Shown here in pieces: positions 1 to 64,000 of a stretch of DNA of 64,000 bases. This DNA is from Gudongella oleilytica (GTDB taxonomy: Bacteria; Bacillota; Clostridia; Tissierellales; Tissierellaceae). The notes below the pieces were generated by a model, which searched no databases, was not told the DNA's origin, and saw only the letters and a program-made list of their open reading frames with translations. The position numbers and the translations under genes were made by a program. Within the stretch, counting starts at the first letter, position 1, and each line of letters begins with the position of its first letter. Where the stretch lies: assembly GCF_004101785.1 (NCBI RefSeq), contig NZ_CP035130.1:1922001-1986000 (forward strand). The letters run 5' to 3'.

Positions 1-527
1 ATCTCTTCCTTCAGAGCCCCTACAAATGGGAAATTTCTGTACATCTCATTGAAATCAAGGCCATAGCCCACTACAAACTCATCCGGTATCTCGAAACCCA
101 AAAAGTCTATGTGCACTCCTACAGTCCTTCTATCGGGCTTGTCAAGAAGAGTGCATATCCTTACGGAGCTGGCTCCCCTCTTTGTAAGTATGTCCTTCAG
201 ATAGTTGAGAGTAAGCCCTGTATCTATAATATCCTCAACTATAAGGACATCCTTGCCTTCAACGCTGAAGTCCAGGTCCTTCATTATCCTTACTTCGCCA
301 GTGGATATGCTGGATTTTCCATAGCTGGATACGGCCATGAAATCTATCAGCACCGGCATTTCGATAGCTCGGGTAAGATCCGACAAAAATACGACAGCAC
401 CTTTCAGTATGCCGACAACTATAAGGTCCTTTCCCTTGTAGGCTTCGGTTATCTCTCTTCCAAGTTCCTTTACTCTCTTTCTGATCGCTTCTTCTTCAAC
501 GAGTATCTTTTTGATTGGATCGTTCAA
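1..527 (-). CDS. hpt: hypoxanthine phosphoribosyltransferase (3' end cut by window)
   Basis: Cytoplasmic purine salvage enzyme that joins hypoxanthine or guanine to PRPP to give IMP or GMP. The reverse strand reads from a TTG at 527 (residues MNDPIKKILVEEE), with GGGAGG seven bases upstream deciding the start. The PRPP-binding loop VEDIIDTG lies at about residues 97-104, and the frame runs off the window after FPFVGALKEE, so only the last few residues are missing. It follows tilS by 19 bases, the tilS-hpt order usual in Firmicutes (ftsH normally comes next, outside the window). The two genes are probably co-transcribed. Assignment is secure; only the stop is unseen. Confidence 0.93.
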   Translation of the reverse strand, partial: MNDPIKKILVEEEAIRKRVKELGREITEAYKGKDLIVVGILKGAVVFLSDLTRAIEMPVLIDFMAVSSYGKSSISTGEVRIMKDLDFSVEGKDVLIVEDIIDTGLTLNYLKDILTKRGASSVRICTLLDKPDRRTVGVHIDFLGFEIPDEFVVGYGLDFNEMYRNFPFVGALKEE

Positions 528-546
528 ATCATATCCTCCCATCGGT

Positions 547-1926
547 TTATTTGATTTTACTTATGGTCAACCTTAAATGATTTATCGTTTTTATATCAGC
601 TGCAACCCGATTATCCACTGAATGTCCCACCACCCAGACTATGCCTTTTGAATCTGAAATTATGGGTATTTCGTTTCTTTGGTCTCTGGGTACTTTTTTG
701 TCTATGAAGTAATCCTTCAGCTTCTTTGATCCGATTAGACCTGTGGGTGAGAACCTGTCTCCATCCCTTCTTTGTCTCAGTATCATCGTTCCCTCAAGCT
801 TGTCACCATCTATGGTTGCTGTGAATTTTCCTCTTCCGCCTGTTTCAGCTTTTTCTGTATTCTCAACCTTTATGAGAAGACCCCACTCCGGTATCAGGTT
901 ATCCCCAGGGTTGATCTCCACCTCAGGAAGTTCTTCCCTGGCTGATCTTGATTTCTCAATGGAGAGCTCGTCGTAGGATACTCTTGCTATTATACCTCCC
1001 GGAAGGTCAAGGGTTGAGCCGGTGCGCCCATTTTGGAAAAGCTCCAGAACAGAGCTGACATGCTTTTCCTCGATGCCGTGGAGCGTTCCTTTTATGCCAA
1101 GTACAGCCTTTCGTATGAGTCTTTTTTTAAGAGGCGGCGACTCCATCGTAAAGTGGCTGCCACTAAAAATTATACTGTTATAGCTTTTGTTTTTCACTAC
1201 AGAATTATATTTTTTTTCGACCGCATCCTCGATTATGGTACTATCCTCAGAGGCCAATAACGACATCCTGAAGAGTCCCTCAATTATATTCGGGTTGAAG
1301 TTCTCCATTATGTATGGAAGAAGCTCAAGTCTTATCCGGTTCCTGGTGTACACTGTCTGAAGGTTTGTGTGATCCTCAACGGTCTCGATGCCATTCTCTC
1401 TGATATAACCCTCTATCTCGTCCCTTGTTATATTCAATAAGGGTCGAATGATATCATCCTGATTGAAGCTCATGCCCTTTAAGCCATCGATACCTGTTCC
1501 TCTCATTATCCTGAAAAGAACAGTCTCGGCCTGATCGTTCATGTTGTGTGCCACAGCGATCCTGCCCTTGCCATAGCCTGCCAATACCTTTCTGAAAAAA
1601 TCGTATCGAAGAAGTCTTCCCGCTTCCTCAGATGATATACCAAGCTCCTTGCCATGGGCAACCATATCCACGTTGATCGTGTGATAGGGAATCTGAAGCT
1701 TCCTTGCTACCTCTTCCACAAAGCGCTGGTCCCTGTCGGCAAGCTCTCCTCTGACGCCATGGTTCACATGGGCGATCGCAAGCCTGAACCCAAGTCTTTC
1801 CCTCAGGTTCACCAGGCTCATCAGCATTGCCATGGAATCCGGCCCTCCTGACACAGCTGCCAGAATGGTGTCCCCCGCATCGACCATTCCATACTCTATA
1901 ATATTTTTAAGAACCTTTTTCTCCAT
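547..1926 (-). CDS. tilS: tRNA(Ile)-lysidine synthetase TilS
   Basis: Modifies C34 of the CAU-anticodon tRNA-Ile to lysidine using lysine and ATP, so that it reads AUA. The PP-loop SGGPDS sits about 25 residues from the start, followed by the N-type PP-loop ATPase domain (HVNHGVRG, NMNDQAETVLFR) and the C-terminal TilS domains (about residues 370-459). I choose ATG at 1926 (MEKKVLKNI), which matches the family N-terminus; an in-frame TTG at 1944 would add six residues but has no clear ribosome site. A terminator separates it from the upstream S1-protein gene, so tilS-hpt probably has its own promoter. The spoIIE gene that usually lies just upstream is absent. Confidence 0.95.
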   Translation of the reverse strand: MEKKVLKNIIEYGMVDAGDTILAAVSGGPDSMAMLMSLVNLRERLGFRLAIAHVNHGVRGELADRDQRFVEEVARKLQIPYHTINVDMVAHGKELGISSEEAGRLLRYDFFRKVLAGYGKGRIAVAHNMNDQAETVLFRIMRGTGIDGLKGMSFNQDDIIRPLLNITRDEIEGYIRENGIETVEDHTNLQTVYTRNRIRLELLPYIMENFNPNIIEGLFRMSLLASEDSTIIEDAVEKKYNSVVKNKSYNSIIFSGSHFTMESPPLKKRLIRKAVLGIKGTLHGIEEKHVSSVLELFQNGRTGSTLDLPGGIIARVSYDELSIEKSRSAREELPEVEINPGDNLIPEWGLLIKVENTEKAETGGRGKFTATIDGDKLEGTMILRQRRDGDRFSPTGLIGSKKLKDYFIDKKVPRDQRNEIPIISDSKGIVWVVGHSVDNRVAADIKTINHLRLTISKIK

Positions 1927-1990
1927 CTGGATCACCCAATCCAAGCTGTATCATAATATACCCATAGTTTTTTTCTTCCACACAAATACA

Positions 1991-2012
1991 AAAAACCGGT
2001 TAAACCGGTTTT
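1991..2012 (-). terminator. intrinsic terminator after the S1-domain gene
   Basis: AAAACCGGTT/AACCGGTTTT inverted repeat followed on the reverse strand by a T-run (TTTTTTG), beginning right at the stop codon of the S1 protein gene. It ends the divIC/S1 transcript before tilS. Confidence 0.8.
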
Positions 2013-2013
2013 A

Positions 2014-2436
2014 TCAATCGTTGCTGCTGTTTTTTTTGCCCCTCACTCCAAAGCTCTTTCTGCCGTCTTTGGTTTTGATTTGGTCCATCTTCTCATTGCT
2101 GTCCTTGAGGTAGCTGTTCAGCATATCTTCAAAGGACATGCTTCTCTGTCTGTCATCCTGCCTGCTCCAGTCTATTTCCACAGGCTTGCTTGTCTTAGGC
2201 TTGGCCTGCCTTACTGACAGACTTATTTTACCATCTGCAGATATGGACAATACCTTGACCTTGACCTTTTGATCCTTTTTTAAGTAATCCGAGACCTTTT
2301 CTACATAGTCGTGAGATACCTCTGAGATATGTACAAGTCCACTCTTTCCTTCTGGCAACTGAATAAAAGCACCGAAATTAGTTATTCCGGTCACAGTACC
2401 CTCTACTATTTCTCCAACAGATACGGGCATAGACAA
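2014..2436 (-). CDS. S1 RNA-binding domain protein (YabR / general stress protein 13 type)
   Basis: Small 140-residue protein with one N-terminal S1 RNA-binding domain (about residues 5-72: VGEIVEGTVTGITNFGAFI, then GLVHISEVSH and VKVKVLSI), followed by a polar, basic tail that is probably disordered. YabR-type proteins are ribosome- or RNA-associated; the exact role is not settled. It lies 62 bases downstream of divIC in the same direction, the usual yab order. The start at 2436 is preceded by AAGGAGGAAAAGG. A strong terminator follows the stop. Family assignment is firm; function is inferred from the domain only. Confidence 0.9.
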   Translation of the reverse strand: MSMPVSVGEIVEGTVTGITNFGAFIQLPEGKSGLVHISEVSHDYVEKVSDYLKKDQKVKVKVLSISADGKISLSVRQAKPKTSKPVEIDWSRQDDRQRSMSFEDMLNSYLKDSNEKMDQIKTKDGRKSFGVRGKKNSSND

Positions 2437-2498
2437 CCTTTTCCTCCTTACAAATGATAATATATCATGAGTATATATCAGCCTTGGGGTTATGTCAA

Positions 2499-2831
2499 TT
2501 ATTTATCTTTGTCAAAAACACTGTCCTTATTGTACTCCGGACTGCTTTTGTCTATGTAGATTATTTCCCTGGGCTTTACCATACCAAGCTCATCCCTGGC
2601 GATCCTCTCGACGAATTCCAGAGTGCCGCTTTTTTCGATCTGATCGTTCAAATCCCCGATCTTGTCCTCCAACTGGACTATCTCGGATTCAAGGACCTCT
2701 CTTTTCTCCTCAAGGCTATTCATTAGCTGTCTCTGATGATTCATGACCGTGACGAGATATATCACAAGCAGGACAACAAAAACATGTGATATTCTCAAGC
2801 CTTTTTTTTGTATCTTTCTTTTTCCGGACAC
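2499..2831 (-). CDS. divIC: septum formation initiator DivIC/FtsL family
   Basis: Single-pass membrane division protein expected to act with FtsL and DivIB at the septum. The product has a short basic N-terminus (SGKRKIQKKG), one hydrophobic segment (ISHVFVVLLVIYLVTVM), a coiled coil with heptad-like charge pattern (residues about 35-75, EKREVLESEIVQLEDKIGDL) and the family ending ARDELGMVKPREIIYID. I take the GTG at 2831 as start because GGCGGTG precedes it at good distance; the open frame extends 14 codons further upstream to 2873 without a ribosome site. It lies between rqcP and the S1 gene; yabP and yabQ, normally between rqcP and divIC, are missing. Confidence 0.9.
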   Translation of the reverse strand: MSGKRKIQKKGLRISHVFVVLLVIYLVTVMNHQRQLMNSLEEKREVLESEIVQLEDKIGDLNDQIEKSGTLEFVERIARDELGMVKPREIIYIDKSSPEYNKDSVFDKDK

Positions 2832-2914
2832 AAAATCACCGCCTTTGAGAAATGTTGCTATTCTTACGGTCAATTATCTCATGTTTTATGATTATTTTCA
2901 AGTACTACCCTTGG

Positions 2915-3154
2915 CTAAATAACCTTGTACAGGCTGTCTGCCTGGTCCTTGCCCGCAGATTCCTTCAGATCCAGAACCTCCACCTTCATCTCGCCGTTGC
3001 CGAAGGAAACAACGATGACGTCTCCCACCTTTACCTCGTCTCCCGGCTTGGCGGTCTTTCCGTTTATCGACACCTTGCCCTGTTCACAGGCTTCCTTAGC
3101 TACAGTCCTTCGTTTTATGATCCTCGATGCCTTAAGATATTTATCTATTCTCAT
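2915..3154 (-). CDS. rqcP: S4 domain RNA-binding protein RqcP (YabO)
   Basis: 79-residue protein that is almost entirely one S4 domain (MRIDKYLKASRIIKRRTVA, then GKVSINGKTAKPGDEV). In Bacillus the YabO/RqcP family binds stalled 50S subunits and works with RqcH in alanine tailing of blocked nascent chains. The length and the RIIKRR motif fit this group rather than larger S4 enzymes. It lies between hup and divIC as in other Firmicutes. Its stop and the divIC start are 83 bases apart, with no room for yabP/yabQ. Confidence 0.92.
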   Translation of the reverse strand: MRIDKYLKASRIIKRRTVAKEACEQGKVSINGKTAKPGDEVKVGDVIVVSFGNGEMKVEVLDLKESAGKDQADSLYKVI

Positions 3155-3165
3155 ATTTACCCCCG

Positions 3166-3195
3166 AAAAAAAATCAGGTCATAGACCTGATTTTC
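3166..3195 (-). terminator. intrinsic terminator after hup
   Basis: AAAATCAGGTC-tat-GACCTGATTTT hairpin followed by a T-run on the reverse strand, starting directly after the hup stop. It separates the hup transcript from rqcP. Confidence 0.85.
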
Positions 3196-3495
3196 TTATT
3201 TCTTCTTTCCTTTTTTAGTTACGTTTACGCTCTCCTTAAGTGCCTTGCCGGCTTTGAAAACAGGAGCTTTTGATGCAGGAATCTTAATAACTTCTTCAGG
3301 ATTTCTAGGATTTCTTCCTTCTCTAGCTTTTCTTTCCCTTACCTCGAAGGTACCAAAGCCTACCAATTGAACCTTGTTTCCTGCTGCCAATGACTCCTCA
3401 ACAGCTTTCATAAATGCGTTCAATGCTGCTTCTGCATCTTTCTTCGTAAGGTCGCTTTTTTCTGCTATGCTCGCGATCAATTCAGCTTTGTTCAT
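3196..3495 (-). CDS. hup: DNA-binding protein HU
   Basis: Histone-like nucleoid protein that bends DNA as a dimer. Family hallmarks: [20 protein letters not shown] at the start, [19 protein letters not shown], and the DNA-binding arm [15 protein letters not shown]. At 99 residues it carries a few extra lysines (TKKGKKK) beyond the usual 90-residue HU. Flanked by a strong terminator, and preceded by AAGGAGGAATCATT for initiation. HU between mazG/yabN and yabO is a conserved position in Bacillus and Clostridium. Confidence 0.96.
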
Positions 3496-3561
3496 TAATG
3501 ATTCCTCCTTGTTTTTTATTTGCTAATTTATTCATACTTTTGAGTCCACAATCAGCAAACT

Positions 3562-5019
3562 TCACTCTTCAGATTTAGCCTTGTCCCATAGGGCATCCAA
3601 CTCATTCAGACTCATTTCCTCCATCTGTATACCCATATTTTCAGCCATATACTCCATCTTTTCCATTCTTTTTGTGAATTTTCCAATGGTTTTATTGAGT
3701 GCTACCTCAGGATCCACCTTTAGAAACCTGGAAAGATTGACTACGGCGAAGAGAAGATCGCCGATTTCCTCTTCGGTATGGCTGTGGGAGGGCCCAAATA
3801 CAGTGTAAGACTCCATTACCTCTAAAAGCTCCTCAGACACCTTGTCTGAAGGGCCGCTGATGCTGTCCCAGTCAAAGCCTATTTCAGCGGCTTTTTCCTG
3901 GACCTTGTAGCTCCTCATCAGGGCTGGAAGTCTTGGAATATTTTTCAATTTCTCTGAAAGGGTTGATATATTCCTATTTTCATACTTTATCTTATTCCAA
4001 TTATATACTACTTCGCTGGAATTATCTACATTTTTTTCTGAAAAAACGTGTGGATGCCTTGAAATTAACTTGCTTGCAAGACCTGTCGTCACGTCAAACG
4101 GGTAAAATTCGCCATCTTCATACCCTATCTGAGTGTGAAAAACCACCTGAAGCAGTAAATCTCCCAACTCCTCGACTATGTGTTCAGGGTCCTCGTCCTC
4201 AAGTGCTTCGACCAGCTCATAGGCTTCCTCAAGCACAGCCTGCCTTATGGACAGGTGGTCCTGCTCTCTGTCCCAGGGGCAGCCGTTCTCAGCTCTGAGC
4301 TTTGCCATTATGTCGACTATGTCCTCGAAGGAATACCTTGATTTTCGGTCGCCGACAAGAGCGGGAACGAGAAGGCTTGTAAGGGCATCTATATAAGGAG
4401 ACCTGTCTATTTCAGAAAGCATAAGCCTCTCTACATTCTGATCGGGCAGTCCAGCCCTGTGAACAAGGCAAACCTCGTGCTCATCGCCATATATTTCCGA
4501 CAGGATCAGCTTGATGTCAGACATTATTCTTGGATTATAGACCTGGGTGATTATTATGTTGCTTCTTATGCTGACATCAGTCGATTTAAGCTCTGCTCCA
4601 TCCAGGACCTGTAGTCCGTCTACAGGGTCTATTCCTGTCGCCTCAAGCATGGGCTCGATAAAGCTCATTCCTGAAACGAACTTAAGCTCTATGTCATCAG
4701 TTCTGTCTGCCAGAAGCTTTACAGTTCTCTCCGCAACCATAGGATTCCCGGGAACATAGTAGTTTACGATGCCATGGGTCTTAGCCTCTTCTATCAGTCT
4801 TTCAGTTATGGAGGAATAAACCTCCTCAAAACTTTCAGAGGTATCATAGTAGCTGTCAAAGGCTTGGTAGGCTATCCCTCTGGTCTTGAAATAATCCACT
4901 GCAGGATGCTTCTCGGTCCTTAAAAAATGTGGTCCTTCTCCGTTTATCCTTTCAACAGCCGCTAAGGTAAGGTTGTCCGGACTTCCAGGCCCTAAGCCTA
5001 TTACAAAAATTTTATCCAT
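3562..5019 (-). CDS. mazG: tetrapyrrole methylase-MazG fusion (YabN family)
   Basis: Two-domain protein of 485 residues. The N-terminal part (about 1-215) has the SAM-dependent tetrapyrrole methylase fold (VIGLGPGSPDNLT, VPGNPMVAERT). The C-terminal part (about 230-485) is a duplicated MazG nucleotide pyrophosphohydrolase (EEAYELVEALEDED, EELGDLLLQVVFHTQI; second copy EEEIGDLLFAVVNLSRFL). MazG proteins hydrolyse non-canonical NTPs; the substrate of the methylase half is unknown in this family. Sits 18 bases after the flippase gene and probably shares its transcript. Full length for YabN. Confidence 0.93.
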   Translation of the reverse strand: MDKIFVIGLGPGSPDNLTLAAVERINGEGPHFLRTEKHPAVDYFKTRGIAYQAFDSYYDTSESFEEVYSSITERLIEEAKTHGIVNYYVPGNPMVAERTVKLLADRTDDIELKFVSGMSFIEPMLEATGIDPVDGLQVLDGAELKSTDVSIRSNIIITQVYNPRIMSDIKLILSEIYGDEHEVCLVHRAGLPDQNVERLMLSEIDRSPYIDALTSLLVPALVGDRKSRYSFEDIVDIMAKLRAENGCPWDREQDHLSIRQAVLEEAYELVEALEDEDPEHIVEELGDLLLQVVFHTQIGYEDGEFYPFDVTTGLASKLISRHPHVFSEKNVDNSSEVVYNWNKIKYENRNISTLSEKLKNIPRLPALMRSYKVQEKAAEIGFDWDSISGPSDKVSEELLEVMESYTVFGPSHSHTEEEIGDLLFAVVNLSRFLKVDPEVALNKTIGKFTKRMEKMEYMAENMGIQMEEMSLNELDALWDKAKSEE

Positions 5020-5037
5020 AGAATAGCTCCTTACGAT

Positions 5038-6654
5038 TTATTGTTTTTCGCTTTTCAGGAATCTGCCAAGCTTGTCAGCAATTCTTCCTCCCTTGGAGAA
5101 CATGGCCAGGTCCTCCCTGGTTATAGTTCCCGTCACGATCAGAAGTACCCCATACACTACAACTCCCAGTCCCACTGCTCCAACCGTTGCCAGCTTGTCA
5201 GGCATTATTGATGACATTGCCATGTAGCCAAGCTTTACGACTGCCGCCATCCCCAATGAGGACATCAGCGGCTTGAGAAGTATCTTTTTGAGATCAATAC
5301 CGGCATTGGCCGTTTTGATAACATAATAGAAATCCAGTGTGGCCGCCACAGCATAAGCAGTTACTGTACTTATGGCTGCACCCTTTACATTTATTGCAGG
5401 GATTCCAGTGAGAATATAGGTAAGGGTAATCTTAGCCAAGGCACCGAAGAATAGATTTCTTACGGGTATGATCGGCTTTCCAAGTCCCTGGATAATGGCG
5501 GTCAGAGCCTGTACAAGGGTCAAAAATATCACTCCAAGGGAAAGATAAGTCAGAATGTCCCCTGTACTTGCAATTACAGAAGGCTCATTATTGAAGTACA
5601 ACAGTGCAATTATAGGCTTGGCAAGTACGAACATCCCAAGTGCCGCAGGAAGTCCTATCAAAAGCGTCATCCTGATGCCGGATGAAATGAGACTGCCCAG
5701 CTCATCCCGTGCTTTCCTGGCGCTTGCAGTCGAAATGGCAGGCACAAGACTCATTGAGATCGCTATCGAGAAAACCTGGGGAAGATTCACCAGCGTTTGA
5801 GCCATTCCAGTGAGCTGACCGTAGAGGTCGTTGGCAGTTTTCGAGGTGTAGCCGATATCCTGCAGTCTCCTGAAAACGAGTGCCGCATCCACTGTGTTCA
5901 TTATAGGGGCTATTGCTGAACCAATGGTTATCGGTACAGCAATCAAAAGCAGATCCTTTATGATGCTCTTAACAGGATATTCCTTGCTTATTATTGTTGT
6001 GGCTATCTCATCCTTTATAGAGCTTCTTCTTTTTAAGTATATGATGATTATTGTTACTGCGCCGATGATTGCACCCATGGATCCTCCGAAGGATGCTCCG
6101 CCTGCAGCTATAGGAAGTCCCTTGTCAAGGAGCAGTACGGTAAGTCCAAGGCCTGTGGCAACCCTGAACAGCTGCTCCAATACCTGGGACAATGCCGTTG
6201 GGAACATGGTCTGGCTTCCCTGGAAAAATCCTCTGAATGCTGCCATTATGGGGACGAATAAAAGCGCAGGTGCAAGTGCGAGCAAGGCATAGTAGGCATT
6301 TGGATTACCGATCGACTCTACTATCATTTCTGCACCAACTGCAACTGTAAGGGATGTAAGTATTCCCAGAACCACCAATCCCACCAGGGAAACCTTGAAA
6401 ACCTTGTGGGCGTTCCTGTAGTCACCAAGAGCCCTCTTTTCAGAAACCAGCTTTGCGATCGCAACGGGTATCCCTGCAGTTGAAAGCGTAAGCAAAAGGA
6501 CATAAATCGGATAGGCAGTCTGATAATAGCCTATACCTTCATCCTTTATAATATTGGAAAGAGGTATTCTGTATACCGCTCCCAATATCTTTACTATGAT
6601 GCCGGCGACACCAAGTACCGCTGCACCCTTTAAATAATTCTGACTTTTAGTCAT
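5038..6654 (-). CDS. MATE/MVF-superfamily flippase (SpoVB/YabM/MurJ-like)
   Basis: 538-residue polytopic membrane protein, about 14 hydrophobic segments, of the polysaccharide biosynthesis/MVF type. N-terminus LKGAAVLGVAGIIVKILGAV and YRIPLSNIIKDEGIGYYQ are typical of the SpoVB/YtgP/YabM group, which flips lipid-linked wall precursors. In sporulating Clostridia this slot holds SpoVB-like proteins, but the sporulation genes usually around it are missing here, so a vegetative lipid II flippase role is at least as likely. Follows the foldase gene by 25 bases (ATG at 6654, GGAGGAGCAATA upstream). Confidence 0.85.
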   Translation of the reverse strand: MTKSQNYLKGAAVLGVAGIIVKILGAVYRIPLSNIIKDEGIGYYQTAYPIYVLLLTLSTAGIPVAIAKLVSEKRALGDYRNAHKVFKVSLVGLVVLGILTSLTVAVGAEMIVESIGNPNAYYALLALAPALLFVPIMAAFRGFFQGSQTMFPTALSQVLEQLFRVATGLGLTVLLLDKGLPIAAGGASFGGSMGAIIGAVTIIIIYLKRRSSIKDEIATTIISKEYPVKSIIKDLLLIAVPITIGSAIAPIMNTVDAALVFRRLQDIGYTSKTANDLYGQLTGMAQTLVNLPQVFSIAISMSLVPAISTASARKARDELGSLISSGIRMTLLIGLPAALGMFVLAKPIIALLYFNNEPSVIASTGDILTYLSLGVIFLTLVQALTAIIQGLGKPIIPVRNLFFGALAKITLTYILTGIPAINVKGAAISTVTAYAVAATLDFYYVIKTANAGIDLKKILLKPLMSSLGMAAVVKLGYMAMSSIMPDKLATVGAVGLGVVVYGVLLIVTGTITREDLAMFSKGGRIADKLGRFLKSEKQ

Positions 6655-6679
6655 TATTGCTCCTCCTGATGCCTTAAGG

Positions 6680-7600
6680 CTATTCTGTGAATTTCTTTAC
6701 TTCAGCCTCAGCCCTAAGCTCTTCTATATATTGAAAATATTTTTCTTCCCTTATTGTTTCTATCACCTTGTCGGCAAGCTCCTCATAGGTGTCCATTCTA
6801 TCCATAACCCATATTATGTGATATCCTACCTCTGTCTTGACGACCCCGCTTACTTCTCCCTCCTCCAACGAAAAGGCCTTCTCTTCAAACTCAGATATCG
6901 AGTAGTAGCCCCTTGAAAAGTATCCAAGGTCTCCCCCTCTTACAGCCGATTCACTGTCCAGGGATTCCAGCATTGCAACCTGAGCGAAGTCCTCTCCATT
7001 TTGAAGTCTTTGTAATACTCTTAGAGCATCCTCCTCTGAGCCAAGAAGTATGTGGCTTGCCTTAACTTCTATTAGGCTTTCGCTGTTTTGTGAGTAGTAG
7101 TCCCTTGCCTCATCGTCACTGATTTCGATTCCTGAAAGGATCAGTTCCCTGTGCTTGTCAATGATAAGCTGCTCTCTTTCGTATTTCCTGAAATATGAAA
7201 GATCGAAGCTGTTTGAATCAAGGAAATCCTGGAATGCCTGCTCTCCGCCCAGCTCCTCCTTGACAGATGAAATCCTCTGGTCGATCTCCTCCTCGGTAAC
7301 TGAAATCCCGTTCTCCTGAGAGTCAACTTCGATTAGCTTCTGGATTATGAGGTTCTCGAGGATGTTTTCACTCAGACTTTCACCTAAGGTCTTCCCATCC
7401 ATACCCACCTGGGATAGTGCGTCGTCGCCGTATTGCCTCTCGAATCTCGCCTTGTTTACCTGGAATTCCATATCGAACTCATCCTGTGTTATCTCCATCC
7501 CATTGACTTCTGCAACTACTCCTTCCCTTGCATTCTGGCAACCTGCCGGCAAGGCAACGAGTACCAAGGTAAGCAATATTGCAGCTATCTTCTTATTCAT
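6680..7600 (-). CDS. prsA: peptidyl-prolyl cis-trans isomerase lipoprotein, PrsA/PpiC type
   Basis: Extracytoplasmic foldase anchored by lipid. The start at 7600 gives MNKKIAAILLTLVLVALP followed by the lipobox AGC (Cys near residue 21); the open frame upstream to 7630 lacks the signal character and GAGGGGGAAG precedes 7600. A SurA-like N-domain (about 25-170) is followed by a parvulin domain (VKASHILLGSEEDA, GGDLGYFSRGYYSI, VVKTEVGYHIIWV). It probably assists folding of secreted proteins or wall enzymes. Located 41 bases after mfd in the same direction; spoVT, often found next to it, is absent. Confidence 0.9.
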   Translation of the reverse strand: MNKKIAAILLTLVLVALPAGCQNAREGVVAEVNGMEITQDEFDMEFQVNKARFERQYGDDALSQVGMDGKTLGESLSENILENLIIQKLIEVDSQENGISVTEEEIDQRISSVKEELGGEQAFQDFLDSNSFDLSYFRKYEREQLIIDKHRELILSGIEISDDEARDYYSQNSESLIEVKASHILLGSEEDALRVLQRLQNGEDFAQVAMLESLDSESAVRGGDLGYFSRGYYSISEFEEKAFSLEEGEVSGVVKTEVGYHIIWVMDRMDTYEELADKVIETIREEKYFQYIEELRAEAEVKKFTE

Positions 7601-7641
7601 TAAAATCACTTCCCCCTCTGAAAAAACCAACTTAGAATATA

Positions 7642-10600
7642 TTACGGCCTGCTGAAATTGTCAATTGCTTCAACCAAATCCTTCAACCTGTTTATTATAT
7701 CTGTCTTAGTCGTTATAGTTATCCCGGGCTCTGTTGAAAGATCAAACTCAATCTCTCCTCCATATTTCCCTGAGAGCTGGTTTATAAGCTCAGGCTTCAG
7801 CCAGTCGGGGGATGCGAAGTCCAGTCTGGTACTGTCACTCAGCTGGAGGATATTTTTTATGCCATTCTTGCTCGACAAGGCCCTTATATAGGAAATGTTC
7901 ATCAGGTTTTCAACAGGCTTTGGAAGATCTCCAAAGCGGTCGATCAGCTCATCTATAAGCTCCCTGTAGTCATCCATGCTCTCCACTGAGGATATTTTCT
8001 TGTAGATCTCTATCTTCTGGTCTTCATCCTCAATATACCTGTCGCTGATAAAGCCGTCAATCTTAATATCAACCGTCGTGTCGATCCTTTCATCGACGAC
8101 CTCTCCCTTAAGCCTTCTGACTGCTTCTCCAAGGTACTTTACATACAAGTCATAACCAATAGACTCGATATGTCCATGCTGCTCCATACCAAGAAGGTTT
8201 CCTGCCCCTCTGATTTCAAGGTCTCTCATGGCGATCCTGAAGCCTGACCCGAACTCAGTGAACTCCTTTATGGCTCTCAGTCTTTTTTCTGCAACCTCGC
8301 TTAGCACCTTGTCCTTTTCATATGTGAAGTATGCATATGCTATCCTGTTGGACCTGCCGACTCTTCCCCTTAGCTGATACAGTTGAGAAAGTCCCATTTT
8401 ATCAGCATCGTGGATTATTATTGTATTTACATTGGGGATGTCCAGACCGGTCTCGATTATTGTTGTACATATAAGTACATCAGTTTCCTGGTTCATGAAA
8501 TCCATCATGACATTTTCAAGCTCCCGCTCGGGCATTTGTCCATGCCCCACTGAAAATACAGCCTCCGGTACCAGGTCCTGGAGCTCGGAGGATATCCTGT
8601 CGATCTTCTCTACTCTGTTGTAAACGTAGTATACCTGGCCGCCTCTTGAGATCTCCTTGATTATTGCCTCCCTGATAAGAGACTTGTTGTGCTCGGTCAC
8701 ATAGGTCTGGATAGGATATCTTTCCTCTGGCGGATCCTCTATTACAGACATGTCCCTTATCCCTACAAGGGACATATGGAGTGTCCTGGGTATGGGTGTG
8801 GCAGTAAGAGTAAGCACATCCACGGACTCCTTCAGTTTCTTCAGCGCTTCCTTGTGCTTGACTCCAAACCGTTGCTCCTCATCCACTATCAAAAGCCCAA
8901 GATCCTTGAACTCAACATCCTTGGAGAGTAGTCTGTGTGTCCCAACGACGACATCTATCATCCCCTTTTTCAAGAGCTTGATGTTCTCCTTCTGTTCCCT
9001 GGCAGACCTGAATCTGCTGAGCATTGCAATTTTTACGGGGAATGTTCCAAATCTCTCCATAAGTGTATTATAGTGCTGTTGGGCGAGTATGGTGGTAGGT
9101 ACCAATATGGCAACCTGCTTCCCGTCCATTATTGCTTTAAATGCAGCTCTTAAGGCCACCTCAGTCTTCCCGTAGCCGACATCTCCACAGAGAAGTCTGT
9201 CCATTGGCTTTGGAGTCTCCATGTCCTTTTTGATCTCCTCAGCTGACTGAAGCTGACCCTGAGTCTCCTCATAGGGAAACATGTCCTCGAACTCTCTCTG
9301 CCAGGTCGAATCCTCTGAGAAGCTGAAACCCTTGAGCTTTTCTCTCTTTGCATAAAGCTCAAGGAGATCCTGTGCCATGTCCTCGATTGCCTTTTTCGTT
9401 CTGGAGCGGGTTTTTGTCCAGTCCCCACCGCTTAGCTTGTTTATCTTTGGCTTTACGGAGTCTGATCCAATATATTTCTGGATCATTCCCATCTGGTCAA
9501 TCGGGAGGTAAAGCCTGTCATTTCCCTTGTACTGTATGTGGAGGTAATCCTTTTTTATACCCTGGACCGCAAGCTGCTGAACTCCAAGGTACTGACCGAT
9601 CCCGTAGTTTTCATGAACTACAAAATCCCCTTCCTTAAGATCCCCAAAGCTTAATGAGGAATCCTTGGAAAGAGGTTTTCCTTTTTTCTTTTTGGTTCGC
9701 TTTCTTCCGCTTCCAAAAATATCTCCGTCACTTATTACAGCGAGCTTGACTCCCTCGTACTCGAAGCCAGTTTTTAACGAACCGGGAGTTATGAAAAGCT
9801 GGCCGCTTTTTATTTCTGTATCCCTTGTCTCATGGTACTCTGAGGCTGTATCCAGCTTGTCAAGCATGTCCTTAAGCCGTTTGCCTCTGCCTTCCGTACC
9901 GGATAGTATTATCGTTTTATAGCCCCTGTATTTGAACCTCTCGAGATCTTCCTTAAGGAGATCCAGTTTTCCGTGATAGACCGTCATCTGCCTTCCCTGC
10001 AGCTGATGTATAGACTTTGGAGGAAAATCATGGTCCTGCTTTAGGAATGCCGCACTGGTAAGGCAGGTGAATTTACTGGTATTATCTATGAAGTCCTGAA
10101 GCCTTATTCTTGAATGAAAATGGGATTTAAGCACCTCTCCTGCCTGAAACAGCTCTGAAACCCAGCTGTCGAAGCTGTTCTCCAGGGATAGCTTGGACTC
10201 TCTGATTCTCCTGGGCTCATCTAATAGAATGACTGCGTCCTCTCTAAGATGATCGAGAATATCCGATATGGTCTCAGTTTCAAGGTATGGCAGAAGAATA
10301 TCCCTGTTGGGAATGTGGATGCCTTGCTTAAGCAGCTCGATGTATTTTCCGAATTTCTCTTCAGCAAGATCTCTTGACTGCTTTTCTGTGGATGCCTTCA
10401 CGTAGGATGAAAGATCCCTCGAAATGGCTTCTGCAATAACTGAACCATCCCTGGGAATAAGAATATCCCTTGAGGGATAGATCGTGATGCCGTCAAGGAC
10501 CTCGAGGGATCTTTGGGTCCTGAAGTCAAAGCTTCTTATGGAGTCGACCATTGTGTCAAAAAATTCTATCCTGGAAGGATTCTCCATGTCTGGTGAGAAT

Positions 10601-11157
10601 ACGTCAAGTATCCCTCCCCTGAGGCTGAACTGGCCTTGAGCCTCGACCATGCTTACTCTCTCATAACCCGATGCTATGAGTTTGTCGGTTATTACATCGA
10701 GAAGGTGCTCCTCTCCAAGGGAGAGGCTTATTCTATGAGTCTCGAGAGTTTTTCTTGAAAGGATCCTGTCGGAAATGGCTTCTATTGAAGCTATGACAAT
10801 TGTGTCCCTGGATTCAAATAATCTTGAGACGGCTTTAATTCTTTGGTGGGTCCTTTCGTGACTGTGAGCATCTATGTCGTAAAATAAAAGCTCTTTTCTG
10901 GGGAAGTGTACAGTCCTGGCTTCTCCGGCGATGCTTTTTATATCCTCATACAGCTGTCTGCTTCTAAGCTCGTCATAGGTTATTAGTAAAAGCTGCTTTC
11001 CAAGATGCAGATTGAGGGCAGCAGAAAAATGTCCAAGGTTCTCCTCCATGAGGCCGTGGACTGCAATTGGTGTAGTTTTTTCCTCAATATCCTTTAGAAG
11101 ACTTCCGTAGGACTTGAGATGAAGCAATGAATCAAGCAAAAAATCCTTCATTTCCAT
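7642..11157 (-). CDS. mfd: transcription-repair coupling factor Mfd
   Basis: Superfamily 2 translocase that removes RNA polymerase stalled at lesions and recruits UvrA. The 1171-residue product is full length: UvrB-like N-terminal part, RNA-polymerase-interacting CarD-like domain (LKEGDFVVHENYGIGQYLG, about residue 500), Walker A (GDVGYGKTEVALR), DEEQ box (IVDEEQRFGVKH), helicase C-terminal motifs (LRGRVGRSNR) and the TRCF domain at the end. Starts 30 bases downstream of pth; the start codon at 11157 (MEMKDFLLDS) may alternatively be the ATG two codons on. Confidence 0.97.
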   Translation of the reverse strand: MEMKDFLLDSLLHLKSYGSLLKDIEEKTTPIAVHGLMEENLGHFSAALNLHLGKQLLLITYDELRSRQLYEDIKSIAGEARTVHFPRKELLFYDIDAHSHERTHQRIKAVSRLFESRDTIVIASIEAISDRILSRKTLETHRISLSLGEEHLLDVITDKLIASGYERVSMVEAQGQFSLRGGILDVFSPDMENPSRIEFFDTMVDSIRSFDFRTQRSLEVLDGITIYPSRDILIPRDGSVIAEAISRDLSSYVKASTEKQSRDLAEEKFGKYIELLKQGIHIPNRDILLPYLETETISDILDHLREDAVILLDEPRRIRESKLSLENSFDSWVSELFQAGEVLKSHFHSRIRLQDFIDNTSKFTCLTSAAFLKQDHDFPPKSIHQLQGRQMTVYHGKLDLLKEDLERFKYRGYKTIILSGTEGRGKRLKDMLDKLDTASEYHETRDTEIKSGQLFITPGSLKTGFEYEGVKLAVISDGDIFGSGRKRTKKKKGKPLSKDSSLSFGDLKEGDFVVHENYGIGQYLGVQQLAVQGIKKDYLHIQYKGNDRLYLPIDQMGMIQKYIGSDSVKPKINKLSGGDWTKTRSRTKKAIEDMAQDLLELYAKREKLKGFSFSEDSTWQREFEDMFPYEETQGQLQSAEEIKKDMETPKPMDRLLCGDVGYGKTEVALRAAFKAIMDGKQVAILVPTTILAQQHYNTLMERFGTFPVKIAMLSRFRSAREQKENIKLLKKGMIDVVVGTHRLLSKDVEFKDLGLLIVDEEQRFGVKHKEALKKLKESVDVLTLTATPIPRTLHMSLVGIRDMSVIEDPPEERYPIQTYVTEHNKSLIREAIIKEISRGGQVYYVYNRVEKIDRISSELQDLVPEAVFSVGHGQMPERELENVMMDFMNQETDVLICTTIIETGLDIPNVNTIIIHDADKMGLSQLYQLRGRVGRSNRIAYAYFTYEKDKVLSEVAEKRLRAIKEFTEFGSGFRIAMRDLEIRGAGNLLGMEQHGHIESIGYDLYVKYLGEAVRRLKGEVVDERIDTTVDIKIDGFISDRYIEDEDQKIEIYKKISSVESMDDYRELIDELIDRFGDLPKPVENLMNISYIRALSSKNGIKNILQLSDSTRLDFASPDWLKPELINQLSGKYGGEIEFDLSTEPGITITTKTDIINRLKDLVEAIDNFSRP

Positions 11158-11177
11158 TCCTCTTCCATAACGCCGGA

Positions 11178-11199
11178 AGCCCAGGTTTAATCCTGGGCT
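11178..11199 (-). other. stem-loop across the pth stop codon
   Basis: AGCCCAGG and CCTGGGCT arms with a loop that contains the pth stop codon. On the reverse strand there is no U-run after it, so it is not a normal terminator for pth; it may slow or process the pth-mfd message. A T-run follows only on the forward strand. Confidence 0.4.
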
Positions 11200-11765
11200 G
11201 TATTTTTTATATTGAAGCTGTTCATGGCTGCGTCGATACCATCTTTCAATATCGCTTCTACAGCCTCTGCAGCCTTTATTACCATTTTATCAACTTCTTT
11301 TCTCTCATCAGTGGAAAACCTGCTTAAAACGAAATCCGCCAGGTCCCACTCCGGAGGTTTCTTCCCAATGCCAAGCTTTATCCTTGTGAAGTCGTCCCTT
11401 TTCAGATGATAGATTATAGATTTCATACCGTTGTGCGAGCCTGCACTACCTTTTTTCCTTATTCGGGTCGTGCCAAACTCGATGTCTATGTCATCCACGA
11501 TGACAATAAGATCCTCTATGGACAGCTTGTAGTACTCCATAGCTTCCCTTAAGGCTATCCCGCTGTTGTTCATGTAGGTCAGGGGCTTCATGAGCATGAC
11601 CCTCTTGCCGGCGATGGTGCCTTCACCTGTGAGGGCTTTGAATTTTATCCTGTCAACCTTGATGCTGTTGGTTCCCGCCAGTCTGTCAACCACATCGTAG
11701 CCCACGTTATGCCTGGTCTTATCATATTCTTTTCCCGGGTTACCAAGACCCACTATCAAAAACAC
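11187..11765 (-). CDS. pth: peptidyl-tRNA hydrolase
   Basis: Recycles peptidyl-tRNA released from ribosomes. Family residues are all visible: VGLGNPGKEYDKTRHNVG at the N-terminus (catalytic His in RHN), TYMNNSG, VVDDIDIEFG and SAGSHNGMKSI. I prefer the GTG at 11765 (residues VFLIVGLGNPG) because GGGAG lies just upstream; a TTG at 11780 would add five residues. Lies 22 bases downstream of prs, matching the prs-pth-mfd order of Firmicutes (ctc is not present). Confidence 0.95.
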   Translation of the reverse strand: MFLIVGLGNPGKEYDKTRHNVGYDVVDRLAGTNSIKVDRIKFKALTGEGTIAGKRVMLMKPLTYMNNSGIALREAMEYYKLSIEDLIVIVDDIDIEFGTTRIRKKGSAGSHNGMKSIIYHLKRDDFTRIKLGIGKKPPEWDLADFVLSRFSTDERKEVDKMVIKAAEAVEAILKDGIDAAMNSFNIKNTAQD

Positions 11766-11787
11766 TTGACCATCTCCCAATGCCGGA

Positions 11788-12735
11788 TCACTCGAAAATT
11801 ATACTTACTGATTCGTTGGAATTGATCCTCTTTATTGCCTCTGCAAATAGTGGAGCTACGCTTACAACCTCTATCTTATCAATTTTAGCTTCGTCAGACA
11901 ATGGAATAGTATCGGTTATTACGAACTTCTCAAGCTCAGAGGTGTGGATCCTTTCCAATGCAGGGCCGGAAAGAACACCGTGGGTTGCACAGCCGTAGAC
12001 CTTCTTGGCGCCGAAGCTCTTCAGAACACTGGCAGCCTTTACTATTGTTCCTGCGGTATCTATAATGTCGTCTACAAGGATCACATTTCTCCCCTCGATT
12101 TCACCTATAACATTCATTACCTCCGAGACATTTGCCTTAGGTCTTCTCTTCTCGATTATTGCTATGGGCAGATCCAGAATGTTGGCAAAGGTTCTTGCTC
12201 TTGTTACTCCGCCAAGGTCGGGAGATACTATTACTGTATCCTCATCTACTATATTTTTGAAGTAATTTGCAAGCAATGGAATGGAAGACAAATGATCCAC
12301 CGGAATATCGAAGTACCCCTGGATCTGACCTGCATGGAGATCCATCGATACTACTCTGTCTGCTCCCGCTGTAGTTATTAGGTTTGCAACAAGCTTAGCT
12401 GTGATCGGCTCCCTTGCCTTGGTTTTTCTGTCTTGTCTGGCATATCCGTAGTAGGGGATAACTGCATTTATCCTCCCTGCTGAAGCTCTCTTTACTGCAT
12501 CGATAAGGATCAACAGCTCCATCAGATTGTCATTTACAGGTGAATTTGTGGGCTGAATTATGTAGACGTCGCAGCCTCTTACGGTCTCACCGATATTGAC
12601 GTTTATCTCTCCGTCGCTGAAATGAGTTACTTCGCAATTCCCAAGCTGGATATCCAGCTCGGAGCAAATCTTTTTGACTAAATCTCTATTGGCATTGCCT
12701 GTGAATACCTTTACTCCTCCAAGACAAAGGTTCAT
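11788..12735 (-). CDS. prs: ribose-phosphate pyrophosphokinase
   Basis: Makes PRPP from ribose 5-phosphate and ATP, feeding nucleotide, His and Trp synthesis, and also the Hpt and Apt enzymes encoded in this window. 315 residues, class I Prs: [45 protein letters not shown] (flexible loop), [11 protein letters not shown] and the PRPP loop [14 protein letters not shown] at 12735 is preceded by TAGGAGGAAGTTAA. Eleven bases downstream of glmU, so these are surely one transcript. Confidence 0.97.
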
Positions 12736-12746
12736 TTAACTTCCTC

Positions 12747-14132
12747 CTATTTATGTTTTTTGAAGCCCTTTTTCTCAACCCAGCCTTCTTTGTTGACCTG
12801 CCTTGCTCTTGCTATGGAAAGCTCGCCTTCTCCCACGTCGTCAGTGATCGTGGACCCTGCAGCTATATATCCCCATTCCTTTACCTCGACCGGAGCAACT
12901 AAATTGGAATTGCTGCCAACAAAGGCATGATCTCCCACTATGGACCTTGATTTTGAGACTCCGTTATAGTTTACAAACACTACTCCACAGCCAATGTTTA
13001 CATCCTTGCCGACATCAGCGTCTCCAACATAGGAAAGATGGCTTGCTTTTGAGCCGTCCGCTATGTTTGCATTTTTGACCTCTACAAAGTTCCCAATTTT
13101 TACACGTTCACCAAGTACGCTCTTTGGTCTGAGGTGCGCGTAGGGACCTATGTGAGTACCATCTCCCACTATGCTCTCTTCTATCAGCGAAGATTCTATA
13201 TCAACGCAGCTTCCTATTTTACTATCCCTGATCCTCGTCCCGCCAAGAAGCTGGCAATTTGTTCCTATTACTGTTCTGCCCTGCAGCACCGCTCCTGGAT
13301 ATATAACAGTATCCCTGCCGATCTCTATACCTTCCTCAATGTATGTTCTTTCGGGGTCGATTATGGTTACCCCGTTCAGCATGTGCAAGGTATTGATCCT
13401 CTTTCTCATTATACTTTCTGCTTCGGCCAGCTGTACTCTCGAATTGACTCCCATGATCTCGGTGTGGTCCTTTGCCTCCAGGACACCGACCCTATATCCT
13501 CTTCCGTTAAGTATACCTATGACATCAGTAAGGTAGTATTCTCCCTGACTGTTGTCATTGCTTATTTCCTCCAGACCTTCCTTCAGTGTGGAGGCTTTGA
13601 AGCAATATATCCCGGAGTTGATCTCCCTTATGATTTTTTGCTCTTCAGATGCATCCCGCTGCTCTACTATCTCCAGTAGTGATCCATCTGTTTTTCTTAT
13701 GACCCTGCCGTATCCTGTCGGGTCATCCATGACGGTAGTAAGAACTGTTGCGGAGTTATCGTTCATCTCGTGATGCTCCATCAGGTCCTTGAGCGTCTCA
13801 TTCTTTACAAGCGGAGTGTCCCCGCAAAGAACGACGACAGTGCAGTCGTCATCAATATGTGGCAGAGCCTGCATTACTGCAAATCCAGTACCGTAGGGTG
13901 CTCCATCATGCATCGGCTGCTCCACGAACACTATGTTCTCTCCCGATATCTGCTCCAGGATATCTTCCTTTTTGTGACCCACTACAACTAAATTTTTATC
14001 CATGCCTGCCTTTGCAGATGCATCCAGCACGTGCTCAAGCATCGGTCTGCCGCATACCCTGTGCATCACCTTGGCAAGGTCGGATCTCATCCTGGTACCT
14101 TCCCCTGCAGCCAATACTATGCTTACTTTCAT
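12747..14132 (-). CDS. glmU: bifunctional UDP-GlcNAc pyrophosphorylase / GlcN-1-P acetyltransferase
   Basis: Last two steps to UDP-GlcNAc for peptidoglycan and teichoic acids. N-terminal uridylyltransferase domain (1-230) starts with VLAAGEGTRMRSDLAKVMH; the C-terminal half (about 250-461) is a left-handed beta-helix acetyltransferase with hexapeptide repeats (IGPYAHLRP, GNFVEVKNANI, SYVGDADVGKDVNIGCG). Standard length. Placed between spoVG and prs as in Bacillus; glmS, which feeds it, is at 53.9-55.7 kb. GAGGTG lies about ten bases before the ATG. Confidence 0.97.
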   Translation of the reverse strand: MKVSIVLAAGEGTRMRSDLAKVMHRVCGRPMLEHVLDASAKAGMDKNLVVVGHKKEDILEQISGENIVFVEQPMHDGAPYGTGFAVMQALPHIDDDCTVVVLCGDTPLVKNETLKDLMEHHEMNDNSATVLTTVMDDPTGYGRVIRKTDGSLLEIVEQRDASEEQKIIREINSGIYCFKASTLKEGLEEISNDNSQGEYYLTDVIGILNGRGYRVGVLEAKDHTEIMGVNSRVQLAEAESIMRKRINTLHMLNGVTIIDPERTYIEEGIEIGRDTVIYPGAVLQGRTVIGTNCQLLGGTRIRDSKIGSCVDIESSLIEESIVGDGTHIGPYAHLRPKSVLGERVKIGNFVEVKNANIADGSKASHLSYVGDADVGKDVNIGCGVVFVNYNGVSKSRSIVGDHAFVGSNSNLVAPVEVKEWGYIAAGSTITDDVGEGELSIARARQVNKEGWVEKKGFKKHK

Positions 14133-14240
14133 ACTATATACACCTCTTTTTTAATTGCCTCTATAATATTTTAACCCATTTAACCTATAAGTCTACCCCA
14201 AATCATCAATATTTTAATAAAATACTCCCCTATAAAGCAA

Positions 14241-14261
14241 AAGAGCCCATCGGGCCCTTTT
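14241..14261 (-). terminator. intrinsic terminator after spoVG
   Basis: AAAGGGCCC-gat-GGGCTCTTT hairpin (one G-U pair) running from the spoVG stop codon, followed by TTTTGCTTT on the reverse strand. glmU therefore likely needs its own promoter in 14133-14240 or read-through. Confidence 0.75.
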
Positions 14262-14523
14262 ACTCTGCTGTCAGCGACTTCTCATACTCTGAAAAGACGG
14301 CTTCCTGGATTTTTTGCCTTGTGGTGGCATTAATTGGGTGAGCGATGTCTCTAAATTCACCGTCAGCCATCTTCCTGCTTGGCATGGCAATAAATAGTCC
14401 GTTTTGTCCCTCGATGACCTTAATGTCGTGAACGACGAATTCATCGTCAAACGTAACTGAAACTATCGCCTTCATTTTGCCTTCCTCAGTAACCTTTCTT
14501 ACCCTTACGTCAGTAATCTTCAT
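14260..14523 (-). CDS. spoVG: SpoVG RNA/DNA-binding regulator
   Basis: 87-residue regulator present in spore formers and non-spore formers, binding RNA and DNA and affecting septation, capsule or virulence genes in different hosts. Diagnostic sequence: [20 protein letters not shown], then [22 protein letters not shown] and [27 protein letters not shown] precedes the ATG. A sigma-H-like promoter lies 46 bases upstream (14569-14593). Immediately upstream of glmU, as in Bacillus. Retained here although other sporulation genes of the block are gone. Confidence 0.96.
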
Positions 14524-14568
14524 TGTCTCACCACCTTCCCCGACGCATCAATCGCATTCACTATATTT

Positions 14569-14593
14569 ATTCTACATTTTTTTCAAAAATCCT
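14569..14593 (-). promoter_or_regulatory. sigma-H-like promoter of spoVG
   Basis: On the reverse strand AGGATTT (14587-14593), 14 bases, then GAAT (14569-14572), with an A-run in the spacer. This matches the sigma-H form AGGAnnT...GAAT, the class that drives spoVG in Bacillus subtilis, with the same spacing as I remember it. Assignment rests on pattern match only. Confidence 0.55.
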
Positions 14594-14650
14594 TCTTTTT
14601 TTTGAAAATTGTAAATTTTTTATTGGTTTTTTTGTTTTCACCATGTGAAT

Positions 14651-14679
14651 TTGTCCTTTAATATTATTTTTGGTATGAT
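14651..14679 (+). promoter_or_regulatory. candidate vegetative promoter of murC
   Basis: TTGTCC (14651-14656), 17 bases, TATGAT (14674-14679) with an extended -10 TGG directly before it; a second TATAAT overlaps at 14679-14684. About 80 bases upstream of the murC ATG. Confidence 0.5.
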
Positions 14680-14761
14680 ATAATCATTCAATGGCAGGAG
14701 CAAGGCATATAAATTGCCCTCCAAGGCCATTATAACCGAAGTATATTCAGGGGGAAAATAA

Positions 14762-16171
14762 ATGTTTGAATTTTATTTTGATGCCAAGGCCTATAATAAG
14801 GTCCACTTCATAGGGATAGGCGGCATTAGCATGAGTGGAATGGCAGAGATACTGCTAAGCAAGGGCTACCAGGTTTCAGGAACAGATAACTCGGACAGCC
14901 ACATCGTCGGCCATCTGAGAGATCTGGGAGCAAAGATCTATATAGGGCATTCTCCAAGTAACATTGGAGATGCAGATCTGATAATATTCACTGACGCGAT
15001 TGCACCAGACAATGTCGAGCTTATTGCTGCAAGGGAATCAGGAGCTTGTGTAATAGACAGAGCATCCTTTTTGGGTTCGCTGATGAGAAATTACAGGAAT
15101 TCGATCGCTGTATCGGGTACTCACGGAAAGACTACTACAACCAGCATGATCGCAACTATAATAAATAACCCACAGATGAATCCCACCATACTTCTGGGAG
15201 GAGAGCTTGACTCTATAGGCGGGAACGTGAAGCTAGGAACAAATGAATTCCTGCTTACTGAAGCATGTGAATATAAGGCGAATATTCTTAAATACCATCC
15301 GTCCATGGCGATAATTCTAAATATTGACGAGGACCACCTGGACTTTTTCAAGAGCATAGACCATATAACCGATACCTTCAGGGAATTTGTGGATAATCTT
15401 ACTGAAAGGGATGTGCTTATTGCAAATAATGACGATGAGCATGTCAGATTGCTTGCAGGTGCTTGCAGGGGAAAAGTCGTGACTATAGGAATTGACTCAG
15501 ACGCTGATTTTATGGCTAAAAACATATCCTTTGACCCTCTTGGGTACCCTTCCTTTGATCTCTATGCGGAAGGCAGCTTCGAGAGTAGTCTTAAGCTTGG
15601 CGTAATGGGCAAGCATAATGTGTATAACGCTTTGGCGGCTATCGCCGCCTCATATTCGATGGGAGTAGACAGGGATCTGGTTCTGGAAAAGATATCGTCC
15701 TATGGCGGGGTTCACAGAAGACTTGAACTTAAGGGCTTTATGGGAAACGTAAGGATCATCGATGATTACGCACATCACCCCACTGAGATCAAAGCATCGC
15801 TGAATGCCATAAGGAATTCCACTGACGAGAAGGTATTTTGCATATTCCAGCCCCATACCTTTACGAGGACTAAGATACTCCTCGACAGCTTCTCAGAGGC
15901 ATTCTCGGACGCAGACAGAGTAATAATCGCTGACATATACGCAGCAAGAGAGCTTGACAACGGAGAGATACATTCAAGAGATCTTGCAGAACTTATTCGA
16001 AGAAGAGGCTACGAGGCAGTTTACCTGGGATCCTTCAGTGAGATCGAGGAGTATATCCTGCAGGAAGTTTCAAATCACGATACTGTAATTACCATGGGAG
16101 CCGGAAACATATATCAGGTAGGAACCAATCTTTTGAACAGATTTAGCGCTGACAGCCAAAAAGCAATTTAA
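14762..16171 (+). CDS. murC: UDP-N-acetylmuramate--L-alanine ligase
   Basis: Adds L-Ala to UDP-MurNAc, first amino-acid ligation of peptidoglycan synthesis. 469 residues with all MurC landmarks: VHFIGIGGISMSGMAEI, SGTDNSDS, the ATP loop SGTHGKTTTTSM, EACEYKANILKYHP, NIDEDHLDFF and the DDYAHHPTEIKASL motif. GGGGGA sits at the normal distance before the ATG at 14762. Single-gene transcript: own promoter upstream and a strong terminator overlapping its stop. Confidence 0.97.
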   Translation: MFEFYFDAKAYNKVHFIGIGGISMSGMAEILLSKGYQVSGTDNSDSHIVGHLRDLGAKIYIGHSPSNIGDADLIIFTDAIAPDNVELIAARESGACVIDRASFLGSLMRNYRNSIAVSGTHGKTTTTSMIATIINNPQMNPTILLGGELDSIGGNVKLGTNEFLLTEACEYKANILKYHPSMAIILNIDEDHLDFFKSIDHITDTFREFVDNLTERDVLIANNDDEHVRLLAGACRGKVVTIGIDSDADFMAKNISFDPLGYPSFDLYAEGSFESSLKLGVMGKHNVYNALAAIAASYSMGVDRDLVLEKISSYGGVHRRLELKGFMGNVRIIDDYAHHPTEIKASLNAIRNSTDEKVFCIFQPHTFTRTKILLDSFSEAFSDADRVIIADIYAARELDNGEIHSRDLAELIRRRGYEAVYLGSFSEIEEYILQEVSNHDTVITMGAGNIYQVGTNLLNRFSADSQKAI

Positions 16172-16197
16172 CCCCCGATCCGGGGGTTAAATTTTTT
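16167..16197 (+). terminator. terminator between murC and hbd (both directions)
   Basis: TTTAACCCCC-gatcc-GGGGGTTAAA perfect 10-bp arms overlapping the murC stop, then ATTTTTT. The symmetric A/T tracts could also serve the convergent hbd transcript. Confidence 0.9.
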
Positions 16198-16204
16198 ACA
16201 TATA

Positions 16205-17053
16205 TTAATAAGCAAAGAAGCCCTTCCCGGTCTTTCTTCCAAGAAGATTCGCCCTTACCATTTTTCTTAATAGAGGGTGAGCCCTGTATTTTGGATCCTG
16301 ATATTCATTGTAGAGTACATCCATTATTGCAAGACATACGTCGAGTCCAACAAGATCACCTAAAGCCAATGGCCCTATGGGGTGGTTTGCACCAAGCTTC
16401 ATGGCTTCGTCTATATCCTCTGCAGTGGCTACTCCATCGGCAAGTATCCCGACAGCTTCGTTGATCATTGGTATAAGTATCCTGTTTACGACAAATCCCG
16501 GAGCCTCTGCTACCTCTACCGGAGTTTTCCCAAGAGATTTCGACAATTCAATAATTGCATCCTTTGTCTCTTCTGAGGTTGCAAGTCCTTTTATTACCTC
16601 AACCAGCTTCATTAAGGGTACCGGATTGAAAAAGTGCATGCCTATGACCTTGTCAGGTCTTCCGGTTGAATTGGCTATCTCGGTTATTGAAAGAGATGAT
16701 GTATTGGTGGCAAGTATGGTGCTCTCCTTGCATAGCTCGTCAAGCTTCTTAAAGGTTTCCTTTTTGACCTGCATATCCTCTGATATCGCCTCGATGACCA
16801 GATCACTGTCCGCGACATCGTCAAGATTGGTTGTAATAGTAATGTTCGCGAGAGTTTTATCCTTTTGCTCAGCAGTTATTTTCTCCTTGGCGACCAGCTT
16901 TTCAAGCGTCTTAGCTATAGGAGCTACGCTTGCCCTTGGGTTGCTCTCGTCGATGGATCTGACCCATACATTTACATCAAAATCTCTCTCGGCAAATATC
17001 TGAACTATACCCAATGCCATAGTTCCTCTGCCAAGTATGCTTACCTTCTTCAT
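16205..17053 (-). CDS. hbd: 3-hydroxybutyryl-CoA dehydrogenase
   Basis: Interconverts acetoacetyl-CoA and 3-hydroxybutyryl-CoA in the crotonyl/butyryl-CoA pathway. Rossmann domain at the N-terminus; catalytic His in GMHFFNPVPLMKLVEV, ATNTSSLSITEIA, and the C-terminal domain AEDIDEAMKLGANHPIGP. 282 residues, standard. Two deviations are visible: the dinucleotide loop reads GRGTMALGI instead of the usual GAGTMGxGI, and the end of beta-2 reads VWVRSID rather than ending in an acidic residue, so the NAD/NADP preference may differ. Lies 13 bases after crt and shares its promoter. Confidence 0.93.
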   Translation of the reverse strand: MKKVSILGRGTMALGIVQIFAERDFDVNVWVRSIDESNPRASVAPIAKTLEKLVAKEKITAEQKDKTLANITITTNLDDVADSDLVIEAISEDMQVKKETFKKLDELCKESTILATNTSSLSITEIANSTGRPDKVIGMHFFNPVPLMKLVEVIKGLATSEETKDAIIELSKSLGKTPVEVAEAPGFVVNRILIPMINEAVGILADGVATAEDIDEAMKLGANHPIGPLALGDLVGLDVCLAIMDVLYNEYQDPKYRAHPLLRKMVRANLLGRKTGKGFFAY

Positions 17054-17066
17054 AATAGCACCTCCG

Positions 17067-17846
17067 TTATTTTACTTTAAATTCAGGCTTTCTTTTGTTA
17101 AGAAACGCATCCATCCCTTCCTTTTGGTCCTCTGTTGCAAAGCATAGACTGAACAGATTCCTCTCTATCTCCATTCCTGTCTCAATGTCAGTTTCAAAGC
17201 TTCTGTTGATCGCTTGCTTTGAGTATCTGACTGCCAGCTGACCCTTTGAAGCTATCTTCTCTGCCAGCTCCATGGATTTTTCCATCAGTGACTCAGGTTC
17301 AGTAACCATGTTTACAAGACCCAGCTTTTCCGCTTCAAGTGCATCAATTACATCTCCTGTAAAGATCATCTCCTTAGCCTTGGCTGGTCCAACAAGTCTT
17401 GCAAGGCGGTTCGTTCCCCCAAATCCAGGAGTAACTCCCAGGTTTACTTCAGGTTGTCCAAACTTGGCCTTACTTGATGCGATCCTTATATCACAGGACA
17501 TGGCAAGCTCGCAGCCACCGCCTAGTGCAAAGCCATTGACTGCAGCTATGGAAGGCTTTTCCATAAGCTCGACAGCCCTGAATACCTCAAGACCCAGCTT
17601 TGCAAGGCCTCTTGCCTGGTCCGGACCCATATCCTTCATTTCTGCTATATCGGCACCAGCTGCGAAGGCTCTTCCTTCGCCTGTCAATATTAGGACATGT
17701 ACCGAATCATCAGCAGATATTGAATCAACCGCTGATTTAAGCTCAACCAAGAGCTTATAGTTCAATGCGTTCAGTGCCTCAGGTCTGTTGATTGAAAGAG
17801 TTGCAATACTTCCGATTCTATCGATCTTCAAATGCTCGTAGGTCAT
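17067..17846 (-). CDS. crt: enoyl-CoA hydratase / crotonase
   Basis: Reversible hydration of crotonyl-CoA to 3-hydroxybutyryl-CoA. Crotonase fold with oxyanion-hole segments GRAFAAGADIAEM and ALGGGCELAMSCDI and the active-site stretch FGQPEVNLGVTPGFGGTNRL. I place the start at ATG 17846 (MTYEHLKIDR), preceded by GGGAGGGATGGAA; the frame upstream to 17861 is only the ribosome-site region. Forms a crt-hbd operon; bcd-etfBA is 11 kb away and no thiolase is in the window. Confidence 0.93.
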   Translation of the reverse strand: MTYEHLKIDRIGSIATLSINRPEALNALNYKLLVELKSAVDSISADDSVHVLILTGEGRAFAAGADIAEMKDMGPDQARGLAKLGLEVFRAVELMEKPSIAAVNGFALGGGCELAMSCDIRIASSKAKFGQPEVNLGVTPGFGGTNRLARLVGPAKAKEMIFTGDVIDALEAEKLGLVNMVTEPESLMEKSMELAEKIASKGQLAVRYSKQAINRSFETDIETGMEIERNLFSLCFATEDQKEGMDAFLNKRKPEFKVK

Positions 17847-17866
17847 TTCCATCCCTCCCATTGACT

Positions 17867-17895
17867 ATAATATATCAATACACAGAAAATGGCAA
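17867..17895 (-). promoter_or_regulatory. promoter of crt-hbd
   Basis: Reverse strand TTGCCA (17890-17895), 17 bases, TATTAT (17867-17872), about 20 bases before the crt start codon region. Confidence 0.55.
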
Positions 17896-17912
17896 TATCA
17901 GGTTATTTCTGA

Positions 17913-19217
17913 TCAATATCCGGATTTGCCCAAAAGCCTGAACATATTTCTTTTGTACTGCTCGACACCCGGTTGGTCGAATGGATTGACTCCCTGGATA
18001 TATCCGGAGATGGCGCATGCCTTCTCGAAGAAGTATATAAGCTTTCCGAAGGAGTATTCATCAAGCTTTGGTATAGTAATGGCCAGATTGGGGACGCCTC
18101 CTTCCAGGTGTGCAAGAACCGTTCCCTCGTATGCCTTCCTATTCACGTTTCCAATAGTCTTTCCCTGAAGGTAGTTCAGCCCATCCAGATCATCATCGTC
18201 TCCCTTAATTACAATGTCCCTGTCATGACTCCCCACAAGAATAGTGGTTTCAAATATATTTCTGGCTCCATCCTGGATCAGCTGACCCATAGAGTGAAGA
18301 TCTGCAGTGAAGCTTACGCTTGCAGGAAATATCCCCTTTCCGTCCTTGCCTTCAGACTCACCATAAAGCTGTTTCCACCATTCTCCAAGGTATTGCAGAG
18401 ACGGCTCATAGCTTACCAGTATCTCTATGGATTTACCCTTCCTGCTTAAAATCTGTCGGGTGGCTGCATATTGGTAACAGCTGTTTTCATCCAGACTGGG
18501 ATTGCTGTATTCTATGGCTGCAGCATGAACGCCCTCCAGCATCCTGACGATATCTATCCCTACCGCTGCCAGAGGAAGCAGGCCTACAGCAGTCATTACA
18601 GAATATCTCCCGCCAATGTCATCAGGTATAGTAAAGGTTTCATAGCCTTCTTTATCCGCCAGGGTCTTAAGAGCTCCTCTTGCCCTGTCAGTTGTCGCGA
18701 TAATCCTCCTTGATGACTCCTCCAGTCCATATCTTTTTTCCATGTAGCTTCTGAAATGTCTGAAGGCTACCGCAGGTTCAGTTGTAGTTCCCGATTTCGA
18801 TATGACGTTTATGTATATTTCCCGTCCATCCAGAAGGTCCATAACATCCGAATAGTATTTAGGAGACATGTTGTTGCCTACGAAGATCAGCTGCGGTGCC
18901 TTTCTGGCGCTTTTATCCAGAAGATTGTGGAAGCTGTGGGACAGAGCTTCCATTGCCGCTCTGGCTCCGAGATAAGAGCCCCCAATTCCGATAACAAGAA
19001 GTATATCTGCATTTTGTCTGATCCTTTCAGCTGTTGTATGGATTCTTTCCAGCTCTTCCCTGTCGATCGTCTCTGTCCATTCAAGCCAGCCTGTGAATTC
19101 GCTCCCCGGGCCTTTCCTGTCATGGAGAAGCTGGTGGGCGATGTCCACCTGTGGTTTTATTATCTCGATTTCATGTTCCTTGATGAAGCCCTTTGAGTAG
19201 TCAAATTCAATAAACAC
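17913..19217 (-). CDS. pgi: glucose-6-phosphate isomerase
   Basis: Glycolytic/gluconeogenic isomerase of glucose 6-phosphate and fructose 6-phosphate. 434 residues, the shorter Firmicutes/Thermotoga-like form. Two SIS-type sugar isomerase domains; signatures [49 protein letters not shown] and the C-terminal Lys-containing [24 protein letters not shown] lies before the start at 19217. Stands alone between the PP2C terminator and the crt promoter. Confidence 0.95.
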
Positions 19218-19235
19218 AGTATCCCTCCTGTCTAA

Positions 19236-19264
19236 AAATATAACCCAGAATCAAATTCCGGGTT
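19236..19264 (-). terminator. intrinsic terminator after the PAS-PP2C gene
   Basis: AACCCGGAA-tttga-TTCTGGGTT hairpin (one mismatch) followed by TATATTTTTA on the reverse strand, just before the pgi ribosome site. Confidence 0.75.
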
Positions 19265-19270
19265 AGTCTC

Positions 19271-20395
19271 CTATTCCATTACCTCCAGCAGCACGAGGGC
19301 ATAATCATCATTCTGCTCCCCCCAGCTGTGGATTATGAATTTTTCCTCTATTTCCTTTAGCATATTGTCAGGGTTTTTTCTTACTGTTTCAAGTACTCCC
19401 TCGATTCCAAACTGAACGTCGTTGTGGTCCCTTGCTTCAGTTATTCCATCTGTATACAGCAGGACCTTGTCACCCTTTTCCAGGGAAACCTCCTTCTCCT
19501 TATAGGTAACCCCTCCGAAAAGCATCGTTATCGGGTATCCCTTTATTTTTAACGGCTCGACATGGCCTGAGTTGAATTTGATCGGGTAGCAATTATGACC
19601 TGCGTTGGAGTAAATCAGTTTATGAGTCTCTTTGTCATATACACCGTAAAAAATAGTAAAGTATTTATCCGCCTCCAGGTCCAGAGCAGTAAACCTTCTA
19701 TGGAGCTCCTCCAGAGTCTCAGAGGGGCTTCTGATCTCATCCTTGATGCTTCTCATGGTTTCTTTGATGAACATGGTCATCATTGAGGCGGCGATCCCAT
19801 GACCGGCTACGTCGCAAATGTATATCCCAAGCGACCTTTCATCGATGTGGAAGATATCAAACATGTCTCCGCTCAGCATCTCAGATGCCTTGTAGATGTA
19901 GTCTACGGTCACATTGTCTATTATTCCTCTTTTTGGCAGGACTTTTTCCTGTATCCTTCTTGCAAAGTGAAGGTCCTTGCTTATCTTTTTGTTTCTCTCG
20001 ATAAGCTCAAGCTCAAGCTTTCGCTCCCTGGTGACATTCCGGAAGACCTCAACCGCTGCATTTATTTTCCCGTTGCTGTCCCTGACCGGGGAGCTCTTGA
20101 CGGAATAATACTGTCCGTTTATTATCTCTTCCTTTTGTACAGTCTCTCCCGTTGCTATGCTTTTATTGGTTATGCAGAAGGCGCATCTTTCATCCTTGCA
20201 ATATGATTTATAGCATTCTCTTCCTACTATGTCCTCTCCAAGAGCCTTCCTCATTGAGCTGTTGGCAAAAATAACCTTGCCATTCAGGTCCACAACGCGG
20301 ACCCAGTCAGCCATGCCCTCAAGGACGTGGTAGTTCAGGATTCCATACTCGATGTAATCCATACCCTCATTTATGGTTTTTCTTCCATCAATCAT
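19271..20395 (-). CDS. PAS domain-containing PP2C (SpoIIE-type) serine phosphatase
   Basis: Probable regulator that dephosphorylates an anti-anti-sigma-like partner, by analogy with RsbU/SpoIIE. Domains: PAS (about 25-130, VRVVDLNGKVIFANSSM), a short coiled linker (RKLELELIERNKKIS), then a SpoIIE/PPM phosphatase domain (about 150-374) with SGDMFDIF, DVAGHGIAASMMTMF and YTDGITEARD, which carry the metal-binding Asp residues. The PAS core contains four clustered cysteines (GRECYKSYCKDERCAFC). No RsbV/RsbW-type partner is encoded in the window. ATG at 20395 is preferred (TTGGAG upstream) over GTG at 20404. Confidence 0.85.
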   Translation of the reverse strand: MIDGRKTINEGMDYIEYGILNYHVLEGMADWVRVVDLNGKVIFANSSMRKALGEDIVGRECYKSYCKDERCAFCITNKSIATGETVQKEEIINGQYYSVKSSPVRDSNGKINAAVEVFRNVTRERKLELELIERNKKISKDLHFARRIQEKVLPKRGIIDNVTVDYIYKASEMLSGDMFDIFHIDERSLGIYICDVAGHGIAASMMTMFIKETMRSIKDEIRSPSETLEELHRRFTALDLEADKYFTIFYGVYDKETHKLIYSNAGHNCYPIKFNSGHVEPLKIKGYPITMLFGGVTYKEKEVSLEKGDKVLLYTDGITEARDHNDVQFGIEGVLETVRKNPDNMLKEIEEKFIIHSWGEQNDDYALVLLEVME

Positions 20396-20469
20396 GATCA
20401 TCACTCCAAGCCGGGCAATTTGATAAAGAATTAACTATTAATTATACCCCTTACCGATAAAAACGGTGA

Positions 20470-20497
20470 TTACCATAATTGTATACCATAATTCGTC
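20470..20497. repeat. short direct repeat upstream of the PAS-PP2C gene
   Basis: TACCATAATT occurs twice, 13 bases apart, in the AT-rich gap before the phosphatase gene. Could be a regulator site; equally could be chance in AT-rich DNA. Confidence 0.3.
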
Positions 20498-20568
20498 ATA
20501 TTTCCACAGATTAATTGCGTGTTTTACAAAATTCCGGCTCATTCCATGCCATATTCAGTTGTTAAGGT

Positions 20569-21096
20569 TCACTGGTACTTTACAGAGCTCTGCTGATCCT
20601 CGGAATACCTTGCCATTGCGTAGATCGCATCCGACAATCTGTTAACGTATTTGACGACCAGAGGATCCACCTCAGCTACGCCGGTGAGGCTTACGATCCT
20701 TCTCTCCGCCCTTCTGCAGACAGTCCTTGCAACGTGGAGATAGCCCGATTCGACGCTGGATCCAGGCACGATGAAGCCTGTGGGATCATTAAGCCTTCCC
20801 ATATACAGGTCGATTATCTCCTCAAGATACTTAATGTCCTCTTCCTTGATCTTATACATAACCTTCGCCTGGTTCTCTGTTGCCAGGTTGGTTGCTACGG
20901 TAAAAAGCTTGTTTTGGATCGTGAAGATCTGTTCCTTCATCTCAGGCTCTTTTACGAAGTTCTTGGCCAGCCCTAAAAACGAACCAAGCTCGTCGATGGT
21001 GCCATAGCTTTCCACTCTTATATCATCCTTAGTGACTCTTTTGTTGTCAAACAGGGAAGTCGTGCCCTTATCACCAGTTTTAGTATAAATACCCAT
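20569..21096 (-). CDS. cob(I)yrinic acid a,c-diamide adenosyltransferase, PduO type
   Basis: ATP:corrinoid adenosyltransferase that makes coenzyme B12 from cob(I)alamin. PduO family hallmarks: YTKTGDKGTTSLFDNKRV, YGTIDELGSFLGLA, FIVPGSSVESGYLHVARTVC and RRAERRI. About 175 residues, trimeric family. Start ATG 21096 (MGIYTKTG) has AGGAGG nine bases upstream; the ATG two codons earlier is too close to it. No B12-dependent enzyme or other cobalamin gene lies next to it. The methyltransferase gene is 13 bases upstream, so they are probably one transcript. Confidence 0.93.
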   Translation of the reverse strand: MGIYTKTGDKGTTSLFDNKRVTKDDIRVESYGTIDELGSFLGLAKNFVKEPEMKEQIFTIQNKLFTVATNLATENQAKVMYKIKEEDIKYLEEIIDLYMGRLNDPTGFIVPGSSVESGYLHVARTVCRRAERRIVSLTGVAEVDPLVVKYVNRLSDAIYAMARYSEDQQSSVKYQ

Positions 21097-21109
21097 TACC
21101 ATCTACCTC

Positions 21110-22240
21110 CTACTTTGGTCTCGGTCCATAGAATTGATAGTAGTCTACCTTTATTCGTCCGTTGTAAAGCTTCCTCTTCCTGTCAGCTTTTTTCCCGTAA
21201 AGACTTTCAAACTCCTCATTTGAGGTTATGACATAAATGGACCAGGTTTCAAGAGGTCTGAATTTGCTTCCAAAATCAGTATAAAGCTTTCTAACCTCTT
21301 CTCTCTCTCCCATACGCTCGCCATATGGCGGGTTGGTTATTACAACCCCATATTCGTCGTTTATGTCAACGTCCCGCATGTCCTTCATAAAAAAAGCAAT
21401 GTCGTCCTCAAGCCCAAGATTTGCCGCATTGTCTCTGGCTCTTAGGATCGACCTCTTATCAGTATCGCAGCCTAAAAGTTTAAGCTGTGAGTCAAAATCA
21501 ATTGCGCTGCGTGCCTTTATCCTTTCGCTGCTCCATATCTCAGGGGAAATTATACTCCATTTTTCAGCATCGAAGTTCCTGTCCAGGCCAGGAGCCATGT
21601 TCCTGCCTATCATTGCGGCTTCTATAAGGATCGTTCCTGATCCGCAGAATGGATCCAGGAGGACTCTGTCCTTGTTCCAGTAGCTGAGTAATATCATAGC
21701 AGCTGCAAGGGTTTCCTTTATTGGAGCATCGCCCGCTCTGTCCCTGTAGCCTCTTTTGTGAAGTCCGTCACCTGAGGTGTCCAGGGTTATAGTCGCTATG
21801 TCTTTCAGGATGGAAACCTCTATTCGATACCTGGCTCCTGACTTTGAGAACCATTCCACAGGATATTTCTCTTTCAGCTTGTCAACTATGGCCTTTTCAG
21901 CTATCCGCTGGCTGTCAGAAATGCTGTATAGCTTTGAGTTAATGCTTTTCCCCTCAACGATGAAGGCACCGTCCTCGGGTATCCAGTCTGCCCATTGGAC
22001 AGCCCTGGTTCCCTGAAACAGCTCCTCAAAGCTGGTAGCCTTAAATTCGGCAAGCTTGACAAGTACCCTATCCACGGTCCTTAGCCACAAATTGGTTTTT
22101 ACAATATCATCAAGACCGCCTTTAAACTCGATTTTACCGTTTTCAACCTTAATGTTTCCATATCCAAGAGCTTCAAGCTCTCTTTTGGCAACTGCCTCCA
22201 GACCAAATGTGGTGGTGGCTATCAAGTTTATATCCTTCAT
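21110..22240 (-). CDS. THUMP domain class I RNA methyltransferase (YpsC/RlmL-like)
   Basis: Probable 23S rRNA guanine-N2 methyltransferase. N-terminal ferredoxin-like and THUMP region (about 1-160, IATTTFGLEAVAKRELEALG) followed by a Rossmann methyltransferase with DPFCGSGTILIEAAMIG for SAM and the base-flipping motif NPPYGERMG. 376 residues, matching YpsC of Bacillus rather than the longer two-domain RlmKL. ATG 22240 (MKDINLIA) has GAGAGGAG upstream. Exact target nucleotide is inferred from family, not seen. Confidence 0.9.
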   Translation of the reverse strand: MKDINLIATTTFGLEAVAKRELEALGYGNIKVENGKIEFKGGLDDIVKTNLWLRTVDRVLVKLAEFKATSFEELFQGTRAVQWADWIPEDGAFIVEGKSINSKLYSISDSQRIAEKAIVDKLKEKYPVEWFSKSGARYRIEVSILKDIATITLDTSGDGLHKRGYRDRAGDAPIKETLAAAMILLSYWNKDRVLLDPFCGSGTILIEAAMIGRNMAPGLDRNFDAEKWSIISPEIWSSERIKARSAIDFDSQLKLLGCDTDKRSILRARDNAANLGLEDDIAFFMKDMRDVDINDEYGVVITNPPYGERMGEREEVRKLYTDFGSKFRPLETWSIYVITSNEEFESLYGKKADRKRKLYNGRIKVDYYQFYGPRPK

Positions 22241-22389
22241 AAGCAACGCTCCTCTCTGTCCTAAGTATACTCAAGTTTTGGTGCTTTTAATCAGGACAGA
22301 TGACAAAGGAGGTCTTACTGAGATACTTTTTGTGATAACCCGATATATGAGGGGTATAAAGTAACAAAATGTTAAAGGAGGAATGAGTT

Positions 22390-22764
22390 ATGAGTATAGG
22401 TACAATGTATCAAAGCGGAGACTGGAAGGGAGAGAAGCACGTACCGGTGATCCATGCGCCTGAATCTGCTAAAAAAGGCGAGGAAATAGAGGTCAAGGTC
22501 CTTGTTGGCGAACAGATCCCTCACCCCAATACCCTTGAGCACTACATAGCATGGATCAAGGTTTATTTCAAGGCTGACGAGGGCAAATTCCCGGTTGAGA
22601 TCGCCACAATATCATTTGCTGCCCATGGCGAGTCTGAAATCCTTACAAACCCGTTTGGAGTGGTCAGATTCAAGGTTCCCGCTTCAGGTTCCATAATTGC
22701 AGCAAGCTACTGCAATATCCACGGTCTGTGGGAAAACTCAGCTGCAATAGCAGTGACAGAGTAG
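22390..22764 (+). CDS. superoxide reductase (neelaredoxin type, class II SOR)
   Basis: Reduces superoxide to hydrogen peroxide in anaerobes. The 124-residue protein lacks the N-terminal desulforedoxin domain and keeps the iron site: Glu/His in EKHVPVIH, two His in PHPNTLEHYIAWI, and Cys plus His in SYCNIHGLWENS. AAAGGAGGAATGAGTT precedes ATG 22390. Monocistronic in appearance: it is followed by the tyrS promoter. An oxygen-defence enzyme fits an obligate anaerobe. Confidence 0.95.
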   Translation: MSIGTMYQSGDWKGEKHVPVIHAPESAKKGEEIEVKVLVGEQIPHPNTLEHYIAWIKVYFKADEGKFPVEIATISFAAHGESEILTNPFGVVRFKVPASGSIIAASYCNIHGLWENSAAIAVTE

Positions 22765-22782
22765 TTTCCACTGAATAGAATG

Positions 22783-22811
22783 TTGACATTGCCATCTGCG
22801 TGTATTAATAT
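22783..22811 (+). promoter_or_regulatory. promoter of the tyrS T-box transcript
   Basis: TTGACA (22783-22788), exactly 17 bases, TAATAT (22806-22811); transcription would start near 22818, just before the T-box. Confidence 0.75.
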
Positions 22812-22824
22812 GAGGTTAACTGTA

Positions 22825-23030
22825 TATTGACGATGATGGAACAAGTAGGCGGTCGGTAATGTTTTAAGAGAGAGCTGAGGATGGTGGAAAATCGGCAGAG
22901 CACGGCGCTGAATTACAGTCCTGAGTCTTGTGGTAGAGCTGCACCATACGCAGCGAGAGGCTTTTTGCGAATTAAGGTGGTACCACGGGTTTTCTCGTCC
23001 TTATGGATGAGAAAGCCCTTATTTTTTTTC
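22825..23030 (+). ncRNA. T-box leader riboswitch (tyrosine) before tyrS
   Basis: Senses uncharged tRNA-Tyr. Stem I features (GATGATGGAACAAGTA, AGAGAG, GATGGTG) are followed by the specifier loop with TAC at 22914-22916 after GAAT and before a purine, then the T-box TTAAGGTGGTACCACGG (about 22973-22989), whose TGGT can pair the tRNA acceptor end. A rho-independent terminator follows (GGGTTTTCTCGTCC/GGATGAGAAAGCCC then T8, 22988-23029), mutually exclusive with the antiterminator. The tyrS ribosome site AGGAGG is directly downstream. Confidence 0.93.
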
Positions 23031-23043
23031 AGGAGGTTTTTCT

Positions 23044-24267
23044 ATGGCAAATGTATTTGACGTTTTGAATGAAAGAGGTTACATCGATCAGGTAACACAT
23101 GAGGAGGAGCTCAGGGAGCTGTTGGAGAAGGAATCCGTGGCATTCTATATAGGCTTTGATGCCACTGCGGACAGTCTTACGCTTGGACATTTCCTCCAGA
23201 TGATGGTTATGATGCATATGCAAAGGGCTGGTCACAAGCCCATTGCACTTCTTGGCGGAGGAACTACGATGATAGGCGATCCCTCCGGAAAGTCGGATAT
23301 GCGAAAAGTATTGACGAGAGAGATGATCGACCATAATGCAGAATGCTTTAAGGAACAGTTCAAGAGATTCCTGGACTTTAACGATGACAGAGCAATAATG
23401 GTGAATAACGCAGACTGGCTAATGGATCTTAATTTTGTAAACTTCATGCGAGAGATCGGGGTCCACTTCTCAGTTAACAGAATGCTTACTTTTGACTGCT
23501 ACAAGAACAGGCTGGAGCAGGGACTTACATTTTTCGAATTTGGCTACATGCTGATGCAAAGCTATGATTTTCTGTACCTATACAGACACCACAACTGCAA
23601 GATGCAGCTTGGAGGAAGCGACCAGTGGTCTAATATAATCGGAGGCTATGAGCTTGTCAGGAAGCTTGAGCAGGATAAGGTATACGGAATGACTTTCAAG
23701 CTCCTGACAACTGCCGCGGGGACAAAGATGGGAAAAACCGAGAAGGGTACGATCTGGCTTGACAGGAAGAAGACCTCTCCATATGAACTGTTCCAGTACC
23801 TTAGAAATGTTGACGACAGAGATGTTGAGAAATTCCTGGCACTCCTGACATTCCTTCCCATGGATGAGGTCAGAAGACTGAGTGCACTTAAGGATGCTGA
23901 GATCAATATGGCCAAAGAGGTCCTTGCATACGAGGTCACTCAAATGGTACACGGCAAGGAGGATGCGGATAAGGCTTTGGAGGCTTCGAGGTCATTATTT
24001 GCAGGCTCTGCGGATTCAGAGTCCATTCCTTCTACCGACATGGATGCGAAAATTTTTGAGGAAGGGATCGGAATTCTCGATCTTATGAGAGAGCTCGGAC
24101 TTATTAAGACAAATAGCGAGGGAAGGCGTCTGGTAGAGCAAGGCGGCATTACTATTGACGGCGAAAAGGTGGAGGCTGTCGACAGGATGGTATCGCTTGA
24201 CGACTTCAAGGACGGCAGGATATTGATAAGAAAAGGCAAAAAGGTGTACCACCAGGTAAAAATCTGA
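23044..24267 (+). CDS. tyrS: tyrosyl-tRNA synthetase
   Basis: Class I aminoacyl-tRNA synthetase charging tRNA-Tyr. 407 residues: catalytic domain with the HIGH-like LTLGHFLQ, GDPSGKSDMR, GGSDQWSNIIGG and KMSKS-like KMGKTEKG; anticodon-binding helices; C-terminal S4 domain (NSEGRRLVEQGGITIDGEKV). The KMGKT form is that of the TyrRS group (TyrZ-like) found in many Firmicutes. Controlled by the T-box upstream. Its stop is 15 bases before the decayed PucR-type gene, which had its own GGAGGG site. Confidence 0.97.
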   Translation: MANVFDVLNERGYIDQVTHEEELRELLEKESVAFYIGFDATADSLTLGHFLQMMVMMHMQRAGHKPIALLGGGTTMIGDPSGKSDMRKVLTREMIDHNAECFKEQFKRFLDFNDDRAIMVNNADWLMDLNFVNFMREIGVHFSVNRMLTFDCYKNRLEQGLTFFEFGYMLMQSYDFLYLYRHHNCKMQLGGSDQWSNIIGGYELVRKLEQDKVYGMTFKLLTTAAGTKMGKTEKGTIWLDRKKTSPYELFQYLRNVDDRDVEKFLALLTFLPMDEVRRLSALKDAEINMAKEVLAYEVTQMVHGKEDADKALEASRSLFAGSADSESIPSTDMDAKIFEEGIGILDLMRELGLIKTNSEGRRLVEQGGITIDGEKVEAVDRMVSLDDFKDGRILIRKGKKVYHQVKI

Positions 24268-24282
24268 TTTGGAGGGAATCCA

Positions 24283-25385
24283 ATGCAGAAATCCGAAAGA
24301 AGAATACTGGAGCTTCAAAATATCCTGGAGGCAACAAGACTGCTCAATGCTACCTCCACAACAGGTTTACTGAGATGATCCTTAAGAAAAGCACCATAGA
24401 CGATATTGTTCGGGAGGTGTCGATGCTCCTGCAGAGCGATGTTTTTGTCATAGACTCCTTTTATTCCGTGATAAGCTACTGGGGAGATTTCTCAGTATCA
24501 AGAGATGCACTCACCTTTCAAAAATCAAATCTGCTTGATCATATGGATGTTCAATCTTGAACAGTCTATAAAGGGGGATCTCTTTGACAACCTTATGAAT
24601 TCAGGCAGTCTGGAGTCCATCGAGGCATTTTCCAAAAGGTACAAGGTCGATCTTGAAGGCCCCACAGACTTATCCTGATAAGGTTGGAGCTACCCACGAT
24701 TCAGGTTTCAAATTATAAGCTTATAAAGCATTTGTATGAGGAAGTAAACGCACTGGCTTTGCAGAGGTTTAAAAATTGTCTTTTATTGCTGAAGGGAAAT
24801 ATGATCATCGTACTTCTTGACGAGACTAAGAATCCAACCCGTAAGGGTATAATGGAATTCCATAGGGATCTGGTTAACTACTTTATTGGCTCTGAGTTCT
24901 CCCACATTTACTCTCCAGCCATATCGATGGTTGTAAGCGAAAGAATCGACGACTGGAAACAGCTGCGTACTACCTATGACTATTCCTTCAGGCTTTTTGA
25001 ACTTGCGCCGATCGGGGCTTTAAGGGATAAATGTGTGTTCTATGAGGATTTTGAGGTTAAAAGGTTCCTCCTGAAGGCGGACAGAAAAGAGCTGGAGGAG
25101 TTTGTGATCAAGGTATTCCGCCCGCTTTCAGAATACCCTGGCTTTTCACGGGCTGAGCTGTACCAAACATTAAAAGTCTATATCAAAAGCTGTGGAAATT
25201 GGTCCGGCACCAGGGATACCCTTCATATTCACGGGAATACCCTTACCTACAGATTGTCAAGGGTAAAGGAGATCCTAAGCCTTGACCTTGATGACTATGA
25301 AAAGAGACTTAGGCTTCAGCTTGCCTTTGAGATCATTTCAATTTACCCAGAGCTTGAGAAAAAAATATGCCCTGACTCCTTATAG
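24283..25385 (+). pseudogene. decayed PucR/CdaR-family transcriptional regulator
   Basis: Remnant of a regulator with the PucR C-terminal helix-turn-helix. It starts with GGAGGG and ATG 24283 (MQKSERRILELQN), meets TGA at 24376, continues one frame over (KKSTIDDIVREVSMLLQS), shifts again between about 24530 and 24560 (EQSIKGDLFDNLMNSGSL), and shifts back at a CCCC run near 24660 (RLILIRLELPTIQ). From there about 230 residues are intact, with the family ending GTRDTLHIHGNTLTYRLSRV and KEILSLDLDD. Three independent frame breaks in 300 bases argue for real decay; sequencing error is possible only if this stretch is specially poor. Cotranscribed with tyrS; convergent with the amidohydrolases. Confidence 0.85.
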
Positions 25386-25403
25386 GATTCAGGGCAGTTT
25401 TTA
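25369..25403 (+). terminator. terminator after the PucR-type pseudogene
   Basis: GCCCTGACTCC-ttata-GGATTCAGGGC (one mismatch) followed by AGTTTTTATTT; overlaps the end of both convergent genes. Confidence 0.85.
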
Positions 25404-26564
25404 TTTACTTAGAAAATCAAGAGCAAATTGTGTGTAAAGACCTGCTGATACCCCAAGAGCATCCTCGTCGATATCGAACTTTGGATGATGGTGAGGGTAA
25501 TAGTCCAGCTTGGCAGTATTTTTTGAACCAACAAAGGCAAATGTCGAAGGAGCATATTCTGAGAAAAATGCAAAATCCTCTCCTCCTGAGGTCTTTTCAA
25601 AGGTCACCAGGCCTTCTTCGCCAGCAACTTTTTTAACTGATTCGGCAGCTATAGCTGACATCATAGGATCATTGATGGTAGGAATGGTCATTTGAGTATA
25701 TTCCATTCTTGCTTCCGCCCTATATGCCTGTGCTGTCATCTCTACAATTCTTCTGATCTGACCTTCAAAGGCATTGTTTACCTCCATACTGTAACATCTT
25801 GTAGTGCCTTCCATATAAGCCTCACCCGATATTACATTCCATCTGGAGCCGCTTCTTATCATTCCGACGGTAACAACTGCAGTATCTGAAGGGTTTATCT
25901 CCCTGTTGACTATGCTCTGGAGGTTCATGACGATGGCAGATGCCACAACTGATGCGTCTACTGTCTGGTGCGGCATAGCACCGTGGCCGCCTTTTCCGGT
26001 GATATATACCTTAAACATTCCAGCTGATGCCATCCTTGGTCCAGCTTCCACAGATACCTTTCCTGTTTCAACGTCATTCCAGATGTGGATCCCAAAAATT
26101 CCATCCACGCCCTCCATTACTCCATCCTTGATCATGGCAAGCGCACCCTGGGCAACTTCTTCACCTGGCTGAAATATCAGCTTTACTGTACCGTCAAACT
26201 CATCCTTGATCTCATTGAGGACCTTTGCCGCTGTTAGCAGGCCGGAAATATGAGTATCATGTCCACATGCATGCATCATTCCATCGATTTTTGACTTATA
26301 AGGTACAGGATTTTCCTCCTGAACCTCCAATGCGTCAATATCTGCTCTCAGAGCTATAGTTTTTCCAGGTCCTTTTCCCTTAATGATACCTACGACCCCT
26401 GTCCCTCCGCATGGATAGTGTTCTATACCCATAGCCTTAAGTTCTTCCATTATTCTCTTTTGAGTATTGAATTCCTTCATGCTTGGTTCAGGATTTTCGT
26501 GAAAGTATCTCCTCGTTGCTACTGCATAGTCCAAATGCTTCTTCATTAATTCCTTGATATCCAT
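25401..26564 (-). CDS. M20 family amidohydrolase (N-acyl-amino-acid/hippurate hydrolase type)
   Basis: Zinc-dependent amidohydrolase or carboxypeptidase of the M20D group, which cleaves N-acyl amino acids. 387 residues; metal ligands in MHACGHDTHISGLL, catalytic Glu in FQPGEEVAQGALAM, His in FGIHIWND, GGHGAMPHQTVDASV in the dimerisation domain, and GGEDFAFFSEY at the end. The precise substrate (N-acetyl, hippurate, carbamoyl) cannot be read from sequence. Starts one base after the preceding amidohydrolase gene, so the two are translated from one message. Confidence 0.9.
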   Translation of the reverse strand: MDIKELMKKHLDYAVATRRYFHENPEPSMKEFNTQKRIMEELKAMGIEHYPCGGTGVVGIIKGKGPGKTIALRADIDALEVQEENPVPYKSKIDGMMHACGHDTHISGLLTAAKVLNEIKDEFDGTVKLIFQPGEEVAQGALAMIKDGVMEGVDGIFGIHIWNDVETGKVSVEAGPRMASAGMFKVYITGKGGHGAMPHQTVDASVVASAIVMNLQSIVNREINPSDTAVVTVGMIRSGSRWNVISGEAYMEGTTRCYSMEVNNAFEGQIRRIVEMTAQAYRAEARMEYTQMTIPTINDPMMSAIAAESVKKVAGEEGLVTFEKTSGGEDFAFFSEYAPSTFAFVGSKNTAKLDYYPHHHPKFDIDEDALGVSAGLYTQFALDFLSK

Positions 26565-26565
26565 T

Positions 26566-27801
26566 TTATACCTCCCCTAATTTTAGTATTGTATCATATA
26601 TCAATTCGATTCCCTTTTGCAGCTTGTCAAAATCTGTCCATTCTTCCTTGCAATGGCTTCTGCCATCCTTACTGGGTACGAATATCAATCCAACTTCACT
26701 GACGGCAGCCATGATCATAGCATCGTGGCCTGCCCCGCTTGACATCTTCTGAGAGGATAAGCCAAGCTTACCCGCAGATTCCTCAAACATTCCTATGACC
26801 TCTTCGCTCATCCTCACGGGCTTCACATTGAGCATGTCGAAAACCTGATAAGAAACCTCCGAGCCACTGGTCAACTGATCAAGGTCTTTTAGGATCTTAT
26901 CTTTTACTCTTATTATACTCTCCTGATCCTTGGACCTGATATCAACAGTAAACACTACCTGCGCAGGTACTATGTTCGCAGCTCCGGGTTTTACCTCAAG
27001 CACGCCTACAGTAGCTACAGTGCCGTTATTCTCTGGTGTCGGGTAGCTGTCGATCTTTGAAATCACCTTAGCTGCTACGCCAAGAGCGTCCGCCCTCATG
27101 TCCATTGGTGTTGTCCCTGCATGATCCGGCCTTCCTGAGAGTATTACCTTGAACTCATTTATACCTACTATAAACTCTACTATGCCAACATCCTTGTCGT
27201 TCTTTTCGAGGATAGGTCCCTGCTCGATATGAAGCTCTATAAAGGCCTTTACTTTTGAGGGGTCTCTTTTCGCCTCGTTTATCCTGCGGGGGTCAAAACC
27301 GAATTTTTCCAACGCTTCAGCCATAGATACTCCCTCGCTGTCCTTGTTAGCCTGGAGCTGTTCATAGGTAACAAGTCCAGCCATTGCTCTGCTGCCGAAA
27401 ACTCCTGACCCAAATCGGCCGCCTTCTTCCTCGATCATCGCGACGAATTCGATCGGGTACTTGGTTCTGACTTTGTTTTCATCCAGAGTTCTCATAATTT
27501 CTAAAGCCATGACTACACCCGCAGGACCGTCAAAGTTTCCCCCGTTTCTTACAGAATCGAAGTGTGAGCCTATCATTATTGCCGGAGCAGCCGGATCGGT
27601 ACCTTCTCTTCTTGCAAAAAGTGTAGCTGCCTGATCTTCGTATATCTTAACATCGAGTTTTTCCAGCTCTCTTTTCAGGTAGTTTCTTGCTGCCCTGTCT
27701 TCCTCAGTCAGTGAGAATCTTGTCAATCCTCCATCCTTGCTGCTGTTGAACTTTGAGAGCTCAACTATGTCTCTTTCTATTCTTTCAAGCTTTGTTCTCA
27801 T
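26566..27801 (-). CDS. M20 Zn-dependent N-carbamoyl-amino-acid hydrolase / allantoate amidohydrolase family
   Basis: Member of the AllC/HyuC/UAPB group, which removes carbamoyl groups from N-carbamoyl amino acids, ureidopropionate or allantoate. 411 residues with IGSHFDSVRNGGNFDGP (metal and substrate), EEEGGRFGSGVFGSRA, FIELHIEQGPILE, GRPDHAGTTPM and SGAGHDAMIM. It pairs with the second M20 gene; together they could release amino acids from a ureide or hydantoin source. No hydantoinase or allantoinase is in the window. The PucR-type regulator nearby, a family linked to purine catabolism, is broken. Confidence 0.88.
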   Translation of the reverse strand: MRTKLERIERDIVELSKFNSSKDGGLTRFSLTEEDRAARNYLKRELEKLDVKIYEDQAATLFARREGTDPAAPAIMIGSHFDSVRNGGNFDGPAGVVMALEIMRTLDENKVRTKYPIEFVAMIEEEGGRFGSGVFGSRAMAGLVTYEQLQANKDSEGVSMAEALEKFGFDPRRINEAKRDPSKVKAFIELHIEQGPILEKNDKDVGIVEFIVGINEFKVILSGRPDHAGTTPMDMRADALGVAAKVISKIDSYPTPENNGTVATVGVLEVKPGAANIVPAQVVFTVDIRSKDQESIIRVKDKILKDLDQLTSGSEVSYQVFDMLNVKPVRMSEEVIGMFEESAGKLGLSSQKMSSGAGHDAMIMAAVSEVGLIFVPSKDGRSHCKEEWTDFDKLQKGIELIYDTILKLGEV

Positions 27802-27955
27802 AGCACCCCTCCCCTTTATTGTATTTCACTAAAGTATAGCAATAAATCGAATTATTTTCTATGGTGTACAGAACAAATATTGGATAAATATTTTGAAATT
27901 TAGCTTAATAATCGAGCATAGTTTGATTATTTTTTATCAAATATTCTCAAACTCC

Positions 27956-27983
27956 TTGATTTATGTTTCAAATGTTTTATAAT
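27956..27983 (+). promoter_or_regulatory. promoter of bcd-etfBA
   Basis: TTGATT (27956-27961), 16 bases, TATAAT (27978-27983) in the AT-rich gap; start site expected near 27990. A Rex-like half-site follows immediately (27994-28007). Confidence 0.6.
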
Positions 27984-27993
27984 AGTAAATAGT

Positions 27994-28007
27994 GATTAAT
28001 TTAACAA
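27994..28007 (-). promoter_or_regulatory. possible Rex (NADH sensor) operator half-site
   Basis: Reverse strand TTGTTAAATTAATC. The first seven bases match half of the Rex consensus TTGTTAAnnnnTTAACAA; the second half is degenerate. Position at the start site would suit repression. Weak evidence. Confidence 0.3.
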
Positions 28008-28066
28008 TTTCAATATTTTTTTGACTTACTTTGTTACTATTTTATCAATAATAAGGGGTGAAGTTC

Positions 28067-29218
28067 TTGAGTAAGGCAATGCATTTTGATTTAAGCGAAA
28101 AGCAGGCGTTAATGAGGAAGCTTTTCCGGGAATTTTCGGAGAAGGAAGTTAAGCCGATAGCAGCAGATATCGACGAGGAGGAAAGATTTCCCGTAGAAAC
28201 AGTAGAAAAAATGAAGGCAATAGGTATGATGGGAATACCCTTTGAAAGCAGGTATGGTGGTTCTGACGGAGATAACCTTTCATACATATTGGCGGTGGAG
28301 GAGCTTTCCAAGGTATGCGGCACAACTGGAGTAATTCTTTCTGCCCATACCTCTCTGGGATGCAACCCTATCTATACCTACGGAAACGAAGAGCAAAAGG
28401 AGAAATATCTGGTGCCGCTGGCCAGAGGTGAGAAGCTTGGGGCATTTGGCCTTACTGAGCCGAATGCGGGTACCGATGCGGCGATGCAGCAAACGGTTGC
28501 GATCAGGGAAGGCGACTATTACAGGATCAACGGATCGAAGATATTCATTACTAACGGAGGCTATGCAGATACTTATATAGTGTTTGCAATGACCGATAAA
28601 TCAAAGGGTAATCGAGGCATTTCAGCCTTTATCCTTGAGAAAGGCATGGATGGTTTTTCTATCGGCAAAACTGAACACAAGCTTGGCATAAAGGGAAGTT
28701 CAACCACTGAGCTTATTTTCAAGGATGTCATGGTTCCAAAGGAAAATCTGCTTGGAGCAGAGGGCAAGGGCTTCATGATAGCCATGTCTACTCTTGATGG
28801 AGGCAGGATCGGTATAGCTGCTCAAGCTCTTGGGATTGCACAGGGTTCTCTTGATGAGACGATTAAGTATGTGAAGGAGAGGAAGCAATTCGGCAAGCCA
28901 ATTGCAGCCTTCCAGAACACACAGTTTACCATTGCCGATCTACAGACCAAAATAGATGCGGCAAGGCTTTTGGTTTACAGAGCAGCTTACCTGAAGGATA
29001 CGAATCAAAGCTACAGCACTGAGGCAGCAATGGCCAAGCTATTCGCTTCAGAGGTTGCTATGGAGACTACGACTAAGGCGATCCAGCTGCATGGAGGATA
29101 TGGCTATACCAGAGACTATCCGGTGGAAAGAATGTTCAGAGACGCTAAGATAACCGAGATATATGAGGGTACCTCAGAGGTGCAGAAGATGGTTATCGCA
29201 AGTAAAATACTAAGATAA
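28067..29218 (+). CDS. bcd: butyryl-CoA-type acyl-CoA dehydrogenase
   Basis: FAD enzyme reducing crotonyl-CoA to butyryl-CoA, in clostridia together with EtfAB. Full-length ACAD: N-terminal helical domain (DLSEKQALMRKLFREF), TEPNAGTDAAMQQT, ITNGGYADTYIVFA, and the C-terminal stretch QLHGGYGYTRDYPVERM followed by catalytic Glu in EIYEGTSEVQ. Start is uncertain among GTG 28058, TTG 28067 (best spacing to AGGGGTG) and ATG 28079 (family-like MHFDLSEKQ). First gene of a bcd-etfB-etfA operon. Confidence 0.93.
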   Translation: MSKAMHFDLSEKQALMRKLFREFSEKEVKPIAADIDEEERFPVETVEKMKAIGMMGIPFESRYGGSDGDNLSYILAVEELSKVCGTTGVILSAHTSLGCNPIYTYGNEEQKEKYLVPLARGEKLGAFGLTEPNAGTDAAMQQTVAIREGDYYRINGSKIFITNGGYADTYIVFAMTDKSKGNRGISAFILEKGMDGFSIGKTEHKLGIKGSSTTELIFKDVMVPKENLLGAEGKGFMIAMSTLDGGRIGIAAQALGIAQGSLDETIKYVKERKQFGKPIAAFQNTQFTIADLQTKIDAARLLVYRAAYLKDTNQSYSTEAAMAKLFASEVAMETTTKAIQLHGGYGYTRDYPVERMFRDAKITEIYEGTSEVQKMVIASKILR

Positions 29219-29230
29219 TAGGAGATTGCT

Positions 29231-30019
29231 ATGAATATACTGGTCTTACTAAAGCAAGTACCCGATACAACTGAAATGAAGATCGATAAGGAAACCGGGA
29301 CTCTTATTAGAGCAGGAGTTCCTACTATAACCAATCCGGACGATCTTGCTGGTCTTGAAGCCGCTCTAAGACTTAAGGATTCAATGGGAGCAAAGGTAAC
29401 ATGCATCACCATGGGGCCGCCACAAGCCAAGAATATGATGAGAGAGCTTTATGCAATGGGGGCTGATGAAGCCATAGTGCTAAGTGACATGAAGTTCAGC
29501 GGAGCTGACACATGGGCTACATCCAATACACTGGCAGCTCTTATCAGAAATCTGGAATTTGATCTTATCATTGCAGGACGTCAGGCTATAGACGGCGATA
29601 CAGCTCAGGTCGGTCCGCAGACAGCTGAGAAGCTGGGACTACCGCAAATAACATATGTTGACGATATTATCGCTGTGAAGGAAGGTAAAATAATTGTCAA
29701 AAAAGCATTGGAGAGCACCTATGAGATCGTTGAAGCTCCACTTCCCTGTGTGATCACCACACTAAGCACCCTCGCCACCCCAAGGTATATGCATGTAAGA
29801 GGAATAAGCCATGCATTCGAGAGAGATATAAAGATCATGACCTTTGATGATATCCAGATAGACCAATCGATCATAGGGCTGAAGGGCTCGCCAACAAAGG
29901 TTAAAAAGACCTTTACCAAGGAAGTCCACAAGAATTCTGATATTCTTCACCTTGACGGCAAGGCGGCAGCAAGAAAAGTCTTCGATATTATGGTCGATTT
30001 CAAGTTTATAGGAAAGTAG
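29231..30019 (+). CDS. etfB: electron transfer flavoprotein beta subunit
   Basis: Binds AMP or, in bifurcating ETFs, the FAD that splits electrons from NADH. 262 residues with MNILVLLKQVPDTTEMKID, the IIAGRQAIDGDTAQVGPQ signature of EtfB, and ATPRYMHVRGI. Spaced 12 bases after bcd and two bases before the etfA frame. Clostridial-type length, consistent with a bifurcating Bcd-Etf complex, which couples crotonyl-CoA reduction to ferredoxin reduction; this coupling is inferred from family context. Confidence 0.95.
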   Translation: MNILVLLKQVPDTTEMKIDKETGTLIRAGVPTITNPDDLAGLEAALRLKDSMGAKVTCITMGPPQAKNMMRELYAMGADEAIVLSDMKFSGADTWATSNTLAALIRNLEFDLIIAGRQAIDGDTAQVGPQTAEKLGLPQITYVDDIIAVKEGKIIVKKALESTYEIVEAPLPCVITTLSTLATPRYMHVRGISHAFERDIKIMTFDDIQIDQSIIGLKGSPTKVKKTFTKEVHKNSDILHLDGKAAARKVFDIMVDFKFIGK

Positions 30020-30029
30020 GGTGAATAAT

Positions 30030-31055
30030 ATGAATCTAAATGAATACAAGGATATCTATGTTTTCTGTGAGGTCAAGGACGGAAAGGTCCACGATGCATC
30101 ACTGGAGCTTTTAGGCGAGGCTTCAAGACTTGTTAAAGGAAGGCCACAGCTTGAGTATAAGGTAGTGGGAGTTTTGATAGGGAATCATTCCGATGATGTT
30201 GCTGCCCATGTAGGCTGGTATGGTGCAGATAAGGTGGTTTTCCTCAAGAATGATGATATTAAACACTACAGCACAGAAATTTTCACTTCCCTTTTCACAG
30301 AAATGATAGAGACAGATAAGCCGGATATTGTGCTAATACCTGCCACAGTTATGGGAAGAGACCTGGCTCCAAGGATAGCAGCCAGGTGTGACACTGGGCT
30401 TACTGCTGATGCTACCAAGCTTGAGCTTAATCCTGAGGATGCTGACTCAAGCCTGTTGTATGTTACGAGACCAGCATTCGGGGGTAATCTTTTCGGAACG
30501 ATAATAAACGAAACGAAGAGACCTCAGATGACAACTATAAGACCTGGAGTTATGGAGATGCTCCATAAGGATGAGCATAGATGCTTCGAGATCGATAAAA
30601 GGGAGGTTTCCATAGACCATATAAACGACCCTGTCAAAATCCTCGAGGTAATGCACAAGGACCACATGGCTGTTGATATTACCAAGGCCGACATAATAGT
30701 ATCAGGCGGAAGAGGTATAGGAGATAATTTCCACGTGCTTCAGGAATGTGCAGATATCATGGGCGCTGTAGTAGGTGCCTCCAGAGGCGCTGTCGACAAG
30801 GGCTACATTGCGAAGGACCACCAGGTGGGACAGACAGGCAAGACCGTCAAGCCCAAGGTATACATAGCATGCGGTATATCAGGTGCCGTACAGCACCTTG
30901 CCGGGATGGAGAAGTCAGACTATATTATAGCAATAAACAAGGATCCTGAGGCAGCTATATTTGGTGTGGCAAATATCGGTATTGTGGGCGATGCGCTGGA
31001 AATACTTCCTCTTCTTACCCAGGAGATAAAGCGCTACAGAGAAAGACCCTATTAA
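30030..31055 (+). CDS. etfA: electron transfer flavoprotein alpha subunit
   Basis: Carries the FAD-binding domain of the ETF. C-terminal signature is clear: [59 protein letters not shown] and [11 protein letters not shown]-terminal domain (about 1-200) with [20 protein letters not shown]. The start ATG 30030 has AGGGTGA at good distance; a GTG at 30021 is less likely. Ends the operon; a strong terminator follows. Confidence 0.95.
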
Positions 31056-31074
31056 AAATATCCAATAATATCTT

Positions 31075-31107
31075 GAGCTCCTGATCAAAGTATCAGGAGC
31101 TCCTTCT
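31075..31107 (+). terminator. terminator after etfA
   Basis: GAGCTCCTGAT-caaagt-ATCAGGAGCTC perfect 11-bp arms followed by CTTCTTAA. T-run is interrupted but the stem is very strong; may serve both convergent transcripts. Confidence 0.75.
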
Positions 31108-31114
31108 TAAGTGG

Positions 31115-31891
31115 TTATTTTATCATAGTGATCATACCCATGAGTCCATAGGATGCCTTGTCCCTTCTGTATGAGTGGAACCTATTATCCGAGAAGGTGG
31201 AAATCGGTATGATATTTATGTTATGCTCCTTGACCCCTGCATTTAAGAGTAGCTCCCTGTTTATCAGCTGAAGATCAACAAGGAATTTCCTTTCATTTTT
31301 CTTACGCACAGCTTCAGGGATATGTCCGTGTATATCAATGAACCTGGATGCAACATCCCACTCCACCTCAAAATCATCTCTTCCAATGCATGGTCCTATA
31401 AGAGCAATTATATCCTCTCCCTTTGAATTGAAATTCCTCTTCATTGCATGGACTCCTTTTTCCCCGATCTTTAAGAGAGTACCCTTCCATCCTGAATGGA
31501 TATTTGCGTGGACTTTATTTTTTATGTCAAACAGTACGATCGGAACACAGTCAGCAAATCTTGTCAGCAGACATACTTTAGTCATATCGGTGATGAGTCC
31601 GTCTGTGGACGGTATATATCTTCCGTAGGGACTTGCCAGCCCCTGATCGAGGGAATTTATTATTTCCAAATTGTTGGTGTGCTCCTGGTACCCGTTGTAC
31701 AGGAGCCTTGGCTCGCTTCCAAGTACGTCGAATGCATACTTCAGGTTATTTCTTATGGACTCTATATCCCCATTGGTTGAGGTACCAACGTCCATATCGC
31801 CTGTTGTCATGCATATGGACAGCCCCGCCTTAATAAGCTCCGGGAATGTGAGAAACTGATGTCCGTTTTGACTTACGAAAATATGCTCCAT
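31115..31891 (-). CDS. pgeF: peptidoglycan editing factor PgeF (YfiH/YlmD, laccase-domain)
   Basis: Cytosolic purine/peptidoglycan-precursor editing enzyme of the DUF152 family; reported activities include clearance of misincorporated serine in UDP-MurNAc and adenosine metabolism. Zinc site residues: ADCVPIVLFD (Cys), NIHSGWKGTLLKIG (His) and GPCIGRDDFEV. ATG at 31891 (MEHIFVSQNG) overlaps the mocA-like stop as TAATG, implying translational coupling; the longer frame to 31924 is the ribosome-site region. About 258 residues, normal length. Confidence 0.88.
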   Translation of the reverse strand: MEHIFVSQNGHQFLTFPELIKAGLSICMTTGDMDVGTSTNGDIESIRNNLKYAFDVLGSEPRLLYNGYQEHTNNLEIINSLDQGLASPYGRYIPSTDGLITDMTKVCLLTRFADCVPIVLFDIKNKVHANIHSGWKGTLLKIGEKGVHAMKRNFNSKGEDIIALIGPCIGRDDFEVEWDVASRFIDIHGHIPEAVRKKNERKFLVDLQLINRELLLNAGVKEHNINIIPISTFSDNRFHSYRRDKASYGLMGMITMIK

Positions 31892-32475
31892 TACAATATT
31901 TCTCCTCCATTTGCCATTAGCCATCTGTAATCGTCCAGGGTGTCCACATCCGCTACCAGCCTTTCATTCTCAACCTCCACAAGCTCTATGTCCTCGGGAT
32001 TGCCTTCAATTATCTCAAAGCCTCCATGTTCTCCCTGGACCCGAAGCAAATCCTCTCTATAGCTTTCCGAAAACAGTATCGGCATTTTTATCCTGTTTCT
32101 GAGTACGGGGGCTATTATACCCTTTCCCGTCTCCATATGCTTTTCTATGAGAAGGTCGATAAATCCAGAAGTTATATATGGCTGGTCTGCAGCCAGGAAA
32201 AGATACCCGTTAGCCTCGGATGCTGCAACTCCAAGCTTTACGCTTTCAGCCTGACCCAATATGGCATTTTTGTTCATGACTGGCGTTACGCCCAGACTTT
32301 TCCCTATCTCCATCAGTCTTTCATCTCTGCATACCAGGATTATTTTGTTCAGCCTTGAGGCTCTTGCAGCGAGTATTACTTTTTCAACCACTGTATCCGA
32401 TCCCAGTGACAACAGAAGTTTGTTTTTTCCCATCCGTTTGGAAAAACCGGATGCCAGTATAATCCCGTCTATCAT
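31891..32475 (-). CDS. MocA-like nucleotidyltransferase (molybdenum cofactor cytidylyltransferase family)
   Basis: 194-residue protein of the MobA/MocA NTP transferase family. N-terminal IILASGFSKRMGKNKLLL is the nucleotide-binding motif, LFLAADQPYITSGFIDLL the metal-binding region. MocA proteins attach CMP to molybdopterin for xanthine dehydrogenase or CO dehydrogenase-type enzymes; none is in the window, while the nearby aldehyde:ferredoxin oxidoreductase uses a bis-pterin cofactor without nucleotide. So it may serve an enzyme encoded elsewhere. Directly adjacent to glpK (no gap), with GGAGGAGG inside the glpK end. Confidence 0.8.
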   Translation of the reverse strand: MIDGIILASGFSKRMGKNKLLLSLGSDTVVEKVILAARASRLNKIILVCRDERLMEIGKSLGVTPVMNKNAILGQAESVKLGVAASEANGYLFLAADQPYITSGFIDLLIEKHMETGKGIIAPVLRNRIKMPILFSESYREDLLRVQGEHGGFEIIEGNPEDIELVEVENERLVADVDTLDDYRWLMANGGEIL

Positions 32476-34089
<1,614 letters not shown>

Positions 34090-34101
34090 AAATTCATCAT
34101 A

Positions 34102-34329
34102 TCAGCCTCCTCCAACAGGAGGAAACAGGGAGATAACATCTCCCTCCTTCAGGACTGTATCAGGTTTACTCCTTGCACCGTTTATGAGCAAGATGGCAAC
34201 ATCGTCAATGGATATCCCTAAATCCCCGATAAGTTCTTCAGCTGTTTTATCCTTATTGGTACTAATTATCTCTTTTTTGACTCCATCACTGCGAAGAGTT
34301 GCAAAGTACCTGACCTCGACTTTTATCAT
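34102..34329 (-). CDS. MoaD/ThiS-family sulfur carrier protein
   Basis: 75-residue ubiquitin-fold carrier, starting MIKVEVRYFATLRSDGVKKE and ending in VISLFPPVGGG, with the diglycine tail needed for activation and thiocarboxylation. In pterin cofactor synthesis such a carrier donates sulfur to form the dithiolene. Its last codon arrangement and one-base contact with the aldehyde oxidoreductase gene (shared position 34329) indicate coupled translation, and MoaD-like genes next to aor are common in anaerobes; the carrier is therefore probably dedicated to the tungsten or molybdenum pterin of that enzyme. Confidence 0.88.
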   Translation of the reverse strand: MIKVEVRYFATLRSDGVKKEIISTNKDKTAEELIGDLGISIDDVAILLINGARSKPDTVLKEGDVISLFPPVGGG

Positions 34330-36119
34330 TACAAACCCAATTCCTCTAATTTTTCCTTTGTTGGGATACCATCAGTCCCCCAGCCTCTCTCTGAATAGTA
34401 AACCGGAAGCATTTCGGCAAGTCTGTTTACATGGCCTTTGGAAGGACCCTCGGGAATCTCATCCTCCAGCAGTCTCCTTGGAAGAGTATCGTCCGCAGGG
34501 GTTAGGCCTGCCATCATGTTGAATTGTCTTTCTATGTTGTATATCCTTTCGCCTATCTTAAGGATATCTTTACCTGTGTAATCAGTTCCACAGATGGCGT
34601 TGCACATTTCAGCATAGTCATCAGCTCCGAGAGCGAAGGATGTGAACAGGCATACTCCAAGGGAGTCTATTGCGGCAGTAAGATCCTGGAAAGTCTTGAC
34701 CCAGCCTGGCTTACCTTTGGCTTCAAATCTGTCAATCTGCTCGGGAAGACCCAAAACCTCTGGAGATATTGTATAGCCTCTCACGTGACAGCCACCTCTG
34801 TTGCTGGTTGCATAGTTCAGACCTATACCCATGATACCTCTTGGGTCATACGCAGGCATCTCAAGCTTCTTCACTGACATTGACAACTCAGGCACTCCAT
34901 AGCTTTCTGTCAGTCTGTATGAGCCCATAGCCATTTTTGCACCTAAGCCCTGTCCATAGCCCATTCTCTTCGTCCATTCAGCAATGTCAGTTATATTCCC
35001 GAACTCAAGGCTTACTCCGTCAAGATCCTCATCCTTGATGTATCCTTTTTGATGAAGCTCCATAGCGGCTGCAATGGTTGCTCCAGCGGAAATAGTGTCA
35101 AGACCCATCTCATTGCACCAATAATTTGCCTTTATTATCGATTCCATATCGCTTATACCACAGGAGGCCCCGAATGCCCATAGAGTTTCATACTCAGGAC
35201 CACCGCCCTCCCAGTCACCTACCTTAACATACCTTCCACACCCGATTGGGCACCTGTAGCATGCGGTCCTCTTGACCAGGTATTTTTCGGCCAGTGTTTC
35301 GCCGCTTATTTCCTCCGCTCCCTCAAATAATGCTTTCTGGAAGTTATTGGTGGGCAAGCTGCCAAGCTCATTCAGTATGTTCACAAGAACTGCTGTACCG
35401 TATGTAGGCAAGCCCTGTCCTGTTACTCCATTTTCCTTTATTATACCAAGTTGTTTTTTGTTGAGCTCTTTGATTTTCTCCTGATCGGGGACATCGGGCG
35501 CGCCTGAGCCCTTAACAACGACAGCCTTCAGGTTCTTAGATCCCATTACTGCTCCAACACCTGAACGTCCTGCTGCTCTGTCTTCATCGTTAATGATAGC
35601 TGCTATAAGCGACAAATTTTCCCCTGCAGGACCTATAGCAAGTACCTTTGCACCTTTTGCATGATTCTCCTCAAGCTTCTTTGTTGTGTAGGATACGGTT
35701 GTACCCCAAAGCTCATCTGCAGGAAGCAGCTCTGCCTTATCATCCTCTATGCTAAGATATACAGGATTCTCTGACTTGCCCTCAAATGCTATGACATCCC
35801 AGCCTGCGAATTTCATCTCTGCTCCCCATTTTCCTCCGGAATTCGAGGATGCTATAGTTCCTGAGAGCGGCGACTTGGTAACGACCATGTATCTTCCACC
35901 TGTGGCGACAGGATTTCCAGTCATCGGTCCCGAAACTATAAACAGCTTGTTTTCAGGGCTGAAGGGATCGACCTTTGGATCTACCTCATCCATCATAAGC
36001 TTGGTTCCAAGTCCCCTTCCTCCAAGGAACTTCCTGGCCATATCCATATCAAGATTCTCAGTTTTCAGGGTTCCTTCTGTCAGGTTTACTCTTAGTATCT
36101 TTCCATTGTAACCGTACAT
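34329..36119 (-). CDS. aor: aldehyde:ferredoxin oxidoreductase (tungsten/molybdopterin)
   Basis: Oxidises aldehydes to acids with ferredoxin as acceptor (or the reverse). About 596 residues: MYGYNGKILRVNLTEGT, GGRGLGTKLMMDEV and SGPMTGNPVATGGRYM bind pterin; the [4Fe-4S] cysteines are in TACYRCPIGCGRYV with the distal Cys in DSLGVCLFTSFALG. ATG 36119 has GGGAGG upstream. A perfect sigma-54 promoter lies 38 bases upstream and the divergent-looking neighbour (same strand, upstream) is a sigma-54 activator, so expression is probably inducible by a substrate. Followed by the MoaD-like gene. Confidence 0.94.
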   Translation of the reverse strand: MYGYNGKILRVNLTEGTLKTENLDMDMARKFLGGRGLGTKLMMDEVDPKVDPFSPENKLFIVSGPMTGNPVATGGRYMVVTKSPLSGTIASSNSGGKWGAEMKFAGWDVIAFEGKSENPVYLSIEDDKAELLPADELWGTTVSYTTKKLEENHAKGAKVLAIGPAGENLSLIAAIINDEDRAAGRSGVGAVMGSKNLKAVVVKGSGAPDVPDQEKIKELNKKQLGIIKENGVTGQGLPTYGTAVLVNILNELGSLPTNNFQKALFEGAEEISGETLAEKYLVKRTACYRCPIGCGRYVKVGDWEGGGPEYETLWAFGASCGISDMESIIKANYWCNEMGLDTISAGATIAAAMELHQKGYIKDEDLDGVSLEFGNITDIAEWTKRMGYGQGLGAKMAMGSYRLTESYGVPELSMSVKKLEMPAYDPRGIMGIGLNYATSNRGGCHVRGYTISPEVLGLPEQIDRFEAKGKPGWVKTFQDLTAAIDSLGVCLFTSFALGADDYAEMCNAICGTDYTGKDILKIGERIYNIERQFNMMAGLTPADDTLPRRLLEDEIPEGPSKGHVNRLAEMLPVYYSERGWGTDGIPTKEKLEELGL

Positions 36120-36156
36120 ATGCAGACCTCCCATTAAATATTGTACGATATACTAA

Positions 36157-36173
36157 TGCAAGAATAGTGCCAA
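36157..36173 (-). promoter_or_regulatory. sigma-54 (-24/-12) promoter of the aldehyde oxidoreductase gene
   Basis: Reverse strand TTGGCAC, five bases, TTGCA: matches the -24/-12 consensus TGGCACnnnnnTTGCW exactly, including the GG and GC pairs at proper distance. Lies 38 bases before the start codon. Confidence 0.85.
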
Positions 36174-36287
36174 CTTTCAGCAAAATATAAAATTGTCGGA
36201 TAGCTCTGTCTTGCTTGATTACAGGACAAAGATAAAGCGGGCAATGCTCCAATTATAAAATATGTACCAATTTTGAACAATATTCGC

Positions 36288-36324
36288 AATAGGACAGTGC
36301 TCAATTTTAGAGCACTGTCCTATT
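36288..36324. promoter_or_regulatory. 37-bp palindrome, probable activator-binding site (or terminator)
   Basis: Perfect 15-bp arms AATAGGACAGTGCTC and GAGCACTGTCCTATT around AATTTTA. It overlaps the stop codon of the sigma-54 activator gene and is centred about 135 bp upstream of the -24 element. No T-run follows on the reverse strand, which favours an upstream activating sequence over a terminator; both roles are possible. Confidence 0.6.
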
Positions 36325-38200
36325 TTGGAACATCAATTTTATATAATTCAAGCTTCCTGTATAGAGTGTTTCTACTTATGCCAAGAATCTCAGCACTCCT
36401 TGTGATATTATATGAGCACTCCTCGAGGGCACTCCTTATATGTAGCTCCTCAACCTCTGCAAGAGAAAGGATTTTTTTTGTTTCACTTGCAGCAGATTTG
36501 ACAATAGTCTCAGGGCTCATTTCTCCCGGGATGGATTCAGTATTGATAATAAGCTCGACGAAATTTTCAAGCTCTCTTATATTGCCAGGCCAATCATAGT
36601 TTTGCAGCCTCTCCATAGTTGAAGCAGATATATTTACCTTCTTCTTGTTTAGTCTTCTGGACTTCCTCTCCATGAAATAATCTATCAGAAGGGGTATGTC
36701 CTCTTTCCTCTCGCGAAGTGGAGGCAGCCTGAGAGGCAGTACATTCAATCTGTAGTAAAGATCCTTCCTGAAATTGCCCTTCTCCACCTCTCCCTTGAGA
36801 TTCTTATTGGTGGCAGCTATTATCCTGACATCCACAGGGATCTCCCGATTCCCTCCTATCCGCCTTACGGTCCCTTCTTCGATAACTCTAAGAAGCCTTG
36901 TCTGAAGCTCATATGGCATCTCTCCTATTTCATCGAGGAAAAGTGTTCCTCCGTCAGCTATCTCGAACTTACCCGGGTGACCTTCCGATTTGGCTCCGGT
37001 AAAGGCTCCTCCCACATAGCCAAACAGCTCTGATTCAATGAGATTCTTAGGTATCGCTCCGCAATTCAGGGCTACGAAGGGTTCATCTCTCCGGTTGCTG
37101 TAATTTTGGATCGATTGAGCAAAGACCTCCTTCCCTGTCCCGCTCTCACCCATTAACAGAATAGTTGACTTTGAGTCAGCTATCTTCTTTGCAAAGGCAA
37201 CTGTCTGTAAGAAGGTTGGTGATTCCCCGATTATCTTATCGAAGGTGTATACGGCAAGAGATCCTGTCACCTTGTTGGCGAGTCTTCTCATTTTTTTTAC
37301 GTCTTTAAGAACGAAAACGATTTCCTTTGTATTGCCATCGGATCCAAATATCGGATAAGCGCTTAGATTTACCTCATTTTTGTTTGCCTTAAGGCTTACT
37401 TCCACATCTTCCTGGAGGATGTTCTCCTTTTTAGACAGCCTTTCCACGATCTTGGGCCATCCATGTATGAGCCTGGAGCAGTCTATGTGGATGAACTCAT
37501 CTCTTTCGTATCCGAGCATTCCGTAGGAGAATTCGTTGAAGTGCCTTACCCTCCCTTGAAGGTCAGCTGTAAAAATCGCTGAAGGAAGTGAATTTATTAT
37601 CCCCTCTATGTACATATTGTCAGCCTCTATTCTCTCTGAGTATCTCTTAAGGCTTAACATTTTTTCTATGGCTGTGGCAGCAGCAGCAACCATTCCAAGG
37701 GTATGAGAGTTCACAAGCTCTATATTTCCTGTAAGATCTATACAGCCTGTTATTCTTCCCTCGGGGTCTCTTATGGGGGCACCGGAGCAGGTCCATCCCT
37801 GCAATAGCTCCAGAATATGCTCATTACCAGTTATCTGAAGGGGGTATCCCTCGATTATTGAAGTGCCCATGCCATTGGTCCCTATATATTCCTCTCCCAT
37901 ATATGCCCCTGGGATCAGATAAGTCGAATGTGCTTTCTGAAGCATATCCTCGTTTCCGATAACACTCAGGATACAGCCGTCTTCATCAGTGAGGATAACC
38001 AAAAACTGCGAGTCCTTTACAAAGGTGTAGAGCTGGTTTATGAATGGTTCAGCAACGGCTACTAACTCCTGTTTGGATTTTATAAGTGCATCGAATTCCC
38101 TCTCATCGAGCATTTTCTTACTGGTCCGCTGCCTGGAATCTATGCCGTACTTTACACTTCTATCATGTGACCGGATTACAAAATCCCTGTTCTTAGACAT
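36320..38200 (-). CDS. sigma-54-dependent transcriptional activator (AcoR-like, GAF-PAS-AAA-Fis)
   Basis: Enhancer-binding protein of 626 residues. AcoR-like N-terminus and GAF region (about 1-190, VIRSHDRSVKYGID), PAS (about 205-310, AIFTADLQGRVRHFNEFSYG), AAA+ domain (about 325-560) with Walker A GESGTGKEVFAQ, the sigma-54 contact GAFTGAKSEG and GGTLFLDEIGEM, and a Fis helix-turn-helix at the end (SAEILGISRNTLYRKL). Probably activates the aor-moaD promoter just downstream; GAF/PAS input suggests a small-molecule inducer such as an aldehyde, alcohol or acetoin-like compound (inference). Confidence 0.92.
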   Translation of the reverse strand: MSKNRDFVIRSHDRSVKYGIDSRQRTSKKMLDEREFDALIKSKQELVAVAEPFINQLYTFVKDSQFLVILTDEDGCILSVIGNEDMLQKAHSTYLIPGAYMGEEYIGTNGMGTSIIEGYPLQITGNEHILELLQGWTCSGAPIRDPEGRITGCIDLTGNIELVNSHTLGMVAAAATAIEKMLSLKRYSERIEADNMYIEGIINSLPSAIFTADLQGRVRHFNEFSYGMLGYERDEFIHIDCSRLIHGWPKIVERLSKKENILQEDVEVSLKANKNEVNLSAYPIFGSDGNTKEIVFVLKDVKKMRRLANKVTGSLAVYTFDKIIGESPTFLQTVAFAKKIADSKSTILLMGESGTGKEVFAQSIQNYSNRRDEPFVALNCGAIPKNLIESELFGYVGGAFTGAKSEGHPGKFEIADGGTLFLDEIGEMPYELQTRLLRVIEEGTVRRIGGNREIPVDVRIIAATNKNLKGEVEKGNFRKDLYYRLNVLPLRLPPLRERKEDIPLLIDYFMERKSRRLNKKKVNISASTMERLQNYDWPGNIRELENFVELIINTESIPGEMSPETIVKSAASETKKILSLAEVEELHIRSALEECSYNITRSAEILGISRNTLYRKLELYKIDVPK

Positions 38201-38285
38201 GTGTGCACCTCCTGATTATAGTATAGTCTTCCGGGGCACTGTTGAAAACCATAATCTTGATCCAGTTCCTTTAGGAAGTATTAAG

Positions 38286-38313
38286 TTGCCAAAATCTTAT
38301 GTTATAGTATAAT
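38286..38313 (+). promoter_or_regulatory. promoter of the MATE exporter gene
   Basis: TTGCCA (38286-38291), 16 bases, TATAAT (38308-38313), 31 bases before the ATG. Confidence 0.65.
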
Positions 38314-38343
38314 CATATTTAGTTCTTCTAAGGAAGTGAGAAT

Positions 38344-39711
38344 ATGAATAGAGATGAAAAGAGAGCGGAAAGGCTGGGAATGGAGTCGATACCAAGTCTA
38401 CTTCTAAGGTTCTCTGTACCTGCAATAGTAGGGATGGTGGTCAATGCCCTTTATAATATAGTGGACAGGATCTTCATAGGCAGAGGCGTTGACAGTGTCG
38501 CCATAGGCGGGATATATATAGGCATGCCTATCATGCTTGTTCTAATGGCATTCGCAATGCTTATAGGTGTAGGAGGCAATACCCTGGTATCCATAAGGCT
38601 GGGAGAGGGCAAGAAGGAGGAAGCGGACAGGATCGCAGCAAATTCACTGACAATGCTTGCAGTGGACGGCATATTACTGGGTGCAGCAGGCACCGTGCTT
38701 CTTGAGCCCCTGCTTAAACTATTTGGTGCGAGCAGCTCGAATATCGGCTATGCCAAGGATTATTTACAGGTCATATTGATAGGAGCACCTCTTAATGCTA
38801 TTGGCTTTGGAATGAATAACTTTATCAGAGGTGAAGGCAATCCTAAAATTGCCATGTTCACAATGCTGATAGGAGCATTTTTGAATATGATACTGGACCC
38901 TATCTTCATTTTTGTTTTCGATATGGGGGTCAGGGGAGCCGCACTTGCGACAATAATTTCTCAGGCTGTTTCAGCAATGTGGGTCTTAAGATATTTCCTG
39001 ACAGGTAAAAGCATACTATCCATTAGAAAAAGGTACCTCGTGCCCGATCTGAAAATAATTAAGAAAATCGTGGCTAATGGAGTGGCACCTTTCAGCATGC
39101 AGATAGCAGCAAGTATGGTAACCGCTTTATATAATACTAACCTTCAGAGCTATGGAGGCGATATGGCTACATCCAGTATGGGAGTGATCAACTCGGTAAG
39201 CATGATGATCACTATGCCCATATTCGGTATAAACCAGGGCTCACAGCCTATTATGGGATATAACTACGGAGCAAAGAAGTATAGCAGGGTCAAAAAGACA
39301 CTCAAATACGCTGCCATATCAGCCACCACCATAACCACACTGGGGTTCATTATCGTCCAGTTCTTCCCTGAGATCATAATAAAGGCTTTTGTTGGAGAGC
39401 AGGGGGTATCCGGCCAGTTGATGTCTATAGCCGTACCTGGCATGAGGACTTTACTTATGGCATTCCCTTTCGTAGGCTTTCAGGTAGTGAGCAGCGCATA
39501 CTTCCAGGCAACTGGAAAACCCAGGCAGTCAATGCTTTTGAGTCTTTCAAGGCAGGTCCTTATCCTGATACCGGCATTACTTATACTGCCCAAGCTATTT
39601 GGGCTCAGCGGTGTGTGGATGGCAGGACCAATAGCTGATTTCACATCATTCCTGATTGCAGCCGTACTCATAACCTTTTCACTGAAGCATTTAAAAGACG
39701 AGGAGCTCTAA
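38344..39711 (+). CDS. MATE family efflux transporter
   Basis: 455-residue, 12-segment membrane protein of the multidrug and toxin extrusion family (DinF/NorM-like, Na+ or H+ antiport). Typical N-terminus SIPSLLLRFSVPAIVGMVVN, NALYNIVDRIFIGRG, and the second-half repeat NGVAPFSMQIAASMVTALYN with INQGSQPIMGYNYGAK. AAGGAAGTGAGAAT precedes the ATG. Monocistronic: own promoter and terminator. Substrate cannot be predicted. Confidence 0.93.
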   Translation: MNRDEKRAERLGMESIPSLLLRFSVPAIVGMVVNALYNIVDRIFIGRGVDSVAIGGIYIGMPIMLVLMAFAMLIGVGGNTLVSIRLGEGKKEEADRIAANSLTMLAVDGILLGAAGTVLLEPLLKLFGASSSNIGYAKDYLQVILIGAPLNAIGFGMNNFIRGEGNPKIAMFTMLIGAFLNMILDPIFIFVFDMGVRGAALATIISQAVSAMWVLRYFLTGKSILSIRKRYLVPDLKIIKKIVANGVAPFSMQIAASMVTALYNTNLQSYGGDMATSSMGVINSVSMMITMPIFGINQGSQPIMGYNYGAKKYSRVKKTLKYAAISATTITTLGFIIVQFFPEIIIKAFVGEQGVSGQLMSIAVPGMRTLLMAFPFVGFQVVSSAYFQATGKPRQSMLLSLSRQVLILIPALLILPKLFGLSGVWMAGPIADFTSFLIAAVLITFSLKHLKDEEL

Positions 39712-39731
39712 AGCCCCTCGATTTTTATTCC
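39699..39731 (+). terminator. terminator after the MATE gene
   Basis: CGAGGAGCT-ctaa-AGCCCCTCG (one mismatch) followed by ATTTTTATT; overlaps the MATE stop and the end of the convergent Nudix gene. Confidence 0.75.
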
Positions 39732-40342
39732 AGCCCTCGTATTATCTCAGCCAGTTGATGGGTCATCCTTGCGGTGTAGCCCCAAATAGTGTAGTCCCCA
39801 TACTCATAGAACAATATCCTGTGCTTTCCCACGCGGAATTTATAGTCCCTCCCATTGGGGATCAGGTGGTATGGAAATGTTTCGCTGTCTTCCGTCTTTA
39901 ATGATAATTCATGGACCAGAGGCTCATTCTCCGCAAAAAAGCTTACTGGGACAGTGAAGATATGATCCACCTCGTCCGGATTTGGATCTATATCTTCAAA
40001 ATCCACGTTCATTATTATTCCAAGAAAGCAGTGGATGGTAAAATTGGCATAGGAAACCAAAAAATCAAGCTCACCTATGAGATTTATATTTTCCCTGTCT
40101 ATACGAAGCTCCTCGAGAGTTTCTCTTATAGCAGTCTGCATGAAGCTTTCTCCATGTTCAACCTTTCCACCCGGAAATGATACCTCTCCAGGCTGGGTTA
40201 TGTTCCTGGAGCGGAGTTCATAAATGATCTCCCATACGCCGTTTCTGTTTATCAACGGTATCAAAACCGCAAACCTTCCCTTTACATCCATGGGCTTGGG
40301 AGTCCTGTTTTGTACCTTTAAGGCCAGTTTATTGATATCCAC
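39725..40342 (-). CDS. Nudix hydrolase, CoA pyrophosphatase (NudL) type
   Basis: 205-residue Nudix protein. The Nudix box is complete: GGKVEHGESFMQTAIRETLE followed by ELRI. The preceding ITQPGEVSFPGG is the UPF0035 feature of CoA diphosphatases (NudL, PCD1), which cleave CoA to phosphopantetheine and 3',5'-ADP. C-terminal part (WGYTARMTHQLAEII) also fits the family. Nineteen bases after the patatin gene in the same direction. Confidence 0.9.
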   Translation of the reverse strand: MDINKLALKVQNRTPKPMDVKGRFAVLIPLINRNGVWEIIYELRSRNITQPGEVSFPGGKVEHGESFMQTAIRETLEELRIDRENINLIGELDFLVSYANFTIHCFLGIIMNVDFEDIDPNPDEVDHIFTVPVSFFAENEPLVHELSLKTEDSETFPYHLIPNGRDYKFRVGKHRILFYEYGDYTIWGYTARMTHQLAEIIRGLE

Positions 40343-40361
40343 CGTTTTCCCTCCATGTTGC

Positions 40362-41558
40362 TCATTTTCTGAATATTATATCTGCCAGTTGAAGCAAGAG
40401 CTCCTCTTTGTTAAAGGGGCTGATATTCTCCAATCGCTCCTTTAGTCTTGCAAGTCTGTTGTTATCCCTTCCCCTGAATCGAACAAGATCCAGAGACTTT
40501 GATCTGATCACTTCGTCGAAATGATAGATCCTGAATCTATCCATGCCCGCTTCGTGCATTTGTCTTTCAATGAGGCTAATTGCCAGATCCTCATAGCTCT
40601 TATTCTGTCCAAGGTCCAGCATTTTTCCGATCTTAGGAAGTATTTCCTCGAATAGGGATCTTAGAGATGGATCTCCCTGAAATCCTATTAGCTCGGAGAC
40701 ATCCTTTATGGTATCCTCATTCATGTGAGCGAACATGTCAAAATAATACCCTTCACCCTTGGGTTCGAAATAGAACCTGGATCCTTTAAGTCCTCTCAAT
40801 TGCCTCAAGGCATCGTAATAACCAAGATAGATGTTATGGCTGACCGTTTCCTTATCATAATTGAAGGTCCTGCCAATATCCTCAGAAGGCTCAATTATTA
40901 TGGCCTCCAATTCATGAGGTAATATTTCCCGTGTCCTTGCATCCATATGTGTCCTCACAACAATCAGCTTGTCGTAGCCTTTTTCAATAAGCATCCTGAA
41001 TGGAAGATTGTCATAAATCCCTCCGTCAAGATATAGCTTTCCATTCAGCCTCTCAAATCTGAAAATAGGCAAATAGGACGATGCAAGGAGATAGTTTTTC
41101 ATCTCCCCATAGGGTATCTGCTCTTTGAACAGCTGCACAGGTTTTAAGTCTGAAAGATTAAAGGTCACCAGCCCAAAGTCCATTTCTGAGGATCTTAGTT
41201 TATCCTCATCCACATATTTATCCAGCATCCTTTTGAAAGGCGAAATATCAAAGCCCTTATCTGTAATCAAAAGCTTAAGCTTTTGAGCCAGAAGCAGAAG
41301 CTCCTCTCTCCCAAGCCTTAATCGGGTAAGCCTTTCTATCTCCTCATCGTTTGCTCCTATGATTTTAGAATAGCTGATGCTCTCCCAGAGCTTCAGGCAG
41401 ATCTCAAAGTCTCCCTGAACTATCATAGCTCCATTCAAGGCACCGATCGAGGTCCCTGCGACTCCTCCTATTGGTATTCCCTCCTCAAGGAGGGCTTTAT
41501 ATACTCCTACATGGTAGCTGCCCTTAGCTCCCCCGCCTTCAAGAACCAAGCCATACAT
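40362..41558 (-). CDS. patatin-like phospholipase
   Basis: Serine lipid acyl hydrolase. N-terminal patatin domain (1-210): oxyanion motif GLVLEGGGAKGSYHVGVY, nucleophile in VAGTSIGALNGAM (GxSxG) and the catalytic Asp in YLDGGIYDNLPF. The remaining 190 residues are a helical, charged extension with no motif I recognise. No signal peptide, so cytosolic or membrane-peripheral. Ribosome site AAGGAAGTGATCTAAA before ATG 41558. Sits 18 bases after mscL. Confidence 0.92.
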   Translation of the reverse strand: MYGLVLEGGGAKGSYHVGVYKALLEEGIPIGGVAGTSIGALNGAMIVQGDFEICLKLWESISYSKIIGANDEEIERLTRLRLGREELLLLAQKLKLLITDKGFDISPFKRMLDKYVDEDKLRSSEMDFGLVTFNLSDLKPVQLFKEQIPYGEMKNYLLASSYLPIFRFERLNGKLYLDGGIYDNLPFRMLIEKGYDKLIVVRTHMDARTREILPHELEAIIIEPSEDIGRTFNYDKETVSHNIYLGYYDALRQLRGLKGSRFYFEPKGEGYYFDMFAHMNEDTIKDVSELIGFQGDPSLRSLFEEILPKIGKMLDLGQNKSYEDLAISLIERQMHEAGMDRFRIYHFDEVIRSKSLDLVRFRGRDNNRLARLKERLENISPFNKEELLLQLADIIFRK

Positions 41559-41576
41559 TTTAGATCACTTCCTTCT

Positions 41577-42014
41577 TTACTCCAAAGAGGATGTGCAGTG
41601 AGGGCATCTTGTTGCAGCAATAGCTACCTGTGATTTGCAGAATGGACATTCTTTAGTGGTAGGCTCCTCTACTACAGGCTCCTCCGGTTTTTTCATCCTG
41701 TTAATAGCCCTCACTACCATGAAAATAGAGAATGCGATAATTAAAAAATCAACGATTGCCATTATAAATAAACCATAATTGAGAGTTGCTGCTCCTGCCT
41801 CCTGCGCTGCTGCAAGAGTTGGATAAGTATTCCCGTCAAGACTTACGAATTTCCCTGCTAAGTCCATTCCTCCGACCACCAGACTTACAAGCGGCATAAT
41901 GATGTCCGAAACCAGTGATGCCACTATTTTTCCGAAGGCACCTCCGATAACGACACCAACAGCCAGATCGATGACATTCCCCCTCATGGCAAATTTTTTA
42001 AATTCCTGGAACAT
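41577..42014 (-). CDS. mscL: large-conductance mechanosensitive channel MscL with C-terminal zinc ribbon
   Basis: Tension-gated pentameric channel releasing solutes in osmotic downshock. TM1 NVIDLAVGVVIGGAFGKIVA, conserved cytoplasmic start MFQEFKKFAMRGN, TM2 around YGLFIMAIVDFLIIAFSIF. After the normal KKPEEP segment the protein ends with two CxxC pairs (CPFCKSQVAIAATRCPHC), a small zinc-ribbon-like tail in place of the usual C-terminal helix. 145 residues. AAGGAGGAGACATGA precedes the ATG. Confidence 0.95.
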   Translation of the reverse strand: MFQEFKKFAMRGNVIDLAVGVVIGGAFGKIVASLVSDIIMPLVSLVVGGMDLAGKFVSLDGNTYPTLAAAQEAGAATLNYGLFIMAIVDFLIIAFSIFMVVRAINRMKKPEEPVVEEPTTKECPFCKSQVAIAATRCPHCTSSLE

Positions 42015-42157
42015 TCATGTCTCCTCCTTTTTGTATTATCATTACCGTTAGATTATACCCAGAATATTTCATTCCCTATTGTTTCCGCTATGTTATAATA
42101 TGGATTGAGAAGATATCACCATAAATAGATAAATCAAAATTCTACGGGAGGAAAAAC

Positions 42158-42586
42158 ATGAGCAAGAGAAAGGACTGGAAGGAATACTTCATGCAGATAA
42201 CCGAGCTGGTGGCCACCAGATCAACCTGCGACAGAGCATGGGTAGGCTGTGTACTGGTAAATGACAGCAACAGGATAGTGTCGACGGGCTATAACGGCTC
42301 AGTTTCAGGGAATCCTCACTGCGACGACGTAGGGCATACAATGAGAGACGGCCATTGTATTGCTACGATACATGCCGAGATGAATGCTCTCCTGTACTGT
42401 GCCAAGGAGGGTATATCCGTAAAAAACTGCTCTGCTTACGTCACTCACTTTCCTTGTCTTAATTGCACCAAAGCATTGATCCAGGCAGGAATAAAGAATA
42501 TTTATTATAAGAACGATTATCGTGTGGACGACTATGCCTTGCTTCTTCTTCAAAGAAACAATGTCAACTATGAAAGGGTTGAATGA
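42158..42586 (+). CDS. dCMP/cytidine deaminase family protein (ComEB-like)
   Basis: Zinc deaminase that converts dCMP to dUMP for thymidylate supply. 142 residues, with metal ligands [14 protein letters not shown] and [16 protein letters not shown] and [26 protein letters not shown] precedes the ATG at 42158. Its stop directly abuts the convergent RNase HI stop, with no terminator between them. The substrate (dCMP versus related deoxynucleotides) is inferred from the ComEB-type sequence around [13 protein letters not shown]. Confidence 0.93.
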
Positions 42587-43186
42587 TCATATAGCATCCT
42601 TGGCCAGTTTGTCTGCTTCTTCATTATATTTATTTCCGGAGTGTGCTTTTATCTTTATAAACTCTACTGTAAGCTTATCCTTGATGCTGTCAAAATAAGC
42701 CTTATATGCTTTCGTACCAGCTTTGTTGGTCTTCCAGTCGCCCTTTGCCCACCGCTCGATGCCGGTGTAATCATAGTGCAGGTAGAGGGTTTTTATTTCG
42801 TTCTCAATAGCCCATTCCATGGCCTTCATCGCGCCCTTTAATTCTCCTGAGACATTCCTCATCATAGCCATTTCAGGATCTACCTCCCTGCCGCTGAATT
42901 TATAGGAATCGTCTCTTGTCAAAATGACGACACCGTAGCTGTAGGTACAAGACCCCAGATCAAAGCTTCCGTCGACATATACAGAAGCTTCGCATTCTTT
43001 TAGCCTCGCTGTCTCCATATCCGTTTTTACAGATTGTCTTCCGAGGAATTCCTCCGCTTCCTTTAGAGTGGAGAATTTCTTATATTCAGCTCCCGGAAAG
43101 CCTATTACCTGTTCCTTGCACTCCTCCCATGTCTCATATATCCCAGGCTTTCTACCGGCTTTAACGCTATAGTATTTTCTTTCCAT
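42587..43186 (-). CDS. rnhA: ribonuclease HI with N-terminal viroplasmin-like (RNA-hybrid-binding) domain
   Basis: Degrades RNA in RNA-DNA hybrids. Residues 1-45 form the caulimovirus VI/viroplasmin-like hybrid-binding domain (YYSVKAGRKPGIYETWEECK); residues about 65-199 are the RNase H fold with active-site Asp in YVDGSFDLG, Glu in VSGELKGAMKAM, Asp in HYDYTGIERW and the C-terminal HSGNKYNEEADKLAKDA. This layout matches eukaryote-like bacterial RNase H1 proteins. TAGGAGGTTAGT-type site (AGGAGG) lies before ATG 43186. Confidence 0.94.
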   Translation of the reverse strand: MERKYYSVKAGRKPGIYETWEECKEQVIGFPGAEYKKFSTLKEAEEFLGRQSVKTDMETARLKECEASVYVDGSFDLGSCTYSYGVVILTRDDSYKFSGREVDPEMAMMRNVSGELKGAMKAMEWAIENEIKTLYLHYDYTGIERWAKGDWKTNKAGTKAYKAYFDSIKDKLTVEFIKIKAHSGNKYNEEADKLAKDAI

Positions 43187-43493
43187 ACTAACCTCCTGAT
43201 GATTGTTGTATTAATTATACCACAAGGCTCCATGCTTATTAGATAAGGTTACCCCAAAGTAGGGATCCACCAGATAAGCTTCCATTATTTTGTTATTCTT
43301 TTAATTAATTTTATTTTTTTTTAACGGTTTTTTGTCTTTGCAGGGAATACCCTCATCTGGTTTATTACTCAAATCATCTATTTATCAACATTAATTAATA
43401 TTAATTGTATATATATGGAAATATGATTGTGTTTTATTTTGTTAATGACTTGTCAATGTTCTCTATATTGGGAATTTTCTATTAACTTTGTTG
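43187..43493. other. AT-rich intergenic stretch between rnhA and the symporter promoter
   Basis: About 300 bases with stops in all frames. Near 43214-43219 a reverse TATAAT with extended TG may serve rnhA. The rest is poly-A/T-rich sequence with no repeat, hairpin or reading frame that I can support. Confidence 0.4.
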
Positions 43494-43522
43494 TTGTAAT
43501 GATGTATTAATTTTGCTAAAAT
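43494..43522 (+). promoter_or_regulatory. promoter of the AGCS symporter
   Basis: TTGTAA (43494-43499), 17 bases, TAAAAT (43517-43522) with extended -10 TGC. Start site expected near 43529, leaving a leader of about 105 bases. Confidence 0.6.
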
Positions 43523-43528
43523 CATTTT

Positions 43529-43634
43529 AGGTTGATTCGTCGAGGAGGAAAACGATTTTAACCTGAGAAATTGAACCTTCACCAAGGTTTATGCAGAGCC
43601 GAAACTTGAAAACAAAAAACAAAGGAGGGAATTT
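43529..43634 (+). promoter_or_regulatory. structured 5' leader of the symporter, class unknown
   Basis: Contains AGGTT...AACCT pairing around GATTCGTCGAGGAGGAAAACG (43529-43565) and a hairpin AACCTT-cacc-AAGGTT (43574-43589). An early AGGAGG lies without a start codon nearby; the true site AAAGGAGGGAATTT precedes the ATG. Glycine-riboswitch signature segments are not found. May be a regulatory leader. Confidence 0.35.
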
Positions 43635-44984
43635 ATGGACTTTATTATGCAACTCAACAGTACAGTGAACGGATTTGTTTGGGGTCCCCCAATGCTGTTC
43701 CTGTTGGTAGGTACCGGTATTTATTTGACTATTAGAACTAATTTCTTTTCCGTATTAAGACTAGGTTATGTTTTGAAAAACACCTTCTTCAAGATGTTCT
43801 CCAAGGAAGTCAGGGGCGAGGGTGAGATCACTCCTTTCCAGGCTGTAGCCACAGCTCTTGCTGCTACAGTTGGTACAGGTAACGTAGCAGGTGTAGCAAC
43901 TGCTATTGCACTTGGCGGACCTGGAGCAATATTCTGGATGTGGGTTTCTGCAATATTTGGTATGACAACAAAATTTGGTGAGGTCGTTCTTGCGGTAAAA
44001 TACAGAGAAAAGACAGAAGATGGCCGTTTCGTAGGTGGTCCTATGTACTACATCCAAAATGGTCTGAAGATGAAGTGGCTTGCAGTTATTTTCTCGATAT
44101 TTGGAGCTCTTGCTGCGTTTGGAATCGGCAACATGGTTCAATCAAACTCAGTTGCAGCAGCTCTTCAAGAATCCTTCAACATTCCTCCAATTGCTACAGG
44201 AGTGGTTCTTGCAATCCTTACAGCTCTTGTTATCATAGGCGGAATCAAGAGAATAGGTGCTGTTACAGAGAAGCTGGTTCCCTTTATGGCTGCTATTTAT
44301 ATAGCCGGAGCAATTGTAATAATAATAGGCAATGCTTCTCATATTCCAGATGCGTTTGCATTGATATTCAAGCATGCATTTACACCGGCCGCTGCAACAG
44401 GCGGATTCGCCGGAGCAACAATAGCAACTGCAATGAGAAGGGGTATTTCCCGTGGTGTATTCTCCAACGAAGCAGGTCTTGGTAGTGCTCCTATAGCTCA
44501 CGCTGCAGCGACTACTGACCACCCGGTCAGACAAGGTCTTTGGGGAGTATTCGAGGTTTTCATGGACACTATAGTTATCTGTACACTTACTGCTTTAGCT
44601 ATCATGGTATCGGGACTTTGGGATTCAGGAGTTACAGGGGCTGCCCTTACAACTCAGGCTTTCAACGAGTCTATCCCAGGTGGTGGTATCATCGTATCAA
44701 TAGGTATAGTTCTTTTCGCCTTTTCAACTATCCTCGGATGGGCATACTATGGTGAAAGATGTGCAGAGTACCTTCTTGGTAAAGGTGCAATAATGCCTTA
44801 CAGAATAATCTGGATACCTGCAGTTGTACTTGGAGCAGTTGGCGGTCTTGAGTTCCTTTGGGATCTTGCAGATACATTGAACGGACTAATGGCTATTCCA
44901 AACTTGATTGGTGTTCTTTTAATGAGCGGTACTATCATAACTCTTACTAAGGAATACTTCGCAAAGGAAAGAACTGCGAAATAA
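43635..44984 (+). CDS. sodium:alanine/glycine symporter, AGCS family
   Basis: 449-residue inner-membrane transporter with about ten to eleven hydrophobic segments, importing small neutral amino acids with Na+. Signatures: FFSVLRLGYVLKNTF, the AGCS motif TALAATVGTGNVAGVATAI, GGPGAIFWMWVSA, and RRGISRGVFSNEAGLGSAPI with AHAAATTDHPVRQGLWG. Own promoter and leader, terminator downstream. Codon choice looks like that of a well-expressed gene. Exact substrate (Ala, Gly, D-Ser) not readable. Confidence 0.95.
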   Translation: MDFIMQLNSTVNGFVWGPPMLFLLVGTGIYLTIRTNFFSVLRLGYVLKNTFFKMFSKEVRGEGEITPFQAVATALAATVGTGNVAGVATAIALGGPGAIFWMWVSAIFGMTTKFGEVVLAVKYREKTEDGRFVGGPMYYIQNGLKMKWLAVIFSIFGALAAFGIGNMVQSNSVAAALQESFNIPPIATGVVLAILTALVIIGGIKRIGAVTEKLVPFMAAIYIAGAIVIIIGNASHIPDAFALIFKHAFTPAAATGGFAGATIATAMRRGISRGVFSNEAGLGSAPIAHAAATTDHPVRQGLWGVFEVFMDTIVICTLTALAIMVSGLWDSGVTGAALTTQAFNESIPGGGIIVSIGIVLFAFSTILGWAYYGERCAEYLLGKGAIMPYRIIWIPAVVLGAVGGLEFLWDLADTLNGLMAIPNLIGVLLMSGTIITLTKEYFAKERTAK

Positions 44985-45006
44985 TTATTGAAAAATATCA
45001 TCCAAT

Positions 45007-45039
45007 AAAAAACCTGGAGTATGATGCTCCAGGTTTTTT
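45007..45039 (+). terminator. terminator shared by the symporter and pgpA genes
   Basis: AAAACCTGGAG-tatgatg-CTCCAGGTTTT followed by TT; A-tract on the other side makes it bidirectional between convergent genes. Confidence 0.9.
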
Positions 45040-45547
45040 ATTCAGAATGTGCTATCCTGCTTGCGGCTGCGGCTGCTATTGCAGCAACTATATCATCTAA
45101 AAATGTGTGGACCGCTTCACCCTTCTTGGTATCAAGATCCTTAATGATTCCGATCTTTTCTTTATCAAGATAGCCAAAATTCGTAAGCCCTATGGAACCG
45201 TATACATTTACTATGGATAGCGGCAATATTTCATCTATCCCATAAAGGCCTTCATCTGCTTCGACTATCGACTGCAATGGCTCCGGCAACAATTTCTTCT
45301 CTGTCAGCTCGTCTATTGCTATGCCAGTTATGATCGCATGGATTATCTCTCTTTTCCTTAAGACCGCATGTATATTTTCAAGGCACATTTCCTTTGTAAG
45401 GTTCTCATAGTAATTCTTTTGAAGATCAAATACTATATCTGCAATATCCTCAAGCTGAACTCCTCTTCTGTTTATCATCTCGATTGTCATCTCTTTCAGC
45501 TCATCCATGTTATATCTGTGCTGGTATCTTTTTTTATTTTTATCCAA
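45038..45547 (-). CDS. pgpA: phosphatidylglycerophosphatase A family protein (PgpA/YutG)
   Basis: PF04608-type phosphatase expected to act in phosphatidylglycerol synthesis at the membrane. Family motif GSIGLTNFGYLDKEKIGII with EAVHTFLDDIVAAIAA at the C-terminus. The real start is most likely TTG 45547 (LDKNKKRYQHRY) preceded by AAAAGGGGG; the open frame extends to 45640 without a ribosome site. About 169 residues, as for YutG-type members, which carry a soluble helical N-terminal part (ELKEMTIEMINRRGVQLED). Some YutG proteins are assigned by homology only. Confidence 0.85.
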   Translation of the reverse strand: MDKNKKRYQHRYNMDELKEMTIEMINRRGVQLEDIADIVFDLQKNYYENLTKEMCLENIHAVLRKREIIHAIITGIAIDELTEKKLLPEPLQSIVEADEGLYGIDEILPLSIVNVYGSIGLTNFGYLDKEKIGIIKDLDTKKGEAVHTFLDDIVAAIAAAAASRIAHSE

Positions 45548-45651
45548 ATCAAAACCCCCTTTTAAAATATCCAGTTCAATTTTACCCCTTTGAACTGGTT
45601 CGTATTCTCCAAATCGGAATATAAAATAATATAGCCGCATTATTAGTGCGG

Positions 45652-46317
45652 CTAAAACTTGTCCTCTGAGTATTCATAGGTATCAACCAGCTCACCAAGT
45701 GCGAAAAACCTTTTGCCGTTTTTTGAGGTATAATAGCAGGTCATAAGTGATATGATCGGCTTACCTCTTAGCTCCGCCCTTTCCTGGTCCAGCATATATA
45801 ATGCAGTTTCAGGCACAAGTACTGTTTCGTAGATCTTATACTCATAAATATTTCTCTTATCTGTTATCTTTACAGACATTTCAGGCTGTGCGTTCAACAG
45901 GTTTCCAAACAAAAGCTTCGGATCCTTCATATAATGAGAGGCCAGAGAAAAATTTCCCTCGCCCATGACCAAATCCGGGACCATGGTTCCGGCTCCCGCC
46001 ATCAGATTTGCATCCGATACTCCGTTCAATATTGGGAGGTCGATGCCAAGCTCAGGTATCTTCAACAAACCAACGATATTGGGATCCTCGAACTGTGACA
46101 CTGCAACTGCAGCTGTTATGGCTGAAACGTCAGCTATGGCCGAGTAATCATACTCTGCCTTCATCTGTCTGTTCAGCTCGATCTCCTCGGCAGTTATACT
46201 TTCAATGTACTTGTTGGTTCTTTCGATCTGCTGCTCCACCATTCTCTCTGTGAACAGAGGAGAAAGTATCAAAGCCAGACCAGTTATAATAAGAATTGCA
46301 GAAAGCCATTTTCGCAT
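45652..46317 (-). CDS. sortase
   Basis: Membrane-anchored cysteine transpeptidase that attaches LPxTG-like proteins to the wall. N-terminal hydrophobic anchor (LSAILIITGLALILSPLF), then the sortase barrel: IPELGIDLPILNG, catalytic His in FSLASHYMKDPKLLFGNL, Cys in ISLMTCYYTSKNGKRF with the Arg/Lys nearby. The spacing is closest to class A sortases. No LPxTG protein is encoded in the window, so it is a housekeeping candidate. It follows the racemase by 34 bases. Confidence 0.88.
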   Translation of the reverse strand: MRKWLSAILIITGLALILSPLFTERMVEQQIERTNKYIESITAEEIELNRQMKAEYDYSAIADVSAITAAVAVSQFEDPNIVGLLKIPELGIDLPILNGVSDANLMAGAGTMVPDLVMGEGNFSLASHYMKDPKLLFGNLLNAQPEMSVKITDKRNIYEYKIYETVLVPETALYMLDQERAELRGKPIISLMTCYYTSKNGKRFFALGELVDTYEYSEDKF

Positions 46318-46351
46318 AGCAAATCACCTCAACATATAGATGCCCATCATT

Positions 46352-47056
46352 CTATTTTGTAACACAGCCAGATTCAAATAATGCTTTTCTTGCAATTATG
46401 GTAAGGGGGTCAAGATAAGTTATCCTTTTATCCAGCTCAATGTAATCGATTGCGACTGAAAGCTCAGTGCAGCCAAGTATTGCAGCCTTCAGGCCTTCAT
46501 CTGCCATCCTTGTGACAATTTCCTGAAAGCCTTCGGAATGACCTTTTAAATCTCCGCCTTTGATACTGTATATGAACTTCATTATCTTTGCCTGCTCCTC
46601 AGGCTTAGGATGGATAAGCTTAAGTCCATGATCGACAGCCCTTTTATCATATATCCCTGACTGTAAAGTACCATCTGTTGCAAGTAGACCGATCCTCCCG
46701 TCTGACACTGCCTTGGAGGCTTCCTTCAAAGTTTCCTCCAGCATATCGATAAAAGGTATGTTGATGGATCCAGAGATTTCCTTCAAAAAGAAATGGGCTG
46801 TGTTGCACGGCATTATAAGAAAATCTGCTCCCATTTTTTCAAGTCCCACTGCGCTTTTTATAAGCTCCGGTACAGGATCTTCCCCCCTGCCAAGTATAAA
46901 ACCGGTCCTGTCCGAAATATTTGTATTGTTGTCAATGAGGACTCGCGGATGCTCCTGGTCAGAAGCTGCACCGGAATTTGTGACAATTCTTTCAAACAGC
47001 TTCACTGTGGCAAGAGGTCCCATTCCTCCGATTATTCCAATTGTCTTTTTTGTCAT
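46352..47056 (-). CDS. aspartate/glutamate racemase family protein
   Basis: Cofactor-independent racemase with two catalytic cysteines: FLIMPCNTAHFFL and AILGCTELSVAI. N-terminus KTIGIIGGMGPLATVKLF is typical of the YgeA/aspartate racemase group rather than MurI. 234 residues. It could supply D-aspartate or D-glutamate; a D-Asp-ligase-like ATP-grasp gene is 11 kb away in the same window (57903-59084). Its ATG overlaps the ndk stop (ATGA), so expression is coupled. Confidence 0.9.
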   Translation of the reverse strand: MTKKTIGIIGGMGPLATVKLFERIVTNSGAASDQEHPRVLIDNNTNISDRTGFILGRGEDPVPELIKSAVGLEKMGADFLIMPCNTAHFFLKEISGSINIPFIDMLEETLKEASKAVSDGRIGLLATDGTLQSGIYDKRAVDHGLKLIHPKPEEQAKIMKFIYSIKGGDLKGHSEGFQEIVTRMADEGLKAAILGCTELSVAIDYIELDKRITYLDPLTIIARKALFESGCVTK

Positions 47057-47460
47057 AGCTTATCTCCAAACCATATTTTAATTTCTCTTTCTGCTGCCTC
47101 CAGGGAGTCCGAGGCATGTATCAGATTTCTTGTGGTTTCAAAGGCGTAATCTCCTCGAATGGTACCAGGAAATGCACATAAAGGGTCCTTGTCTCCCACC
47201 ATTATCCTCATTAACTTTATAGAATTCTCCCCCTCGACCACCATTGCCAAAACAGATTTATCCTTCATTGAATCCACAAGATCCTGAAAAAACGGTTTAT
47301 TTCTGTGCTCCATATAGTGGTTTTCAAGTATATCCGAGGATGCGCATATCAGCTTTAGATTAAGAAGTTTGAGTCCTTTATTCTCTATTCTTGAAATTAT
47401 TTCTCCAACCAAGCCCCGATCTACTCCGTCCGGCTTTATCATGACAAAGGTTCTTTCCAT
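47053..47460 (-). CDS. ndk: nucleoside diphosphate kinase
   Basis: Equalises NTP and dNTP pools through a phospho-His. 135 residues: ERTFVMIKPDGVDRGLVG, FPGTIRGDYA and the active-site His in RNLIHASDSLEAAEREI. ATG 47460 is chosen over the one two codons upstream. Eighteen bases after apbE and overlapping the racemase start. An odd neighbour set (apbE-ndk-racemase-sortase), most likely a mixed operon. Confidence 0.95.
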   Translation of the reverse strand: MERTFVMIKPDGVDRGLVGEIISRIENKGLKLLNLKLICASSDILENHYMEHRNKPFFQDLVDSMKDKSVLAMVVEGENSIKLMRIMVGDKDPLCAFPGTIRGDYAFETTRNLIHASDSLEAAEREIKIWFGDKL

Positions 47461-47478
47461 GACCATACCTCCCTGTCC

Positions 47479-48567
47479 TCACTTCTTGTCAATTGCACTT
47501 GCACCCTGACTAAGAGCTATTCTTTTAAATCCATCTGTCATCTCGACTCTGCCATCTGCAAAAACCCATATTGCCTCCAGGCCATCCACTGACTCGACAA
47601 AAGTCCTGCTTTGCTCATAGGGGAGCAGGAATACCTCAGTGGAGTAGAAGTCTGCAAGCCCTGAATCCCCTATGACAACATTTACGGCTCTGTAGTGTGC
47701 GGCAGGCATGAGCGTCTCAGGATCGATGATATGGTGTATTCTTTGATCCCCAACCATATAGTATCGTTGATAATCACCAGAGCTTACTACCGATGCATCG
47801 TTGACGAAGATAGTTTCAAGAGTATTTGAGCCATCTCCAAATACATCCTTATCAGGATTCTGGATGCCTACACCCCATCTGTCCCTCTCACCGTCCAATG
47901 GTTTGCCAACTGCCCGAATATTCCCCCCTGCACTCATTATGAAGGATTCAAAGCCTGCCTCCTTAGCTTCACGGGCCACTATTTCAGCAGCAAAGCCCTT
48001 AGCCACAGCTCCTACGTCCAGAGACATCCTTGGGTCTTCGAGAAACACTGTGCTGTTTTCTGTATCAACTATAACCTTGTTGATGTCCGTATGCTTCCTT
48101 GCCTCCTCAAGTATTTCTATAGGAGGTATTTTTGCCTTGGTTGGATCCGACTCAGCCTCTTCCCTGTATTCAGACCAGATCGACAGCACTGCCCCAAATG
48201 CAATGTTCGTCCTGTGGCTTGTTTTCTCATACATCTCCTTTGAGAAAACTATCAGGTCAAGAAGCTCTTTCTCAACTACGACCGGTTCCTTGCCTGCCAT
48301 ATCGTTAATGGTCTTGATATTATTCAACCCATCGTAGTTGTTGTATTTGTCATACAGCCTGTGGAGCTCAAGCATCCTGTCATGCATCATTGCAGTATAC
48401 TCCATGAACTCTTCCTCCGTCCTGGCATACCCTACTATCTGAGTAATGGTGTCGAAGGAATCAAAGAATGTATCTGTATATTTTTCGTACTCTACTTTTA
48501 GTCCGCAGCCTGACACCACTCCTGACATAAGTGAGAGCAATAGTACTATTATTATTGTTTTTTTCAA
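47479..48567 (-). CDS. apbE: FAD:protein FMN transferase (ApbE), lipoprotein
   Basis: Extracytoplasmic flavin transferase that links FMN covalently to Thr/Ser of target proteins using FAD and Mg2+. Lipoprotein signal with VVSGCG (Cys about residue 21 from the TTG start at 48567, which has GGGGTGATAA upstream). Catalytic domain: FFDSFDTITQIV, VDVGAVAKGFAAEIV-type DVGAVAKGFAAE, FIMSAGGNIRAVGKP, and HHIIDPETLMPA. Sits 80 bases downstream of a lipoprotein with two FMN_bind-like repeats, a likely substrate candidate, although a terminator lies between. Confidence 0.93.
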   Translation of the reverse strand: MKKTIIIVLLLSLMSGVVSGCGLKVEYEKYTDTFFDSFDTITQIVGYARTEEEFMEYTAMMHDRMLELHRLYDKYNNYDGLNNIKTINDMAGKEPVVVEKELLDLIVFSKEMYEKTSHRTNIAFGAVLSIWSEYREEAESDPTKAKIPPIEILEEARKHTDINKVIVDTENSTVFLEDPRMSLDVGAVAKGFAAEIVAREAKEAGFESFIMSAGGNIRAVGKPLDGERDRWGVGIQNPDKDVFGDGSNTLETIFVNDASVVSSGDYQRYYMVGDQRIHHIIDPETLMPAAHYRAVNVVIGDSGLADFYSTEVFLLPYEQSRTFVESVDGLEAIWVFADGRVEMTDGFKRIALSQGASAIDKK

Positions 48568-48611
48568 ATTATCACCCCAGAACATCATACCAAAAACCAC
48601 ATTTTCAGGCA

Positions 48612-48638
48612 AATAAAAACTCCCTCATTTGAGGGAGT
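48612..48638 (-). terminator. intrinsic terminator after the tandem-repeat lipoprotein gene
   Basis: ACTCCCTC-aaat-GAGGGAGT hairpin followed by TTTTATTTG on the reverse strand. apbE would be reached by read-through or a separate promoter. Confidence 0.8.
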
Positions 48639-48647
48639 CGTTAAGAA

Positions 48648-49754
48648 CTATTTTGCTGTTGAAGCTGCCTCTTCTACTACTAACAGGTAATCTTCAACTC
48701 CAACTGTAACTGAGGATACAAGATCTTCTACAGCTGTCTTACCTTCTGCAAGCTCCATTCCCTTGATCTCATCGATTGACTTTCCAGCCATCCAATCAGC
48801 AAGTGCTCTTGCCTGCTCATACCACTCTTTACCTATTGAGGAAGCCTTGATCATACCATATTCTTCCTTAAGCTCGTTCTTTGTTTTGAACTCGCCAGCT
48901 TTATCAACTGAAACTTTTCCTTCTGCATCGAAAGGAATCTTTACCTGTGCAGTATCGATTATTGCTCCTGCTACCTTACCTTCTGCATCAAATGCGGCAG
49001 CTGAAATTATAGTGTCAACCTGAGCAGCAGCTGTAACTGCATTTCCATTTGCATCGATTCCGGCATCCTTGGACTTTGCTATGGATGTTTTGATACCAAG
49101 ACCTACAGTCTCTCCGCCAGCAACTTCGATAGACTCATTCCAAGCCTGCTCAACTGCTGCGATGTAGTCGCCTACAGAAATGGTAACTGATGATACAAGG
49201 TCCTCTTCAGCAGTTTTTCCTTCTGCCATTTTCATACCCTTGATCTCTTCAACTGTCTTGCCTACCATCCAATCTTCAAGAGCTGCTATTTGCTCGAACC
49301 ACTCTTTGCCAATACCTGAAGCCTTAACCATTCCATAGTCTGCTCCAAGGTCTTTTTTGCTCTTTACTTCAGCAGTTTTGTCTGAAGTCACTACCATGTT
49401 CTCATCGAATGCTACCTTAGTTTGAGCAACATCGATGTATACGCTTACAACTTTGCCGTCAGCATCGAAGCCTACCGATGCAATCGTTACATCTGCTTGT
49501 GCTCCTGCATTTACTGCATTCCCGTTAGCATCTGTTCCTTTGTCCGTGGATTTTGCTATGGATATAACATGTCCAAGTCCAAGCTTTACTATGGTTCCCT
49601 CTGCAGCTGGTTCTTCAGCTGGAGTTTCTGCAGGTGTTTCAGCTGGTGTTTCTGCTGGTGTTTCAGCTGGTGCTTCCGGTGCTGCTGGAGTACAACCTGC
49701 AAGCAAGCCAATGCTTAGCATAAGTACTAATAACAATGAAATAATTTTCTTCAT
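48648..49754 (-). CDS. lipoprotein with two tandem FMN_bind-like domains
   Basis: 368-residue lipoprotein: signal MKKIISLLLVLMLSIGLLAG with lipobox Cys21, a Pro/Ala/Glu/Thr linker (four PAET units, 29-44), then two homologous repeats of about 150 residues (roughly 55-205 and 210-365). Each repeat has SIAKS, DANGNAV, VAQTK/TAQVK, KEW(F/Y)EQ and ends in EDLVSSVT(I/V)xV. This ending aligns with the FMN_bind motif D-x-x-S-G-A-T, the site modified by ApbE, but reads SSVT. With apbE next door a covalently flavinylated electron carrier is possible (inference); a non-flavin descendant is the alternative. I do not know a characterised homologue. Confidence 0.75.
   Translation of the reverse strand: MKKIISLLLVLMLSIGLLAGCTPAAPEAPAETPAETPAETPAETPAEEPAAEGTIVKLGLGHVISIAKSTDKGTDANGNAVNAGAQADVTIASVGFDADGKVVSVYIDVAQTKVAFDENMVVTSDKTAEVKSKKDLGADYGMVKASGIGKEWFEQIAALEDWMVGKTVEEIKGMKMAEGKTAEEDLVSSVTISVGDYIAAVEQAWNESIEVAGGETVGLGIKTSIAKSKDAGIDANGNAVTAAAQVDTIISAAAFDAEGKVAGAIIDTAQVKIPFDAEGKVSVDKAGEFKTKNELKEEYGMIKASSIGKEWYEQARALADWMAGKSIDEIKGMELAEGKTAVEDLVSSVTVGVEDYLLVVEEAASTAK
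49623..49670. repeat. four 12-bp tandem repeats encoding PAET
   Basis: Nearly identical 12-base units coding PAETPAETPAETPAET in the lipoprotein linker. Slippage-prone; linker length may vary between strains. Confidence 0.8.
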
Positions 49755-49903
49755 TCTTCACCCTCCATGAAATTTATATAGGTTCAAACAACAAGATGAT
49801 TATAACATGTAACTTTTTTGGGTGCAATAGATATATCGTTAAATTTCTATTTATCTATATTATAACGAACATTATCCCTTTTCTGTTTAGCATCCTAATC
49901 CCG

Positions 49904-49918
49904 GACAAGCGTTTGCAA
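49904..49918 (-). promoter_or_regulatory. possible CcpA (cre) site upstream of the lipoprotein gene
   Basis: Reverse strand TTGCAAACGCTTGTC matches most of WTGNAANCGNWNNCW but lacks the final C-W pair. Nearby 49931-49945 holds TGTTTA-caa-TAAACA, a perfect short inverted repeat. Both are sequence-pattern guesses. Confidence 0.25.
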
Positions 49919-49984
49919 CGATTTAAAACATGTTTACAATAAACACCAGGCAGATTTGTCACGATTAATGACTTTATTATTTAT

Positions 49985-51463
49985 CTAAAGTCGTTTTCCA
50001 AGTCTAATGCCTGAGATTAACAAAAGGCCAATGGCTGTAAACAGGACAAGGCTGATGGGATTAGTAAATATTTCAACCAGCACACCGATCAAGGATCCTG
50101 CAGAAAGTGCTGCCCTTCGAAAGTTGCTGTCGATCATGGGTCCAAGGATCATTCCAAGAATGACAGGTCCGGTTGGGTATCCATTCTGCTTTAGCGCGTA
50201 GCCAACTACTCCAAAGATTACCACCAGTACCAGATCCAGATATCTCCCCCTGATAGCATATGCACCGATCATCGAAAGTATTAATATTGTGGGGATTATC
50301 CACTGCTTGGGAATCTCAACTATACGCGAGAATACCCTTACTCCCATGAGGCCAAAAATCAGCATGAAAATATTGCTCAGGAAAAGTGCGGACACAAAAA
50401 ACCAGAATATCTCAGGTTTTTCAGACATCATCAGGGGACCAGGCCTTAAACCATGTATAAATAATGCACCAAGGATAACGGCAGTAACGCTGTCTCCAGG
50501 AATTCCAAGCGTCAGCATAGGTATAAACGCACCTCCGACTGCTGCATTATTTGCTGCCTCAGGAGCAATTACTCCCTCTACGGCACCCTCCCCAAATGGT
50601 CTCTGCGGCTTCTTGACTGTCCTTCGGGCATGGTCGTATGCAAGTAGTGCCGCAATATCTCCACCTGCTCCAGGAAGCGCACCTATGAATGCTCCTATTG
50701 CTGAAGCCCTGAGAGTCAATGGTACGTGCCTTATTATCTCGCTCCATAGCGGTATTATCCTGTCCAGCTTTTGCCTGATGACAGGTCTTCCTATAAGCTC
50801 TATCTGGCTTATAGCCTCTGAAACTCCGAATAGACCTATCATGGCTACCACATAGTCTATCCCTCCCATCAAAGCCAGCGAACCGAAGGTAAACCTTCCT
50901 TCACCTGTAAAGGGGTCCATCCCAGTCAACCCGAGTATAACGCCCATTAAGCCCATTAGTATTCCCTTTAATGGAGCTTTGCCACCCAGACTCCCGATAA
51001 GCAGAAGTCCCATCGAGGCTATCAAAAAGTAGTCCCTGGGAGCAAATGCAAGGGCTGTCTGAGACATAATAGGTGTAGCAAAGACCATGATCAACAATCC
51101 CATCATACCTCCAAGAAATGATTGGATCGTCGCCGTACCAATCGTCTCACCAGCCAGTCCCAGCTTAGCTAATGGATAACCGTCGAAGGATGTTGCTATG
51201 GCTGCAGGTGCTCCTGGTATATTCAATAATATTGCGGGTCTCGAGCCTCCATATACCCCTCCTGCAAACACCCCTGTCATAAGGGCCAAAGCATTGAACA
51301 TATCCCATGAGAAAGTAAAGGAGATAAGCAGTGAGACCGCCATGGTCACCGATAGGCCGGGTATAGCTCCAACATAGATACCGGCAAAGGTTCCGGCAGC
51401 TATAAGAAGTATTAAGAAAGGATCTGATATAGGTATCCACAGTCCTGCAAGTCCTTCAAGCAT
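49985..51463 (-). CDS. tctA: tripartite tricarboxylate transporter, large membrane subunit TctA
   Basis: 492-residue membrane permease, about 12 segments, PF01970. Signatures GAIPGLSVTMAVSLLISFTF, GGVYGGSRPAILLNIPGAPAA (two families of the glycine-rich loop), GALPGAGGDIAALLAYD and GLRPGPLMM. It drives uptake of carboxylates bound by TctC, using a cation gradient. Twelve bases after tctB. The substrate is unknown; TTT systems carry citrate, terephthalate and other acids. Confidence 0.93.
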   Translation of the reverse strand: MLEGLAGLWIPISDPFLILLIAAGTFAGIYVGAIPGLSVTMAVSLLISFTFSWDMFNALALMTGVFAGGVYGGSRPAILLNIPGAPAAIATSFDGYPLAKLGLAGETIGTATIQSFLGGMMGLLIMVFATPIMSQTALAFAPRDYFLIASMGLLLIGSLGGKAPLKGILMGLMGVILGLTGMDPFTGEGRFTFGSLALMGGIDYVVAMIGLFGVSEAISQIELIGRPVIRQKLDRIIPLWSEIIRHVPLTLRASAIGAFIGALPGAGGDIAALLAYDHARRTVKKPQRPFGEGAVEGVIAPEAANNAAVGGAFIPMLTLGIPGDSVTAVILGALFIHGLRPGPLMMSEKPEIFWFFVSALFLSNIFMLIFGLMGVRVFSRIVEIPKQWIIPTILILSMIGAYAIRGRYLDLVLVVIFGVVGYALKQNGYPTGPVILGMILGPMIDSNFRRAALSAGSLIGVLVEIFTNPISLVLFTAIGLLLISGIRLGKRL

Positions 51464-51475
51464 AGTATCAACTCC

Positions 51476-51910
51476 CTATGGTAACGTGATCCTGAATATG
51501 GTCCCAAATAGAATCCAAAGCACCAATACAAGTCCGATCGAAAACAAAAATAGTCTGACAGACGTCCTCTCACCCAGAACAATAACCGAATAAACGGCAA
51601 AAATTACAGTCGATGGATAAAAGCCTATCAGGTAGGTCAGGAGTATATATAATGACAGACCCGTTATTATCAGCAGAACCCGGGGTTCCATCCTGAGTTT
51701 TCCTTCGCCATCCGGCTGTGTTATGTATAGATAAATGCTGATAATCAGCATAAGGGTTGATATTCCAAGAGGCAATGCACCTGCAGAGGCAATTGTCGGG
51801 TCTTTTATAAACATAATTATTGAAAGACAAAAAGCCCCAAGGCTGAAAAGCCCAAGGGCAAAAATTATCATGGCATTCTTTTTATGGTTTGATTTCTTCA
51901 TTGTTATCAC
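51476..51910 (-). CDS. tctB: tripartite tricarboxylate transporter, small membrane subunit TctB
   Basis: 144 residues with four hydrophobic segments (AMIIFALGLFSLGAFCLSII, LGISTLMLIISIYLYI, LLIITGLSLYILLTYL and FLFSIGLVLVLWILFG) fitting PF07331. Small partner of TctA. Three bases after tctC and twelve before tctA, so the operon is transcribed C-B-A. Confidence 0.88.
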   Translation of the reverse strand: MITMKKSNHKKNAMIIFALGLFSLGAFCLSIIMFIKDPTIASAGALPLGISTLMLIISIYLYITQPDGEGKLRMEPRVLLIITGLSLYILLTYLIGFYPSTVIFAVYSVIVLGERTSVRLFLFSIGLVLVLWILFGTIFRITLP

Positions 51911-51913
51911 AGC

Positions 51914-52942
51914 CTACGGATTTACTCTTTCTATGCCAATCTCCTCAGGTGATATTTTTGCTCCTCCTGCATCGTAAAGCAGCCAGGATGATACCTTTTT
52001 CCAGTTTTCCAGAAAGTCTCTTGCTTCGTCTCCTGAAATGCCCATAGGTGTTATGGCACTTTCAGATAGGAATTCCTGGAACTCACCATTTTGGAATCCT
52101 TTGAGGTAAGCATTCTTCAGGATTTCAATTATCTCAGGCGAAGTATCCTTCTTTGCATAAACACCGTAAAATGGACCCCAAGGAAGATATTTTGAGTATT
52201 CAGGTCTGGTGCTTGTTATTGCAGGTATTTCCTCGTAACCGGTTATCGGCTCCTCGGATATGCTTCCCAGGATCTTTACCTCACCGGCAGATGCCAGCTC
52301 CTTGACTGCTGAAAGCTTTGTCACTGTTACATCTACATGCCCCCCGAGTAGTGCAGTTACAACAGGTCCATCTCCATCGAAGGGTATTTGGTTGAATTCC
52401 GCTTTATCGACGGCATTAAAAAGAGCGGCAACGACATAAGGCAGTCCTCCAGGACCTGTGGTTCCAAGCTTAATTGTCCCCGGAGAATCAGATGCATTAT
52501 CCAATAGCTGGTCGAGAGAATCTATTCCTGAGCTTTCAGTAGTTACAACCACTGCAGTCTCCCTTCCAATTACGATTATCGGTTCAAAATCATCATAGCT
52601 TAGCTCAGATATTTCCATTACCTCGTACAACTGAGGATTCTCAGCTCCATAAAGAAGAGTATAGCCGTCTGCAGGCTGACCATATACATACTGAGCAGCT
52701 ATTGCACCGGTAGCGCCGGTCATGTTCTGCAGAACTATTGTCTTCCCAAGCTGAGCCTCAACGTGAGGCGTCAATGACCTGGAAATAATGTCCGTACCTC
52801 CTCCTGCACCCCATTGGATGATCCCGTTGATGTCGCGGGAAGGAAATATCTCCTCAGTCTTTCCCTGGCTGCATCCTGTGATCATCAGTATTGATATCAG
52901 TAAAAGTGAAACTAAAATCGATCTTTTCTTATTCATTCTCAA
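51914..52942 (-). CDS. tctC: tripartite tricarboxylate transporter substrate-binding protein TctC (Bug family)
   Basis: Lipid-anchored receptor: signal ILVSLLLISILMITGCSQG, then the two-lobe Bug fold with IIQWGAGGGTDIISRSL, NMTGATGAIAAQYVYGQPADG and ALLGGHVDV, and the family tail. 342 residues. First gene of the C-B-A operon. A candidate promoter on the reverse strand reads TTGCAT (52994-52999), 18 bases, TAATAT (52970-52975), with GGGGAGC before ATG 52942. Ligand (probably a carboxylate) unknown. Confidence 0.92.
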   Translation of the reverse strand: MRMNKKRSILVSLLLISILMITGCSQGKTEEIFPSRDINGIIQWGAGGGTDIISRSLTPHVEAQLGKTIVLQNMTGATGAIAAQYVYGQPADGYTLLYGAENPQLYEVMEISELSYDDFEPIIVIGRETAVVVTTESSGIDSLDQLLDNASDSPGTIKLGTTGPGGLPYVVAALFNAVDKAEFNQIPFDGDGPVVTALLGGHVDVTVTKLSAVKELASAGEVKILGSISEEPITGYEEIPAITSTRPEYSKYLPWGPFYGVYAKKDTSPEIIEILKNAYLKGFQNGEFQEFLSESAITPMGISGDEARDFLENWKKVSSWLLYDAGGAKISPEEIGIERVNP

Positions 52943-53053
52943 TGCTCCCCATAATAAATAGTCACACTTATATTACCACTGACACTATTAATCATGCAAG
53001 AGTATTATAAAATAACGATGGTCTCCGATACTCATATACGAAGACCAATCCAT

Positions 53054-53239
53054 TTACAGCTCTAAAATTTGATTTATACCTGGTATATACTTTTTACCTG
53101 ACCTTTCTCCATAAAGTATCATGCTAAGATATACCTCTGAGGTTCCCAATGCTTCCGCCAGCTTCTTCTGGGTCATGTTAACCTCGACGAGCTTTCGTTT
53201 CACTTTTTCTCCAAATGGGGTCAACTTTCTCCTTTTCAT
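53054..53239 (-). CDS. small XRE-family helix-turn-helix protein
   Basis: 61-residue protein almost entirely one helix-turn-helix: VNMTQKKLAEALGTSEVYLS then MILYGERSGKK. Basic N-terminus MKRRKLTPFGEKVKRKL. Looks like a Cro-sized repressor or antagonist. Divergent from the 120-residue XRE gene at 53408, with a TTGACA promoter (53330-53358) overlapped by an operator repeat. A weak hairpin GGTCTTCG/CGGAGACC follows its stop (53019-53046). Confidence 0.8.
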   Translation of the reverse strand: MKRRKLTPFGEKVKRKLVEVNMTQKKLAEALGTSEVYLSMILYGERSGKKYIPGINQILEL

Positions 53240-53329
53240 TAAAAATCACATCCCTAAAAAGAATTTCTATTCTCTTTTTGCTGATTTATGTGGTAGAATG
53301 GGCTTAGTATGATTAACTATCTTAATTAT

Positions 53330-53358
53330 AGGATATCTCAGATGTCAGATACTGTCAA
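53330..53358 (-). promoter_or_regulatory. promoter of the small XRE gene
   Basis: Reverse strand TTGACA (53353-53358), 17 bases, TATCCT (53330-53335), TATAAT also at 53325-53330. The spacer contains the operator copy at 53335-53349. Confidence 0.65.
53335..53349. promoter_or_regulatory. XRE operator copy 1
   Basis: ATCTCAGATGTCAGA, with core TCAGA-tg-TCAGA. One mismatch from copy 2, exactly 40 bp away. Confidence 0.55.
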
Positions 53359-53374
53359 TACAAAATGACTTAAA

Positions 53375-53389
53375 ATCTCTGATGTCAGA
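53375..53389. promoter_or_regulatory. XRE operator copy 2
   Basis: ATCTCTGATGTCAGA, core TCTGA-tg-TCAGA is a perfect inverted repeat. Lies just upstream of the ribosome site of the 53408 gene. Confidence 0.55.
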
Positions 53390-53407
53390 AAACCTGGAGG
53401 TGTTAAA

Positions 53408-53770
53408 GTGTCCACCATAGGGCAAAGGATCAGATCTGCAAGAAAAGCAAAGAAATTGTCGCTCATAGAGGTTAGGGATCTTACCGGCTTGTCAACAGGA
53501 AACCTGAGCGATCTCGAAAATGACAAATTCGCTCCATCAGCCAATACCCTTATGCTTCTTAAAAAGGTGCTGGAGATAAACATTGACTGGATGCTTACCG
53601 GAAGCCTCCCGATGGAAGCTCCCTCCGCTGATGTTTTTCGGGAGAAGACCCCTCAGTATCTTGGTACAGACGAAAAGATGCTCCTGGATGCTTATGGGAA
53701 ACTGAGCGAGGAAGAGAAAAGAAATGTCATCGCTTATATGAACCTTATACTCAGTAAAGGAAGTCTATAA
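53408..53770 (+). CDS. XRE-family transcriptional regulator (SinR/CI-like)
   Basis: 120 residues with an N-terminal helix-turn-helix (IGQRIRSARKAKKLSLIEV, RDLTGLSTGNLSDLENDKF) and a C-terminal helical part probably for dimerisation (DEKMLLDAYGKLSEEEKRNV). GTG 53408 is preceded by TGGAGGTGTTAAA. Divergently paired with the small XRE gene across the operator repeats, in phage-switch style, but no phage genes are near, so it may be a chromosomal switch. Targets outside the region are unknown. Confidence 0.87.
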   Translation: MSTIGQRIRSARKAKKLSLIEVRDLTGLSTGNLSDLENDKFAPSANTLMLLKKVLEINIDWMLTGSLPMEAPSADVFREKTPQYLGTDEKMLLDAYGKLSEEEKRNVIAYMNLILSKGSL

Positions 53771-53826
53771 TTTTTTAGGTCTGTGATTAATGTTTAATCA
53801 GGTCATTTCAAAAGTGTAACCATTAA

Positions 53827-53850
53827 AAAAAGCCGCTCAAGCGGCTTTTT
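53827..53850 (-). terminator. terminator between the XRE gene and glmS (both directions)
   Basis: AAAAAGCCGC-tcaa-GCGGCTTTTT, perfect 10-bp arms with T-runs on both strands; ends glmS and probably the XRE transcript. Confidence 0.9.
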
Positions 53851-53852
53851 CC

Positions 53853-55682
53853 CTATTCAACAGTAACCGATTTTGCGAGGTTCCTCGGCTTGTCCACGTC
53901 ATTTCCTTTTGCAAGGGATGTGTAATATGCCAACAACTGCGGATAAACCACAGACAATAAAGGCATGAATATATTGAAGCTCTCCTCAAGATATATCACT
54001 GTATCTGCTACCTCGGAAAGGTCCGTATTCCTCTTTCTCGTGATTCCGGTAACAACAGCTCCTCTGGCCTTTACCTCCTTGATGTTAGAAACCATTTTTT
54101 CATATATGCTTTGCTGTGTGGCAACTGCAATTACAGGAGTTCCTTCCTCTATAAGAGCTATGGTGCCATGCTTCAGCTCACCTGCAGGGAATGCTTCAGT
54201 GTGGATATAGGATATTTCCTTCAGCTTCAATGCTCCCTCGAGGGCTGTGTAGTAATCAAGTCCTCTTCCCAGATAGAATATTGATTTGCTGTCCTTAATC
54301 TCCTGAGCGGCTGCTTTTGCCTTTTCAGCAAATGCCGGAAGGGAAGCCTCCACCTTGCCGGGGAGAGTCTTTAGCTCAGCCAGGATCTCATCATAGCACT
54401 TGTCTTCCAGAGTACCCTTAAGCTTTCCAAAGTAAAGAGCCAGTATATAGAATGCTGTGAGCTGAGTGGTATAGGCCTTTGTTGATGCGACAGCTATTTC
54501 AGGCCCTGCCCATGTGTAGAATATGTCATCGGATTCCCTTGCTATGGAACTCCCAACTACATTGGTTATCGACAGTATCCTTGCACCCTTCGCCTTGGCA
54601 GCCTTTAATGCACCGATGGTATCCATCGTCTCACCAGATTGACTTACAATGACTACCAGAGTCTTATCATCGATGTAGTGGTCAGAATATCTGAATTCAG
54701 ATGCTATCTCAGCCTGTGCATCCACCTTCAGGAATTCCTGAAGAAGATATCTTCCAACAAGTCCTGCATGGTATGCTGTACCGCAGCCAACCACATATAT
54801 CTTGTTGATCAGTTTTATAGTATCCTCATCGATTGCTATGTTTTCGAGGAATAAGCTTCCGTTCTCATCAAGTCTTCTGTTTATTGTCTCTGATATGACT
54901 GAAGGCTGCTGATAAATCTCTTTCAGCATGAAGTGCTCGTAGCCTTCCTTGGTTGCCGATTCAAGATCCCACTCGATTGTTCTTACCTGTCTGTCGATCC
55001 TTTTTCTGTCCTCTCCAAATATCTCATATCCTGATCTGGTGAGTCTTACTATGTCCTTATTTTCAATATATACTACCTTGTTTGTGTACTTTAGTATTGC
55101 GGGAATATCAGATGCTATGAAGTTTTCTCCTTCGCCAACACCAAGTATTATTGGGCTCTCATGTCTGATGGCGATTATCTCATCGGGACTGCTTTCACAC
55201 ATTACTACCAGTGCATATGCTCCTCTGAGTCTGGCCTCTGTTTTAAAAACGGCCTGAAGAAGATCTCCTTCATAATAGTGATCCAGCAGATGGGCGATAA
55301 CCTCTGTGTCTGTTTCGGACTTGAATTTATAGCCCAAGGCAAGAAGCTCATCCTTTATAGGCCTGTAGTTCTCTATTATACCGTTGTGTATAACGGCTAT
55401 TGTACCCTTCCCGTTCGTATGAGGATGGGCATTGTCGTCGGTTGGCGCACCATGAGTTGCCCATCTTGTATGACCCATGCCTATAGTTCCACTTATGGGA
55501 TCCTTTTCAAGGCTTCCAGCCAGGACCCCAAGTCTGCCTGACAGCTTCCTGGTCTTCATTTTCCCGCTCTCTATTATGGAAATCCCTGCAGAGTCGTAGC
55601 CTCTGTACTCAAGCTTTGACAAGCCGTCGAGGATGATGTCCTGAGCATTTCCTGCTCCTACATAACCAACTATACCACACAT
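53853..55682 (-). CDS. glmS: glutamine--fructose-6-phosphate aminotransferase (isomerizing)
   Basis: Makes glucosamine 6-phosphate from fructose 6-phosphate and glutamine. Cys1 nucleophile in MCGIVGYVGAGNAQDI, then LEYRGYDSAG and HNGIIENYRPIK in the glutaminase domain, and two SIS domains (about 290-430 and 460-600) with VSQSGETMDTIGALK, EAFPAGELKHGTIAL and the C-terminal DKPRNLAKSVTVE. 609 residues. The 41-base gap to apt is too short for a glmS ribozyme and none is seen. It is apparently transcribed with apt, so control by GlcN6P-ribozyme cleavage is not used. Confidence 0.97.
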   Translation of the reverse strand: MCGIVGYVGAGNAQDIILDGLSKLEYRGYDSAGISIIESGKMKTRKLSGRLGVLAGSLEKDPISGTIGMGHTRWATHGAPTDDNAHPHTNGKGTIAVIHNGIIENYRPIKDELLALGYKFKSETDTEVIAHLLDHYYEGDLLQAVFKTEARLRGAYALVVMCESSPDEIIAIRHESPIILGVGEGENFIASDIPAILKYTNKVVYIENKDIVRLTRSGYEIFGEDRKRIDRQVRTIEWDLESATKEGYEHFMLKEIYQQPSVISETINRRLDENGSLFLENIAIDEDTIKLINKIYVVGCGTAYHAGLVGRYLLQEFLKVDAQAEIASEFRYSDHYIDDKTLVVIVSQSGETMDTIGALKAAKAKGARILSITNVVGSSIARESDDIFYTWAGPEIAVASTKAYTTQLTAFYILALYFGKLKGTLEDKCYDEILAELKTLPGKVEASLPAFAEKAKAAAQEIKDSKSIFYLGRGLDYYTALEGALKLKEISYIHTEAFPAGELKHGTIALIEEGTPVIAVATQQSIYEKMVSNIKEVKARGAVVTGITRKRNTDLSEVADTVIYLEESFNIFMPLLSVVYPQLLAYYTSLAKGNDVDKPRNLAKSVTVE

Positions 55683-55723
55683 AGTTTATCCCTCCAAAGT
55701 GATTTGCTTTCAGTCACACCCGA

Positions 55724-56239
55724 TCAGTCGTATTTTACCAATGAGTTGACATGATAGCCTTCAAGTTTCTCTCTTCCTCCCAGGAAGGTAAGTTCTATAA
55801 CGAACTCAAGAGCCACAACGTTTCCGCCAAGAGACTCGATCAGCTTGGTTGCGGCCATAACTGTCCCTGCTGTTGCCAGAAGGTCATCTACGATCGCGAT
55901 CCTGTCACCCTTCTTGATTGATTCGGTATGGATCTCAAGGGTGTTTGTACCATATTCAAGCTCGTACTCAAAGCTTGTTGTTTCACCGGGAAGCTTCCCT
56001 GGTTTTCTTATGGGGACGAATCCAACTCCCAAACCGTATGCGACTGCGGCACCAAACAGGAATCCTCTGGCCTCAGGTCCCACGATGTAATCAACTTCTT
56101 TATCCTTCAGATCATCTATCATGCTTGAAACTGCTTGGTTGAATGCATCCTTATCTCTGGTGAGAGTCGTTATATCCTTAAAGCTTACTCCCTTTATTGG
56201 AAAATCTTCTATTTCCCTGATTTTAGACTTAAGATCCAA
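55724..56239 (-). CDS. apt: adenine phosphoribosyltransferase
   Basis: Salvages adenine to AMP with PRPP. 171 residues, standard: [57 protein letters not shown] and the PRPP loop [16 protein letters not shown]. Forms a pair with glmS downstream (41 bases). A short AT gap separates it from the Mur-ligase-like gene. Confidence 0.95.
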
Positions 56240-56345
56240 AACACTTCCCCCTCAATTCTTCTTTATGTTCCCAAGAGTCGATCCCATGGGGTCGAACTTA
56301 CACAACATAAGTTTAACATAACAGCGCGAATTTCCAAACAATTTT

Positions 56346-57893
56346 TTACAGCTGGTCCATATGCTCTGATATTCTTCTTTCAAGAGGATAATACAGCTTT
56401 TCCCTGTCGATTTCAGGTCGAATTCCGGCAATTAGGTCAAATGCGGCTCTTGCTCCACGATCCATTCCCTGACAGCCAGCCAAAAGAACAATATCGTCTT
56501 TCTCCACTCTCTTAAGTACGTCTCCTATAGCTTCCTCGAGTGTATCAAAAACCTTCAGACGAAGATCTGTCTGACTGATCACTTCTTTGAAGACCTGCTC
56601 TTCCTCAGGTGCTACCTCGTCCTTCCATCCAACTGCTCCAATGCTCCTCGTGGCAACAAGATCGTTCAGCCCAAGCTTCTCCCTCCAGTACACCAAGGCT
56701 TCTGCATTTTCCCTGTTCACGGTTGTCCCTCTGTTGCCTCTTATTGCATAGACAATGTGGAGCTTGTTTCTCTCCATATCCGCAAGAGTACTTAAAGTGC
56801 TGTTTATATTTTTGACGTTGGCAAAGTGATCGTCAACTATTATGAAATCATCCTCGAAGATAAATTCAAAACGACGTTCAACTCCCTTGAAGCTATTCAG
56901 AGCATCTATAATTATATTTACCGGGATACCGTCTGCAAGAGCTATGACCGTTGCAGCCATAGCATTCTCTACGGAATGGTATCCGGGAATTCCAAGGCTT
57001 ATGTTGAAGTCACCCTTTTTTATTGTGACTTCTCCAAGATCGATATCCTTCTTAACAATGACCTGATAATTTGCCCTGCCCTTTACAAGTCTTACACCTT
57101 TGCACAATATGTCGCCGTCATCCCCGTTAATAGAATAGGTAACAACCTTGGCTTTTGTCTGCTCACGAAGACTTGCTATCTTTTCATCATCAACATTCAA
57201 CACTGCTATAGCGGATCCCTTTGCATTTCTTATAAGGCTCGATTTGACCTCCCAGTACCTTTCGAAGCTCCCGTGCTGATCGATGTGTTCTCTGCTGAAG
57301 TTGGCAAAGGACACTATGTCAAAATCGATGTCGTTGGTCCTGTACAGCTCGAGAGCTGAAGAGGATACCTCCATGGATGCCCTGGTGATCCCATTTCCCA
57401 GCATTTCCGAGAATAAATCCTGGAGATCAAGGCTTTCCGGTGTTGTAAGCTCTGCTGTTTCGATCCTTCCGCCTGTCTTATTAAGAACGCTTCCAATAAC
57501 GCCCGATTTGAACCCAGCCAGCTCGAACATCCTGTCCAGAATAAAGGTAGTAGTCGTCTTGCCGTTTGTTGCAGTTACCCCCACCGTTCTTATGGATTTT
57601 GATGGATGGCCATACAGGTTCGCACCAAGCCTTGATAAAGCGACTCTGGAATTTGCAACCCTTATCTGATGTATGGGAAGGTCTGAAAATTCTTCAACGA
57701 CTGCTGCTATAGCACCCTTTTCCAACGCTTCACCGATATAAAGATGACCGTCAGTCTTGTATCCTTTGATCGCAACGTATATATATCCTTCTTCCACTCT
57801 CTTTGAGTGATAAGCGACACCCTTGACATCAGAAGCAAGTGCATTCCTGGTTTCCAATATTTCAATTCCCTCAAGGAGCTTGTTTAGCCTCAT
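56346..57893 (-). CDS. Mur ligase family protein (MurE-like, atypical)
   Basis: 515-residue ligase with MurE-like layout: N-terminal domain with AYHSKRVEEGYIYVAIKG, central ATP loop TATNGKTTTTFIL, ELTTPESLDLQDLFSEM and EVSSSALEL. The C-terminal domain departs from MurE: the usual DYAHTPD segment reads VDDHFANVKNIN and the DNPR-type amino-acid selector is absent (GNRGTTVNRENA instead). So the added residue or the acceptor is probably not meso-DAP/UDP-MurNAc-dipeptide. It begins nine bases after an ATP-grasp ligase gene, and both likely act on one substrate. A plain divergent MurE remains possible. Confidence 0.8.
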   Translation of the reverse strand: MRLNKLLEGIEILETRNALASDVKGVAYHSKRVEEGYIYVAIKGYKTDGHLYIGEALEKGAIAAVVEEFSDLPIHQIRVANSRVALSRLGANLYGHPSKSIRTVGVTATNGKTTTTFILDRMFELAGFKSGVIGSVLNKTGGRIETAELTTPESLDLQDLFSEMLGNGITRASMEVSSSALELYRTNDIDFDIVSFANFSREHIDQHGSFERYWEVKSSLIRNAKGSAIAVLNVDDEKIASLREQTKAKVVTYSINGDDGDILCKGVRLVKGRANYQVIVKKDIDLGEVTIKKGDFNISLGIPGYHSVENAMAATVIALADGIPVNIIIDALNSFKGVERRFEFIFEDDFIIVDDHFANVKNINSTLSTLADMERNKLHIVYAIRGNRGTTVNRENAEALVYWREKLGLNDLVATRSIGAVGWKDEVAPEEEQVFKEVISQTDLRLKVFDTLEEAIGDVLKRVEKDDIVLLAGCQGMDRGARAAFDLIAGIRPEIDREKLYYPLERRISEHMDQL

Positions 57894-57902
57894 ATATTCC
57901 TC

Positions 57903-59084
57903 CTACCGAAGCAGTCTCTTGACTGTCTTTCCAATTAATGTTCCCGTGTAGCTTAATGCAGGCATGGGGTCGTCCAGACTCCAAATGGCAGGAGCTTTCT
58001 TTCTGAACAGTGATTTAAGTATCTCCCAGGCTGTTAGCTGTCCTTTTCTCATATAATCCCTGCAAGCAAGAATGTCCTCAAACAAATACTGGAACACATA
58101 TCCTGTATCCTCCTTTACAGCTTTGTCAGGAAGGGGGTCTCCCGTCATGTCTCTGTAGCAAACGTATGGGAAGTTGATGCCCGCTTTGTATAGAAGATAG
58201 TTCAGAGTAGTAGTCCTTGTGTTAATTTCGATCATGTAAAATTTCCCGGTCTTTTCATCCTTCTTAAACTCTATCTCTCCAAAACCTCTGTAGCCGATTT
58301 TTTCAATAAATGGGATCCCAAGCTCAGCAAGTTCGGGGATGTACCTTTGCTCAGTATATACCGAAGCACCGAAGTTTATTGGAAACTGTCTCAGCTTTCT
58401 GCAGGTAGCCCAATGTGATATCCTGCCACTTTGATCCACATGAAAATCAAAGGTATACATATGGTCATCGAAGCCTGGGATTATTCTTTGGACTATTACC
58501 TTCAGCCCTTCATTTTCCGCTCTTCCCACTGCATCTAAAAGCTCGTCGCGATTATTGCAATAAAGTACCTTTCTTCTGAACTTTGCAACGAAGGCAGGAG
58601 AATCCACAGGCTTAACAATGCATGGATATCCAAGTTCTGCTTCAACCCTGTCTGCCAGGTTTGGGTCCGGTGCTTCTATCGTCTCGGGGACAGGCATGCC
58701 ATGCTCTATTGCAAGATGGAAAAGACTCTCCTTTTTCATTACGCTCGTCCAGAGACCTTTTTCCTTCATGGGAATCAGAAAGTGTTCTTTAAGTATGTCC
58801 AGATGTTCGTCAATAAACTCGGCATATGGATCGGCACTGGGGAAAAGAAGGGGCTTTGTATCCTCCTTTGATGCGATCTCAATTAGCTTAGCGATATAAC
58901 CCTGTGGATCCTCCCGAAAGCTTGGAGCTAAATAGTGAGCGCCCAGATACTTTGACTTTGAGCCATAAAGGGCCTCTTCGAGGTAATCCACTGCGATGGT
59001 CTTTACTCCCTCGTAGCCCAATGTTCTTATGATAGTAAGTCCTATAAAATAATTGGTTCCCAATACTACTGCCTTAGTTTGCAT
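57903..59084 (-). CDS. ATP-grasp carboxylate-amine ligase
   Basis: 393-residue ATP-grasp enzyme of the predicted carboligase group (COG3919-like, related to D-aspartate ligases). N-terminal pre-ATP domain KAVVLGTNYFIGLTIIRTLG, ATP-binding Lys in YPCIVKPVDSPAF, metal-binding C-terminal motif GFGEIEFKKDE and YMIEINTRTTTLNYLL (Glu-x-Asn). Forms a tight pair with the Mur-like ligase. It may add an amino acid to a wall-precursor side chain or make a peptide. GGAGGTGGG precedes ATG 59084 and a terminator-like hairpin sits immediately before that. Confidence 0.82.
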   Translation of the reverse strand: MQTKAVVLGTNYFIGLTIIRTLGYEGVKTIAVDYLEEALYGSKSKYLGAHYLAPSFREDPQGYIAKLIEIASKEDTKPLLFPSADPYAEFIDEHLDILKEHFLIPMKEKGLWTSVMKKESLFHLAIEHGMPVPETIEAPDPNLADRVEAELGYPCIVKPVDSPAFVAKFRRKVLYCNNRDELLDAVGRAENEGLKVIVQRIIPGFDDHMYTFDFHVDQSGRISHWATCRKLRQFPINFGASVYTEQRYIPELAELGIPFIEKIGYRGFGEIEFKKDEKTGKFYMIEINTRTTTLNYLLYKAGINFPYVCYRDMTGDPLPDKAVKEDTGYVFQYLFEDILACRDYMRKGQLTAWEILKSLFRKKAPAIWSLDDPMPALSYTGTLIGKTVKRLLR

Positions 59085-59095
59085 GACCCACCTCC

Positions 59096-59141
59096 AAAAA
59101 ATATCCCAACCACTTCAACCTATACAGGAAGTGCTTGGGAT
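59096..59141 (-). terminator. terminator/attenuator hairpin just before the ATP-grasp gene
   Basis: ATCCCAAGCACTTC and GAAGTGGTTGGGAT arms (14 bp, one mismatch), then ATATTTTTT on the reverse strand running straight into GGAGG of the ATP-grasp gene. Works as terminator of the DUF5317 gene and possibly as an attenuator. Confidence 0.7.
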
Positions 59142-59143
59142 TG

Positions 59144-59704
59144 TCAACTGCGTTTTGATGCCAGCATTTCCTTTTGAAAAAAAAGAAACACTCCACCCAT
59201 GATAAATATGTCTCCTATGCTGATTATTTTAGGAAGCGGATAGGGCTTTGGTATAAGAATTATGTCTGCCAGCCAAACAAGCCTTGTATCCTTATCCACG
59301 GCTACATGCTTGATATCCATTTCCCGATCCGGCAGCACAGTTTCCTGGCCTATACCTTGTATACCATCCATGGATACAGGCATTCTGCCGTCATTCCAAA
59401 GGATCACCGCCATATTGAGCAAGAGACCTATGAAAAACAGCTTCATGTAGCTTTTCTCATAGTTGATTATTACAGTAATAAGCATTACGGTGTATGTTAT
59501 AAGCATTACATATACAAGCCAGTCGCCCGTCAATCTTTCTACCAGTGGAAGCTTATACAGCTTGCCGAACGAGAGCGCTCCCTGAAGGATAGCTGCGAGA
59601 ATGAACATCCAATAGCCCTTGATGCTTACTTTTTCGAGATTTTTTATTTTTCCGCCCCTAAGCTTAGCCAGGGCAATGGATAAAACAGAAGGCTCCAGAA
59701 ACAT
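59144..59704 (-). CDS. DUF5317 integral membrane protein
   Basis: 186 residues, four to five hydrophobic segments (GYWMFILAAILQGALSF, WLVYVMLITYTVMLITVII, MKLFFIGLLLNMAVILW and the C-terminal IISIGDIFIMGGVFLFF), with the family motif NDGRMPVS (usually NGGKMPVS) and RLVWLADIILIPKPY. Family of unknown function; members often sit next to HD-GYP proteins, as here (8 bases after the HD-GYP gene, same strand). AGGTGATCCC precedes ATG 59704. Could be a membrane partner or sensor for the phosphodiesterase; unproven. Confidence 0.78.
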   Translation of the reverse strand: MFLEPSVLSIALAKLRGGKIKNLEKVSIKGYWMFILAAILQGALSFGKLYKLPLVERLTGDWLVYVMLITYTVMLITVIINYEKSYMKLFFIGLLLNMAVILWNDGRMPVSMDGIQGIGQETVLPDREMDIKHVAVDKDTRLVWLADIILIPKPYPLPKIISIGDIFIMGGVFLFFQKEMLASKRS

Positions 59705-59712
59705 GGGATCAC

Positions 59713-60954
59713 CTAATGGTTCATTATTGAAATAAAGGTTTCTACCAGCTGAGGATGAAACTGTGTTCCTGCATTTCTTTTAAGCTCTTCAAAAGCCTCC
59801 TCCTGAGTCAGCGCTTTTCTGTATGGTCTGTCGGAGGTCATTGCATCATAGGAATCCGCGATTGTCAGTATAGCCGCCTCTATTGGTATCTCGTCGCCGT
59901 GTAGGCCATCCGGATATCCCTTCCCGTCGAACCTTTCATGGTGATGCTTGACAATAGTCGTTATGTCCTTGAGGAAGTCTACCTTGCTTATTATATCCGC
60001 ACCTATGCTTGGGTGCCTCATTATCTCATGGAATTCTTCCTGTGACAGCCTTGTGGCCTTGTTCAGTATGCTGTCGTTGATACCAATTTTCCCTATATCG
60101 TGAAGAATAGAAGCTGTCTTTATGTTTTGAACGCTCTCAAATGGAAGATGATATGCTTCTGCAAGCTCTACCGCGAATTTCTCCACCCTGTTTGCATGAC
60201 CGCTTGTGTATGGGTCCTTTGCCTCTACTGTCTTATTCAACGCCTGGATGGTTGAAAGGTATAGATTTCTCATCTCTATATACAGCTTGAAGGAATACCT
60301 TGCCAAAAGGAGAGGTCCAAAGAACAGAATAACGGCACCATACCCATATCCAATAAACGCCAGGGCTATTATGATACCCATTGTCCCTACTGCTACTGCG
60401 CTTGGAAAAACTCCCTTAATATTGGCGATCCATGTATTTATAAATCTGGAATTACCAGAAATAGACAAAAATCCAGAAATTATTGACGTATTAATTACTA
60501 CACCTGTTAACAATATCAAAATAGTAGGGATCAATGAAAATACTCCTACTTTTCCACCGAATGAAATATATATCAAACTTATGAGTGCGGTAACAATGAT
60601 GCTTTGCGAAACATTGAATACTGATTTATGGGGAGGTAAATTAAGGATATGGACATATCCCCTTCCTGCAATCTTAGGTGCTCTGCATAGAAAACCAAGT
60701 CCTGCCACTGTGGTCGCAAGAAGCGGTCCCCCAATGATTATCGTGGCAATATTTATTGCATAGCCAACAGAAACTCCAATGATATTGTTAGGCAAGGGTA
60801 TTAAAAGTGACTCAACAACTATTGCAAGTATTGACCAAAAAGCCAGAAGACCAACAGGTCCCAGGCTGAAGTTGAGAGCAAGATATATGTACAATGTTAT
60901 CGCCAAAGCCACAAGGAATCCAAGGTATACTTTGGTTTTAGTATTGATCCCCAT
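59713..60954 (-). CDS. membrane HD-GYP domain phosphodiesterase
   Basis: 413 residues: about eight hydrophobic segments (1-215) followed by an HD-GYP domain (about 235-405) with HANRVEKF, ILHDIGKIGINDSIL, HHHERFDGKGYPDGL and DSYDAMTSDRPYRK. HD-GYP enzymes hydrolyse cyclic di-nucleotides such as c-di-GMP. The N-terminal membrane module resembles sensor modules of HD-GYP proteins in Clostridia. No diguanylate cyclase gene is in the window. It precedes DUF5317 by 8 bases in an operon; the start at 60954 has AGGAGAG upstream. Confidence 0.9.
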   Translation of the reverse strand: MGINTKTKVYLGFLVALAITLYIYLALNFSLGPVGLLAFWSILAIVVESLLIPLPNNIIGVSVGYAINIATIIIGGPLLATTVAGLGFLCRAPKIAGRGYVHILNLPPHKSVFNVSQSIIVTALISLIYISFGGKVGVFSLIPTILILLTGVVINTSIISGFLSISGNSRFINTWIANIKGVFPSAVAVGTMGIIIALAFIGYGYGAVILFFGPLLLARYSFKLYIEMRNLYLSTIQALNKTVEAKDPYTSGHANRVEKFAVELAEAYHLPFESVQNIKTASILHDIGKIGINDSILNKATRLSQEEFHEIMRHPSIGADIISKVDFLKDITTIVKHHHERFDGKGYPDGLHGDEIPIEAAILTIADSYDAMTSDRPYRKALTQEEAFEELKRNAGTQFHPQLVETFISIMNH

Positions 60955-61007
60955 GCCTATCTCTCCTTATATAGATAATGCCGGCTAGTTTTATGCTTCA
61001 TGTATAG

Positions 61008-61085
61008 TTAGATCAGTGAGAAATTTGCGCCTGCTGCCAGAACCAATGCTAGAATGCTCATAAATGCACCGATAACTTTTTTCAT
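61008..61085 (-). CDS. 25-residue hydrophobic peptide gene
   Basis: Short frame with a good ribosome site (AGAGGAGG nine bases before ATG 61085) encoding MKKVIGAFMSILALVLAAGA followed by NFSLI and TAA. Lys-rich start and long hydrophobic run look like the leader half of AgrD-type cyclic-lactone peptides, or a small membrane peptide, but there is no Cys and no AgrB gene nearby. A 10-bp inverted repeat (CGAATATAGC 61086-61095 / GCTATATTCG 61134-61143) brackets the ribosome site, which could control translation. Inside the 202-bp inverted-repeat unit. Expression unknown. Confidence 0.45.
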   Translation of the reverse strand: MKKVIGAFMSILALVLAAGANFSLI

Positions 61086-61143
61086 CGAATATAGCCTCCT
61101 CTTAGAGTACTCTGCTGTCCGCTAGTTCAGCATGCTATATTCG
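61086..61143 (-). promoter_or_regulatory. inverted repeat bracketing the ribosome site of the small peptide gene
   Basis: Perfect 10-bp arms CGAATATAGC/GCTATATTCG, the 3' arm ending immediately before the ATG on the reverse strand, ribosome site at its inner edge. Contains a tiny ATG CTG AAC TAG frame. Confidence 0.4.
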
Positions 61144-61183
61144 CTCCGCTCATTAAAACTAAAAAATTAGCCGGCATTGATCT

Positions 61184-61798
61184 CTACTTTGTTAAAAACC
61201 TGTTGACAGCGTCAAGAGTCGCCTTTACAACTGCTCCGTGATAATCATTCTTTACCACGCAGGAGCCCGAAAGTCTTTGCTCTGTGTCGTTCCAAATCCC
61301 GGTAACGCATACGATGACTACAGCTCCACCGGATATCTGGATCTGTCTGACATCCTCGAAGATAAAGGCATCCTCAAAGCCGCAAGCATCCTGTACCGCA
61401 GCAAGAGTGCTCTCAACAAGCATCCTGTCTACATTTCGCACAGTATTTACGCCTGTCCTGGAGTGAACGTATTCGTCTTCCTTCTTGGATAGATTGACCC
61501 TTACTGTCGCCTTTGTTCCGAAGGTATCGTGGGATACTCCGTTAAGCTTTACCCGGCAGCTGTTCCTTTGGATCATTTCATCCGGAATCTGGGCTATGCT
61601 TATTTTCTTGTGGTCAATATCTACGTTGTATGTAGCAAGAAGAACGGACTGGATATCTCTGGCAATCTGTTTGGCACCTCTGTGCCCGTTTGAAACAATG
61701 TGGACCTCGTCGATTTGATTGTCCTCACCAACTACTATCTTGCTGGACACAACCGCTTCAATTTTTCTTAAATTGTCTTCCATCAGTTTGTGATCCAT
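61184..61798 (-). CDS. conserved protein of unknown function
   Basis: About 204 residues, soluble, no signal peptide. N-terminal part (about 5-80) with EAVVSSKIVVGEDNQIDEVH and ARDIQSVLLATYNVDIDHKK, C-terminal part (about 85-204) with KATVRVNLSK, GGAVVIVCVTGI and a last helix KNDYHGAVVKATLDAVNRFL. Charge and predicted alternating strand-helix order suggest two alpha/beta domains. I recognise this layout from other Clostridia without a known function. GGGGGATACT precedes ATG 61798 (frame open to 61810). Near HD-GYP/DUF5317 genes but separated by the small-peptide unit. Confidence 0.7.
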   Translation of the reverse strand: MDHKLMEDNLRKIEAVVSSKIVVGEDNQIDEVHIVSNGHRGAKQIARDIQSVLLATYNVDIDHKKISIAQIPDEMIQRNSCRVKLNGVSHDTFGTKATVRVNLSKKEDEYVHSRTGVNTVRNVDRMLVESTLAAVQDACGFEDAFIFEDVRQIQISGGAVVIVCVTGIWNDTEQRLSGSCVVKNDYHGAVVKATLDAVNRFLTK

Positions 61799-61923
61799 AG
61801 TATCCCCCACAATAAATTATAAAATAGCATACCATAATTAGATATTAACACGCTTAATCATTACTTTCAATATAAAATGCGTAACAGAGTCAAATAAAGT
61901 GTGAAAATTATAAATATACTGCA

Positions 61924-62961
61924 CTATTTAGTGAAGCCCTCTGTGGATGCACGTTTGTGTAGCTGGTAAGGCACGATTACGCTTTTTCCCCTTGTTCCAT
62001 TCAAAATTGAATCAATGACAAGCTTTACCGATTCCTCGCCCAGTCTTCCGGGATTGATCTCTATGGAGGTGATTGGAATGTTGCATCTTCTTGACAATAC
62101 GCTGTTATTAAAGCTTGAAACGGCAACATCCTCAGGGATCCTCAAGCCGCTTTCAAGAAGAGCCGTCGCAGCGCCAAATGCCAGCACGTCGTCTGTTGCA
62201 ATGATACCATCTATTCTGTTTACTGGATCAGATATCCTCTTGCCAAAGTTATAACCTGTCTCCTCATCAAATTTTCCTACGAGTATATGGTCGTCAGTGT
62301 ACGGGATCCCGGATTCCTCGAGGGCTTTTCTGAAGCCCGTTATCCTCATTCTTGTAACTGTAAGCTCTTTGCCTCCGGATATCAATACAAGCCTTCTGAA
62401 GCCCTTGCTTATCATATAGCTTGTCAGCTCATACGCAGCCATTATATTATCATTATCAGCATGGTTAAAGCTCATTTGTCCATTGTCCGGAGATCCTATG
62501 ACTGAATAAGGGAAGTCTACGGAATCGAGATAAGCTATGGACTTGTCGTCCTTTCTGCTCGTCATAAGGAGAATCCCGTCTACCTTGGAGGCATTTATCA
62601 TGGCTTTTATGGCGTTAACCTGCCCGTCCTCATCGCCATGATGCGACACCAGCAATATGTCGTATCCCATCTCTGACGAGGTTCTTATTATACCGCTCAG
62701 TGCTTCTGGAAAGAAGGGATTTGACAATGCTTCCCCTGGTCCCTGGGGCATTACAAGGCCTATTGTGCTTGAGATGCTGCTTGCAAGGGATCTGGCAATC
62801 GCATTTGGATGGTATCCCATTTTTTCCATGCATTTAATGACCCTTTCAGTTGTTTCTATGCTGATCCTCGGATTACCTGATACGACACGGGATACTGTGG
62901 AGGGTGAAACACCCGCCATCCTTGCCACATCTCTAATGGTTATCCTCTTGATTTCTCTCAT
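61924..62961 (-). CDS. LacI family transcriptional regulator
   Basis: About 345 residues: N-terminal LacI helix-turn-helix (ITIRDVARMAGVSPSTVSRV) with hinge helix NAIARSLA, then a periplasmic-binding-protein-like sensor domain (TIGLVMPQGPGEA, DGIIATDDVLAFGAATAL, SSFNNSVLSR). Controls sugar uptake or use in most cases. Start ATG 62961 has GGGAGTG upstream; GTG 62970 is an alternative. Eighteen bases downstream of the sugar ABC ATPase gene in the same direction, so it probably controls that transporter. Confidence 0.92.
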   Translation of the reverse strand: MREIKRITIRDVARMAGVSPSTVSRVVSGNPRISIETTERVIKCMEKMGYHPNAIARSLASSISSTIGLVMPQGPGEALSNPFFPEALSGIIRTSSEMGYDILLVSHHGDEDGQVNAIKAMINASKVDGILLMTSRKDDKSIAYLDSVDFPYSVIGSPDNGQMSFNHADNDNIMAAYELTSYMISKGFRRLVLISGGKELTVTRMRITGFRKALEESGIPYTDDHILVGKFDEETGYNFGKRISDPVNRIDGIIATDDVLAFGAATALLESGLRIPEDVAVSSFNNSVLSRRCNIPITSIEINPGRLGEESVKLVIDSILNGTRGKSVIVPYQLHKRASTEGFTK

Positions 62962-62978
62962 GGCATCCACTCCCTAAA

Positions 62979-64000
62979 TCATGGATTGATACGAATTCCA
63001 GTCTCTGAATCGAAGAAGTGGATCGCACTTTTATCAAATCCGAAGCTGTGGCTTTCACCCTCTGTGAACTCATGATGACCAGGTACAGATATTACCAGAT
63101 CTGTTCCGTCCTCAAGTTTTGCAAATATGGTTTTTTCCTTTCCAAGCATCTCTATGACGTCGACCTTGGCATTGAAGATATCCTCATAGGTATCGTCACT
63201 GACGAATCTCTCCGGCCTTATTCCCATGGATATCCTCTTGCCTTCAAAAGCAGAAAGGCTTTCTCTGTCTTCCTCGAAAGGGGTAAGTTTGATTGTATTA
63301 TTATTGGATACAAACCTGCCGTTTTTGTATTCACCCTCCAGGATATTCATAGTCGGTGACCCGATAAACCTCGCCACGAAAATATTTACAGGCTTGTTGT
63401 AGAATTCATCAGGTGTTCCAACCTGTTGGACCTTGCCCTTGTCCAGCAATATGATCTTATTTGCCATTGTCATTGCCTCTGTCTGGTCATGGGTGACATA
63501 TATGGTCGTTGTTCCCAGCTGTTTGTGGATCCTGACAAGCTCAACTCTCATGTGTTCTCTCAGCTTTGCATCCAGATTTGAAAGCGGCTCATCCATAAGG
63601 AATACCTTGGGCTTTCTGACGATCGCCCTTCCCAAGGCAACCCTCTGTCTTTGTCCGCCGGATATGTCTGCGGGTTTGGCATAAAGGTTGTTTTCTATCT
63701 GAAGAAGCTCCGCTGCCTCCCTGACTCTCTCATCAATAAGCTTCCTGCTCTCCTTTCTCATGGCAAGGGAAAACGCCATGTTGTCATATACCGTCATATG
63801 CGGATAAAGCGCATATGACTGAAAAACCATAGCTATGTCCCTGTCCTTGGGTGGAACCGTGTTTACCCTTCTGTCGTCGAACATAAGGTCTCCCTCAGTG
63901 ATGGAGTTGAGTCCTGCGATCATCCTTAAAAGGGTGGTTTTTCCGCAGCCTGACGGACCCAGTATTACACAGAATTCCCTGTCATCTATTTCAAGGTCTA
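62979..64000 (-). CDS. sugar ABC transporter ATP-binding protein (MsmX/UgpC/MalK type), N-terminus outside window
   Basis: ATPase subunit driving carbohydrate importers. Walker A GPSGCGKTT (near 63940-63970), Q-loop MVFQSYALYPHMTVYDNMAF, ABC signature DISGGQRQRVALGRA, Walker B VFLMDEPLSNLD, switch His in TIYVTHDQTEAM, then the C-terminal MalK-like TOBE region (about residues 240-340). The reading frame is open to the window end, with about 30 N-terminal residues missing. Shared MsmX-type ATPases serve several sugar importers. Followed by the LacI gene. Confidence 0.92.
   Translation of the reverse strand, partial: DLEIDDREFCVILGPSGCGKTTLLRMIAGLNSITEGDLMFDDRRVNTVPPKDRDIAMVFQSYALYPHMTVYDNMAFSLAMRKESRKLIDERVREAAELLQIENNLYAKPADISGGQRQRVALGRAIVRKPKVFLMDEPLSNLDAKLREHMRVELVRIHKQLGTTTIYVTHDQTEAMTMANKIILLDKGKVQQVGTPDEFYNKPVNIFVARFIGSPTMNILEGEYKNGRFVSNNNTIKLTPFEEDRESLSAFEGKRISMGIRPERFVSDDTYEDIFNAKVDVIEMLGKEKTIFAKLEDGTDLVISVPGHHEFTEGESHSFGFDKSAIHFFDSETGIRINP

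Follow-up and report, generated by a model that had tools for sequence, protein, structure and literature searches.

The FMN-bind2 domains described by Huang et al. (mSystems 2024, PMC11334425; preprint PMC10979944) are about 150-160 aa long and often occur two or four per protein. According to the same description (PMC11334425), they carry insertions relative to FMN-bind1 and pack as one two-flavin unit. In the PplA/FmnB system of Listeria extracellular electron transfer (EET), a lipoprotein with two flavinylated Thr residues is accompanied by ApbE, ndh2, quinone genes and eetB, as reported in PMC8906456, PMC9864754 and PMC9973259. The ECF-S subunit that exports FAD in that locus, EetB, is assigned to the family PF07456 (PMC9973259), and the catalytic residues given for FmnB are Ser257, His273 and Asp301 (PMC8906456), which we equate with residues of the ApbE studied here by alignment. 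Further points of comparison are RnfG and NqrC, the FMN-bind1 proteins (3O6U, 8P2A, 8P2B), and 2KZX, a solved but uncharacterised structure. In genomes, flavinylated proteins are recognised by the motif [S/T]GA[S/T].

The locus studied here lies in the window, that is, the whole stretch of 64,000 nucleotides of Gudongella oleilytica DNA that was analysed, and consists of a lipoprotein gene followed by apbE. Like the FMN-bind2 proteins, the lipoprotein has two domains of about 150 aa, and a family member of 797 aa (L188) has four and lies beside an apbE. Unlike FMN-bind2, whose published motif is described as [S/T]GA[S/T]-like, the family has the GA replaced in all 205 of its domains, mostly by x-V or x-C, a comparison made by description. 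Our best reading places the lipoprotein, with its variant motif, in the published FMN-bind2 subtype and not in Pfam FMN_bind, an assignment set by the description of FMN-bind2. The likeness to PplA is one of gene position, in that relatives of the window protein hold the place of PplA in similar operons. In contrast to the PplA/FmnB locus, the window pair has no such partner genes beside it; its neighbours are a tripartite tricarboxylate transporter gene (tctA) and a nucleoside diphosphate kinase-like gene that we take to be ndk. The FmnB structure (7esa) has the canonical HHILDPKTGYP where the window ApbE has HHIIDPETLMP. With RnfG, NqrC and the FMN-bind1 proteins the lipoprotein shares an acceptor Thr a few residues ahead of the last helix, and FMN-bind structures appear in its fold lists, 3o6u first; it differs from them in having no PF04205 match, a longer domain and a non-canonical motif. 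An EWxEQ helix and the acceptor Thr are common to the lipoprotein and 2KZX, but 2KZX has one domain per chain and a canonical SGAT.

Table 1. Features of the lipoprotein-apbE pair, in window coordinates.
Feature	Coordinates	Strand	Remarks
apbE, FAD:protein FMN transferase lipoprotein	47479..48567	-	likely TTG start 48567; mechanical ORF to 48612; only ApbE found in genome
ApbE stretch HHIIDPETLMP, "L-type" signature	47704..47736	-	canonical ApbEs: HHILDPxTGYP
Terminator-like hairpin in the gap ahead of apbE	48618..48639	-	one found in scanned stretch, 2.0 expected from shuffles
Lipoprotein gene, 368 aa	48648..49754	-	ORF, AlphaFold2 models; no Pfam/NCBIfam match above cut-off
Repeat/domain 2	48654..49106	-	residues 217-367; also folded alone
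Variant flavinylation motif 2, DLVSSVT	48705..48725	-	candidate acceptor T350; family column aligned with SGAT
Repeat/domain 1	49134..49586	-	residues 57-207
Variant flavinylation motif 1, DLVSSVT	49182..49202	-	candidate acceptor T191; family column aligned with SGAT

The lipoprotein begins with a signal peptide containing a lipobox-like LLAGC, continues through an Ala/Pro/Glu-rich linker and ends in two FMN-bind2-like domains, which are repeats of about 150 aa with 87 of 152 aligned columns identical. An earlier note, made from the DNA letters, had both repeats ending in EDLVSSVT[IV]xV and ApbE 80 bp away. Both statements hold: the C-terminal end of each repeat has this form, with SSVT at residues 188-191 and 347-350, and the gap between the genes is 80 bp when apbE is given its likelier start, the TTG at 48567 behind GGGGTG. 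The ApbE matches PF02424 with an E value of 1.1e-59, and in an alignment with other ApbEs it keeps the columns of the catalytic Ser, His and Asp of FmnB. The genome (2.36 Mb in one contig, 97.9% complete) has one paralogue of the lipoprotein (C1:2050872, 69% identical), which has no adjoining ApbE. Since its single ApbE has 11 canonical matches to FMN_bind and 2 to NqrB/RnfD at its disposal, the enzyme does not need the lipoprotein. The genome also has an rnf operon, located away from the window pair, that includes NusG_II and EetB (L266).

The earlier note had also called the lipoprotein FMN_bind-like. By Pfam this is not so, as the protein gave no match to FMN_bind (PF04205) up to E 10, in a search whose HMMER filters drop most weak matches, and its only matches in Pfam and NCBIfam were weak, unrelated and below cut-off (best E 0.012). 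What speaks for the label is therefore evidence from profiles, bridging sequences and structures. In a phmmer search of PDB the trimmed window protein alone found nothing up to E 10. A 94-row profile of the two-domain region, however, found 2kzx_A with E 2.2e-6, and a 93-row single-domain profile found the same chain with E 1.3e-5, in each case with SSVT over SGAT; by sequence, 2kzx is the sole significant PDB relative of the family. The second PDB match of the single-domain profile was 8p2b, with a weak E of 0.25; it is described as a crystal structure with FMN on a Thr (PMC10339131). Relatives found by profile fill the acceptor column with SGAT in the two-domain proteins L231, L233 and L236 (one L231 domain has SGST) and in L232, with SGAS in L235, TGAT in L237, AGAT in L228 and L234, TSAT in L227, and AGVT in L229 and L230, the last two each adjoining an apbE. 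When nine bridging proteins were scanned with Pfam FMN_bind, L229, L230 and L235 scored above the cut-off and L237 just under it (21.5 vs 22 bits), and L227, L231, L233, L234 and L236 had no match below E 0.15. A profile-profile comparison with eight canonical FMN_bind domains of the window genome placed SSVT on SGAT but was not significant (probability 4.5%). It is this chain of sequence relatives that carries the FMN-bind case, and the earlier alignment of SSVT with SGAT is borne out by both the 2kzx profile alignments and the bridging relatives.

The fold gives a similar but less decided picture. AlphaFold2 modelled the two domains together with pLDDT 97.2 and pTM 0.93, and the single domain with pLDDT 95.8 and pTM 0.87. 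The top VIA-align chain was the FMN-bind protein 3o6u for both models, with Z 7.2 over 106 aligned residues at 3.0 Å for the two-domain model (IscU 6.4) and Z 7.9 over 106 residues at 3.1 Å for the single domain (CO dehydrogenase subunit 8uem_B 7.0). By the rule of VIA-align, gaps within 1 Z count as ties, and the lead of 3o6u is within 1 Z for both models. The earlier note had named a fold unrelated to FMN_bind as refuting; the comparison does not refute its two-flavin reading, since an FMN-bind protein comes first, albeit tied with other folds. Lower in the single-domain list are RnfG (7zc6_G, Z 4.2; 9eri_G, 4.0) and NqrC (4xhf_A, 3.6). With Foldseek, neither model had a match at E 1e-3. The chains 2kzx and 8p2b are missing from the VIA lists, which has no bearing on either. 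Taken alone, the modelled fold gives weak to moderate evidence for FMN-bind.

The motif was followed across 207 distinct homologous domains, 205 of which have it whole. Its columns read D (123) or E (66); L (179); a variable position; S (127) or A (67); S (119), G (41), L (19) or T (10); V (147), C (52), T (4), M (1) or A (1); and T (186) or S (19). Ser and Thr are the residues modified by ApbE. The acceptor column is thus Thr or Ser in every one of the 205 domains, the only column of the domain so restricted, and because of this the SSVT motif is not a chance resemblance. Nor is helix capping an obvious reason for the Thr, which in the model lies four residues ahead of the start of the last helix. 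For the fumarate reductase of Klebsiella pneumoniae it is reported that single G-to-A and A-to-V changes each kept about 50% flavinylation (PMC12052999), so a Val at that place in the motif is tolerable. Those reported data cover single changes, and the window motif replaces both G and A. Among the papers found on PplA, flavinylation and ApbE, on FMN-bind2 and on ApbE motif specificity, supplementary tables excluded, none names an SSVT-type motif.

The association with apbE extends well beyond the window. Of the 109 distinct family ORFs in the fetched loci, 9 were set aside for too little downstream DNA. Among the 100 that can be evaluated, 78 are followed directly by a same-strand apbE; the other 22, including the paralogue of the window genome, have no adjoining apbE. 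ApbE is present in all 75 family genomes searched (25 genomes and those of 50 of the 80 named loci). In a class sample of 196 genomes, ApbE was found in 18 of 18 family genomes vs 124 of 178 others (p = 0.004, uncorrected for relatedness). Family genomes were here defined by a match under E 1e-30 or 1e-50, both of which give the same 18 genomes, strict thresholds being used because single-sequence searches match many signal peptides. In a further 16 genomes of the sample the matches are weaker, bridging or due to chance. In 48 of 78 pairs the family stop is followed within 220 nt by a terminator-like hairpin, vs 14 of 390 random stretches, coding DNA included, that contain one. The window hairpin is a possible attenuator; such a hairpin could hold the level of the enzyme under that of its substrate, unless apbE is transcribed from a promoter of its own.

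Operons of some relatives suggest membrane electron donors. Among the 80 named loci, Ndh2 was found in at least 11, polyprenyl synthetase in at least 10, NusG_II in at least 19, EetB in at least 18 and RnfD in at least 12, these being lower bounds, as many loci are short; each label goes by similarity to one query. In 9 of the 12 RnfD loci an rnfC-D-G-E/A-B run lies upstream of the family gene on the same strand. A gene set resembling that of the Listeria EET locus, with NusG_II as the putative EetA, was seen in the relatives L182, L092, L093, L097, L102, L104 and L130, and not at the window locus itself. An ApbE of an rnf operon needs no family protein, since RnfG and RnfD are already there. 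For L198, a hidden family gene in the 860-bp gap between RnfB and ApbE was considered and rejected, as the gap holds repeats and no family-like frame.

PF04205 matches occur in 70 of the 75 family genomes and are absent from G012, G025, G247, G277 and G278, each of which has one ApbE and no match to PF03116 (NqrB/RnfD) or PF10029 (DUF2271). The absence counts less in G012, which is 83% complete, and in G247, whose locus comes from a MAG. The other two, G277 and G278, belong to different Erysipelothrix species; neither has a family gene in its ApbE stretch, and the single ApbE of G277 lies near Ndh2, polyprenyl synthetase and, by resemblance, a UbiA-like gene. G025 is complete in one contig, and its sole ApbE directly adjoins the family gene in an operon ordered Ndh2, polyprenyl synthetase, UbiA, NusG_II (by inference EetA), PF07456 (EetB), family, ApbE. 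In G025 the substrate families scanned were PF04205, PF03116 and PF10029, and the family profile found no second protein. The pattern Dxx[ST]GA[ST] has 25 DNA matches in G025, of which 11 encode the motif in frame, 10 in ORFs of more than 80 aa and the eleventh in a 34-aa ORF on the strand opposite a long open frame. To judge by their sequences, the ten longer ORFs read as carbohydrate-binding or glycanase/esterase proteins, transporters, an elongation factor, a hydrolase and a repeat protein, and they look non-redox, none being obviously otherwise. Of the five genomes, the family profile search covered G012 and G025, and the motif scan G025.

In sum, the lipoprotein is likely to be a real ApbE substrate, which would carry FMN on T191 and T350 and serve as an FMN-bind2-type, membrane-anchored, extracytoplasmic electron carrier. 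The neighbouring lipoprotein ApbE would split FAD and join one FMN to each domain, at T191 and T350, through a phosphoester bond, and the two domains would pack as one unit carrying two flavins. The lipoprotein would then pass electrons outward from a membrane donor. In the relatives the donor may be Ndh2/demethylmenaquinone or Rnf, where the operon suggests it, and in the window genome the Rnf encoded elsewhere would be the likeliest. By analogy, our best reading is that the lipoprotein acts like PplA.

The ApbEs themselves raise the possibility that this reading should be extended. In a tree of 111 ApbEs, with rows drawn mostly or wholly from family genomes and six long-branch rows of unsure place, a single clade of 83 (support 95/87) takes in all 73 family-adjacent ApbEs. 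Its remaining ten members come from family loci or family genomes, and the second ApbEs of most two-ApbE genomes fall outside the clade. At the last position of HxxDPxT[LG], Leu is found in 72 of 78 clade members (the 73 adjacent and 5 other clade rows, five long-branch rows being dropped) and Gly in one, vs Gly in 23 of 23 other ApbEs. Of the five Erysipelotrichia rows, which were treated separately, three have Leu and two Gln; Gly is present both in FmnB (7esa) and in 4xdt, the best solved match of the window ApbE. These counts would fit an L-type ApbE substrate site (HxIDPxTLMP) that co-evolved with [DE]Lx[SA]x[VC][TS]. Against this, ten low-scoring ApbEs picked from genomes without a family branch read TL in seven cases and TN in one (also one TG and one unread); one of these genomes, G117, holds the two-domain SGAT relative L233. 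Four high-scoring ApbEs from genomes without a family branch read TG in two and were unread in two. Several L-type ApbEs without the family sit in rnf or ndh2 loci, and single L-type ApbEs presumably serve canonical RnfG/RnfD too, as in the window genome. In the genomes of L117 and L118, whose motif is SSCT, a canonical Gly-type enzyme is the only ApbE found. The placement of several long branches in the tree is unsure as well. The L-type ApbE is thus the usual companion of the family, but not an exclusive one. Because it also occurs without the family, a special enzyme-substrate code is unproven, and a dedicated ApbE-substrate pair was rejected as a firm conclusion. We regard the co-evolved site as possible but on the doubtful side. 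Tentatively, and a little short of an even balance, we suggest that this widespread Bacillota family, invisible to Pfam, may combine the second code [DE]-L-x-[SA]-x-[VC]-[ST] with an L-type ApbE adapted to it, in which Leu stands for Gly after the catalytic His motif, take the place of PplA in Gram-positive electron export, and provide substrates that are lacking in part of the "orphan apbE" genomes.

The other reading of the earlier note was a flavin-free descendant, in which the motif has lost its G-A, the FMN-bind2 fold persists for scaffolding or ligand binding, and the place beside apbE is inherited. That the canonical Dxx[ST]GA[ST] occurs in 0 of 205 homologous domains is what such a descent would give, and the PF04205 proteins of 70 family genomes offer their ApbEs another possible substrate. 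Yet the acceptor is Ser or Thr throughout, although identity of family proteins to the window protein falls to 28%, and five other positions of the domain (Lys, Tyr, Trp, Gln and Gly) show conservation of 99% or more, suggesting that a pocket has been retained. In G025, moreover, ApbE is retained in the family operon of a complete genome with no other recognised substrate. The first reading of that note, a two-flavin carrier with a variant motif, is favoured because of the linkage in 78 of 100 ORFs, the Ser/Thr column, the PplA-like position of relatives in EET-type operons and G025, and we consider a flavin-free protein improbable. A non-covalent carrier, with domains binding free FMN, riboflavin or quinone and an apbE that serves Rnf or other FMN_bind proteins or provides FMN through hydrolysis of FAD, would suit relatives adjoining rnf or ndh2/quinone genes, the described relation of flavinylated proteins to non-covalent flavoproteins (PMC11334425) and the description of Ftp, a Treponema pallidum protein related to ApbE, as an FAD pyrophosphatase (PMC4767422), but it is very improbable given that Ser and Thr alone occur precisely where canonical motifs have their acceptor, and given a canonical SGAT in the nearest solved relative, 2kzx.

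For the two-flavin carrier, keeping the acceptor and dropping the G-A means that the family is missed both by the [S/T]GA[S/T] motif and by the FMN_bind Pfam model. A survey of 2021 in eLife reports 670 genomes that have apbE and lack any known substrate for it (PMC8238504), and families like that of the lipoprotein are candidate substrates for some of them. A variant attachment site would help explain why some bacteria keep ApbE without a recognised target. If the motif is accepted by ApbE, flavinylation would follow wider rules than thought, the scope of flavin-tagging methods that build on these rules would widen too, and the Clostridia with these operons would be candidates for flavin-based extracellular electron transfer.

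In the window and the homologous gaps, 48 of 78 pairs have a terminator-like hairpin 3' of the gene for the proposed substrate lipoprotein, before or at apbE; this hairpin possibly sets the ratio of substrate to enzyme. In the L198 locus, rnfB is separated from an L-type apbE (encoding Leu in the HxxDPxT[LG] stretch, where canonical ApbE has Gly) by a gap that contains direct repeats and no family gene. In four loci of related genomes (L155, L156, L158 and L193), one canonical and one L-type apbE gene adjoin in tandem. The window genome itself carries a paralogue of the lipoprotein, which is adjoined by a gene for a GGDEF/HD-domain signalling protein and has no adjacent apbE.

Features of the window and of the fetched loci
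Feature	Location	Size	Context
Terminator-like hairpin	window 48618-48639		3' of lipoprotein gene, before apbE
Gap	L198, between 4282 and 5146	860 bp	rnfB on one side, L-type apbE on the other
Lipoprotein paralogue, region	L263:8276-10285		window genome
Four-domain family member	L188:2660-5053	797 aa	adjoins L-type ApbE
ORF with two C-terminal family domains	L139:1108-6873	1921 aa	BspA-type leucine-rich repeats and dockerin in same ORF

The bridging relatives L229 and L230 are single-domain lipoproteins and members of Pfam FMN_bind; both have the intermediate motif AGVT, and the apbE directly adjoining each is less like the window enzyme. In the complete genome G025, DFG[ST]GA[TS], the same as the ApbE motif, occurs repeatedly in apparent carbohydrate-binding modules of exported enzymes (L254, L258-L261), presumably by coincidence.

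Family domains also occur in larger proteins. In the four-domain member, domain 1 appears near-identical to domain 3 and domain 2 to domain 4, and upstream of its gene lie Ndh2 and polyprenyl synthetase genes. In the L139 ORF, the family domains may constitute a two-flavin module borne by a large surface protein.
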